A stretch of DNA of 41,022 nt, taken from positions 1 through 41,022 of the forward strand of contig JAHISK010000002.1 of assembly GCA_018818105.1 (NCBI GenBank), given 5' to 3'. The notes under the pieces were generated by a model, which saw only the letters and a program-made list of their open reading frames with translations, did no database searches and was not told where the DNA came from. The DNA is from Candidatus Omnitrophota bacterium (GTDB lineage: Bacteria > Omnitrophota > Gorgyraeia > Duberdicusellales > 4484-171). Below are positions 1 to 41,022 of the stretch, piece after piece (within the stretch, counting starts at the first letter, position 1; each line of letters starts with the position of its first letter). The translations under genes were made by a program, and so were the position numbers.

Positions 1-247
1 ATTTTTGTTTGCTTGAGCGGAGCTTGTAAAAAACTCAAGCTAAAGCAAGCCAATAGGTTACGTAAATACGGCAACACACTTTGTTTTGTGGCTAATGTCA
101 CAAAATTAGCCATAAATACCACATTAATTAAGAAAGAACCGGGTTTTCAAGGCGATTTTGAAAGTTTTTTTTAGAATTTCCTAACTCTTTATTCTACTAA
201 ATGTTATAAAGGCTGAATTTGGAGAATTTTTTGAATCTATCAAAAGA

Positions 248-267
248 TATTAAGTTTTTACTTAATA
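248..267 (-). terminator. AT-rich hairpin TATTAAGT-TTTT-ACTTAATA at the 3' end of the radC remnant
   Basis: Perfect 8-bp stem with a 4-nt loop, followed on the minus strand by TCTTTTG. Confidence 0.4.
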
Positions 268-406
268 CGTGTGTGTTCATTAAGTAGGCAGATTCCCAAT
301 ATGTTTCCGGCTTCGGTCAGCTGTTTAGTGAATGATATGTCTGCGGGGTTGCCGCTGGGATGGGCTATGCTTTGATTTAAAATACCAATGCTTACGACTT
401 CAAATA
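258..406 (-). pseudogene. RadC/JAB-domain (DNA repair protein RadC family) remnant
   Basis: Minus-strand reading by eye gives RRVFEVVSIGILNQSIAHPSGNPADISFTKQLTEAGNILGICLLNEHTRIK*. This matches the RadC 'VSIGxLNxSxxHP...' and 'HPSGxP...DxxxTxxLxEAGxxLGIxxL' blocks, with the intervening segment missing and no start codon. Confidence 0.7.
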
Positions 407-601
407 CCCTTCGGGATTATTTACACTATTCACGATCGGCTATTGCTATTTTCTTTGTTTTTAAGCCTTTTTTAGACAGTCACTTTTAATTCTTAAATGA
501 CAATAAATTAATAGTTCTTGATTATTGTCTGGTTTTTGGTATCATTTTCCTCTAAGAGTGTCTGCTGTGAAAGGGGGCAGTTTTTAGTATTCATATGTAA
601 T

Positions 602-673
602 GGGCGGTTGGCGCAGCGGAAGCGCATCTCGTTTACACCGAGAGGGTCGTAGGTTCAAATCCTACACCGCCCA
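602..673 (+). tRNA. tRNA-Val(TAC)
   Basis: Acceptor GGGCGGT/ACCGCCC; anticodon arm TCTCG-TTTACAC-CGAGA gives anticodon TAC; T-arm GGTTCAAATCC. Confidence 0.93.
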
Positions 674-677
674 TATT

Positions 678-778
678 TAGTTCGTAGTTATGAGTTGGTA
701 GTTCGTAGTAGAGAGAATAAGAGATTCTTTCTACGAACTACCAGCGAAGCGTACTACGAACTAATAGCGAAGCGTACT
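678..778. repeat. Heptad hairpin element H1 (TAGTTCG words; right arm has two 23-bp units CTACGAACTAcCAGCGAAGCGTA)
   Basis: TAGTTCG TAGTTAT GAGTTGG TAGTTCG TAGTAGA GAGAATA phased at 7 nt from 678; right arm contains CTACGAACTACC, complementary to GGTAGTTCGTAG. Confidence 0.8.
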
Positions 779-780
779 CT

Positions 781-2505
781 ATGAATTTAGATATATTACG
801 GCATTCTTGTTCTCATATTATGGCGTCTGTGGTTAAAAAATTATACCCAGAAGCAAAATTAGGTATTGGTCCGTCTATTGAGAATGGATTTTATTATGAT
901 TTTGATGTTCCTGGAGGGATAAAAGAAGAGGATCTTGGGGCTATCGAACAGGAGATGGCCAAAGTTATTGAAAAAGATTCGCTTTTTTTTTGTGAACAAT
1001 GGCCGGTTAATGATGCCCTAGATTTTTTTCAGGAGAAAGGAGAAATCTATAAAGTTGATCTGATAAAAGCGTTAGGAGTAGATAAAGTTTCGGTTTATAA
1101 AAATGATGATTTCATTGATTTGTGCAAAGGTCCTCACCTACGTTCTACAGGTAAAGTAAAGTATTATAAGCTTTTATCTTTATCGGGAGCTTATTGGAAG
1201 GGGGATGAAAAAAATGCTCAGTTAGTTAGAATTTATGGAACGGCTTTTTATACTAAGAAAGAGTTAGATAAGTATTTGCATGATTTAGAAGAGGCAAAAA
1301 AAAGAGATCATCGAAAGCTAGGTAGAGAGTTAGAGCTCTTTGACATATATTATAATAAAGCGGGCGCGGGCTTGGTTTTTTATCTCCCCAATGGCGCCAT
1401 TTTAAAAAAGATCATTGAAGATTGGGAAGTCCAAGAACATCTTAGGCGGGGATATAAAATGGTAAGTACACCGCATATTATGAATAAAAGCTTATGGGAA
1501 GAAAGTGGTCATTTGCAGTTTTATAAAGAGTACATGTATCCGGTGGTAAAAGAGAACCAGGAATTTATTTTAAAGCCGATGAATTGTCCCGGCCACATCC
1601 TTATTTATAAATCACAGCTTCGAAGCTGGCGGGATTTACCTCTACGAATATTTGAGTTAGGTACGGTTTATAGGTATGAAAAAAGCGGTGTGTTGCACGG
1701 TCTTTTGAGAGTGAGGGGATTTACTCAGGATGATGCTCATATTTTTTGTAAGAAAGAAGACCTTTATGATGAAATAGAAGGGGTATTAGGATTTGTCAAA
1801 GAGGCGATGGCTACTTTTGGGTTTAGCGATTTTAACGCGGAATTAAGTACGCGGCCGCGGGATTTTATTGGAGATAAAGAGGATTGGGATGTCGCCGAGA
1901 AGGTTTTAGAAGATGTGTTAAAGAAAAATAAGTTTAGATATAGTATAAATGAGGGTGACGGCGCTTTTTATGGTCCGAAAATTGATATCAAATTAAAAGA
2001 CGCCATAGGTAGAGAGTGGCAATGCGCTACAGTTCAGCTGGATTATAATATTCCTAAACGGTTTAATTTAACCTACCGTTCTAGTAGTGGAGATGATCAG
2101 CGCCTGGTGATGATTCATCGGGTTATTTTAGGGAGTTTGGAAAGATTTATAGCAACGCTGATAGAGCATTATGCTGGTCGGTTTCCGTTATGGCTGGCGC
2201 CTGTGCAGGTGTGCGTTCTAAATGTTACTGGAGATGTAAAAGAATATGCTCAGGGAGTGTGTGTCGCTTTAGCTAAAGAAGGATTTCGTGTTGAAACTGA
2301 TTTAAGGGATGAAACGTTACAGCGAAAAATACGGGAAAAAGAAATGGGAAAGGTTCCTTACATAATAATTGTGGGAAAAAAAGAAGAAGACCAGAAAAAA
2401 ATTTCAGTAAGAAAAAGCGGAATGAAGAATTTAGGGAGTATGACGATAGATGAGTTTACTGATATATTAAATAAAGAAGTGAAGGATAAAGGGTTAGAGG
2501 TTTGA
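781..2505 (+). CDS. thrS: Threonyl-tRNA synthetase (no N-terminal TGS domain)
   Basis: RHSCSHIMA, KPMNCPGHILIYKS, ERFIATLIEHYAGRFPLWLAPVQV motifs; starts directly at the SAD/editing domain. Confidence 0.96.
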   Translation: MNLDILRHSCSHIMASVVKKLYPEAKLGIGPSIENGFYYDFDVPGGIKEEDLGAIEQEMAKVIEKDSLFFCEQWPVNDALDFFQEKGEIYKVDLIKALGVDKVSVYKNDDFIDLCKGPHLRSTGKVKYYKLLSLSGAYWKGDEKNAQLVRIYGTAFYTKKELDKYLHDLEEAKKRDHRKLGRELELFDIYYNKAGAGLVFYLPNGAILKKIIEDWEVQEHLRRGYKMVSTPHIMNKSLWEESGHLQFYKEYMYPVVKENQEFILKPMNCPGHILIYKSQLRSWRDLPLRIFELGTVYRYEKSGVLHGLLRVRGFTQDDAHIFCKKEDLYDEIEGVLGFVKEAMATFGFSDFNAELSTRPRDFIGDKEDWDVAEKVLEDVLKKNKFRYSINEGDGAFYGPKIDIKLKDAIGREWQCATVQLDYNIPKRFNLTYRSSSGDDQRLVMIHRVILGSLERFIATLIEHYAGRFPLWLAPVQVCVLNVTGDVKEYAQGVCVALAKEGFRVETDLRDETLQRKIREKEMGKVPYIIIVGKKEEDQKKISVRKSGMKNLGSMTIDEFTDILNKEVKDKGLEV

Positions 2506-2564
2506 GGTAAATAAACTATTGATTTATTTCAGTGATGAAGAAAAGCAGGTCACGGAATAGAGTC

Positions 2565-2597
2565 AATTCTCCGTCAGAGGCGGATTATTGAAGGAGG
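2565..2597 (+). promoter_or_regulatory. infC leader hairpin including the SD; paired with a near-copy upstream of rplT
   Basis: AATTCTCCGTCAGAGGCGGATTATTGAAGGAGG; stem TCCGUC/GGCGGA; near-identical to 3551-3582. Confidence 0.6.
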
Positions 2598-2606
2598 TAA
2601 ATGTAA

Positions 2607-3110
2607 GTGAAATATGTGAGAATTAATGATCGTATTTTTTCGTCGTCTGTGCGGCTTATTGGGCCTGAAGGTGAGCAATTAGGTATTTTTCCTCGGGATT
2701 TAGCGTTAAGAAAGGCAGTGGAGGCGGAGTTAGACTTGGTTGAAATAGCTCCTCAAGCGAAGCCGTCGGTGTGCCGTATAATGGATTATTCTAAATTTAA
2801 GTATGAACAAATAAAACGAGAAAAGGAAGCAAAAAAACATCAAAAACAATCACAGCTTAAAGAAATTAGATTAAGACCAAGAATAGGCGATCATGATTAT
2901 GAAGTAAAGTTAAAGCATATAAAAGAATTTTTAGAAAAACGCCATAAAGTTAGGATAAGGATGATGTTTAAGGGGCGAGAAATGGCGCATAAAGAAATAG
3001 GAAGACGATTAATAGATAAGCTTATGCAGGATGTGGATAAGTTTGGGAAGATAGATAAAGATCCTCAGATGTTAGGACGAACGTTGGTTCTGATTTTGGG
3101 GCCAAAATAA
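2607..3110 (+). CDS. infC: Translation initiation factor IF-3 (GTG start)
   Basis: VRINDRIFSSSVRLIGPEGEQLGI and LKEIRLRPRIGDHDYEVKL motifs. Confidence 0.96.
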   Translation: MKYVRINDRIFSSSVRLIGPEGEQLGIFPRDLALRKAVEAELDLVEIAPQAKPSVCRIMDYSKFKYEQIKREKEAKKHQKQSQLKEIRLRPRIGDHDYEVKLKHIKEFLEKRHKVRIRMMFKGREMAHKEIGRRLIDKLMQDVDKFGKIDKDPQMLGRTLVLILGPK

Positions 3111-3112
3111 TA

Positions 3113-3191
3113 AACGAAGGGCGAAGCATGAAGGGAGAAGGACGAAAGAGTTTATTTCTCATCCATCATCTTTCGTTTCTCATCCTTCGTT
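3113..3191. repeat. Heptad hairpin element H2 (AACGAAG words)
   Basis: Left AACGAAG GGCGAAG CATGAAG GGAGAAG GACGAAA; right TCTCATC CATCATC TTTCGTT TCTCATC CTTCGTT. Confidence 0.85.
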
Positions 3192-3209
3192 GAAAGGAAG
3201 GAGAGTAAA

Positions 3210-3410
3210 ATGCCAAAATTAAAAACTAAGAAAGCTTTATCAAAGAGAGTTAAAGTTACGGCGAATAAAAAATTGCTTCATTCTAAAGCAGGCCGGCGGC
3301 ATCTTTTAAGCGGGAAAAGCAAAAAACGCAAACGAGGGCTGAAAAAAAGAGTTGTTGTTGCTGCTTGTGATAAAAAGGCTTTGAAAACTGCTTTGCCGTA
3401 CGATTTGTAG
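3210..3410 (+). CDS. rpmI: 50S ribosomal protein L35
   Basis: MPKLKTKKALSKRVKVTANKKLLHSKAGRRHLLSGKSKKRKR. Confidence 0.95.
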   Translation: MPKLKTKKALSKRVKVTANKKLLHSKAGRRHLLSGKSKKRKRGLKKRVVVAACDKKALKTALPYDL

Positions 3411-3550
3411 AACAGAAAAATCTTTACATTTTTAGCTAGGACTACATAATAATAAGAGTATATATCTTGTCATCAAAGATGTTAAGGCTTCTTCCGATGC
3501 TTTGTATCGGGATCTCGAAACACCTTGATAAGGTATTAAGAAAGTAGGGA

Positions 3551-3582
3551 AATTCTCCGCCTAAGGCGGATCATTAAGGAGG
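3551..3582 (+). promoter_or_regulatory. rplT leader hairpin including the SD
   Basis: AATTCTCCGCCTAAGGCGGATCATTAAGGAGG, near-copy of 2565-2597; stem TCCGCC-TAA-GGCGGA. Confidence 0.6.
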
Positions 3583-3590
3583 AATTCATT

Positions 3591-3932
3591 ATGCGAGTAA
3601 AACATGCGGTATCTTCAAAAAAAAGGAAAAAGAAAGTATTAGAAGCAGCTAAGGGATATTGGGGGGAGAGGTCAAAAAAATTCAGACGAGCTGTAGAAAC
3701 AGTAAAGAGAGCGTTATCGTACGCCTATAGAGACAGACGAAACAAAAAAAGAGAGTTTCGATCATTGTGGATTACAAGAATTAACGCGGCATCAACAGAA
3801 AGAGGCATTCCTTATAGGACGTTCATTCATAAACTTAAAGAAAAAAATATCATTTTATCGAGAGATATCTTGGCAAAGATTGCTGCCGAGCACGCGGAAG
3901 CTTTTGATAAAATAGTAGAAACAGTAAAATAA
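3591..3932 (+). CDS. rplT: 50S ribosomal protein L20
   Basis: MRVKHAVSSKKRKKKVLEAAKGYWGERSKKFRRAVETVKRALSYAYRDRRNKKREFRSLWITRINAA. Confidence 0.97.
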   Translation: MRVKHAVSSKKRKKKVLEAAKGYWGERSKKFRRAVETVKRALSYAYRDRRNKKREFRSLWITRINAASTERGIPYRTFIHKLKEKNIILSRDILAKIAAEHAEAFDKIVETVK

Positions 3933-3953
3933 GATAGATATTAATAGAGATTT

Positions 3954-4005
3954 ATAGAAACTTATTGTATCAAACTGTTAACGATTAATTTCTATAAGTT
4001 TCTAT
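3954..4005. repeat. Inverted repeat ATAGAAACTTAT ... ATAAGTTTCTAT downstream of rplT (possible degenerate heptad element)
   Basis: Perfect 12-bp arms at 3954-3965 and 3994-4005. Confidence 0.7.
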
Positions 4006-4025
4006 GCGTAGATAATTCGAGAATT

Positions 4026-4421
4026 ATGAGATATACTGTAATAGTTGGGTGTGGAAAAATCGGCAGAGAATTAGCGCTGCAGTTATCTAAAACAGAAAAT
4101 GTTGTTATGGTGGATAAGAATTCTAGGGCGCTGAATTCTTTAGGCGATGATTTTAACGGTAAAAAAATATGGGCTGACGCCTTAGATATGAATACGCTAG
4201 ACGTTGCCGGTATAAAAGACGCTAACACTGTGTTTCTTCTTACGGGGAACGATAATCTCAATTTAGTTGTTGGAAAAGTGATTAAAAGAAAATATGGAAT
4301 TAAGAAAGTATCTCTTTTAGTCAATGATGATATAAAAAGAAAAATTTTTCAAGAAGTTGGGTTAACGATTATTAATCGTACTAATTTAATGGTAGGCGTT
4401 TTAAAAAAGGGCAGTGCCTGA
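4026..4421 (+). CDS. trkA: TrkA-N (RCK) NAD-binding K+ uptake regulator
   Basis: VIVGCGKIGRELALQLSKTENVVMVDKN Rossmann motif; gene precedes trkH. Confidence 0.85.
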   Translation: MRYTVIVGCGKIGRELALQLSKTENVVMVDKNSRALNSLGDDFNGKKIWADALDMNTLDVAGIKDANTVFLLTGNDNLNLVVGKVIKRKYGIKKVSLLVNDDIKRKIFQEVGLTIINRTNLMVGVLKKGSA

Positions 4422-4489
4422 TTTAGCGTTTTGAAAAAAGATAGATTTGACATAACTTTCGACATATTGAGGAAGAAGATAGGTGGTGT

Positions 4490-5155
4490 ATGTATATTGT
4501 AATCGCTGGTGCGGGTAGAGTAGGTTTAGTATTAGCTAAAAAATTAAGAGAAGATAACCATCAAGTTTGTCTTATAGATAAGGATCCTAATTTATGCCAG
4601 ACTTTGTCTAAAGAATTAAAAAACATTCTTATTATATTTGGTGATTCGACATACCCTGATATCTTAAAAGAAGCAAAGATCGATAAAGCAGACGTTTTAG
4701 TGAGCGCAACGGCCTGTGATGAAGATAATGTTATTATTTGTAATTTAGCAAAAGATCTTTTTTGTGTGAAACGAGCGGTAGCTATTGTAAACGATCCTAA
4801 GCATCTGCCTCTTTATAAATATATGGGAGTAGATAATCCGGTTGATTCGACTTCGATAATTGCCCGTATTGTAGAAGAAGAAGCGTCGTTTACGGATGTC
4901 ATGACGCTGTTAAGTATAAAAAAAGGGCGGTTATCTATTGTCCGGGTAGATATTCCTCAAGAGTCTCCGGTGGTTAACAAATCTTTACAAGAGATAAGAC
5001 TGCCTCCTAACTCTGTTCTTGTTTCTATTTTAAGGGGGGTGGATATCATTATCCCTTCAGGAACTACGAAAATTTTTCCGGGAGATGAAGTTATTGCTGC
5101 CACATTGATTGATGTAGAGAAGGATTTGATTAAGACCCTAATTGGGAAGATATAA
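4490..5155 (+). CDS. trkA: Trk potassium uptake protein TrkA, RCK N and C domains
   Basis: MYIVIAGAGRVGLVLAKKLREDNHQVCLIDKD; C-terminal RCK_C. Confidence 0.9.
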   Translation: MYIVIAGAGRVGLVLAKKLREDNHQVCLIDKDPNLCQTLSKELKNILIIFGDSTYPDILKEAKIDKADVLVSATACDEDNVIICNLAKDLFCVKRAVAIVNDPKHLPLYKYMGVDNPVDSTSIIARIVEEEASFTDVMTLLSIKKGRLSIVRVDIPQESPVVNKSLQEIRLPPNSVLVSILRGVDIIIPSGTTKIFPGDEVIAATLIDVEKDLIKTLIGKI

Positions 5156-5161
5156 AAGAAA

Positions 5162-5217
5162 ACACAAGATCGAGGACAGAAGACAGATAATAGAAGAATA
5201 TATAAGAATATATAAGA
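5162..5217. repeat. Solo heptad array H4 (ACAGAAG-type words)
   Basis: ACACAAG ATCGAGG ACAGAAG ACAGATA ATAGAAG AATATAT AAGAATA at 7-nt phase; no clear right arm. Confidence 0.6.
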
Positions 5218-5355
5218 AATGAGGATTATAACCGGTATAATAGTAGAGCTTATCTTTTGTTTTGTTATTATAGGGCTTGGCTATATTTGTTCTATGGTTT
5301 TTTAATTCAAATTTTGGGGTTAATGTAGCAGGCAGAATGCTATTTTTCAATTATC

Positions 5356-6840
5356 ATGATTATCTCACCTGATAGAAAAGATTTTTCTACCATATTAAAT
5401 ATTTTAGGTCGACTTATGTTAGGGTTGAGCGTATTTATGCTTCTTCCTTTAGCTGTCGCTGTTTTTCGTAGAGAAGTATCTCCATTTTTTGATTTTTTCA
5501 TAAGTTTTTTAATTTCGTCATCGTTAGGATTTATTTTCTTAGTTTGTTTTCCTTTAAAAAAAGAAGTGAGTTGGCTTCACGCTTTTTTCGCGGTAAGTAT
5601 GGGATGGTTAATTTCTTCTTTGTTAGGAGCTATTCCTCTTTTTTTTTCAGGACATTTTCTTTCTTTTGTTGACGCCTGGTTTGAAGCGATGAGCGGGTTC
5701 GCGACAACGGGGCTTGTTCTTATCCAGGATTTGGATCATCTTTCTTTTGCTCATAATATGTGGCGGCATCTTATGATGTTTATTGGCGGTCAAGGTATTA
5801 TTTTAGCAAGCCTTTCTGTTCTCACGAGGGCTAGACCTGTGGCGGTAGGATTTTATTATGGGGAAGCAAGGCAGGAGAAAATTCTACCCAATGTAATTGA
5901 TACGGCTCGGTTTATTTGGAAAGTTTGTTTTATCTATCTTGTTTTAGGTGTGTGTGTTTTTTCCTTGATTCTTTATTCTAAAGGATTAGCTTTAGATAAA
6001 TCTTTGTTTCACGCTTTTTGGCTTTTTTTTGCCGCCTTTGATACGGGAGGGTTTGCTCCCCACGCGCAGAATATTGCCTATTATCATTCTTTTTCTTTAG
6101 AAATGGCAACAGTTGTTTTTATGTTGTTGGGAGCAATTAATTTTAATTTGCATTTTTGGATATGGATGAAGTCACGCCGGGAGATTTATAAAAATTTCGA
6201 AATTAAAACGTTTCTTTTTACATTTTTTTCTTTACAGGCGCTTCTTTATTTTTCGCTTAAAGGTATGGGCCATTTATCTATTTTTCGAAAAGGGTTTTAT
6301 CAACTGATTTCTGCTCATACAGGGTGTGGTTTCACGAATTTAGGAGTAGGAGAATTAAATAATTTCGGACCGCTGGCGCTTATTAGCGTTACGTTGGCAA
6401 TGATGATTGGTGGAGGCGTTTGCGCGACTACCGGTGGAGTAAAATTGATGCGGTTAGGAATTATTTTTAGGACGTTTCTTATGGAAGTTAAGCGGTGGAT
6501 GATGCCGGTTAAGTCTATTTATAAGGAAAGGTTTCATCATTTACAAGATTTAATTTTGTCTGATAAAAAAATCAAAGAAGCCTATGTTTTTTTTACGTTA
6601 TTTATGGTGACATATGTCGGCGGCGCGATTATAGGCATGATTTATGGGTATTCTCCGGTAATGGCGCTTTTTGAGTCTGTGTCGGCTACCGCTAATGTGG
6701 GGTTATCGGTAGGCATAACATCTCCTAGCATGCCGATATTGTTAAAACTTGTATATATTTTTCAGATGTGGGCTGGGCGGTTAGAGTTTATTTCTATTTT
6801 TGTATCGTTTGGGTTTATTTTAACGTTATTTAAAAAGTAG
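5356..6840 (+). CDS. trkH: Trk/Ktr potassium transporter membrane subunit TrkH
   Basis: Multi-TM; FEAMSGFATTGL and FESVSATANVGLSVG pore-loop motifs. Confidence 0.93.
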   Translation: MIISPDRKDFSTILNILGRLMLGLSVFMLLPLAVAVFRREVSPFFDFFISFLISSSLGFIFLVCFPLKKEVSWLHAFFAVSMGWLISSLLGAIPLFFSGHFLSFVDAWFEAMSGFATTGLVLIQDLDHLSFAHNMWRHLMMFIGGQGIILASLSVLTRARPVAVGFYYGEARQEKILPNVIDTARFIWKVCFIYLVLGVCVFSLILYSKGLALDKSLFHAFWLFFAAFDTGGFAPHAQNIAYYHSFSLEMATVVFMLLGAINFNLHFWIWMKSRREIYKNFEIKTFLFTFFSLQALLYFSLKGMGHLSIFRKGFYQLISAHTGCGFTNLGVGELNNFGPLALISVTLAMMIGGGVCATTGGVKLMRLGIIFRTFLMEVKRWMMPVKSIYKERFHHLQDLILSDKKIKEAYVFFTLFMVTYVGGAIIGMIYGYSPVMALFESVSATANVGLSVGITSPSMPILLKLVYIFQMWAGRLEFISIFVSFGFILTLFKK

Positions 6841-6841
6841 A

Positions 6842-6961
6842 ACAGAAGACAGATGCCAGAAAACAGAAGACAGAGTAAAGCTTTATTTATTAAAAGAATT
6901 TTAAAGAAGTCTATAGTCTATGGACTATGGGCTATAGTCTTTTTAGGGTCTATGGTCTTTC
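6842..6961. repeat. Heptad hairpin element H5 (ACAGAAG / GTCTATA words) overlapping the 5' end of the next CDS
   Basis: Left ACAGAAG ACAGATG CCAGAAA ACAGAAG ACAGAGT (6842-6876); right GTCTATA GTCTATG GACTATG GGCTATA GTCTTTT (6909-6943) then GTCTATG GTCTTTC (6948-6961). Confidence 0.8.
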
Positions 6962-7437
6962 TTGGCGCGGCAGGAGCGGAGGTTGTATCACTTAACGATG
7001 CATTGGCTGACCCTTCTAAGTTTGATAAAGAGATAGTTGAGGTTGAAGGTGAGGTTATTGGCGATCTCCTTAAAGATAAAGATGGGGTTTGGATAAATAT
7101 TTTGTCCCAAGGAAGTAATATCGGAATTTTTTCTCGGCGGGATAATTTAGATAAGACAATCAATCATTGGGGAAGCTATAGAGAAAACGGAGATATTGTA
7201 AAAATTAGAGGAGTTTTTTATGCTCAGTGTATCGTTCATCAGGAGATGGATATTCATGCTAATAATATATCAGTTTCAAAAAAAGGTAACGAACGGAAAG
7301 AGACTATAGCTGGCTATAAAGTTAGGTTGTCTATAATTTTTTTTATAATATGTTTGACAACCGCGGTGATTTATTTTATAAAAGTAGGATACCTGCGTAA
7401 TAAGTCGCGGAAGGGTAATACGAATTCAGACGAATAA
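6853..7437 (+). CDS. Predicted OB-fold membrane-anchored protein (signal peptide plus C-terminal TM)
   Basis: Hydrophobic N-terminus SIVYGLWAIVFLGSMVFLGAAGAEVV; central EVEGEVIGDLLKD..WINILSQGSNIGIF.. GDIVKIRGVF is OB-like; C-terminal TM LSIIFFIICLTTAVIYFI. Exact start uncertain. Confidence 0.6.
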   Translation: MPENRRQSKALFIKRILKKSIVYGLWAIVFLGSMVFLGAAGAEVVSLNDALADPSKFDKEIVEVEGEVIGDLLKDKDGVWINILSQGSNIGIFSRRDNLDKTINHWGSYRENGDIVKIRGVFYAQCIVHQEMDIHANNISVSKKGNERKETIAGYKVRLSIIFFIICLTTAVIYFIKVGYLRNKSRKGNTNSDE

Positions 7438-7448
7438 ATAAATTAAAA

Positions 7449-8510
7449 ATGAGTGAGATGGATAAAGAATATAAGATTTTAGAGGAAAATTTTGATAAAG
7501 AGTGTCAGGTAGTTTTTAGTTCGCGCCAATTAGAGGACTTAAGAGTTAAGTATTTGGGGCGTAAATCAGCCTTGGCTCAGTTATTTTCTAAGATTCCTGA
7601 GTTAACGCTTCAGGAGAAAGGTGTTTGGGGTAGGCAGCTTAATATATTAAAACAGAAGATAACCACGGTATTAGAAGAAAAAAGTAGGGCGGTTAAAGAT
7701 GAAGAAGAAACAATGGATTTAACTTTCCCATCATATGGGAAAGAAATGGGATCAACGCATGTTTTAAGTGCTGTTAGTGAAAGTATCTGTTCAATTTTGC
7801 AGCGGCTTGGGTTTGTTGTTGTTGAAGGGGGCGAAATTGAAGATGAGTGGCATAATTTTGCCGCGTTAAATATTCCTTTAGAACATCCTTCAAGAGATGT
7901 TTTTGATACGTTTTATCTGAATGTTAAAGAGAAAAATAGAGGCAAGTATTTATTAAGAAGTCATACTTCTCCGTCTCAGATAAGGGTTATGCGTGAAAGT
8001 AAGCCTCCAATGGCTGTAATTTCTCCTGGACGGGTGTATCGTCCTGATGAGGTTGATGCTACTCATTCTTTTATGTTTCATCAAATAGAGGGGTTTGCTA
8101 TCGATAAGGATATAAATTTTTCTCATTTAAAAGGGGTGTTGCTTCATTTAGTTCAGGAATTTTTTTCTTCTGACGTAAAGTTGCGGTTACGGCCGCATTT
8201 TTTTCCGTTTACCGAACCGTCGGCAGAAGTAGACATCTCCTGTATTATATGTCAAACTCCGAACTCCGAACTCCGAACTAAGAACTCTGGTAGTAAATGC
8301 AGTGTTTGTAAAGATAAAGGGTGGTTGGAAATTTTAGGGTGTGGGATGATTCATCCTAATGTGTTGGAGGCGTGCGAAATAGATTCTAAACAGTATAAGG
8401 GATTTGCTTTTGGAATGGGCGTGGAGCGAATAGCTATGCTTAAGTATGGGATAAATGATATTCGCCTTTTTTATGAAAATGACGTAAGATTTTTAGATCA
8501 ATTTACGTGA
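7449..8510 (+). CDS. pheS: Phenylalanyl-tRNA synthetase alpha subunit
   Basis: LRSHTSPSQIRVM, GRVYRPDEVDATHSFMFHQIEG, FTEPSAEVDISC, GFAFGMGVERIAMLKYGINDIR. Confidence 0.96.
   Translation: MSEMDKEYKILEENFDKECQVVFSSRQLEDLRVKYLGRKSALAQLFSKIPELTLQEKGVWGRQLNILKQKITTVLEEKSRAVKDEEETMDLTFPSYGKEMGSTHVLSAVSESICSILQRLGFVVVEGGEIEDEWHNFAALNIPLEHPSRDVFDTFYLNVKEKNRGKYLLRSHTSPSQIRVMRESKPPMAVISPGRVYRPDEVDATHSFMFHQIEGFAIDKDINFSHLKGVLLHLVQEFFSSDVKLRLRPHFFPFTEPSAEVDISCIICQTPNSELRTKNSGSKCSVCKDKGWLEILGCGMIHPNVLEACEIDSKQYKGFAFGMGVERIAMLKYGINDIRLFYENDVRFLDQFT
8255..8289. repeat. Heptad array H6 inside the pheS coding region
   Basis: AACTCCG AACTCCG AACTCCG AACTAAG AACTCTG: five contiguous phased heptads. Confidence 0.9.
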
Positions 8511-8686
8511 GAAGACCAGCGACCATCGACTAGAAAAATGATAGATTATAAGAATATTAAAGCATATCAATTTGCCGACAATCTAGGTGTAGAAATTTAT
8601 AGAGAGACTAAGGATTATTCGGGTGTTATTTACGAATTAAAATTATTTAAAAGTCTATAGTCAATGGTCTATTGTCTATGGTCTAA
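8511..8686. repeat. Heptad element H7 with arms flanking a truncated four-helix-bundle ORF
   Basis: Left GAAGACC AGCGACC ATCGACT; right AGTCTAT AGTCAAT GGTCTAT TGTCTAT GGTCTAA. Confidence 0.8.
8538..8660 (+). pseudogene. Truncated S23/four-helix-bundle (23S rRNA intervening-sequence protein family) remnant
   Basis: ATG ORF MIDYKNIKAYQFADNLGVEIYRETKDYSGVIYELKLFKSL* resembles the S23 N-terminal pattern (..IKxYQxAxxLxxEIYxxTKxF..) and lacks the rest. Confidence 0.65.
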
Positions 8687-8694
8687 TAATCATT

Positions 8695-10680
8695 ATGAGA
8701 TTTAGTTTAAATTTTGTTAAAGAGTTTTTAGAAGTGGATGTGTTGGCTAAAGAGTTGGCTTCTCTTCTTACCATGTCGGGTATAGAAGTTGAGCATTTTC
8801 AAGCTGAAGGCAATGATTGGGTTTTCGACATAGAAGTTACTACTAATCGATATGATTGGCTCTCTATTATAGGTATTAGCAGAGAGATTGCTTCTTGCCT
8901 TCATCAAAAACTAAAAATTAAATATCCTAAAATTAAGCGTACGCGTCTTTTAAAAGAGAAGAAAATTATCATAGAAGATAGAAATGATTGTTCCTTTTAT
9001 GTAGGTAGCATGATAAAGGGCGTAACCGTAAATTCGTCACCATCCTGGCTAAGTCAAAGAGTACAACATTGCAGCGTTAATTCAATTAATAATATTGTGG
9101 ATATTACGAATTATTGTATGCTTAAATGGGGTAATCCCTTACATGCTTTTGATGCCGATAAAATCGAAGGAGATATCTATATACGCAGAGCAAAAACAGA
9201 CGAATCTTTTGTCGGTATCGATGATAAAGAAAGAAAATTAAATAAAGATAATTTAGTTATAGCGGATAATAGAAAAGTGATCGCGTTAGCAGGTGTCATT
9301 GGCGCTAAAAATACAGAGGTTGATGAGCGCACAAAGAATATCTTTTTGGAAGCGGCAGTTTTTTCTCCTTTGACAGTCCGGCGATCAAGAAGAGCCGCGG
9401 GAATAGATACCGACTCGTCTTACCGGTTTGAACGGCGAGTGTCTGCTGATTATTTAGAGTATGCTGTTGGGTGCGCGGTGCAATTAATAGAGAAGGTAGG
9501 GTCGGGTCAGTTTATGGGGATTTGTGCCGGCGGTTCGAAGTCTTCTTTGAAAAATAAGAAAATAACGATAAGTTTATCTAAGCTGAATGATTATTTAGGT
9601 GAGATTTTTTCCAATAGTAGAGTGAAGTCGATTCTTTCTAATTTAGATTTTGATGTAAAAGAAATTTCTAGAGATAAGCTAACTGTTCGCGCTCCGTCGT
9701 TTCGGTTTGATGTTAATAGAGAAGTTGACGTCTATGAAGAGTTTTCCCGCGTTTATGGGTATAATAACATAACTCCCTCAATTCCCTTTTTAAGGAATCA
9801 AATTCAGGATGATCAGATGTATAAGTTTAAAAATCACCTGCGTCGAATTTTGCCGTTACTTGGATTGAGAGAAATAGTTACTGTTGGCATAGATGGGGAA
9901 CAAAATTTAACGAAACTGGAACAAAAAAAGTGTATAACCATAGTTAATCCGTTAAAGCAGCAGGATAATGCTTTGAGAACCACGCTACTTTCTGGAATGA
10001 TTAAAAGTATTAAGCATAATTTGAATCGGGATCAGCATAATGTTAAGTTTTTTGAGATCGCTAATATATACTTTAAAGATAAGAACGGGTATTGTGAAGA
10101 ACCGGTATTATCAATGGGGACCAGTGGTTTCCGAGAAGATTTTTTTCGGTTAAAGGGAGTGATAGAGGGGCTACTAAAATACTTGAATATAGAGGATATA
10201 AATTTTATAGATAAGGGGAAACCTAATTTCACTAATGCCCTTAGAGTTGTTAGCGGACAAAAAGAGATAGGATTCTTGGGGAAGTTAGATAAGAAGATAG
10301 GAGAGGCGTTTGATTTAAAAGAAGAAGTGTATTTTTCCAGTTTAGATATTAATTTTTTAAAAAAGTTGCATAAGCAAAAAAAGTATAAATCGGTTAGCGC
10401 ATACCCCATTATATCGAGAGATATAAGTATTGCCTTGGCAAAGACTGTTAAATTTGAAGATGTCCAACAGATTATAAAAGAAAAAGCCGCGCAGCTTTTA
10501 TCGGGAGTAAGTGTTGTTGATGTTTATGAGGGGGCTGATGTGCCAAAAAATTGCAGTGTTTTTACGTTAAGAATTTTTTACCAAGCGCAAGATCGAACAC
10601 TTCTTTCCTCTGACGCCGCGGTTTTACATGATAGCGTCAGAGAAGCTTTAGCCGGCAAAGACGGTATTGATTTACGATAG
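8695..10680 (+). CDS. pheT: Phenylalanyl-tRNA synthetase beta subunit lacking the tRNA-binding (EMAPII-like) domain
   Basis: SLNFVKEFLEVD..., B3/B4, B5 and FDX-ACB-like C-terminus; 661 aa. Confidence 0.94.
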   Translation: MRFSLNFVKEFLEVDVLAKELASLLTMSGIEVEHFQAEGNDWVFDIEVTTNRYDWLSIIGISREIASCLHQKLKIKYPKIKRTRLLKEKKIIIEDRNDCSFYVGSMIKGVTVNSSPSWLSQRVQHCSVNSINNIVDITNYCMLKWGNPLHAFDADKIEGDIYIRRAKTDESFVGIDDKERKLNKDNLVIADNRKVIALAGVIGAKNTEVDERTKNIFLEAAVFSPLTVRRSRRAAGIDTDSSYRFERRVSADYLEYAVGCAVQLIEKVGSGQFMGICAGGSKSSLKNKKITISLSKLNDYLGEIFSNSRVKSILSNLDFDVKEISRDKLTVRAPSFRFDVNREVDVYEEFSRVYGYNNITPSIPFLRNQIQDDQMYKFKNHLRRILPLLGLREIVTVGIDGEQNLTKLEQKKCITIVNPLKQQDNALRTTLLSGMIKSIKHNLNRDQHNVKFFEIANIYFKDKNGYCEEPVLSMGTSGFREDFFRLKGVIEGLLKYLNIEDINFIDKGKPNFTNALRVVSGQKEIGFLGKLDKKIGEAFDLKEEVYFSSLDINFLKKLHKQKKYKSVSAYPIISRDISIALAKTVKFEDVQQIIKEKAAQLLSGVSVVDVYEGADVPKNCSVFTLRIFYQAQDRTLLSSDAAVLHDSVREALAGKDGIDLR

Positions 10681-10743
10681 ATTTTAATCGTGGTGTACGC
10701 GGAATTGCGTTGAAAACGTTTACAAAAATTCATTTCGGTTTCC

Positions 10744-10772
10744 TTGAAAATTAAAAATTAAAGTGGTATAAT
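10744..10772 (+). promoter_or_regulatory. Sigma70 promoter of the 6S-like RNA
   Basis: TTGAAA-N17-TATAAT with extended -10 TGG. Confidence 0.75.
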
Positions 10773-10779
10773 TTGGTTA

Positions 10780-10942
10780 TAAAATACCCTGCTTGTCTCG
10801 TTGACAGGTTTAAGTGCTACAGCCAACACCATTTTTAGGGGAGCCGGATGTTTTCGTTAACTCGAAAAAAATAAGGTGCCCACTTGTATGAGGATGGGAC
10901 TGATAGCAGTGACCTTCGACGGACTGATGGCGGGGTTTTTTT
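10780..10942 (+). ncRNA. ssrS: Probable 6S RNA
   Basis: Non-coding ~160 nt after a consensus promoter; closing stem CCCTGC/GGCGGG; ends in GGGGTTTTTTT; lies just upstream of rarA, a recurrent 6S neighbourhood in several phyla. Confidence 0.7.
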
Positions 10943-10950
10943 ATGTCCAG

Positions 10951-11041
10951 AAATTTTAAATTTATCAGTTAACATTTTAAAATTAGCATTTAGGGAGAAT
11001 TTAAATTTAAAATGATAAATGAGAATTGATAAATGATAAAT
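10951..11041. repeat. Heptad hairpin element H8 (AAATTTA/AAATGAT words)
   Basis: AAATTTT AAATTTA TCAGTTA ACATTTT AAAATTA GCATTTA ... AAATTTA AAATGAT AAATGAG AATTGAT AAATGAT. Confidence 0.7.
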
Positions 11042-11053
11042 TGTTGATTTATT

Positions 11054-12325
11054 ATGATAAAAGGTGATGGTATTCCTTTAGCAGTTCGTATCAGGCCACA
11101 AATTTTAGAAGATTTTGTTGGTCAGCAGCATATTTTGTCGCAAGGGAGTATGTTGTATAGAGCTATTAAATCAAGGAGGGTGCCTTCTTTTATTTTTTGG
11201 GGACCGCCGGGTTGCGGAAAGACGACCCTGGGTCATATTATTTCTAGAGAAATTGGCGCGGAATATAAATATTTAAACGCCGCATTCTCTTCTTCAGCCC
11301 AAGTCAAAAAAATTATAGTCGACAGCCGACAGTTATATGATAAGCAACAGCAAAAAACAGTTATTTTTGTTGATGAGTTTCATCGCTTTAATAAATTACA
11401 GCAAGAAGCGTTAGTCCCCGATACCGAAGTTGGAAGTATATATTTTATTGGAACAACGATACATAAACCGTACCATTACGTTATCCCGTCGCTTATATCC
11501 CGGTCGATAATATCTGAATTTAAGCCGCTGCAAGTAAAAGACATTATTTTTGTTTTGAATAGAGCTTTAGCTAATGAAGAAAAAGGGCTGGGGAAGTTAG
11601 GCGTTGAGGCAAGTCTTGGCGCGGTAGAATATATCGCGGCTAATTGTGGAGGGGACGCGAGAAGTGCTTTGACGGCTTTAGAATTAGGCGTTTTAAGTAC
11701 CGTTAAAAATCAGCAGGGAAAAATTGTTTTTGATTTAGAATCAGCTCGGCAAAGTATCCAACGGAAAACATTTTATGATAAGAAAGGATCATATCATTAT
11801 GATACGATTTCGGCGTTTATAAAATCGGTTAGAGGCAGCGATGTTGATAGCTCCCTTTTTTGGTTGGCTAAGATGATTAAGGGGGGGCAAGACGCGCGGT
11901 TTATCGCGCGTAGATTGATTATTTTAGCTAGCGAAGATATTGGAAACGCGAATCCTTTCGCGTTGGTTTTAGCAACTAATTGTTTTAAATCCATAGAGGT
12001 GGTTGGTCCACCAGAGGAAGATTTGATTTTGGCTCAGGTTACGATTTATTTGGCATCGTCGCCCAAGTCTAATACGGCTTATATGGCTATAAAACGAGCA
12101 AAGGACGATGCTGAGCATCAGGAATACTCTGAGGTTCCTAAACATTTAATGAATCATTCTACTAATTATAAATATCCCCATAGTTTTGGTGGATACGTTA
12201 AACAGGATTACGGCGCGCCTAATAGCTATTATTGTCCTAAAGATATAGGGGAAGAAAAAAAGATAAAGAAATTCTTAGAATATTTAGATAAGAATGGCAA
12301 GATGAATAATGACGCTGTCGTCTAA
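11054..12325 (+). CDS. rarA: Replication-associated recombination protein A (MgsA/RarA AAA+ ATPase)
   Basis: LAVRIRPQILEDFVGQQHIL, FWGPPGCGKTT, KSNTAYMAIKRAKDDA. Confidence 0.95.
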   Translation: MIKGDGIPLAVRIRPQILEDFVGQQHILSQGSMLYRAIKSRRVPSFIFWGPPGCGKTTLGHIISREIGAEYKYLNAAFSSSAQVKKIIVDSRQLYDKQQQKTVIFVDEFHRFNKLQQEALVPDTEVGSIYFIGTTIHKPYHYVIPSLISRSIISEFKPLQVKDIIFVLNRALANEEKGLGKLGVEASLGAVEYIAANCGGDARSALTALELGVLSTVKNQQGKIVFDLESARQSIQRKTFYDKKGSYHYDTISAFIKSVRGSDVDSSLFWLAKMIKGGQDARFIARRLIILASEDIGNANPFALVLATNCFKSIEVVGPPEEDLILAQVTIYLASSPKSNTAYMAIKRAKDDAEHQEYSEVPKHLMNHSTNYKYPHSFGGYVKQDYGAPNSYYCPKDIGEEKKIKKFLEYLDKNGKMNNDAVV

Positions 12326-12410
12326 TAGGGGCAGTGCTTAATCAGAGGGGATTGAGGCTAATTAACGATTTTTTCTTGTTTTTTTTAGCAAATATGATAG
12401 AGTATGTACA

Positions 12411-13397
12411 ATGATTAAGGAAATAATTACCCCAAAACTGAAAAACCCTATTTTTATTGCTGCTTGGCCGGGAATGGGTGAGGTGGCTTATAGGAGTGTT
12501 CTTTTTTTACGGGAAGTAATGGAGTTTAAGATGTTCGCTAAGCTGGAGGCAATAGATTTTTTTAAGCCGGCAGCGGTGTTTGTGAAAAAAGGCATAATTG
12601 ATATGCCGGCCTTACCGGCGGGTTTTTTCTATTATGCTAAAGGAAAAAAGAATTCTCCTGATATAATTCTTTTTTTGGGAGAAGCCCAACCGCCGTTAGA
12701 GTACGCTGAAGCGTTATCTCTAGCGATTATTGATTTTGTTAAGAAATATAATTCAAAAGCAATATTTACTTTTGCCGCTAAACCGGAACCGATTGATCAC
12801 AAGGGGGATTCTGCTGTCTGGTTTGCGGCAACGCATAATGATATTTTCAAGGAATTTTTAGGGTTAAATTTGAAAGCGTTGAATGAAGGGCAAATCAGCG
12901 GTCTTAACGGAATTATTTTAGGTATAGCTAAGAAGAAGGGACTGAAAGGTGTGTGTTTACTGGGTGAAATTCCTTTTTATACTGTACAGATTGAAAATCC
13001 TAAGGCAAGCGCGAATATTTTGAGAATTATAGACAGATATTTAAAATTAAATCTAAATTTGGCGCCATTAGTGGAACGGTCAAAGTTTGTGGAAGAAGAG
13101 ATAGATAAACTTATAACCTATTTGAAGGGAGAAATGCCTGCGCCTAGCGCAGCCTCCGGACCGCTGCCTTTGAATGAGGAAGATTTAGAGAAGATAAAGA
13201 AAGATCTTGCTACATATACAAAATTGCCCCAATCTGCTAGAGCTAAAATAGATAAAATGTTTAAAGACTCTGGTAAGGATTTAACAAAAGCAAGTAAACT
13301 TAAAGATGAGCTTGATCATTGGAATGTATATAAAGAGTATGAAGACCGGTTCCTAGATTTGTTTAGAAAGAAAGGGAAACGTAAAGAAACTCACTAA
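12411..13397 (+). CDS. PAC2 family protein
   Basis: NPIFIAAWPGMGEVAYRSVLFL; ILFLGEAQPPL; GVCLLGEIPFYTVQIENPKAS. Confidence 0.85.
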   Translation: MIKEIITPKLKNPIFIAAWPGMGEVAYRSVLFLREVMEFKMFAKLEAIDFFKPAAVFVKKGIIDMPALPAGFFYYAKGKKNSPDIILFLGEAQPPLEYAEALSLAIIDFVKKYNSKAIFTFAAKPEPIDHKGDSAVWFAATHNDIFKEFLGLNLKALNEGQISGLNGIILGIAKKKGLKGVCLLGEIPFYTVQIENPKASANILRIIDRYLKLNLNLAPLVERSKFVEEEIDKLITYLKGEMPAPSAASGPLPLNEEDLEKIKKDLATYTKLPQSARAKIDKMFKDSGKDLTKASKLKDELDHWNVYKEYEDRFLDLFRKKGKRKETH

Positions 13398-13410
13398 CCT
13401 TTTGGCGAAA

Positions 13411-13498
13411 CCCAAAATTCAATCTTCAACCTTCCAAATAAAGTCTAAATTAAAAAACAAAAATATCAACTTTATAAAATTTGGTATTTGAATTTTAG
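13411..13498. repeat. Heptad element H9 (degenerate, AAATTCA words)
   Basis: AAATTCA ATCTTCA ACCTTCC AAATAAA ... ATTTGGTATTTGAATTTT. Confidence 0.6.
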
Positions 13499-13512
13499 GG
13501 ATAAGTAAAATT

Positions 13513-14175
13513 ATGAGTGGCGGTTTAGACGTAAAATCCATTAGAACATTAGAGGATAAAGCTAAGTCCTTAGGGCTAGATGAGAGAACGCTTATAGAAA
13601 ACGCATCTTCTAATCTGTATCAATCCCTTGATAATTTAAGTTTAGGTAAAAGGGTGGCAGTGATAGCTGGACGAGGCAATAACGGGGCAGATGTGTTAAG
13701 TTGTGCCAGAAAGTTAGTTAGTCGAGGCTATGATGTAAGAGTAATAATTACAGCCCAGAAAGAGCTGGGAGTTGAGGCGGGCGTTCAACTTAATATTTTA
13801 GAGCGGATAATGGTGCCTATTCAGATTCTTAACCACGGTAATTTTGATGATATTAGTAGAACAGTAAATATGAGCGATTTTGTTCTTGAAGGTATTTTAG
13901 GTATTGGTATTAAGGGTGAGGTTACGCCTTTCTTAAAAGACGTTATTCATATAGTGAATAGTAGTAATAAGAAAGTTATCTCTTGTGATATTCCTTCGGG
14001 GTTATCCCCCGATGAAGGGAAAGTTTTAGGAGCGGCTATAAAAGCGGATTATACAATTACTTTCATCGCTCCTAAACGAGGATTTTTCTTGAATGAAGGT
14101 CCTAATCTTTGCGGTAAAGTAATCGTTGTTGATATCGGGATATCGAAAGATGCTCTAAGTAAAGTGAATGATTAA
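13513..14175 (+). CDS. nnrE: NAD(P)H-hydrate epimerase (YjeF N-terminal domain)
   Basis: VAVIAGRGNNGADVLSCARKL; VISCDIPSGLSPDEG; TITFIAPKRGF. Confidence 0.92.
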   Translation: MSGGLDVKSIRTLEDKAKSLGLDERTLIENASSNLYQSLDNLSLGKRVAVIAGRGNNGADVLSCARKLVSRGYDVRVIITAQKELGVEAGVQLNILERIMVPIQILNHGNFDDISRTVNMSDFVLEGILGIGIKGEVTPFLKDVIHIVNSSNKKVISCDIPSGLSPDEGKVLGAAIKADYTITFIAPKRGFFLNEGPNLCGKVIVVDIGISKDALSKVND

Positions 14176-14192
14176 ATGACCAAGTAATTTGA

Positions 14193-14260
14193 AAATTGGT
14201 ATTTGGGATTTGGGATTTGATTAGAAATTAGATCAATTAGGTTAATTAGGAATTTTGATT
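14193..14260. repeat. Heptad element H10 (ATTTGGG words, degenerate)
   Basis: AATTGGT ATTTGGG ATTTGGG ATTTGAT TAGAAAT TAGATCA ATTAGGT TAATTAG GAATTTT. Confidence 0.6.
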
Positions 14261-14280
14261 CTGTTTTAGGATAATATTGT

Positions 14281-15015
14281 ATGTATGAAGAGAGAGTATA
14301 TCGTAATCATATTTTGTCAAAATTTCGAGAAGAGGTGTCATATAAGGAAAGTGACTTATTGATCAGCGCGGATAAACAATTAGATAATCGGGTATCTCGT
14401 AATATTTTAACAAAATATTATAATGAAATAGAAGATTATATAAAGGATAATTCTTCTTTTTTTACGGCTCTTTCGCCGGTAAGCGCCAAAGAAACGGCTC
14501 CTGATATTATCAAGAATATGGCTGCTTGCGCGCGCGTTACAGGGATTGGTCCGTTTTCGGCTGTTGCCGGTGCTATCGCTTTTTATGTTGGCAGCGAGCT
14601 GCTTCAATTTGGGAGTGAACTTATTATTGAGAATGGTGGGGACATTTTTCTTAAAATAAATGAAGATAAGCGCATCGGTGTTTATTTAGGCGAGGGGTTT
14701 TATTCTTCAAAGGATCCGGCGGTGGAAGAAATTTCTTTAATCATTAAAAAACGAGAAGACGCTTTTGGTATCGCGTCATCATCTTCTTCTATCGGTCACA
14801 GCTTAAATTTTGGAAAAGCCCAGTTAGTAACAGTTATCGCGCGAAATTCAATAATTGCGGATGGTTTTGCTACTGCCTTATCTAATCGTATCAAAAAAGA
14901 AACTGATGTTTCTGCCGTCTTAGAAATAGCAAAAGATAATTCTTTGATAGATGCGATTGTTATTGCCTTTGAAGGTAAGCTTTATTTATGGGGAGATATA
15001 GAATTGGAGAGATAA
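14281..15015 (+). CDS. UPF0280 family protein (ApbE-like fold)
   Basis: MYEERVYRN.. VSYKESDLLISADK; VTGIGPFSAVAGAIAFYVG; IIENGGDIFLK; GIASSSSSIGHSLNFGKA. Confidence 0.88.
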   Translation: MYEERVYRNHILSKFREEVSYKESDLLISADKQLDNRVSRNILTKYYNEIEDYIKDNSSFFTALSPVSAKETAPDIIKNMAACARVTGIGPFSAVAGAIAFYVGSELLQFGSELIIENGGDIFLKINEDKRIGVYLGEGFYSSKDPAVEEISLIIKKREDAFGIASSSSSIGHSLNFGKAQLVTVIARNSIIADGFATALSNRIKKETDVSAVLEIAKDNSLIDAIVIAFEGKLYLWGDIELER

Positions 15016-15030
15016 AGCATTCCATTTTAA

Positions 15031-15210
15031 ATTTACAATAAACAACTCCCAAATTACAAACAAATCACAATAGACAATATAAAAAAAGAGAAGATAGATA
15101 AAGAAATATGTTAATAAATTTGGATTATTTCCGTTTTTCGTTTGTGTGTTGTATATTCGGTATTGTCTATTGTTTGTAATTTGTTTATTGTATATTGTTT
15201 ATTTTTGACA
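15031..15210. repeat. Heptad hairpin element H11 (ACAATAA/TATTGTC family)
   Basis: Left ACAATAA ACAACTC CCAAATT ACAAACA; right TATTGTC TATTGTT TGTAATT TGTTTAT TGTATAT TGTTTAT TTTTGACA. Confidence 0.88.
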
Positions 15211-15218
15211 AAACCAGT

Positions 15219-15305
15219 TGGTGCGAGGGGGGGGATTTGAACCCCCACGATATTGCTACCGCTAGCCCCTCAAGCTAGTGCGTCTGCCAATTCCGCCACC
15301 CTCGC
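15219..15305 (-). tRNA. tRNA-Leu(GAG), CCA encoded
   Basis: Minus strand GCGAGGG...CCCTCGC A CCA; anticodon arm CTAGC-TTGAGGG-GCTAG gives GAG; long variable arm. Confidence 0.93.
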
Positions 15306-15434
15306 GCGAGATAGTTATAAGTTTTAGGTTTTGAATGCAAGAATCACAATTTGATTTTTTAGTTATACCATAGAAGGTTTTGTTTTGCAATTATTTTTCT
15401 CCGGATATGTTTTTGGGAATAAACGATAGGTTAT

Positions 15435-16373
15435 TTAAATGTCTTCCGGTACTCTTTTGTCAAAAATATATTTACTCTCAGGAAATTTCTTGGCAAATCC
15501 TTTTATTTCCGCGCCTAGAGAGCTAATTTGCGCGGTATGTGTGAATTCTTTATATAGATTAGTAATTATTCCAATAGAGATAGTAAGAAAACCGAATCTT
15601 TGTAGGGTTCCTTCCCTATTTCTCGTTTCGATATATCCTTTGCTGCTATCCTTTTCTTCAAAAAATTTAGGCGCGACTCTGTCGAATTCGCTAATAATAT
15701 TTTTAGCAATATTTTCCGCCACTTTTGGCGCGGTTATAAGGACAAAGTCATCTCCTCCAATGTGTCCGATGAAATCAGTGATTGTTCCTTTTTTTTGAAT
15801 GCTGTTTATAATAATTCGGGCGGCTTCTTTGATTACTTCATCTCCCTTTTTAAACCCATAATAATCATTGAGGGCTTTAAAGTTATCGATATCAACATAA
15901 AGAACAGCAAAGATTTCTTTGTTAGCAAGTTTAGTTTCTAGTTCTTTAGCGATAGAAACGTTTCCCGGCAAACGGGTTAAGGGGTTAGCATCTAAATTTG
16001 TATTAGATCGGCGGATTAACATTCTTATGCGGGCAAGTAATTCTTGAGGAGAAAAAGGTTTTACCATGTAATCGTCGGCGCCTGCTTCTAGACCGGTTAC
16101 TTTATCTTCTATTTCTCCTTTTCCTGTAAGCATGAGAATTGGTAAATGTAGAAAAAGAGAATCTTTTCTTAGCGTGGCGCAAATCTGAGTGCCTTCTAGA
16201 TCGGGAAGCATATAATCTAAAACTAATAGACCAGGAAGTTCTGTTTTGACTTTTTCCAGAGCCTCTTTACCAGTAGCCGCTTTAACTACTTGAAATTCTA
16301 CATCTAGTGTAGCTTCAATAAGTTCCAATATGTCGGGATCATCATCAACTATTAAGATTTTTAGTTTAGGCAT
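15435..16373 (-). CDS. Response regulator with GGDEF domain (degenerate GGDDF signature)
   Basis: KILIVDDDPDILELI..LLVLDYMLPDLEG..YMVKPFSPQEL receiver; NPLTRLPGN..FAVLYVDIDNFKALNDYYGFKKGD..HIGGDDFVLI. Confidence 0.92.
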   Translation of the reverse strand: MPKLKILIVDDDPDILELIEATLDVEFQVVKAATGKEALEKVKTELPGLLVLDYMLPDLEGTQICATLRKDSLFLHLPILMLTGKGEIEDKVTGLEAGADDYMVKPFSPQELLARIRMLIRRSNTNLDANPLTRLPGNVSIAKELETKLANKEIFAVLYVDIDNFKALNDYYGFKKGDEVIKEAARIIINSIQKKGTITDFIGHIGGDDFVLITAPKVAENIAKNIISEFDRVAPKFFEEKDSSKGYIETRNREGTLQRFGFLTISIGIITNLYKEFTHTAQISSLGAEIKGFAKKFPESKYIFDKRVPEDI

Positions 16374-16374
16374 A

Positions 16375-17865
16375 TTAAGTATTAGACTCCGTGTTTTTTT
16401 CTAGTTTTAGGGTAAAGTAAAAGGATGTTCCTTTTCCCAGTTCGGATTCAACCCAGATATTTTCTTTATGTGTATCAATAATTCTTTTTACCAGAGAAAG
16501 TCCCAGACCGGTTCCTCTTATGTTTTTTGTTTTAGGGTTATTAGTTCTGTAAAACTCTTGAAATACTTTTTCTATATCGTCTTTGGCGATGCCGTATCCT
16601 GTATCAGAAATTATAAGTGTGGCGCGGTTGGCCTCTTTAATACAGCTGATAGTTATTGTGCCTTTTTCAGGAGTGAATTTCAGAGAGTTGTTTATAAGAT
16701 TAATAAGAACCCGTTCGATAAGATGTTTGTCCATATAAACATTGAGGGCTTTTGGTAAGTTTAATTTTAACTCGATTTGTTTTTCTTGAGCTTGAGGAGA
16801 AAGGAAGTCTGTTACATCTTTGGTTAGTTTAGCGATATCGGCCGGCGCGATTTTTACTTCCATTTTGCCGGATTCTATACGGGAAATATCTAATAAAGTA
16901 TTTACCATATCGACAAGTTTATCTACGTTTTCGTCTATTTTTTCAAGTCTTTTTTTAGCTTCAAGAGGTAACTTACCGAATTTTTCATCTACTAGTAGAG
17001 AAGAAAATCCTTTTATCGATGTAAGCGGCGTGCGTAATTCATGAGATACACTTGAGATAAAATCTGATTTTGTTTTGCTTATCACTTCAATTTCTCTCAG
17101 ACTGTTGACTAGTTCGTTTGTTCTTTCTTTGATTTTTTTCTCTAAAATATCTTTGTTGTGATAAAGCTCTTCAAACAGCGTAATGTTATCTAAACATTGA
17201 CCCAGATACATGCATATAATAGAAAAGATTTCTTTTTCCGCGCGCCGTATGTCTGTGGGAATAACAAGATTTGATAGAATAAATATTGAATAAATGTTTT
17301 CCCTTGCTTTTATCGGGGCAACGAGGATATCTTTTGATTGTAGAGAAAAGGTTAGTTTTTCACAGATTTCCGAATCGGCTGATATCAAAGGCAATGTTAG
17401 CAGCGCTTGTTTTTTTGCTGTGAAAAAGTCTTTAATTGTCTCAATCTCTTCGGCGCAGAATCCAACATTAATTGTTATCTCTAAGTCATTAAAATTTAAG
17501 ATAGCTCCTTTTTTAAAGCCTAAGTCGTTTACTATTTTTTCGTTTAGCTGAAGAAATAGTTCTTCTCTATCTAATATATGTATCGAAGAGAGAATTAGAT
17601 TTTTTAGTAAGGTTAACTTATTTAACTTATCCTCAACTTCTTCTTGGTAAAGTTTTAGTTCCATGTCACTTTTAATAATTAATTTTGCTTGATTATCCAG
17701 CTCATTGATATTTGTAGTTAAGTGATCTATATCATTTTTGAGGATGAAAATCAGTTGAGATTTATTGATAATATAAAAGAATAAGGCGGTTATAATAATA
17801 ACTAAGACCAAAATTATTCCCAATAAAGGATTTTTTGATAATAGATTAATTATATTTATTCCCAT
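16375..17865 (-). CDS. Sensor histidine kinase (N-terminal TM, GAF-like region, HisKA, HATPase)
   Basis: SDFISSVSHELRTPLTSIKGFSSLL; NLINNSLKFTPEKG; DTGYGIAKDDIEKVFQEFYR; GTGLGLSLVKRII. Confidence 0.92.
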   Translation of the reverse strand: MGINIINLLSKNPLLGIILVLVIIITALFFYIINKSQLIFILKNDIDHLTTNINELDNQAKLIIKSDMELKLYQEEVEDKLNKLTLLKNLILSSIHILDREELFLQLNEKIVNDLGFKKGAILNFNDLEITINVGFCAEEIETIKDFFTAKKQALLTLPLISADSEICEKLTFSLQSKDILVAPIKARENIYSIFILSNLVIPTDIRRAEKEIFSIICMYLGQCLDNITLFEELYHNKDILEKKIKERTNELVNSLREIEVISKTKSDFISSVSHELRTPLTSIKGFSSLLVDEKFGKLPLEAKKRLEKIDENVDKLVDMVNTLLDISRIESGKMEVKIAPADIAKLTKDVTDFLSPQAQEKQIELKLNLPKALNVYMDKHLIERVLINLINNSLKFTPEKGTITISCIKEANRATLIISDTGYGIAKDDIEKVFQEFYRTNNPKTKNIRGTGLGLSLVKRIIDTHKENIWVESELGKGTSFYFTLKLEKNTESNT

Positions 17866-18980
17866 AAAGTTAATATAAGGTTACCTGTTTCCATAATGTT
17901 TTTTTGCAAATCTTTATCGGGGAAAAAAGAATAATCAGAGTATATTCCAAATATTTTATGGCTTTTTCCCAGGATATCATGGATTGTTTTTATTTCTTCT
18001 GTGGCCGAGTCTCGTAATATTTTTTTTCTTGGTAAAGAGTTTATCATAAAAATAAGGCTTTCGGCAATATTTTTTAAAGGAGTTAGTTGTTCTTGTAGCG
18101 CGTCTAGGAGAGACGGCGGATGTAGAAGCATAAGATGAACTTTGGTGTTTTCTTTGATTTCGCCCATGCAGACTAAAGATCCGTCTTCTAAACATTCCTT
18201 AATAATTAGTATGTTTGTTTTATCTTTTTCTTTTATTCCGAAAGGGTATAAGGGGAAAAGATTATTTAGAGTGAACGCCTCAAACTTTTCCTCAAAATAG
18301 TGTTTGTATATATTTATTGCTGGTTCACCGTTTATTTCCATAATAATATTACGTTCACTAATCACTCGGGTTATTATGAATGGTTTACCTAGAGGAATGA
18401 ATCCTCCGATTTTTAAAAACGTAAGTTTTAAACCGCTGCCGATAATATTGAGAAGACCTTCATCTACGGAGTTGTTTATTATCAGGTAATTTTTAGAGGC
18501 GTATTTTTTGAGGAATCCGACGCCCAAAACATTAAACGCTTTTCCTAGAGAAAGAGTTAAGCTTTGTAAGTAATCCGATGGTGAACATTGTTGGGGAATG
18601 GTTGAGAGTAGAAATTGTTTGTCTCTGTCAAATTGTTTTAGTCCTTTACGTAAAGAAGCTTCGATATCTTGAGGTGAGTATTTTTTTGTGAATATTTCTT
18701 TTAAGAACGCTTCTTTTTTATTAATACAGAGGGCGATTACGCCTTTTTCTATAATCCTATTTTCAAAAATTAATAGAGGGGCTTGTATTCCTAATACCAT
18801 TTTAGGATTAAGGGTAAAATTTAATGTTTTTAAGAGAAGTGATGGCTTGTATTGAGGGGTGAAAAATAAAAGGATATATTTTATGCTTTTTGGAAAGATA
18901 GATTTTATTTTAAGCGACACTTCGCGAGCGGCATCTTCTTGCGTTTTTTCGCTTAACGCTAAAGCAAATTTTTCTACCAT
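17856..18980 (-). CDS. FIST N/C-domain sensory protein (probable)
   Basis: FIST_C-like GKPFIITRVISERNIIMEINGEPAINIYKHYF; N-terminal beta-rich FIST_N-like; overlaps the histidine kinase gene. Confidence 0.6.
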   Translation of the reverse strand: MVEKFALALSEKTQEDAAREVSLKIKSIFPKSIKYILLFFTPQYKPSLLLKTLNFTLNPKMVLGIQAPLLIFENRIIEKGVIALCINKKEAFLKEIFTKKYSPQDIEASLRKGLKQFDRDKQFLLSTIPQQCSPSDYLQSLTLSLGKAFNVLGVGFLKKYASKNYLIINNSVDEGLLNIIGSGLKLTFLKIGGFIPLGKPFIITRVISERNIIMEINGEPAINIYKHYFEEKFEAFTLNNLFPLYPFGIKEKDKTNILIIKECLEDGSLVCMGEIKENTKVHLMLLHPPSLLDALQEQLTPLKNIAESLIFMINSLPRKKILRDSATEEIKTIHDILGKSHKIFGIYSDYSFFPDKDLQKNIMETGNLILTLWE

Positions 18981-19355
18981 AATTAAGCCTTCGGTAATAA
19001 ACTACAAACTACGAGAAAAGACAAAGGTAGTTGTCTTTTCAGGAGATAAAGCAACAGGCGCGATTTTGATGTTTTTTTGGCTAGTGAAAAATTCAACAGT
19101 CCCAAATGATGTACGTGCTATTATGAAAAAGCGCATTTACTGCATTAAATTATCACAAATACTATTAGAAATCAATAGATTCCTGTCTTGATGTGGTCTA
19201 GGCTCTTGATTAAATAGAAAAATGGTATATAGTTATAGTATAACTGTATTTTGGGAGAGAAGGATGAGGCGGGGTGTAAGGATGAAAAGTAGGGCAGTTT
19301 TTGACATAAATATAGGGTTTATACGGGGTTAGGAACTTTTTTTGTAAGCGTTTTC

Positions 19356-19384
19356 TTGACTTTTTTGTCTTAATATGTTATATA
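19356..19384 (+). promoter_or_regulatory. Sigma70-like promoter of cvpA
   Basis: TTGACT-N17-TATATA upstream of 19413. Confidence 0.55.
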
Positions 19385-19412
19385 CTAATTCAATAGATAA
19401 ATAAATTATTTA

Positions 19413-19979
19413 ATGGAAATAATCGAAAGATTATACTTAATAGATTTTATAGTTGGAGTTCTGTGCTTGAAAGTAATTTATACCGCTGTCTCTAAGGGGG
19501 TGGTAAATGAAGCTTTTAAAGCATCAGGTATTTTTATTGGTTCTTTATTCAGTTTTCATTATTATCTTCAGGTAGCTGCGAAATTAGAGGCTAATTTACC
19601 ATTTTTAAATAAGAAATACCTTTTCTTTACTGTATTTCTTCTAATTTTTTTAGGGATATTGGCTGTCTTTTCTGTTTTGCGGAAAATAGTTGCTTTTCTT
19701 TATAAGAAAGAAGAGTTCTCAGTTAAAGAAAGATGGATTTCATTTTTCATCGGTGGATTAAGATTTGTTTTATTAGCAAGCGTAATTTTGTTTTTTTTAC
19801 ATCTGTATTCTTTAAACGAAAAATATTACGGTAAGAGCGTATCCTATCGGTTACTTAAGAAAGTTGCTCCCAAGGTATATTTGGTGTCATTGGATTTTTT
19901 GAATTTTTATAAAATAGATACACAAAAAGAGCTTAATAAAGAAGTAAAAAAATATTATGAAAGCGAAGATACAAAATAA
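19413..19979 (+). CDS. cvpA: CvpA family membrane protein
   Basis: Four-TM pattern with LIDFIVGVLCLKVIYTAVSKGVVNEAFKASGIFIGSLFSFHYY. Confidence 0.75.
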   Translation: MEIIERLYLIDFIVGVLCLKVIYTAVSKGVVNEAFKASGIFIGSLFSFHYYLQVAAKLEANLPFLNKKYLFFTVFLLIFLGILAVFSVLRKIVAFLYKKEEFSVKERWISFFIGGLRFVLLASVILFFLHLYSLNEKYYGKSVSYRLLKKVAPKVYLVSLDFLNFYKIDTQKELNKEVKKYYESEDTK

Positions 19980-20135
19980 ACAATATACAATAAACAAATG
20001 GAAAAAATAGATAAAGAAATATGTTGATAAATATAATTGATAAATTTGGATATTCTCAATATCGTTTGTGTATTGTATATTTGGGATTGTAAATTATTTG
20101 TAATTTGTTTATTGTCTATTTGTTTATTTTTGACA
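19971..20135. repeat. Heptad hairpin element H12 (ACAATAA/TATTGTC family)
   Basis: AAAATAAACAATATACAATAAACAAATGG ... TTTGTAATTTGTTTATTGTCTATTTGTTTATTTTTGACA; shares loop text ATAGATAAAGAAATATGTT with H11. Confidence 0.85.
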
Positions 20136-20165
20136 ATACAATAATCAAAATAGGAGGGGTGGAAA

Positions 20166-21128
20166 ATGAAGTTAGAACGGATTTATCATGAAATTGTAAA
20201 GAAAGGTATTGAGTCTGATGTTCGAGATAGTAAGGCTATAGAGGATATTTTAAAAGAAAAGAAATCTTGTTATGAAAAATGTAATAAAAATGATAAAGAC
20301 GACTTTGACGCGGATTCGTTGTTTAATCCTTTTGCTGATACACGTATTCTTTGTGGAGATTTAAAAAGTAATATTAAATCAGTAATAGTGGGCGTTGATG
20401 TTGAGGGCACGGAGCTTTTAGTTGTTGATCGGCTAAGGGAAAAGGGCGTGAAAATAGATTTAGCGATAGCTCATCATCCAGAGGGCAGAGCTTATGCCAA
20501 TTTTTGTGATGTGATGGATTTACAGGTAGATATGTTAGTTAATGAAGGTGTGAGTGTGAGTGTTTCCGCTAATTTTCTTGCGGAGAGAAAGAGTCAGGTA
20601 CAGAGGCGGTTACATGCTGCTAATCATTCTAGAGGAGTGGATATTGCCAAACTCCTAGATATTAATTTCTTATGCATGCATACGCCGTGTGATAATTTGG
20701 CTTATCAGTATCTAAGAAAAAGATTGGATAAGGACAAGCCCGATAGATTAGAGAAAATAATAGATATTCTTTCTACGATGGGTGAATATAAAGAAGCAGC
20801 GAAAAATAATAATCCGCCAAAGATAGTTATTGGAAGTAAAGAATCCCGATGTCAGCATATTCATCTTGAGTTTACAGGAGGAACGGAAGGGTCAAGTAAA
20901 ATATATAAGCACTTATCAGCAAGAGGCGTAGATACGATAATCGCCATGCATCAGACGGAAGAACATTTTAAGGAATGTAAGGATGCTAATATCAATGTGA
21001 TTTTCGCTTCGCACATCGCGTCAGATAATTTAGGAATTAATTTGATGCTTGATTATTTAGAAAGTAAAGAGACTCTTAAAATTCATGAGTTTTCTGGATT
21101 TAGAAGGATTTCTCGCAAGAGTAAATAG
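20166..21128 (+). CDS. NIF3-like (NGG1p-interacting factor 3) family protein
   Basis: SVIVGVDVEGTELLVVDRLREKGVKIDLAIAHHPEGRAY; CMHTPCDNLAY; TIIAMHQTEEHFKECKDANINVIFASHIASDNLGIN. Confidence 0.75.
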   Translation: MKLERIYHEIVKKGIESDVRDSKAIEDILKEKKSCYEKCNKNDKDDFDADSLFNPFADTRILCGDLKSNIKSVIVGVDVEGTELLVVDRLREKGVKIDLAIAHHPEGRAYANFCDVMDLQVDMLVNEGVSVSVSANFLAERKSQVQRRLHAANHSRGVDIAKLLDINFLCMHTPCDNLAYQYLRKRLDKDKPDRLEKIIDILSTMGEYKEAAKNNNPPKIVIGSKESRCQHIHLEFTGGTEGSSKIYKHLSARGVDTIIAMHQTEEHFKECKDANINVIFASHIASDNLGINLMLDYLESKETLKIHEFSGFRRISRKSK

Positions 21129-21200
21129 TAAATTAATTAATAAAAATATCTTTTCTACCTGCTGGGGGGCGAGGTTGAAACGTATTGTTGGGGTGTTTCT

Positions 21201-22967
21201 ATGATTCCACAAAAGTTTATAGATGAAGTCCAGTCGCAAACGGATATAGGAGAGGTTATCTCTAGCTATATTCCTTTGAAACGAGCGGGCAGAAATTTTA
21301 AAGCAGTATGCCCTTTTCATGGAGAAAAAACCCCCTCTTTTATGATCAGCCCGCAAAAGCAAATTTTTCATTGTTTTGGGTGCGGTCAAGGTGGCGGTGT
21401 GATACAGTTTCTTATGCAGTATGAGAAAGTTACCTTTATTGAGGCTATTGAAATCTTGGCGAAGAGGCTAGGGATGGAAGTTCCTTATCAGCGAGGAGAA
21501 AAGCAAAAGTTAAAAACTATCATTTATGATGTCGTTGATGCTGCTTCAATTTTTTTTAATGAAAATATTTTTAACAGTCAATCACAAGCAGTTAGGAACT
21601 ATTTAGATGAAAGAGGAATTAATAAAGAAGTGATCTCTAAGTTTAGATTAGGATACACTTCTGGCAACAATACTCTTACAGCGTATTTGCGTAAGCGCGG
21701 TTTTTCTTTGGATCTTTTAGAGAAAGCATCATTGGTTGTTTCCCGGGGGCAAGATTTTAGAGACCTTTTTATTGATAGAGTGATTTTTCCCGTTTGTGAT
21801 ACGAGGTCTCGTGTAGTTGGGTTTGGGGCTAGAGTTTGGCGACCTCATCTAAAAGCTCCCAAATATATAAATTCGTTAGAGAACCCGATTTATAGTAAAC
21901 GAGAGCATTTGTTTGGCCTTAATTTAGCTAAAGATTATATTTTGAAAGAGAATTATGTTGTTGTCGTGGAAGGTTACTTGGACATGATGATTCCTTTTAT
22001 GGCAGGGGTGAAAAATATTGTCGCTTCTTTAGGGACGGCGTTGACTATAGAGCAAATTCGGTTGATAAAAAGATATACTACTAATATAGTTTTAGTATTT
22101 GATTCCGATAAGGCCGGACAGCTAGCGTCGTTAAGGGCGTTAGATTTACTTCTTGAAAATGATTTAGAAGTAGGTGTTGTGAAGATGCCGCAAGGGTTTG
22201 ATCCCGATTCTTTAGTAAGAGCGAAGGGTAAAGATTATTTTATCCAGTTGATAAAAACTAGCCATAATTTTTTTGATTATAAATTTGATACTTTAAGAGA
22301 TAAATATGACATAAAAACTATTAATGGTAAAAATCAGGTGGCTAAAGATATGTTTGCTACCATAGATAAGTTGAATAGCGAAATTAAAAAGTATGAGTAT
22401 ATAAAAAAACTGGCAGCAAAGGTGAACGTAAAAGAAGAAATTTTAGTCGCGGAGTTTCGAAGGATTTTTACTAAGGATAAAGCTTTTTTTAATCGAAATT
22501 CAGCGGTTACGTTAGCGACCAAACCGCCTCTTTTAGAAAATAAATCTATATCTATTGCGGAGAAAGTTCTTGTGAAATTTATGCTTACGAATAGGAAGGC
22601 GTTTGCTTTAATAAGAAAAAACTTAGAGATAGATGATTTTGAATCTTCTTTGTGCCGAAAGACAGTTGCCTATTTTTTGACGAACTACTCTGACGGCGAA
22701 ACCCTATCGTCCGTGAAGATTCTAGGGGAGATTAAGGATAAAGATATTAGCAGTTTTGTCGCAAGAATTTTGATCGACGATGAAATTTTTTTAGATAAAG
22801 AGGTTTTTCGCGGCAGTCTAGGGAAGTTACGTAAAAAGAGAACGCTGGTGGTTAAAGAAAAACTGAAAGAAGAAATTAAGGAAGCTGAAGGGAAAGGGGA
22901 TTTTAGGCAGTTAAAAGTTTTAATTAGTAAATATAATAAAATGAATAGTGAGGTAAGAAATGGTTAA
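21201..22967 (+). CDS. dnaG: DNA primase
   Basis: [36 protein letters not shown] zinc-binding motif; [24 protein letters not shown]. Confidence 0.96.
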
Positions 22968-24513
22968 GAAGAAAATTTTGGAAAGAAGTGTAACTCAGTT
23001 GGTCGATTTAGGAAAGAAAAAAGGATATCTAACGTATGATGAGATAAATCATTTTCTTTCTGAAGAAGTAGCAAATGCTGAGGCGATGGATTTTGTGTTT
23101 GATAAGTTAGATGGCCAGAATATAAGCGTTTTGGAGTCAAAGGAAGTTCCTTTGTGGGAGAAAGAGAAAGAGAAAGAGAAGAAGCCCGCCGCTTCAGTAT
23201 CTCTGCCGGTAGATGATCCGGTAAAGATGTATCTTAAGCAGATGGGTCAGATTCCTTTGCTTACGAGAGAGGAAGAAATAACTTTAGCTAAGGCAATTGA
23301 AGATAGAGAAGAGGCTCTTCGGGAAGAACTTTTCACGACGAAAGTATCTCGGGACGCGTTTGTTGATATTTCTCAGAAGATCATTAAGGAAGAGCTTAAT
23401 CCGGACGATTTTGTTAAAGGTGAGATTAAAAATAAAGAGAAAGAAATCTTAAGGATAAAAGGGTTGTATCATAGTTTGATTAAAATAAAAAAGATAGATT
23501 ATCAACAGCAAGTTTTGCGTAAATATAATTTTACGATTAGTATAATTGAACAGATAATTCGGAACATGACTAAAAATTATCGGGAGATTGAAAGGCTAAA
23601 TAGAAAACTCCACAGGATTAAAGATAAGCGTTGTAAAGTGACTGCGGAAGATCGTAGGATGAAAAAAGAAAGACGGTTGTTAATCCGGCTGATAGGGTTT
23701 AAGGAAGAAGATGTAAAGCCAAAAATGAAGATGATATTAGATAAACAATGGTTGTATAATCAGTCGAAGAAAACCTTAGTTGAGGCTAATTTACGGTTAG
23801 TAGTAAGTATTGCGAAAAAATATGTTAATAGAGGACTTTCTTTTCTTGATTTGATTCAAGAAGGGAATATCGGGTTAATCAAGGCTGTCGAGAAATTTGA
23901 ATATAAACGCGGATATAAATTTTCTACATATGCTACTTGGTGGATTCGGCAGGCAATAACTCGGGCTATTGCTGATCAAGCAAGGACAATACGTATTCCT
24001 GTGCATATGACAGAAACTATAAATAAAATTATTCGAATATCCAGATTCTTCATACAGGAAAAAGGTAAAGAACCCACGATTGAAGATTTATCGAAAGAAC
24101 TGAAACTTCCCATTTCTAAAGTTAAAGATATTCTAAAAGTATCGCAGCAGCCTATTTCTATTCATACTCCTATTGGTGATGACGGCGATACTCATTTTGG
24201 AGATTTTCTCGAAGATAAAAAAGCCGTTTCTCCGGCCAATGCTACAGTATTTTCAATGCTGAAAGAAGAGTTAGGCCAGGCTATGGAGAGTTTAACGGAG
24301 AGGGAAAAGCAAATTCTTATTTTAAGATTTGGGTTAGAAGATGGGGCGTCTAAGACATTGGAAGAAGTCGGCACTATTTTCAGAGTTACCAGAGAAAGAA
24401 TTCGTCAAATTGAAGCGAAAGCATTAAAAAAACTGAAGCATCCTAGCCGGTCTCGTAGGCTACAGTCTTTTTTAGAGTTAACGTTATTTCGCAGTAAGTT
24501 TCGGGGGTCATAG
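22960..24513 (+). CDS. rpoD: RNA polymerase sigma factor RpoD
   Basis: [108 protein letters not shown]. Confidence 0.97.
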
Positions 24514-24603
24514 GTAAGTTTGATGGATTAGGCAAAGATGGGGGCAGGAGTTAAGTAATAAGAAAGCTTAATTTTTAGGGTGAGGAAAAGATAAGGAGAA
24601 TAT

Positions 24604-24900
24604 GTGGATATGAAAAAAGAAATTTTAGATAATGAATTGGCTAAAATAGGAAAAATTAGTAAAGAGTTTGATGTAGCAAAAGTGTTTTTGTTTGGCTCTT
24701 GCCTTGAAAGTGTTGAAACGGCTAATGATATTGATATCGCGGTAAAAGGGATTAATCCAAGAGATTTTTTTAAATATTATGGAAGAATTTCTATGGCTGT
24801 AGATGATGCGGTTGATTTAGTTGATTTGGATGATGTAAGGGAGCATTTTCAGAAAAGGATTTTATCTAAAGGGAGGATTATTTATGAAAGAGCAGTATAA
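24604..24900 (+). CDS. MNT-type nucleotidyltransferase (antitoxin-like)
   Basis: VFLFGSCLESVETANDIDIAV (GSx..DxD motif). Confidence 0.8.
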   Translation: MDMKKEILDNELAKIGKISKEFDVAKVFLFGSCLESVETANDIDIAVKGINPRDFFKYYGRISMAVDDAVDLVDLDDVREHFQKRILSKGRIIYERAV

Positions 24901-25345
24901 TGAACTTAAGGAAGATGTATTAGCTGAAGAAAAGGCGATTGATGAAACAATAGAAAGGCTTCGTGAGATTAGATGGAAATTTGACTCGCAGAAACAAGAT
25001 AATCTTATTGAACCGGCTATGGGAACATATTTAATGAATTTTTATAATGGGATAGAAAATATCTTAAAACGCGTAAGTAAAGAGTATTATTCATTTATGC
25101 CTAAGGGAAACAGTTGGCATAAAGAACTTCTTGTTTTATCGTACAATGCTCCTGAAAGGAAAATTCCAATTTTTGATCAAGGGATAGCAAGCAGGGTGAT
25201 TCCCTATAAGAATTTTAGACATAGATTTGTAAGCGGATATGGTTTTCAGTTAAAAGGGGAGAAGATGCTGGTGTTGATAGATAATGTTGAGGAGTTATGG
25301 AATGATATAAAAAAAACTATTTCAGAATTTTTTGATAAATTGTAA
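24884..25345 (+). CDS. HEPN-superfamily HepT-like protein partnered with MNT
   Basis: Helical 153-aa protein overlapping the MNT gene; C-terminal FRHRFVSGYGFQL corresponds to the RX4HXY region. Confidence 0.65.
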   Translation: MKEQYNELKEDVLAEEKAIDETIERLREIRWKFDSQKQDNLIEPAMGTYLMNFYNGIENILKRVSKEYYSFMPKGNSWHKELLVLSYNAPERKIPIFDQGIASRVIPYKNFRHRFVSGYGFQLKGEKMLVLIDNVEELWNDIKKTISEFFDKL

Positions 25346-25497
25346 AATTTCAATTTTACGAACGCTAATATTAAATGCCTTACGCCACTTTATTTCTCGT
25401 TTTCAATAAGTGAGAACAAATAGCTTTTCATAAGTATTGTTACCTAAATAAAATCTAAAACCGTTTTTTCAAGGTTTTTATAGCTTTTTACCTTATA

Positions 25498-25509
25498 TAG
25501 TGGTATAAT
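25498..25509 (+). promoter_or_regulatory. Extended -10 promoter element upstream of the gatCAB leader
   Basis: AGTGGTATAATTT is a 13-mer identical to the 6S promoter core (TGG-TATAAT); -35 weak. Confidence 0.45.
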
Positions 25510-25587
25510 TTACTGAATTTGGAGAGGATATTGCCGCTATTGTATACAGTGTCATAGTGATAGGGAATTTGGCGGAGTAGTAATATA

Positions 25588-25672
25588 AAAAATTTAAACC
25601 CAGATTTTGCATGAGGCGCGGATTAATGCTATCAAGGGGGTACTATAATGTTTAAATCTGGCTTAAAATAGG
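25588..25672 (+). ncRNA. Candidate structured leader upstream of gatC
   Basis: CCAGATTT/AAATCTGG 8-bp closing stem extended by TTTAA/TTAAA around an ~50-nt interior; no ORF. Confidence 0.35.
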
Positions 25673-25701
25673 CTCTATTAAATGATTTTTTGGGGGGGTA
25701 T

Positions 25702-25986
25702 ATGGCAGAAAAAAAACTTATAGAATATGTAGCTAATTTAGCGAGAGTAAACATAACAGAGAAAGAAGCCGATGCTCTCGGTCAGCAGTTAGAACATATT
25801 TTAGAGTATATCGATAAACTAAAAGAAGTAAATGTGGATGGTGTTGAACCTATGCGCGGCTTACATTTAGAAACAAATATTTTTCGCCAGGATGAGGTTG
25901 TCCCTTTTAATAACCGGGAAGATATTTTAATCAATGCTCCATCGCGGGAAGATGGATATTTTAAGATTCCTCAGGTTATTGAGTAA
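25702..25986 (+). CDS. gatC: Asp/Glu-tRNA(Asn/Gln) amidotransferase subunit C
   Basis: EYVANLARVNITEKEADALGQQLEHILEYIDKLKEVNVDGVEPM; ORF track start 25690 is TTG, the ATG at 25702 is more likely. Confidence 0.93.
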   Translation: MAEKKLIEYVANLARVNITEKEADALGQQLEHILEYIDKLKEVNVDGVEPMRGLHLETNIFRQDEVVPFNNREDILINAPSREDGYFKIPQVIE

Positions 25987-26093
25987 GACGCTGAAGATAG
26001 GATTCAGAATCCATCTTACATGATTCAGCTTTTTAGGATAAATCTAAAAAATAAAATTTTTTAATATTGATATACTGAATATAAAATAAAGAA

Positions 26094-27518
26094 ATGAAAG
26101 ATTTGTTCAATTTAACTGGAGTAGAGATTGCTAAGGCTATTAAGAATGGCGACTTAAAGGAAGAGGCGGTTTATTCTTCATTCAAAGCTAGGATAGATAA
26201 AATAGATTCGTCGTTAAATAGTTTTGTTCAAACTTATGAGAAACCAGTGAAGAGTGAAGGTGAGTCAAGATTGTCCGGCGTGCCTATTGCGGTGAAAGAT
26301 AATATTTGTGTTAAAGGGAAAGCCATTACTTGTTCCTCCAAGATTCTTTCTTCTCATATAGCTGTTTATGATGCTACGGTAGTAAAAAAATTAAAACAAG
26401 CCGGATTACAAATTATCGGTACGACCAATATGGATGAGTTTGCTTTTGGGTCGTCGACAGAGAACTCCTGTTATGGAGCAACGAAGAACCCATGGGATTA
26501 TACTAAAGTCCCCGGCGGATCAAGCGGTGGTTCGGCGGCAGCGGTTGGCGCGCGGCTGGCGCCTTTTGCGTTAGGGTCTGATACTGGTGGATCAATTCGC
26601 CAGCCGGCTTGCTTTTGTGGGGTAGTAGGGTTTAAACCTACTTATGGTCGAGTTTCCCGGTATGGGCTAGTTGCTTTTGCTTCAAGTCTTGATCAGATTG
26701 GGCCGATAACGACAAATTTTGTTGATTGCGCGTATTTGTTGAATATCATTTGCGGAGCCGATGATTTTGATTCCACGTCATCTCGTATAAGTACGGGGGA
26801 TTTTACTAAAGAATTGAATGATGATATAGAAAATATAAAAATAGGAGTTCCTCGGCAGTATTTCAGTGAAGGATTAATGCTTCCGGTAAAGGAAGCGGTA
26901 GAGGAGGCTATCAATACTTTTAGAAAGAAAAAAGCTAAGATTATCGAGATAGATTTACCTCATACTGAATACGCGGTAGCTGTTTATTATATAATCGCGT
27001 CATCAGAAGCCAGTTCTAATTTACAAAGATTTGATGGCATAAAGTATGGCGTTCGTCAGAACGCGGCAAGTTTAAAAGAGGTTTATACTCATAGCCGGCA
27101 GCAAGGATTTGGAGAGGAAGCTAAAAGAAGGATTTTTTTAGGGACACATAGCCTTTCAAGCGGGTACTATGATGCTTATTATGTAAAAGCGTTGAAGGTA
27201 AGAAGATTGATAAAACAGGATTTCGATAAGGCGTTTAGTGAGGTAGATGTTATTCTTACTCCGACATCACCGACACCGGCTTTTGGTATGGGGGCTAAAT
27301 CCCAAGATCCTTTAAGTATGTATTTATCGGATATTTATACAATTTCAGCGAATTTAGCAGGCGCGCCTGCGGTCTCGTTTCCTTGCGGGTTTACTAAAGA
27401 TAATCTTCCTATCGGCGTTCAGCTTATTGGAAAAGAGTTTGACGAGGCGACTTTAATAAGGTTAGGGTTTAGTTATCAAAATTGTACGGAGTTTCATAAG
27501 AGGATACCAAATATATAG
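26094..27518 (+). CDS. gatA: Asp/Glu-tRNA amidotransferase subunit A
   Basis: [70 protein letters not shown]. Confidence 0.97.
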
Positions 27519-27522
27519 GGTA

Positions 27523-27544
27523 GGGGCGGCCCTTGCGTCCGCCC
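27523..27544. repeat. GC-rich hairpin GGGGCGGCCCTTGCGTCCGCCC between gatA and gatB
   Basis: GGGCGG/CCGCCC stem in an otherwise AT-rich context. Confidence 0.6.
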
Positions 27545-27575
27545 GTTTTAAAACCGTTATAAAAACAAACAAGAA

Positions 27576-29000
27576 ATGTCAAAATTTGAAACCGTAATTG
27601 GGCTAGAAGTTCACGTTCAGCTTAAGACTAAGACGAAAATTTTTTGCTCTTGTTCTACAGAGTTCCAAAGTCCGCCTAATACTAATATATGTCCCATTTG
27701 TTCCGGGTATCCAGGTGTATTGCCTGTCTTTAATCAAAGAGCGTTAGAGTTAGCAATTCGCGTATGTTTGGCATTACGATGTCGGATAAATAATAGAATA
27801 TATTTTGAGCGCAAAAATTATTTTTATCCGGATTTGCCCAAAGGGTATCAAATTTCGCAATATAAAATGCCGTTAGGTGAGAATGGATTTTTGGAGGTTT
27901 CTTCAGGAAAAAAAATACGTATAAATAGAGTTCATTTAGAAGAGGATGCTGGTAAATCTGTACATAAAAATAAGTATTCTTTAGTAGATTTTAATCGAAC
28001 GGGGATACCTCTTTTGGAGATAGTTTCCGAACCGGATATAGCTACGCCTGTTGAGGCGGCAGATTATTTATCTTGCTTGAAAATGATATTACAATATATT
28101 GGAGCCTCAGACTGTGATATGGAAAAGGGGCTCTTGCGTTGTGATGCTAACATTTCTTTAAAGCAGACTGAAGATAAGGTGTTAGGAACTAGAGTAGAAT
28201 TAAAAAATATGAATACTTTTAAAGGTGTGCGGGATGCTTTAGGGTATGAAGCGGCGCGTCAGGAAAAAGTTCTTGAGAGGAGAGAAAAGGTTTATCAGGA
28301 AACAAGGTTATGGGATGGGAATAAAGGGGCGACGGCTGTTATGCGTACTAAGGAGGAAGCTTGCGATTACCGTTATTTTCCCGAACCGGATCTTTTAGAT
28401 TTTTTTGTTCCTCAAGAATTTATTGAAAAAGCAGAGATGTATGTAAAAGAGTTACCTTTAGAAAAGAAAAAAAGATTTATTGAAGAATATAAGCTGATTG
28501 ATAGCGAAGTTGATGTTATAATTAGCAATATATGGTTGGCAGAATTTTTTGAATCAGTCGTTAAAGTTTATTCTAAACCTAAGGAGATTTCTAATTGGAT
28601 TATTGGCCCGTTTCTAGAACAGGTTAATAATTTGGCTTCAGATTTTAATCTTGTGAAAATATCCGCTCAAAATTTTGCTAAGATTATAAAATATTTTTCT
28701 CAAGGCAAACTAAATAATATAACAGCTAAACGAGCGCTTTCTTTAGTGATTACTACAGATGAAGATGCTGATGAGGTCATTGAGAAGGAAGGCCTGCGGC
28801 AGGTGTCAGGAGAAGATGAGTTATCGGGATTTGTGGAAGAGGTCATCGTGGCTAATCCCAAACCCGCTAGTGATTATTTGGAAGGCAAACTTTCAGCAAT
28901 AATGTTTCTTGTTGGCCAGGTGATGAAGAAAACCAGGGGTAAAGCAAATCCTAAGGTAGTAAGAACAATTTTGGAGAGGAGGTTAAAAAATGAAAAGTAA
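27576..29000 (+). CDS. gatB: Asp/Glu-tRNA amidotransferase subunit B
   Basis: VIGLEVHVQLKTKTKIFCSC; CPICSGYPGVLPVFN; NRTGIPLLEIVSEPDI. Confidence 0.97.
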   Translation: MSKFETVIGLEVHVQLKTKTKIFCSCSTEFQSPPNTNICPICSGYPGVLPVFNQRALELAIRVCLALRCRINNRIYFERKNYFYPDLPKGYQISQYKMPLGENGFLEVSSGKKIRINRVHLEEDAGKSVHKNKYSLVDFNRTGIPLLEIVSEPDIATPVEAADYLSCLKMILQYIGASDCDMEKGLLRCDANISLKQTEDKVLGTRVELKNMNTFKGVRDALGYEAARQEKVLERREKVYQETRLWDGNKGATAVMRTKEEACDYRYFPEPDLLDFFVPQEFIEKAEMYVKELPLEKKKRFIEEYKLIDSEVDVIISNIWLAEFFESVVKVYSKPKEISNWIIGPFLEQVNNLASDFNLVKISAQNFAKIIKYFSQGKLNNITAKRALSLVITTDEDADEVIEKEGLRQVSGEDELSGFVEEVIVANPKPASDYLEGKLSAIMFLVGQVMKKTRGKANPKVVRTILERRLKNEK

Positions 29001-30210
29001 ACTTTCTACGGTGATAGTTATTTTTGGAATAGTGTTTTCTTGTTGGCATGTTGGCATATGTTTAGGCCAAGATAGAGACTCGTTTTATAAAGAATTAGAT
29101 ATATTTGCTGAAGGATTAGCGTTGATAGAGAAAAAGTATGTAGAAGATAAACCGGCGAAAGATTTAATCTATGGAGCAATGGAGGGGTTACTAGCTTCGT
29201 TGGATTCATATAGTCAGTTTCTAGACCCCGATGATTATAAAGAGCTTATAGTGGAAACGGAAGGTCAGTTTGGTGGGCTAGGTATTGAAATTACGATGAA
29301 GGATGGTTTGCTTACTATTGTTTCGCCCATAGAAGATACTCCTGCTTGGCTCGCAGGCGCGACCGCGGGAGATATTATTGTCAAAATCGACGGAGAATTA
29401 ACAAAAGGAATTACTCTAAGCGAAGCAGTTAAGAAATTAAGGGGGGAGCCAGGGTCAACAGTTGTTCTTACGGTAGTGAGAGAAAAAACGAGAACGTTGG
29501 AAGATATCACAATTATCAGAGGGATCATACAAATAAAGGATATAAAACACGCGGTAATATTAGATGCTAATATTGGGTATTTAAGGATAGCTGAATTTAG
29601 GGAAAATACAGCCCGAGATATGGACGCGGCGTTACTCAATTTAAAAAAAGAAGGATTAGCAGGGCTGATTATTGATGTAAGAAATAATCCTGGAGGCCTG
29701 CTTTATTCAGCGATAGAAATTGCGAGTAGGTTTGTGCCTGATGGTAAGATAATTGTTTCTACTAAGTCAAGAAGTGAGAAAGAAATTGTATATACATCGG
29801 TTTTGGCAAAAGAGAAGTATTTAGATATTCCTTTAGTAGTATTAATAAATAAAGGGAGTGCTTCGGGAAGTGAGATTTTAGCGGCAGCATTGAGAGAAAA
29901 CGATCGTGCCATTCTTCTTGGAGAAACTACTTTTGGCAAAGGGTCTGTGCAGACAGTTATTCCTCTTTCGGACGGAGCGGCGTTAAGGCTTACGACATCG
30001 AAGTATTATACTCCTAATGGTGAGAGTATTCATGAAAAAGGGATAAACGCTGATATTGTTGTTGTTCCTCAAGATCAGTCGAAAGAAAGTAAAGAAGACG
30101 TTTTTAAGGCATTGAAAGAACAAAAAGAGAACTTTGACTATAAGAAGGATTATCAAATTGTAAGAGCGGCAGATTTACTTAAGGGTATTCTTGTTTTAAA
30201 AGGAAAATAG
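28990..30210 (+). CDS. S41 family C-terminal processing peptidase (PDZ)
   Basis: DSYSQFLDPDDYKEL; GLGIEITMKDGLLTIVSPIEDTPAWLAGATAGDIIVKIDG; GSASGSEILAAALRENDRA. Confidence 0.94.
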   Translation: MKSKLSTVIVIFGIVFSCWHVGICLGQDRDSFYKELDIFAEGLALIEKKYVEDKPAKDLIYGAMEGLLASLDSYSQFLDPDDYKELIVETEGQFGGLGIEITMKDGLLTIVSPIEDTPAWLAGATAGDIIVKIDGELTKGITLSEAVKKLRGEPGSTVVLTVVREKTRTLEDITIIRGIIQIKDIKHAVILDANIGYLRIAEFRENTARDMDAALLNLKKEGLAGLIIDVRNNPGGLLYSAIEIASRFVPDGKIIVSTKSRSEKEIVYTSVLAKEKYLDIPLVVLINKGSASGSEILAAALRENDRAILLGETTFGKGSVQTVIPLSDGAALRLTTSKYYTPNGESIHEKGINADIVVVPQDQSKESKEDVFKALKEQKENFDYKKDYQIVRAADLLKGILVLKGK

Positions 30211-30230
30211 TAATGTAAGGTATTATATGA

Positions 30231-30382
30231 AAATTCCAAATTACAAGCATCAAATAACAAATAAGCTCCAAATTCCAATTTTTAAATGTTCGAAATATCG
30301 ATGTTTTCTATATTGTTTGGAATTTCGATCATTGGATATTGGGATTTATTTGTAATTTGGAAATTGTTATTTGGAATTTATA
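30231..30382. repeat. Heptad hairpin element H13 (AAATTCC words)
   Basis: AAATTCC AAATTAC AAGCATC AAATAAC AAATAAG ... TATTGGG ATTTATT TGTAATT TGGAAAT TGTTATT TGGAATT. Confidence 0.85.
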
Positions 30383-30392
30383 AGGTTATGGT

Positions 30393-31385
30393 ATGTATAC
30401 TCTCGGAATAGAAACTTCTTGCGATGAGACTTCCTGCGCTGTTTTAAAAGATTATAAAGTTCTTTCAAATATAACTGTATCTTCTTTGAAGGAACATAAA
30501 AAATACGGCGGGGTTATTCCTGAAATCGCGACTCGCGCGCATCTTAAAAATATAGATAGTGTGGTTGGGGCCGCGGCGAGCGAAGCTGGCGTATCTTTAA
30601 GGAGGATAGATCTGGTTGCCGTTACTCATAAGCCGGGCTTAATCGGCGCCTTAGTAGTAGGCCTTAACTTTGCGAAGTCCATTGCCTTTGCTTTGAATAA
30701 ACCTTTTATAGGAGTTAATCATCTTTATGCTCATTTTTTCGCGCCTTTTCTAGATGGTAAAGTGAGGTTGGAGTTTCCTTTTTTAGGAGTAGTAATTTCC
30801 GGCGGGCATACGGAAATTTATTTAGTAAACGATTTTGATAGGATAAGACTTTTAGGTCAAACTCGGGATGATGCTTGTGGGGAAGTTTATGATAAAATAT
30901 CACGGGCTTTAGGGTTAGGGTATCCCGGAGGACCAGTTATTGATCGGCTTTATAATTTTAAATGTAAAGATGAATTCGCGTTTAAATGCGGCAGAATAGG
31001 GTTTGACTTAAGTTTTAGCGGTATAAAAACAGCTGTTATTTACAAAAAAATTGAATTAGACAAAAAGGGCGCCTTAGATAAAGAAACAAAAGTGAAACTG
31101 GTTTCTTCGTTTCAATATACGGTTGTTAATACGGTAGTTAAAACTATTATAGATGCCGCGAAAAAGTATAAAGTTAGACGTATTGTTTGTGGCGGCGGTG
31201 TTGTCGCTAATAAATTATTGCGAAAAATACTTCAAAAAGCTCAACATCAGGAAAATCTTGAGTGTTTTCTTTCCCCGTTATCCTATTGCGGGGACAATGC
31301 GGCTATGGTTGCAGGATTGGGATTTTATTTGTATAATAAAAGGGGAGTTAAAAGTACTATGAATTTAGGGGAGGCGGCAAATTAG
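30393..31385 (+). CDS. tsaD: tRNA N6-adenosine threonylcarbamoyltransferase TsaD
   Basis: LGIETSCDETSCAVL; VTHKPGLIGALVVGL; GVNHLYAHFFAPF; VISGGHTEIYLV. Confidence 0.97.
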   Translation: MYTLGIETSCDETSCAVLKDYKVLSNITVSSLKEHKKYGGVIPEIATRAHLKNIDSVVGAAASEAGVSLRRIDLVAVTHKPGLIGALVVGLNFAKSIAFALNKPFIGVNHLYAHFFAPFLDGKVRLEFPFLGVVISGGHTEIYLVNDFDRIRLLGQTRDDACGEVYDKISRALGLGYPGGPVIDRLYNFKCKDEFAFKCGRIGFDLSFSGIKTAVIYKKIELDKKGALDKETKVKLVSSFQYTVVNTVVKTIIDAAKKYKVRRIVCGGGVVANKLLRKILQKAQHQENLECFLSPLSYCGDNAAMVAGLGFYLYNKRGVKSTMNLGEAAN

Positions 31386-31386
31386 A

Positions 31387-31827
31387 ATGATGAATGAGTT
31401 TTCTTTTGATTTTAATACGATTTTTCGGTTGTTGTTAGCGTTTGTTTTAGGAAGTGTTATTGGATTTGAGCGGGAAAAAAAGGGAAGAGACGCTGGGTTG
31501 CGTACGCATATTTTAGTTTGTGTGGGGTCTGCGCTTATAATGCTGGTTTCGATTTATGTTTACGAACTGTATAAGGGGGTAGCTGCTCTTGACCCGGCAA
31601 GGATAGCCGCGGGGGTAGTTACGGGTATAGGCTTTTTAGGCGCCGGCGCGATTATTAGGAGTTCCGAAGGTAATAGAGGATTAACTTCTGCTGCCAGCGT
31701 ATGGGTAAGCGCGGCTATAGGATTAGCCGTTGGATGCGGGTATTTAAGCGCGGCAGTGGCGACAACTATAATCGTTTTTTTCACGCTATCGCTTTTAAAA
31801 AAAGCGGAGGCGAGATTAGATAAGTAA
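31387..31827 (+). CDS. MgtC/SapB family membrane protein
   Basis: LLLAFVLGSVIGFEREKKGRDAGLRTHILVCVGSALIMLVS; GVVTGIGFLGAGAIIR. Confidence 0.93.
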   Translation: MMNEFSFDFNTIFRLLLAFVLGSVIGFEREKKGRDAGLRTHILVCVGSALIMLVSIYVYELYKGVAALDPARIAAGVVTGIGFLGAGAIIRSSEGNRGLTSAASVWVSAAIGLAVGCGYLSAAVATTIIVFFTLSLLKKAEARLDK

Positions 31828-31866
31828 TAGCGTAATGCCAAAACTTTTATTAAAAAGATTGAAATT

Positions 31867-32013
31867 ACAATAAGCAACTTCCAAATAACAATAAACAAAT
31901 GAGGAAAAAAGATAAAAAGATTTATAAATTCATAATATTCTCGGTAGTATATTGTATATTCGGTATTGTCTATTGTTTGTAATTTGTTTATTGTCTATTG
32001 TTTATTTTTGACA
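31867..32013. repeat. Heptad hairpin element H14 (ACAATAA/TATTGTC family)
   Basis: ACAATAA GCAACTT CCAAATA ACAATAA ACAAATG ... CGGTATTGTCTATTGTTTGTAATTTGTTTATTGTCTATTGTTTATTTTTGACA; right end near-identical to H11. Confidence 0.88.
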
Positions 32014-32043
32014 ATACGAATAATAACGTAGGGGGAGGGAATA

Positions 32044-32535
32044 ATGGCAAAGAAAAGAGGAGAGGAACAAATTTTGGATGTAAACGCTAGCATGCAGGGG
32101 AATATGGTATTTTCCGATCCGGTAAATTTACGGATAAACGGTAAATTTGAAGGTATGCTAAATACAAAAGGTAATCTTATCATTGGAGAACAGGCCCAAG
32201 TTAATGCTGAAATTATTGGAGAAAATATAATGGTTGCTGGTAAGGTGAGAGGTAAAATCAAGGCGACAAAGATGCTTGCTTTTAATGCTACGGCTGAAGT
32301 GTTTGCTGATGTTGAAACTCCTAAGATTGCGATTGAAGAGGGAGCGGTCTTTAACGGTAAATGTAAAATGCCGCAGGACAAGATGTTATTGCCAGAGTTA
32401 TCCGAATATCTGTCTATAGAAGAAGATACGCTTAAGGAATGGGTTAGCAATGAACGGATTCCTGTGCATAAAGAAGGTGAAGAGTTGTTGTTTGATCGCG
32501 CGGAAGTAGAAGAATGGATTAGCAGCAAGAAATAG
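32044..32535 (+). CDS. Bactofilin (polymer-forming cytoskeletal) with C-terminal excisionase/MerR-like HTH domain
   Basis: Bactofilin repeats NLIIGEQAQVNAEIIGENIMVAGKVRGKIKATKMLAFNATAEVFADVETPKIAIEEGAVFNGKC, then LPELSEYLSIEEDTLKEWVSNERIPVHKEGEELLFDRAEVEEWISSKK (HTH_17-like). Confidence 0.88.
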   Translation: MAKKRGEEQILDVNASMQGNMVFSDPVNLRINGKFEGMLNTKGNLIIGEQAQVNAEIIGENIMVAGKVRGKIKATKMLAFNATAEVFADVETPKIAIEEGAVFNGKCKMPQDKMLLPELSEYLSIEEDTLKEWVSNERIPVHKEGEELLFDRAEVEEWISSKK

Positions 32536-32656
32536 GATTTATTCCGTCTTCGCGAACGCGTCACGCGGATTTAAAATATGCTTTAAAGCGGTTACGCGTA
32601 GTCCCTGGATTTGATATCTGTAAGTTAAATTATTTATTTGTTGATTTAATAAAAAT

Positions 32657-32670
32657 ATATTGTACAATAT
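32657..32670. promoter_or_regulatory. Perfect 14-bp palindrome ATATTGTACAATAT, putative operator
   Basis: Self-complementary sequence ~57 bp upstream of the HTH-TM gene. Confidence 0.45.
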
Positions 32671-32726
32671 CTAACATTTAGGTCATTTCGGCAATTTATA
32701 TAATAGAAAAAACTAAGTGAATAAAA

Positions 32727-33047
32727 ATGGGTAAAGAAAAGTTAATTACTACTCGAGATGTTTCTTTGATTTTAGGTCTTTCGGAAAAAGATGTTATTGA
32801 TTTAGCTAACGCTAATCTTTTGCCTCACTTTAAAGTCGGAGGTGAGTTTTTAAGATTCAAGAGAGAAGATGTAGTTAAAGTAAAGAAGCGCGTTAAGAAA
32901 AAGTATAATCTGCCTACTGGAGGCGGTCGCCGCGGGGTTGGATGGGTGAAGGAGTTTTTCTATTTTAATGATTTTTATATTGTGTGTTCTGCTATTATTG
33001 TAGTATTGCTTTGGGTTATTTTTAAGGATTTTCGTTCTTCAAATTGA
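32727..33047 (+). CDS. Excisionase/MerR-like HTH protein with C-terminal transmembrane helix
   Basis: LITTRDVSLILGLSEKDVIDLANANLLPHFKVGGEFLRFKREDVVKV (HTH_17-like) plus YIVCSAIIVVLLWVIF TM. Confidence 0.8.
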   Translation: MGKEKLITTRDVSLILGLSEKDVIDLANANLLPHFKVGGEFLRFKREDVVKVKKRVKKKYNLPTGGGRRGVGWVKEFFYFNDFYIVCSAIIVVLLWVIFKDFRSSN

Positions 33048-33712
33048 TGAAAGAAAAAGGGTTTATCGACCTTGGATTTGCTAAGCTTGATATAGATAGA
33101 GAAAACCGCAGAGGGCTTCCTGAAATAGTTTATGCTTCTGGAAAAACTATTTCGCAGCTAAAAAAAATCGTTGAAGAATTTCGAGGTCATACCGATTTGG
33201 TTTTTATCTCTCGTCTGTTGCCCAATCAGTATAAAACTTTAAAAAAAGAAATTCCTTCTTTAAAATATTTTTCTCAGGCAAAGATTGCCTTTTGCGGCAA
33301 GGAGAGAAAGCAAAAGCAAGGAAATGTCTTAGTGCTTACAGCAGGTACTTCTGATGTAAATGTAGCGGAAGAAGCTGCTGTTTTTTTAGAGCTAACCGGT
33401 AATAATGTAGAGAGAGTATACGATGTAGGTGTCGCCGGGATACATCGGTTAGATTTTTTTAAAAAGAAAATTGTTTCGGCTAAAGTGATTATTGTTGTTG
33501 CCGGGATGGAAGCGGCGTTAGCCAGTATAGTTTCAGGTTTGGTCGCTGTTCCAGTAATTGGTGTGCCTACAAGCGTGGGGTATGGCGCTTCATTTAAAGG
33601 GGTTGCGGCATTGTTAGGGATGATGAACAGTTGTTCTCCGGGAATTACGGTTGTAAATATCGATAATGGGTTAGGCGCGGGATATTTCGCGCATATGATT
33701 AATAAGTGGTAA
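33044..33712 (+). CDS. larB: Nickel pincer cofactor biosynthesis protein LarB (AIR carboxylase-like)
   Basis: VLTAGTSDVNVAEEAAVFLELTGNNVERVYDVGVAGIHRL; VAGMEAALASIVSGLVAVPVIGVPTSVGYG. Confidence 0.92.
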   Translation: MMKEKGFIDLGFAKLDIDRENRRGLPEIVYASGKTISQLKKIVEEFRGHTDLVFISRLLPNQYKTLKKEIPSLKYFSQAKIAFCGKERKQKQGNVLVLTAGTSDVNVAEEAAVFLELTGNNVERVYDVGVAGIHRLDFFKKKIVSAKVIIVVAGMEAALASIVSGLVAVPVIGVPTSVGYGASFKGVAALLGMMNSCSPGITVVNIDNGLGAGYFAHMINKW

Positions 33713-33833
33713 GTGGTAAGTAGTAAGTGGTAAGTGGTAAGTAGTAAGTGGTAAGTAGTAAGTGATAAGGATTAAGAATTAAGTGAGGAATAAATGATAT
33801 TCTTCTTAATCCTTACAACTTAATCCTATACAA
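33704..33833. repeat. Heptad hairpin element H15 (AAGTGGT words), 12 contiguous phased heptads
   Basis: AAGTGGT x2 AAGTAGT AAGTGGT x2 AAGTAGT AAGTGGT AAGTAGT AAGTGAT AAGGATT AAGAATT AAGTGAG; right arm TTAATCC TTACAAC TTAATCC. Confidence 0.95.
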
Positions 33834-33835
33834 AT

Positions 33836-34921
33836 ATGAAAAGTGTGTATTTTCAGTTAGTTGGCGGGGCGGCGGGGGATATGTTATTGGCATCTCTTGT
33901 TGGTTTAGGCTGTCCCCTTAAACATTTAAAGAAGGAATTTAATAAACTTAATATTAAATTTAGTGTTAAAGAAGAAGATATAAAGGGACATTTTCATACG
34001 CCTCGAAAAAAACTTTCCTTTAAAGGTGATACGTTTACTCATTATAAAGATATTGTAGCAGTCATTGAAAGTTCAGGGTTAGATAAAGATATTAAAGAGA
34101 ATGCTTTAAGGGTTTATTCGTCTATCGCGAATGTTGAAAAAAAAGTTCATAAGGCTACCATGAAAAACCTGCATTTTCATCATTTAGGAGAAATTGACGC
34201 GATTTTAGAAATTTGCGGATTTTTTATAGCATTGAAATATCTTAGAATCAATAAAGTTTATTGTTCCGCGTTTCCCGTGGCGTGTCCGGCGCCGGCAACA
34301 TTACAGCTTTTAAAGGGGCGTAAAATTTACGCTGCTAGATATAATTATGAAACTATTACCCCTACCGCTGCCGCTTTGTTGAAAGAGGCGCGGCAAAAAG
34401 ATGATCAGTTTAGTTATAAAGAATGCAGCATTGGATGGGGGCAGTGTCGCGATAAAGATTATCTTGTTGCCTACCTGTTTGAGGAAAGAGGGTTAGATAA
34501 AGATCCAGTGATAAAAATAGAAACTAATATCGATGATATGAACCCTCAACTGTTTGAAACTCTTTTTGATGTCTTGTATAAAACAGGCGCGAAAGAAGTT
34601 TATTTAGAAACAGTATTAATGAAAAAAATGCGGCCGGCGTATATTTTAAATGTGTTATGTTACGATAACGATTTAGGGAAGATAAGAGAACTGCTTTTTA
34701 AGTACACTACTACTTTTGGTATAAGGTATCAGAAGTATCAGAGAGATAAAGTAATCAGCCGATTTCTGGTAAAAAAAACTAAGTTTGGAAAAATTCGATT
34801 TAGGGTCGCGGAATCCGATATCCAGAAGCAGGTTCCTGAGTATGAAGATTGTAAAAAACGCGCGAAAAAGTTTAAAATCCCGCTTGTAGAGGTGTATCGG
34901 CAGCTGGCGAAAGAGGCGTGA
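33836..34921 (+). CDS. larC: Nickel pincer cofactor biosynthesis protein LarC
   Basis: GGAAGDMLLASLVGLG; NLHFHHLGEIDAI; VIKIETNIDDMNPQLFETLFDVLYKTGAKEVYLETVLMKKMRPAYIL. Confidence 0.93.
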   Translation: MKSVYFQLVGGAAGDMLLASLVGLGCPLKHLKKEFNKLNIKFSVKEEDIKGHFHTPRKKLSFKGDTFTHYKDIVAVIESSGLDKDIKENALRVYSSIANVEKKVHKATMKNLHFHHLGEIDAILEICGFFIALKYLRINKVYCSAFPVACPAPATLQLLKGRKIYAARYNYETITPTAAALLKEARQKDDQFSYKECSIGWGQCRDKDYLVAYLFEERGLDKDPVIKIETNIDDMNPQLFETLFDVLYKTGAKEVYLETVLMKKMRPAYILNVLCYDNDLGKIRELLFKYTTTFGIRYQKYQRDKVISRFLVKKTKFGKIRFRVAESDIQKQVPEYEDCKKRAKKFKIPLVEVYRQLAKEA

Positions 34922-34976
34922 TTGCTGTTTGAATTTGCGGTGGATTTTTTTAGGAAGAGTGATATAATTTAGGACT

Positions 34977-35096
34977 CAGAAGTAAGAAGTAAGAAGTAAG
35001 AAGTAAGGATTAAGAGGGAAACGAAGAGAAAGGAATTTTTATAGAAGATTCGGAATCTATATTTTTTCTTAATCCTTACCACTTATTTCTATAATA
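34977..35096. repeat. Heptad hairpin element H16 (AAGAAGT words) upstream of tRNA-Met
   Basis: CAGAAGT AAGAAGT AAGAAGT AAGAAGT AAGGATT AAGAGGG; apex AGATTCGGAATCT; right TTAATCC TTACCAC TTATTTC TATAATA. Confidence 0.9.
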
Positions 35097-35108
35097 GTAA
35101 TAAAAATA

Positions 35109-35185
35109 GGCGGCGTAGCTCAGGCTGGTAGAGCAAACGGCTCATACCCGTTTTGTCGGTGGTTCAAGTCCACTCGCCGCCACCA
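35109..35185 (+). tRNA. tRNA-Met(CAT) (elongator-type; tRNA-Ile2 not excluded), CCA encoded
   Basis: GGCGGCG/CGCCGCC acceptor; AACGG-CTCATAC-CCGTT anticodon arm; ACCA 3' end. Confidence 0.93.
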
Positions 35186-35193
35186 TATTAAAC

Positions 35194-35361
35194 CTACCAA
35201 GCTATATCAACATAAACCAAAGCATATGGGTAAATAGGCAGCTTCATCCATTCTTTATATCTTTTTCTGTAATAAAAATTAAAGTAAATATCATCTTTAA
35301 GACTTATATATTTTGGAGTATAATGAAAAAATATGATTTGTTGATTTTGTGAAATGATGCC
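35194..35361 (-). pseudogene. C-terminal protein-coding remnant, family not recognised
   Basis: 55 codons open: GIISQNQQIIFFHYTPKYISLKDDIYFNFYYRKRYKEWMKLPIYPYALVYVDIAW*; protein-like composition, no good start codon. Confidence 0.5.
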
Positions 35362-35434
35362 TTAGATATTATTACTAGGGAATTTAAGTTAATTTTTGTC
35401 GAATGATTTCTTTGTCATTATTAGGAGGGAAGAT

Positions 35435-35704
35435 ATGAAAATCGAAGTAAAGAAACCAACGCCCCAGGAGTTAGCTAATTTAGAGGTAAGTAGCTGGCCT
35501 ATTTGGGAGAAAGAAGAAAGTAGATTCGATTGGTATTACGATCAAAAAGAAGTGTGTTATTTTTTGGAGGGTGATGTTGAAGTCGAAACTCTTGACGGTG
35601 AAAAAGTAAAAATACAAAAGGGAGATTTAGCGGTTTTCCCAAAGGGGTTAGCGTGTAAATGGCATATAAAGGAAAGGGTCAAGAAGCATTATGATTTTGA
35701 GTAG
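35435..35704 (+). CDS. Cupin domain protein
   Basis: PIWEKEESRFDWYYDQKEVCYFLEGDVEVETLDGEKVKIQKGDLAVFPKGLACKWHI; SD AGGAGGG before ATG at 35435 (ORF track start is 35396). Confidence 0.88.
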   Translation: MKIEVKKPTPQELANLEVSSWPIWEKEESRFDWYYDQKEVCYFLEGDVEVETLDGEKVKIQKGDLAVFPKGLACKWHIKERVKKHYDFE

Positions 35705-35721
35705 GTTAGAGGAGGTAATGG

Positions 35722-36114
35722 ATGAATAAAAGGAAGGTTTTTATTGTTGAGGATGAAGATGAATCTTTTAAGATTCTTAAAAAGCTACTTGTTTCTTCTG
35801 GTTTCGAAGTTGATGGGGTCAGAGAATCTAAAGGGGTTATGGAAAAAATTAAATTTTTTAAGCCGGATATCATATTAATGGATTTGCTTATGCCCGGTTT
35901 AGGCGGGTTTGAAATGTGTCAGATGTTAAATGATGATAAAGATACTCAAGGTATACCTATAATTGTTATGTCCGCTTTGGGGGGAGGAGAAGAGTTGAAG
36001 AGGGCGTTCGCATTGGGGGCGGTAGATTATTTTACTAAACCGTATGATTTTAGGGAAGTAGAAAAAAAGATAAATAAGTTTATTGAATACAAAAAAACAA
36101 GTAGCGAAGAGTAG
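35722..36114 (+). CDS. Response regulator (receiver only)
   Basis: KVFIVEDEDESFKILKKLL; DIILMDLLMPGLGGFEM; IIVMSALGGGEELKRAFALGAVDYFTKPY. Confidence 0.92.
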   Translation: MNKRKVFIVEDEDESFKILKKLLVSSGFEVDGVRESKGVMEKIKFFKPDIILMDLLMPGLGGFEMCQMLNDDKDTQGIPIIVMSALGGGEELKRAFALGAVDYFTKPYDFREVEKKINKFIEYKKTSSEE

Positions 36115-36121
36115 TTTTTTT

Positions 36122-36149
36122 AGACATCCTGATAAGAATCAGGATGTCT
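36122..36149. repeat. Perfect 12-bp hairpin AGACATCCTGAT-AAGA-ATCAGGATGTCT
   Basis: Stem 36122-36133/36138-36149; T7 lies 5' rather than 3' on the + strand. Confidence 0.75.
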
Positions 36150-36202
36150 AATTAGATATAATTTTCTAGAATTATACCTGAAGATTATACCAGGGGATAA
36201 AA

Positions 36203-37762
36203 ATGAAAGAGAAAAGAAAAATTAAGCTAAGCCTATCGGTAAAAGTTATAGCCGCGATTATTTTGGTAGAGTTTTTAATTATGCTTATTCTTAGTAGGAT
36301 TCCTTTTTTCGAAAATGCTTCGCCTGTAATTGTCGCCGCGGTTGATGGGCTTTTTTTAGGATCGATTATAGTCTTTATTATTAAGCACGCGTTTTATCCT
36401 TTGCGGAATATGATTAGGGTAATGGAAGAAATAGGTCAAGGAAAGATTACATCAAGGTTAAATGTTAGCAGCAGCGATGAAATGGGGTTGATTTCTAAGC
36501 AAATAAATAATATGGCTGATGGGTTACAGTCCTATTATAATCAGGTAAAGAAATCCGAGTCATTTCTTCGCGCTATTACTGACGGAGTGGATTATGAAAT
36601 CATGTTGATTGATAAGGATTATAAAATCTTATGGGCGAATAAAAAAGTGATGCGGTTGACCAATGAAGATAAAAAAAATGTTATAGGGAATTATTGTTAT
36701 CGAGTGACCCATGGATTAAAGTATCCATGCACAGCGCCTAAAGATATTTGCCCTATTCGGGAAGTTTTGAAAAACAAGAAATCTGTTACTGTTTTGCATG
36801 ATCATTTTCATGGGGGAACAAACCCGCTTAATTTTGAAATTACATTATATCCGTTGTTTAATGAAGCGGGCGAGGTTGAACGGTTTATTCATATTGGTAA
36901 AGATGTTACCGAAAAGACGCGGATGGTGGAGGAATTAAAAAAAGCAAAGCAAAGGTTAGAGCGGTATAGTGCTACATTGGAAGAGTTAGTTGAAAAAAGG
37001 ACTAAAAATTTAAAAGAAGCCAACGAAGAGTTGAAACTAAAAGAAGCTCAGCTTATTCAAAGCGAAAAAATGGCCGCGGTCGGGCAGCTAGCTAGCGGTG
37101 TGGCGCATGAGATTAATAATCCTTTAGCGGTAATTATGAATAACGCGGAGTTAATTCAAAGACGAATAGAAAAAGATATGGTAGATATAGAAGAGGTAAA
37201 GATAATGATAAAGAGCATTAAAGCCGCGGTAATCAGGAGCAAAAAAATAACTCAATCTTTATTAGATTTCTCTCATGTCTCTTTGGAGGAGTTTAAACCG
37301 GTTTCTATAAATGATGTTATTAATAAAGTGCTTAGCCTGATAGAGCATGAAATGTCATTGGGAAATATGAATATTAAGAGAATCATTCAATCCGATTTAC
37401 CTAAAATTAAAGGTGATTTTCAATCTCTTCAGCAGGTATTTTTTAATCTCATTATTAACGCCAAATGGGCGATTCAGCAGAGATTTGGAAGAGAAGGCGG
37501 GGATATAACTATAGAGAGTCAATATAGACCCGGAGATGATTTTATTTTCGTTACGGTTTCTGATACCGGCAGTGGTATACCAAAGGATAATTTAAGTAGA
37601 ATATTTGAGGCTTTTTTTACCACGAAAAGCGTAGGGGCAGGAACCGGCTTGGGATTATCTATCGTTTATAATATTATTAAAAAGCATAAAGGAGAGATTT
37701 CCGTTGATAGCGAGATTGATAAAGGAACTATTTTTAAAATAGTTTTTCCTGTTGAGAAGTGA
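36203..37762 (+). CDS. Membrane sensor histidine kinase (HAMP, PAS, HisKA, HATPase)
   Basis: Two TMs; PLRNMIRVMEEIGQGKITSRLNVSSSDEMGLI HAMP; AAVGQLASGVAHEINNPLAVIMNNAELI; GAGTGLGLSIVYNIIKKHKGEI. Confidence 0.94.
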   Translation: MKEKRKIKLSLSVKVIAAIILVEFLIMLILSRIPFFENASPVIVAAVDGLFLGSIIVFIIKHAFYPLRNMIRVMEEIGQGKITSRLNVSSSDEMGLISKQINNMADGLQSYYNQVKKSESFLRAITDGVDYEIMLIDKDYKILWANKKVMRLTNEDKKNVIGNYCYRVTHGLKYPCTAPKDICPIREVLKNKKSVTVLHDHFHGGTNPLNFEITLYPLFNEAGEVERFIHIGKDVTEKTRMVEELKKAKQRLERYSATLEELVEKRTKNLKEANEELKLKEAQLIQSEKMAAVGQLASGVAHEINNPLAVIMNNAELIQRRIEKDMVDIEEVKIMIKSIKAAVIRSKKITQSLLDFSHVSLEEFKPVSINDVINKVLSLIEHEMSLGNMNIKRIIQSDLPKIKGDFQSLQQVFFNLIINAKWAIQQRFGREGGDITIESQYRPGDDFIFVTVSDTGSGIPKDNLSRIFEAFFTTKSVGAGTGLGLSIVYNIIKKHKGEISVDSEIDKGTIFKIVFPVEK

Positions 37763-37933
37763 TGGGTAAAAGGATTTACGTTGCCTGATCTAGTTATTTC
37801 TGTGGCGATATTGGTTTCTTTATTGTGTTTTAGTTTGGCAGGATTAATTTCCTGTTTTTTCTTAAATGAAGCCAGCCGTAATCTTTTGTTGAGTTTTATT
37901 CGTGGGAATGATAAAATACGGATAAGCTTTTAG
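37762..37933 (+). pseudogene. Frameshifted short prepilin-like ORF
   Basis: Removing one A from ATGGGTAAAAGG gives MGKGFTLPDLVISVAILVSLLCFSLAGLISCFFLNEASRNLLLSFIRGNDKIRISF*; similar to the pilins at 38591 and 39046. Confidence 0.7.
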
Positions 37934-38247
37934 TGAAATCTTTAAAAAAGAAAATGAAGAATTTAAAAGAGATACAAAAAATCTTAGCCGCGCATAAAGA
38001 GGAAATGCAAAAAAGGTATAATCTTAAAGAAATCGGTATTTTTGGTTCTTTCGCGAGGGGTGAACAAAACAAGACGAGTGATATAGATATTCTTGTAGAG
38101 TTTCAAGAAGTTCCGGATCTTTTGAGATTTATAGAATTAGAACGATACTTTGAGGACCTTTTGAAAATGAAGGTGGATCTTGTGAGAAAGTTTAGTGTGA
38201 GGTCGGAGTTAAAAGATATAATCTTGCGGGAGGTGGTGGAAGTATGA
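37933..38247 (+). CDS. MNT-type nucleotidyltransferase (MntA-like antitoxin)
   Basis: IGIFGSFARGEQNKTSDIDILVEF. Confidence 0.9.
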   Translation: MKSLKKKMKNLKEIQKILAAHKEEMQKRYNLKEIGIFGSFARGEQNKTSDIDILVEFQEVPDLLRFIELERYFEDLLKMKVDLVRKFSVRSELKDIILREVVEV

Positions 38248-38594
38248 GCAGGGATTATAAACTCTACGTCAAAGATATTTTTGATTGTATTGAAAAAATT
38301 GAGGGATTTATTAGAGGTATGAGTTTTGATGAATTTGTGAAAGATGATAAAACCAATAGTGCGGTGGTAAGAAAACTTGAAATTATTGGTGAAGCAGTCA
38401 AGAATATTCCTAATTCTATAAGTGAGAAGGACGAAGATATTCCCTGGAAAGATATGGCAAAAATGAGAGACAAAATTATTCACTTTTATTTTGGTGTAGA
38501 TTATGAAATCGTCTGGAAAGTTATAAAGAAAAGGCTGCCGGAGATCAAACTACGTATAGAACGAATTTTAGAAGATTTAGTAAGGGATGAATGA
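38244..38594 (+). CDS. HepT-like ribonuclease (DUF86)
   Basis: AVVRKLEIIGEAVKNIP; MAKMRDKIIHFYFGVDYEIVW with RX4HXY. Confidence 0.92.
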   Translation: MSRDYKLYVKDIFDCIEKIEGFIRGMSFDEFVKDDKTNSAVVRKLEIIGEAVKNIPNSISEKDEDIPWKDMAKMRDKIIHFYFGVDYEIVWKVIKKRLPEIKLRIERILEDLVRDE

Positions 38595-38998
38595 GAGAAG
38601 TGAAAAAAGGATTTACTCTTATTGAGTTGCTTATAGCAGTTGCGATTTTCGTGTTTGCTATGGCGGGTATATTACATATGTTTTTCGCCTGCGCGTTCCT
38701 CGATCAAACCAACCGTAACAAGAGTATTGCCACAATCCACGCCGAATTTGTAATGGAAGATATAATGAAATACATGGAGAATGGGGATATTCTTCCTCTT
38801 CAGGAAAACATTACTTTAGGGACGTGGAATTGGAATCATGAAAATATAGAAGCTAACTGTTCAACTGTTATAAATGATAGTGAAGAAATTGAAACCTCTT
38901 GTATAAACGCGACCAATCCTTTTAAGGTTTTTTATGTGAAAAATATAAAAAGTAATGCTGGTATAGCTAACTTTTGGGATAGTTTGACTTCTCATTAA
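38591..38998 (+). CDS. Type IV prepilin-like protein
   Basis: VKKGFTLIELLIAVAIFVFAMAGILHMFF. Confidence 0.9.
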   Translation: MREVKKGFTLIELLIAVAIFVFAMAGILHMFFACAFLDQTNRNKSIATIHAEFVMEDIMKYMENGDILPLQENITLGTWNWNHENIEANCSTVINDSEEIETSCINATNPFKVFYVKNIKSNAGIANFWDSLTSH

Positions 38999-39045
38999 TT
39001 AAAAGGTATTATTTAAGTGTAGGAGAATGAAAGGTTTATAAAATT

Positions 39046-39414
39046 ATGGGGGTTAGGAAAAATAATTTTTTTAAAGGGTTTACGTTGGTTGAATTGCTCA
39101 TAGCGGTTGTTATTTTGATTTCAGCTATTGGCGGGGCGTTGTTGTCTTTGACACATTGTATATTATTAAATGAAACTAACAGTAATTTAGCGGTGGCGGC
39201 AAATGACGCCCAGTTTGTTTTAGAACAGGTTAAAGAGTTAGCCTATGGTAATATTTCAAGTTATACGCCGCCGGTGTTTACGAACTTAAATAACGAGAAT
39301 GTGACTGTACAGCGGACGTATGACTCAGGGCTAGTGGAGGTAACAGTTAATGTTGAATGGGAACAAAGGCAAAGAACAATGTGGTTTAATTTGTCGACGC
39401 GAATTGCCGACTAA
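39046..39414 (+). CDS. Type IV prepilin-like protein
   Basis: FFKGFTLVELLIAVVILISAIGGALLSLTHC. Confidence 0.9.
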   Translation: MGVRKNNFFKGFTLVELLIAVVILISAIGGALLSLTHCILLNETNSNLAVAANDAQFVLEQVKELAYGNISSYTPPVFTNLNNENVTVQRTYDSGLVEVTVNVEWEQRQRTMWFNLSTRIAD

Positions 39415-39919
39415 AGCAGCGGCTTTCACGTTAGCAGAAGTATTAGTTGTTTCGTTCATTCTCATAATAATTATCGCGGCTATATCATCGTTGGTGAATA
39501 TTAGCCAGTTATCGCAGCCGATAAGCGTGAAAAAAATAGCCGTTGCTCATCAAGCTAGAAATGTTATGAACTGGATAAGTAAAGACGCGCGTCAGACAAG
39601 CGGGTATCAAATTAATAATAACGCGCCGACATCTGACTATATTAAGTTTCAGCTTTGTACGGGGCATAATGGCACGGATTTGCAATGGAATTCTGATTTT
39701 ATTGAGTACAGTTATGACTCTTCATCCGATATTATTGTGCGTAATGATACAGGAACGGGGCAATCGTGGCAGTTCTATGATATTATAGCTTCTCCCTTTG
39801 ATGTGAGCCGAGTTGATGAAGATATTTTAGGGGTTACTATTGCTGTTGAAAAAGCAGTGAGAGGAACTATAACGGTAGGGTACAATTTAACTATGGAGAT
39901 AAAATTAAGAAATGGGTAA
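39404..39919 (+). CDS. Prepilin-like (PilW/GspJ-like) protein, probable TTG start
   Basis: AAAFTLAEVLVVSFILIIIIAAISSLVNI; TTG at 39404 is in frame and overlaps the preceding stop (ORF track start 39350). Confidence 0.75.
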   Translation: MPTKAAAFTLAEVLVVSFILIIIIAAISSLVNISQLSQPISVKKIAVAHQARNVMNWISKDARQTSGYQINNNAPTSDYIKFQLCTGHNGTDLQWNSDFIEYSYDSSSDIIVRNDTGTGQSWQFYDIIASPFDVSRVDEDILGVTIAVEKAVRGTITVGYNLTMEIKLRNG

Positions 39920-40817
39920 AGCGGGGTTTATATTAGTTTGGGCGATGTTGCTTATGGTAGTTGTGGGTATACTGCTGGGCGGTTTTTTCTTGAATACTAT
40001 AAACGAAAACGCTTTAGTAAAAAGGCACGTAGCTTCTATAAGAGCTTTCTGGCTGGCTGAAGCGGGATTAGCTGAGGCACTTCATAATTTGCCGTCAAAT
40101 ATACCGGAGACTTCTTTGCCTTTGGGTAATATTAATTATGTGTATAATGCTACTACAGGAACCCCTTTTACAGTAGGTGTTTCGAATTATTATAATGTAG
40201 CCGCGACTGGTACTGTTACATTGCCTTCAGTTGGCTATTTAGGCGGCAGCGTAAAAAGAGATCTAGCCGTGGTTGTTAGAGCGACTCCGCCGGATTCAAG
40301 TAAATTTCAACACGCGATTCGAACAACTGTGGTTTTAGATATTAGCGGAAGTGTTGAGATAAATGGAGATACTGAAGATTCCGCGGCTTTAGATTTCCCT
40401 GATTTATTTAATAGTACAAAAGCAGAGATGGAAGCAATGGCTACGAATTCATATACAAACCCACCAAATAATATAGCTCCTGTTGCTGGTATAACTTGGA
40501 TTAATCTTACGGAAGGAAGTGAGTTGAAGATAAGCGATAATGGGTGGACCGGCAGTGGGATTTTAGTAGTGTCGGGAGGCGATGTTCATATAACTGGCGG
40601 CGAGTTTGATGGTATTTTGTATGTAGTGGGCGACTTATTTATTTCAGGTAACCCTACAATTGATGGGTCTGTTCTTGTTGAAAGCGATACTTCTTTGGTT
40701 GACGATATTGATGTTACTGGAAACCCTACCATAAATTTTGATACTACCGAAATTTCAACCGCTTTGTCTTCTTTAGGCTTTGCTTCTTCAGAGATTGTTT
40801 CTTGGAAAGAGCAGTAA
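39912..40817 (+). CDS. PilX-like pilus assembly protein
   Basis: GFILVWAMLLMVVVGILLGGFFLNTINENALVKRHVASIRAFWLAEAGLAEALHNLP. Confidence 0.75.
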   Translation: MGKAGFILVWAMLLMVVVGILLGGFFLNTINENALVKRHVASIRAFWLAEAGLAEALHNLPSNIPETSLPLGNINYVYNATTGTPFTVGVSNYYNVAATGTVTLPSVGYLGGSVKRDLAVVVRATPPDSSKFQHAIRTTVVLDISGSVEINGDTEDSAALDFPDLFNSTKAEMEAMATNSYTNPPNNIAPVAGITWINLTEGSELKISDNGWTGSGILVVSGGDVHITGGEFDGILYVVGDLFISGNPTIDGSVLVESDTSLVDDIDVTGNPTINFDTTEISTALSSLGFASSEIVSWKEQ

Positions 40818-40881
40818 TCGTCCTGTCGAGGAATGCTGCTAGCGGCTAGTTTTACCAATTTTATCTCCAGCCAAATATTTG

Positions 40882-40910
40882 TTGCCCAAACAGCCTTTTA
40901 TCTTTATAAT
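40882..40910 (+). promoter_or_regulatory. Promoter of the PAP2-like gene
   Basis: TTGCCC-N17-TATAAT, 10 bp before the ATG. Confidence 0.5.
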
Positions 40911-40920
40911 GGTAAGCAAT

Positions 40921-41022
40921 ATGGAAGGGTTTTGGATAGAACTATTAAAAAATAAAGTTCTTTGGACTGCTATTTTTTGCGCTGTTTTGGCGCAAGGTAT
41001 AAAAGTTATTTTAGGCCTAATA
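40921..41022 (+). CDS. Divergent PAP2 family protein (5' partial, runs off window)
   Basis: MEGFWIELLKNKVLWTAIFCAVLAQGIKVILGLI. Confidence 0.65.
   Translation, partial: MEGFWIELLKNKVLWTAIFCAVLAQGIKVILGLI

Follow-up and report, generated by a model that had tools for sequence, protein, structure and literature searches.

A heptanucleotide array within pheS of an Omnitrophota bacterium and its probable source in dispersed repeats

Five tandem heptanucleotides lie within pheS, the gene for the alpha subunit of phenylalanine-tRNA ligase, in a metagenome-assembled genome (G000; 2.03 Mb in 157 contigs) whose nearest named relatives are Omnitrophota. How did such an array come to lie, in frame, within an essential gene? 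The gene (7449-8510, forward strand) belongs to a window of 41,022 nucleotides, the whole stretch of DNA that was analysed. It encodes an intact protein of 353 residues that matches the Pfam family tRNA-synt_2d (PF01409; E 6e-98) and the solved structure 4p71 (PDB; E 1e-96).

The array and the loop that holds it

The array consists of three copies of AACTCCG followed by AACTAAG and AACTCTG (8255-8289, forward strand). Its position between paired CxxC motifs, first noticed in a sequence-only reading of the DNA, was confirmed by the sequence, by TRF (period 7, 4.7 copies) and by an alignment of 32 PheS sequences; the array was also compared with shuffled sequence. The first motif (C265 and C268; 8241-8252) and the second (C284 and C287; 8298-8309) are invariant in the alignment, and the stretch between them (residues 269-283; 8253-8297, like the motifs on the forward strand) is a hypervariable hairpin loop. 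As 7 is coprime with 3, the array specifies an identical cycle of seven residues in whichever frame it is read, here NSELRT(P/K), located between C268 and C284. The sequence-only reading had proposed that the loop be modelled, and the AF2 model of PheS places residues 272-280 in a low-confidence loop (pLDDT <50) flanked by strands 258-264 and 292-300.

The spacing between the CxxC pairs is typically short, as that reading had supposed. In 58 of 79 PheS loci examined, mostly from Omnitrophota, the segment is a run of four residues, as a rule KGKG; the remaining 21 have segments of 6-31 residues with unrelated peptides. It is absent from the solved PheS structures 4p71 and 2rhq (Pseudomonas and Staphylococcus). 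Thus, relatives both lack the long segment and vary in it, the two outcomes that had been asked about, and no conservation of the peptide in distant relatives through other codons, which would have spoken against an insertion, was seen. The present loop has 15 residues compared to four in most relatives, a net gain of 33 nt and a multiple of three. The earlier argument that extra bases must have restored the frame of a 35-nt array therefore holds for the net change of the loop and not for the array, which needs no whole number of codons.

Repeats are found in this loop in several lineages. A significant 7-nt periodicity is present in the pheS loops of L066 (ACGCTTC), L068 (AGACCAC/AGACCAA), L076 (CAAACCG) and L133 (AAGGGTT); in the loop of L139 the period is 8 nt (GTCACCAG). 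An additional octad array lies outside the loop in the pheS genes of L139 and L133. PheS of the window species is ~72% identical to that of its nearest relatives, and the clean case of presence and absence comes instead from two species that share a genus, G025 and G032. Between their loops the difference is a heptad array of exactly 36 nt, in frame, which G032 is without. The comparisons of L110 with L124 and of L114 with L122 gave no convincing heptad indels. Two insertions of another kind, relative to relatives (L110:2656-3430 and L122:2603-3022), encode GLIDGDG-type peptides like those of LAGLIDADG homing endonucleases, and the one in L110 lies apparently inside a tRNA-like sequence.

In sum, the variable length of the loop, the heptads in several lineages, the G025/G032 indel and the low confidence of the AF2 model mark the pheS loop as a repeatedly used, tolerant insertion point. 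This supports the proposal that an essential gene took up an in-frame insertion where a loop tolerates it.

Period-7 arrays across the genome

The array is not an isolated oddity of pheS. In 718 kb of G000 there are 117 arrays of period 7, six of period 6 and four of period 8, and an order-4 Markov shuffle of the sequence leaves one of period 7, which excludes a chance origin. The sample is not fully random, being made of separate stretches chosen in part for matches to AACTCCG or to S23, and the contrast between periods is independent of this bias. The units also recur. For 59 of 93 independent arrays the exact unit was found at another locus, compared to a mean of 15.5 and a maximum of 24 when bases were shuffled within units. 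AACTCCG dimers number 36 in G000 against four for the reversed pattern, AGACCAA occurs 108 times in G025 against 25 for its reversed pattern, and ACGCTTC arrays with at most one mismatch are present at several sites of G019. The heptads of the pheS loops in G000, G019 and G025 are therefore each a recurring unit of their own genome. Units of 7 and of 8 nt both occur in G025, and the notion that each genome keeps to one unit length was therefore abandoned.

The window itself holds more period-7 arrays, mostly intergenic and with different unit sequences (678-709, 11010-11041, 14196-14219, 15149-15203, 19975-19997, 20094-20129, 30348-30383, 31947-32006 and 34978-35015). The longest is TAAGTGG, repeated 9.6 times at the end of an ORF (33703-33769; ORF 33044-33712). 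Upstream of pheS, an array of the GTCTATG family (6908-6940) lies near the N terminus of ORF 6853-7437 and encodes KSIVYGLWAIV within a probable membrane leader.

Only 16 of the 117 arrays lie wholly within called ORFs, although ~89% of the 718 kb is coding by a simple ORF call. Besides pheS, the genes interrupted in G000 include those for ValRS (three arrays), CarB, MiaB, PyrK and PurQ. When these were compared with PDB homologues, the one comparison made outside pheS, the arrays coincided with insertions relative to the solved proteins, clearly in ValRS, CarB and PurQ; for MiaB and PyrK the gaps were smaller. The AACTCCG unit of pheS recurs in one ValRS array, which gives the peptide SELRTPNSEL. 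The ValRS gene at L161:11603-14329 carries three separate in-frame heptad arrays of three different units. At L165:6383-9631, an ORF of 1082 residues, which is either a fusion or an assembly oddity, combines a coiled coil in its N-terminal portion with a C-terminal portion that resembles EF-G, and a heptad array lies near the junction.

About 69% of random heptads are stop-free upon tandem repetition. As 7 and 8 are both coprime with 3, an array free of stops in one frame is free of them in every frame, so that coding sequence can accommodate such arrays unusually well.

Inverted arrays and S23 genes

Outside genes the arrays mostly come in pairs. An inverted partner, scored as a match of at least 18/24 within 500 bp, was present for 33 of 55 intergenic arrays (2 in a control with swapped neighbourhoods), for 18 of 46 at gene edges (control 3) and for 2 of 16 within genes (control 2). 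This relaxed test replaced a stricter criterion, whose 17 of 117 was an underestimate. By these rates, most arrays between genes belong to hairpins, and those within genes are solo. The pheS array conforms: its best inverted match within 500 bp is 13/24, i.e., at chance level, and it has no unusual folding (MFE -7.3 against a shuffled mean of -13.2). By comparison, two hairpins of a family with the unit AGCTNTC, one in G032 and one at the G025 locus L068, fold with -34 and -37 kcal/mol, and their shuffles with about -12. In G032, this family was read in 14 copies, with arms of ~32 nt and spacers of ~10-20 nt. One copy of this family is present in G025 and missing in G032, where a short palindrome, AGCTCATGAGCT, remains; at this empty site, the single one read, no clear target-site duplication was found.

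In other cases a gene occupies the place of the spacer. Inverted heptad or octad arrays bound S23/IVP genes, which encode four-helix bundles (PF05635), in 61 of 72 loci drawn from Omnitrophota, Cyanobacteriota, Azospirillum and Gemmatirosa. Heptads are on both flanks in 54 and octads in seven more, and periods 5, 6, 9, 10 and 11 together account for two. These loci are mostly best-scoring matches, and the plasmid set comes from one query and includes some related plasmids (L305/L306 and L311/L312). The median arm length is ~4.7-5 units. In G000, all four PF05635 genes lie between inverted arrays, and inverted heptad or octad flanks are likewise found at S23 genes of cyanobacterial plasmids, Azospirillum and Gemmatirosa. 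To our knowledge, S23/IVP proteins are widespread and have no assigned function.

In Omnitrophota, a period-7 score of at least 15/21 was reached in 37 of 48 S23 flanks, compared to seven of 48 stretches ~1 kb away and two of 54 pheS flanks. The inverted matches are specific to the locus: the two flanks of an Omnitrophota S23 gene match each other in inverted orientation (at least 20/28) in 87.5% of comparisons within a locus and 8% between loci, and among 18 S23 loci with usable flanks from G025, G005 and G032 the corresponding values are 72% and 4%.

A decayed element of this type (8513-8689) is situated between pheS and pheT. Its left arm (AGACCAG, CGACCAT and CGACTAG; 8513-8533, forward strand) begins just after the pheS stop codon. 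A truncated S23-like ORF remnant follows (8538-8660, forward strand); the match is weak, but it is the best one to the S23 profile in the six-frame window (hmmsearch, E 0.008), and Pfam found nothing there. The right arm, of unit GTCTATN, is inverted (8653-8689, reverse strand; TRF 8653-8685) and complements the GACCATN/GACTATN family of the left arm.

The search for an empty site of an S23 element between G008 and G027 found no homologous region. At an intergenic site that follows a lysS-like gene, an S23 element with arms of the ACAGAGG type is present in G025 (L269:640-1135), and the corresponding G032 site (C126) has other hairpins. The G032 site was rejected as a clean empty site, as G032 is without the S23 gene there and has other repeat hairpins in its place; what is seen is apparently turnover at one site. 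In two plasmids (L309 and L314, of Pseudanabaena and Anabaena), S23 elements lie between cas6 and cas4 of CRISPR loci.

Origin of the array and known systems

We consider it probable that the pheS heptads are a dispersed repeat, gained in frame by this lineage in particular at the tip of the Cys4 beta-hairpin, and that their source is the heptad and octad arrays found genome-wide. The best reading of the array is as a relic or offshoot of this system, solo and in frame; the tie of the system to S23/IVP genes is beyond the reach of a sequence-only view. The word "element" used earlier stands in so far as an insertion is supported; the in-gene copies are solo arrays and not complete hairpins.

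Between genes, most arrays are paired as inverted arms of a hairpin, which encloses either a short spacer, as in a MITE, or a gene for the S23/IVP four-helix bundle; within genes a single arm is present. In the mechanism that we propose, arrays would reach new sites, and an arm within a gene would persist if its heptad is stop-free on that strand, the net change in length is a multiple of three and the loop is disordered. Copy number is certainly subject to slippage, as published for Coxiella, and slippage may have contributed to the arrays here. We infer that arms pass from site to site, by movement or by copying, and that S23 has a part in it. Since the pheS array has neither an inverted partner nor unusual folding, we likewise infer its derivation from a hairpin or S23 element rather than from local slippage.

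Local slippage in its strict form, in which an A-rich tolerant loop expanded in 7-nt steps with no donor element, appears unlikely. It draws on the proposal of polymerase slippage for heptanucleotides, which in many bacteria are more common than any other long simple repeat (Mrazek, 2007, as cited in PMC4679880), on the variation of the Coxiella heptamer copy number among strains (PMC4990558) and on the variable loop length even where heptads are not visible. But it would not predict that units are found again elsewhere in their genome far more often than shuffling leads one to expect, or that two different aminoacyl-tRNA synthetases have AACTCCG in common, and it leaves the inverted pairing of intergenic arrays unexplained. 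There is very little to recommend the view that the array is a selected feature, be it a binding site for RNA or protein, the target of a regulator or a means of tuning PheRS. The Cys4 motif is retained on both sides of the array, and the heptad repeats of Beggiatoaceae (PMC4679880) and of Geobacter metallireducens (PMC2700814) have been interpreted as sites of regulation, but the unit, the peptide and the length differ from genus to genus, G032 does without the array and the peptide is predicted to be disordered. An assembly or binning artefact is scarcely credible: repeats are prone to mis-assembly and 157 contigs came from a metagenome, but the ORF is intact across the array, independent assemblies, made in several projects, have analogous arrays in this loop, and arrays are also present in finished plasmids.

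The heptad repeats and the bracketing of S23, favored above as the background of the pheS array, suggest a little-recognised type of mobile DNA. It is conceivable, if doubtful, that the heptad and octad arrays of many phyla all belong to a single class of mobile element, either as its ends or as relics that stand alone, that S23/IVP is its sole gene and that an S23 ring recognises the arms. S23/PF05635 is related to Avd of DGRs and forms a five-fold ring (as cited in PMC10053308). Under that joint reading, one 7-8-nt unit would be engaged per S23 protomer, which may be compared with the median of ~5 units per arm; the proposed ring would act on these units as the TRAP ring works on tandem triplets. 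If true, this reading would account for the length of the unit, for the freedom of its sequence and for in-frame solo arms such as that of pheS.

The bracketing, seen in four phyla, ties together the puzzles of heptanucleotide repeats and of S23, and makes both testable. The pheS case indicates that arrays can enter an essential enzyme in frame without breaking it, turning repeat DNA into new loop sequence. Where a protein predicted from an uncultured genome contains an odd repetitive insertion, this may often be an array of the present kind and not an error.

Several known systems share features with the arrays described here. MITE and REP elements are also short dispersed hairpins at many intergenic sites, but the arms here consist of degenerate units of 7 or 8 nt, and every locus has a unit of its own. 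Terminal inverted repeats with dispersed copies, which define MITEs, characterize the AGCTNTC hairpins of G032 and not the pheS array. Dispersed tandem heptanucleotides, mostly intergenic and sometimes in genes, are known as STRR in cyanobacteria, TAACTGA in Beggiatoaceae, including ORFs (PMC4679880), GGGAATC in Xanthomonas (PMC4692102) and GGGACCG in Geobacter metallireducens, within and between genes (PMC2700814). The pheS array resembles STRR in its tandem 7-nt units and in the dispersal of the same unit in the genome. The accessible portions of these reports mention neither a link to S23 nor a presence/absence indel in an essential gene.

Mobile repeats in frame in essential genes have a precedent in the Rickettsia palindromic elements (RPEs), which lie in unrelated housekeeping genes at positions compatible with function (Ogata, 2000, as reviewed in PMC10969869). 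The pheS array shares with them in-frame insertion in unrelated protein genes and lacks their palindromic stem; RPEs are palindromes of ~150 bp, whereas the in-gene copies here are single-direction heptad arrays of ~28-45 nt. The pheS array is thus a new instance of in-gene heptad repeats, and the wider S23-heptad anatomy would be the part to surprise a specialist. We found no statement of a general link between S23 genes and inverted heptad or octad arrays in the open-access literature, a provisional result, and the one report there of S23 next to heptads concerns the intervening sequence (IVS) in the 23S rRNA of Coxiella burnetii. In that IVS the S23 ORF lies between terminal inverted repeats, and heptamers (GACAGAT), tandem and of strain-variable copy number, are contained in the 5′ arm upstream of it (PMC4990558). 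The elements described here differ in that they are mostly between protein genes and not in rRNA, and many are without S23; the pheS copy, with neither a PF05635 ORF nor terminal inverted repeats, is a solo arm.

Follow-up and report, generated by a model that had tools for sequence, protein, structure and literature searches.

The window, that is the whole stretch of DNA that was analysed (41,022 nucleotides of a Candidatus Omnitrophota bacterium), contained a small heptad-armed feature in the spacer between pheS and pheT. The upstream host gene pheS (7449..8510, forward strand) was recognised by its ORF and C-terminal motif, and the downstream host gene pheT (8695..10680, forward strand) by its ORF, its N-terminus serving as the query for the matching junction in relatives. 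Between the two genes and on the same strand, a 5' heptad arm (GAAGACC AGCGACC ATCGACT, 8511..8531) starts directly 3' of the pheS stop codon and is followed by an ATG ORF of 40 amino acids (8538..8660) and by a 3' heptad arm (AGTCTAT AGTCAAT GGTCTAT TGTCTAT GGTCTAA, 8652..8686), the stop codon of the ORF lying inside the first two units of the latter. The positions and letters of the arms and the ORF in the first-pass annotation were exact, as were the end of pheS at 8510 and the start of pheT at 8695. In a lag-7 comparison, 10/14 positions of the left arm were identical; the right arm, for which TRF gave a period of 7, reached 17/21.

The best inverted match between the two arms spanned 21 columns with 16 matches (16/21), and because this was equalled in 6/2000 shuffles, the pairing of the window copy's arms, taken alone, is only moderately above chance and counts as fair evidence. 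This doubt was removed by a second truncated copy (C78:11072-11188), since it repeats GGTCTAT-type arms, with about 10 heptads on the left and 5 on the right, around a related peptide that is 67% identical to the window peptide and ends soon after the first helix. The window peptide produced no match against the Pfam and NCBIfam profiles. An HMM of 191 full-length S23 relatives scored it at 8.6 bits and its C78 sister at 16.4 bits, and these two were the only ones to align in the S23 N-terminal register among 2043 short ATG peptides from 331 kb of the genome. The first-pass annotation had described the ORF as the N-terminal part of an S23/IVP four-helix-bundle protein, and the family HMM agreed; the lack of a profile hit, which it had named as a ground for rejection, held for the curated libraries and not for the family-specific profile. 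By its sequence, the window peptide is a fragment of S23 and not a member of the family, the resemblance being real but weak. A search of 58 related genomes for an intact gene from which this very peptide could derive gave nothing beyond the C78 sister copy.

In most relatives nothing is inserted in the pheS-pheT spacer, which then measures 0-30 nt; different hairpins occupy it in a few others. From this spacer comparison (L279-L303), the whole stretch 8511..8686 (forward strand) is probably a degenerate, decayed copy of an S23 cassette that has lost the part of its gene after the first helix. Heptad arrays were also observed elsewhere in this part of the window. An array of AACTCCG (x4.7, 8255-8287) lies in frame within pheS and encodes NSELRTKNSG. 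These residues belong to a linker that joins two cysteine pairs and is variable among relatives in both length and sequence. Two further heptad arrays, at 6841-6943, extend across the beginning of an ORF (6853-7437) whose N-terminus they would encode; the start annotated for this ORF may be wrong or hairpin-derived.

The S23/IVP proteins form a widespread family whose function is unknown. This genome contained four full-length S23 genes above the TIGR02436 cut-off, and inverted heptad arrays flanked all of them (4/4), with the motifs GGGTCAA, GGATTAA, TACAAAC and AGAAACC, one each. The family was present in 49/58 related genomes with a patchy distribution, and the PF05635 cut-off was exceeded by the full-length loci L001-L004, L010 and L329. 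Of 87 full-length S23 genes with flanks, 70 had a lag-7 array at most 150 bp away on at least one side and 38 had such arrays on both, compared with lag-8 arrays at 16 genes and arrays of lags 5, 6, 9 and 10 at 1-3. Octad (lag-8) arms replace the heptads in some cassettes (L045, L080, L089, L043 and others), and a few have lag-9 arms. Up to 60 bp from S23 genes the density of lag-7 arrays was 0.47; at distances above 200 bp it was about 0.02, and for other lags it was about 0. Flanks of the same gene paired (28 columns, at least 19 matches) in 89%, compared with 6.5% when flanks were swapped between genes.

Inverted arms were found at 147/181 S23 genes, an array together with inverted arms at 134/181, and at least one of these two signals at 174/181. 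The combination of both occurred at 8/1026 shifted positions, 0/21 ParE genes and 0/25 rpsT (S20) genes, which bears out the expectation of the first-pass annotation that full-length S23 genes would be flanked by inverted lag-7 arms more often than controls. Full-length genes lacking such flanks, which it had given as the contrary case, do exist, but only about 4% of the S23 genes were without any arm by a loose criterion. Intact S23/IVP genes (PF05635/TIGR02436) sit almost always between inverted heptad arrays. The arms usually measure 4-6 heptads, and 83% of the 5' arms are rich in purines. S23 is the only gene between the two arms, with no transposase of the cassette's own inside. Similarity of the heptad sequence followed similarity of the S23 protein in a strand-specific manner (Spearman 0.20; permuted, 0.00 +/- 0.03), a co-variation of protein and array that is clear but weak. 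The neighbouring genes were co-directional in 86% and 85%, and the cassettes insert mostly into the tight intergenic spacers of operons, mostly along the direction of transcription.

Loci were scanned with the closer S23 protein alignment, the broader one being too diverse. Named genomes bearing cassettes, drawn from the 80 top-scoring loci among at least 589 and thus not a random sample, belonged to Planctomycetota, Omnitrophota, Bacteroidota, Nitrospirota, patescibacteria, Clostridia and Cyanobacteria, together with one Methanophagales record. The S23 cassette was present on viral contigs also, and the phage records searched for S23 gave no match. Around the fetched S23 loci, the search for 23S rRNA context returned one short motif match only. 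In small samples, lag-7 arrays numbered 36 in 179 kb from five genomes with 3-10 S23 genes and 2 in 220 kb from six genomes without a full-length S23 gene; in this genome as a whole, lag-7 arrays had a density of 205 per Mb, and lags 5 and 8 gave 3 per Mb. The S23 cassette occurs across many bacterial phyla, and neither a transposase nor a reverse transcriptase is recognisable in it.

On Nostocales plasmids, S23 cassettes with about 82-84% DNA identity, arms included, were found at three unrelated loci (A, B and C), each with inspected empty sites that held no heptad array. T. variabilis and Scytonema carried a cassette at site A. In PCC 7120 beta, N. linckia and A. laxa the site was empty, with flanks 98% identical; the insert, which begins with AAATCAG and ends with CTTCTTT, is bordered on both sides by a 5-bp GTAAT duplication. 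At sites B and C, the cassettes lie between other genes and the relatives are empty, the junction ends being ambiguous with no nameable duplication. The junctions of the S23 cassettes are accordingly not uniform. The solo family described below has no duplication, and the search for a target motif beside S23 cassettes gave no clear common flank motif. Because cassettes this similar, arms included, fill sites that are empty in relatives, the comparison of these sequences shows the S23 gene and its arms to move as one unit. Among the features expected of a DNA transposon, terminal inverted repeats and occupied and empty sites were found at the three Nostocales sites, and a transposase of their own was absent.

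Three truncated copies that retain part of an S23 gene were found, namely the window copy, C78 and a copy at site A in Nostoc C052 (L334). The last is truncated at the 3' side and ends after the FPKSEIY motif, near the break of the window copy. Nostoc PCC 7120 contained two S23 genes (L327 and L328) with an identical protein accession on plasmids gamma and alpha, and the pair does not represent independent insertions because both lie within a larger duplicated stretch. This stretch extends to a transposase end.

The preferred reading, to which we assign a probability of about 0.7, is a minimal mobile cassette made of one S23/IVP gene (about 118 aa) between inverted heptad arrays, of which the window copy is a decayed example. 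On either side of its S23 gene, each cassette would carry one array of an inverted pair, usually with 4-6 degenerate units that are heptads or, in some cases, octads. The arms, which were seen to pair, would fold back into a long stem. The S23 protein of Xanthomonas has been described as a toroidal homopentamer (PMC4990558), and the S23 relatives 2gsc and 2rld have solved structures with five chains each. Such a pentameric ring would bind the heptads of its own arms or of the arm transcript and, once bound, would bring the ends of the cassette together for integration or copying by an enzyme that would be encoded elsewhere, outside the cassette. Once transcribed, the stem may be cleaved by RNase III of the host, as with the Coxiella intervening sequence, and insertions into operons or rRNA would then be tolerated. 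A wider proposal is put forward tentatively, at somewhat less than even odds: S23 heptad cassettes may form a class of minimal mobile elements across phyla, without transposase, recombinase or reverse transcriptase, in which the ring-forming protein recognises the tandem heptads that flank its gene and enlists a foreign enzyme, and of which the rRNA intervening sequences and the heptamer repeats of cyanobacteria, Xanthomonas and other groups, which have long lacked an explanation, could be members or debris.

Heptad-armed repeats without an S23 gene ranked first among the interspersed families of the portion of this genome that was sampled, and such solo hairpins far outnumber the S23 genes. 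One solo hairpin of a repeated family, with TACAATAAACAA / TTGTTTATTGT arms, lies at 19964..20121 (no strand assigned) and has no S23 remnant. The interspersed hairpins of about 200 bp with TACAATAAACAA-type arms were seen at 15003-15216, 19970-20168 and 31859-32046, likewise without an S23 remnant, and several copies share their interior. In most solo hairpins of this genome an S23 remnant was undetected, and when solo arrays were compared with the S23 arms of 20 genomes, those of the resident genome came 3rd, 9th and 5th and did not surpass foreign ones.

A solo family of about 180 bp in Nostocales (L345, L370-L376) carries AATTCAG/AGTCAG heptads as in the Nostocales S23 cassettes. Its core is structured, with covarying hairpins (7 compensated pairs in 8 sequences), and gave no match above chance against Rfam. 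ATAA stands directly at the right end in 8/8 copies, and insertion was clean, with no target duplication and with ATAA already present at two exact empty sites, one within an S23 gene (L345 compared with L344) and the other within rarA. On a plasmid of Calothrix brevissima NIES-22, rarA is split by the solo element L372, and its halves are annotated as separate genes. The insertion of this solo family resembles, by analogy, that of Y1 HUH elements.

The first-pass annotation had proposed that intact heptad-flanked S23 cassettes are the parental unit and that the solo hairpins are derivatives. The first part is favoured by gene-bearing cassettes that are real units with empty sites and by the three truncated remnants; against the second part stand the solos, most of which have no remnant and match the resident arms no better than foreign ones, and the Nostocales solo family, whose core has a structure of its own and whose junction signature differs. 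The proposed general descent of solo hairpins from intact cassettes stays a hypothesis.

Several other explanations were weighed. A Y1 HUH transposase of the IS200/IS605 or RAYT type might move the solos in trans, and S23 cassettes may share that route, which we consider somewhat unlikely. The ATAA at the right end of all eight Nostocales solos and the duplication-free insertion at the two exact empty sites speak for this route, and Y1 genes were found in array-rich genomes and were undetected in G001, G004, G043 and G055. Heptad flanks, however, occurred at only 1/16 Y1 genes upstream and 0 downstream, and heptad-flanked RAYT/Y1 genes were rejected on this count; genome G056 contained Y1 genes and yet no lag-7 array in 40 kb, and the S23 cassettes have no common flank motif and, at site A, a 5-bp duplication.

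It is unlikely, to a greater degree, that the arrays are older, independently mobile hairpins with S23 genes as cargo between their arms, or that they form a hotspot for S23 insertion. Such an origin would fit the large excess of solo hairpins, mostly without S23 remnant, their lack of a better match to resident S23 arms, and the solo with AATTCAG-type heptads inserted in an S23 gene (L345). It agrees poorly with empty sites at loci A-C that are free of arrays, with the joint conservation of gene and arms between unrelated sites, and with the near absence of arrays from the sampled genomes without S23 genes.

Selection of the arms as RNA-processing or regulatory stems of operons, used by an S23 protein with a cellular role, was judged quite improbable. 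The co-directional neighbours and the cutting of the Coxiella stem by RNase III (PMC4990558) are compatible with it, but most relatives have no copy at the pheS-pheT junction, copies decay and their distribution is patchy. Mismatches within the arms showed no G-U preference (60 G-U against 76 A-C), and selection on RNA pairing of the coding strand is therefore unsupported. A DGR-like retroelement, with Avd as a relative of S23, is very improbable: S23 proteins weakly match Pfam bAvd and 3'-truncated copies such as L334 exist, but RVT_1 was undetected in the cassette-bearing genomes G000, G006, G025, G041 and G050, which speaks against a requirement for reverse transcriptase, and the arrays showed no adenine-specific variation, DGR-like mutagenesis being rejected for the lack of a one-strand adenine bias and for substitution spectra of the two arms that mirror each other.

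The reading as a mobile S23 cassette brings together the S23/IVP family, the heptamer repeats and the mobility of rRNA intervening sequences in one unit with occupied and empty sites. To our knowledge, the heptamer repeats reported in several bacterial groups have no agreed origin, and we know of no case in which the proposed mobility of rRNA intervening sequences has been shown. A search of open-licence PMC, preprints excluded, found no literature joining S23 genes and heptad arms as a mobile unit; the intervening sequences, the heptamer repeats and the S23 structure are known separately, and within the literature searched both their connection and its wide occurrence seem to be new. The culturable hosts Trichormus variabilis ATCC 29413, whose S23 protein has the accession WP_011316862.1, and Nostoc punctiforme PCC 73102 make heptad binding and movement directly testable.

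As regards known systems, IS200/IS605-derived palindrome-associated elements insert without duplication by a fixed tetranucleotide and have structured ends. The Nostocales solo family is alike in its duplication-free insertion by ATAA and its structured ends, and differs in heptad arms that are shared with S23 cassettes. REPIN/RAYT systems likewise combine small dispersed inverted-repeat units with a gene flanked by those repeats (PMC3116915), but here the flanked gene is S23 and not a Y1 transposase, and Y1 genes are without heptad flanks. The Avd protein of DGRs is comparable in that S23 is a related four-helix bundle with weak bAvd matches, whereas S23 cassettes are without reverse transcriptase (five genomes) and without adenine mutagenesis. 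A figure legend in a CRISPR-mining paper lists '23S rRNA IVP' among CRISPR-associated domains (PMC10910872); going by that legend, tandem arrays adjoining S23 genes might account for the link.

Heptamer repeats have been described as TAACTGA in Beggiatoaceae (PMC4679880) and as GGGAATC in Xanthomonas and GGGGA(C/T)T in Nostoc, with about 70 inverted heptamer-repeat pairs per Xanthomonas genome (PMC4692102). The cyanobacterial STRR/heptamer repeats are degenerate, tandem and intergenic, as are the arrays beside the Nostocales plasmid S23 genes, whereas the excerpted text of these papers treats them as repeats or regulatory/G4 sequences, with no tie to an S23 gene or a mobile unit (PMC4679880, PMC4692102). 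23S rRNA intervening sequences bearing an S23p ORF are known from Coxiella, Leptospira and Brucella; that of Coxiella contains the S23p ORF and a 28-bp stem, is excised by RNase III and has three tandem GACAGAT heptamers upstream of the ORF, which vary among strains (PMC4990558). An S23p ORF bordered by complementary termini is equally found at the 147/181 S23 genes and in the window copy (16/21), and the heptad repeats of the Coxiella sequence are paralleled by the arrays in the window and its relatives. The intervening sequences lie within rRNA helices, whereas the window cassette lies between pheS and pheT and the elements described here lie between protein-coding genes and have, in many phyla, arms that consist of inverted heptad arrays. 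By this comparison, the Coxiella rRNA intervening sequence looks like a cassette of the S23 heptad kind placed in an rRNA helix.
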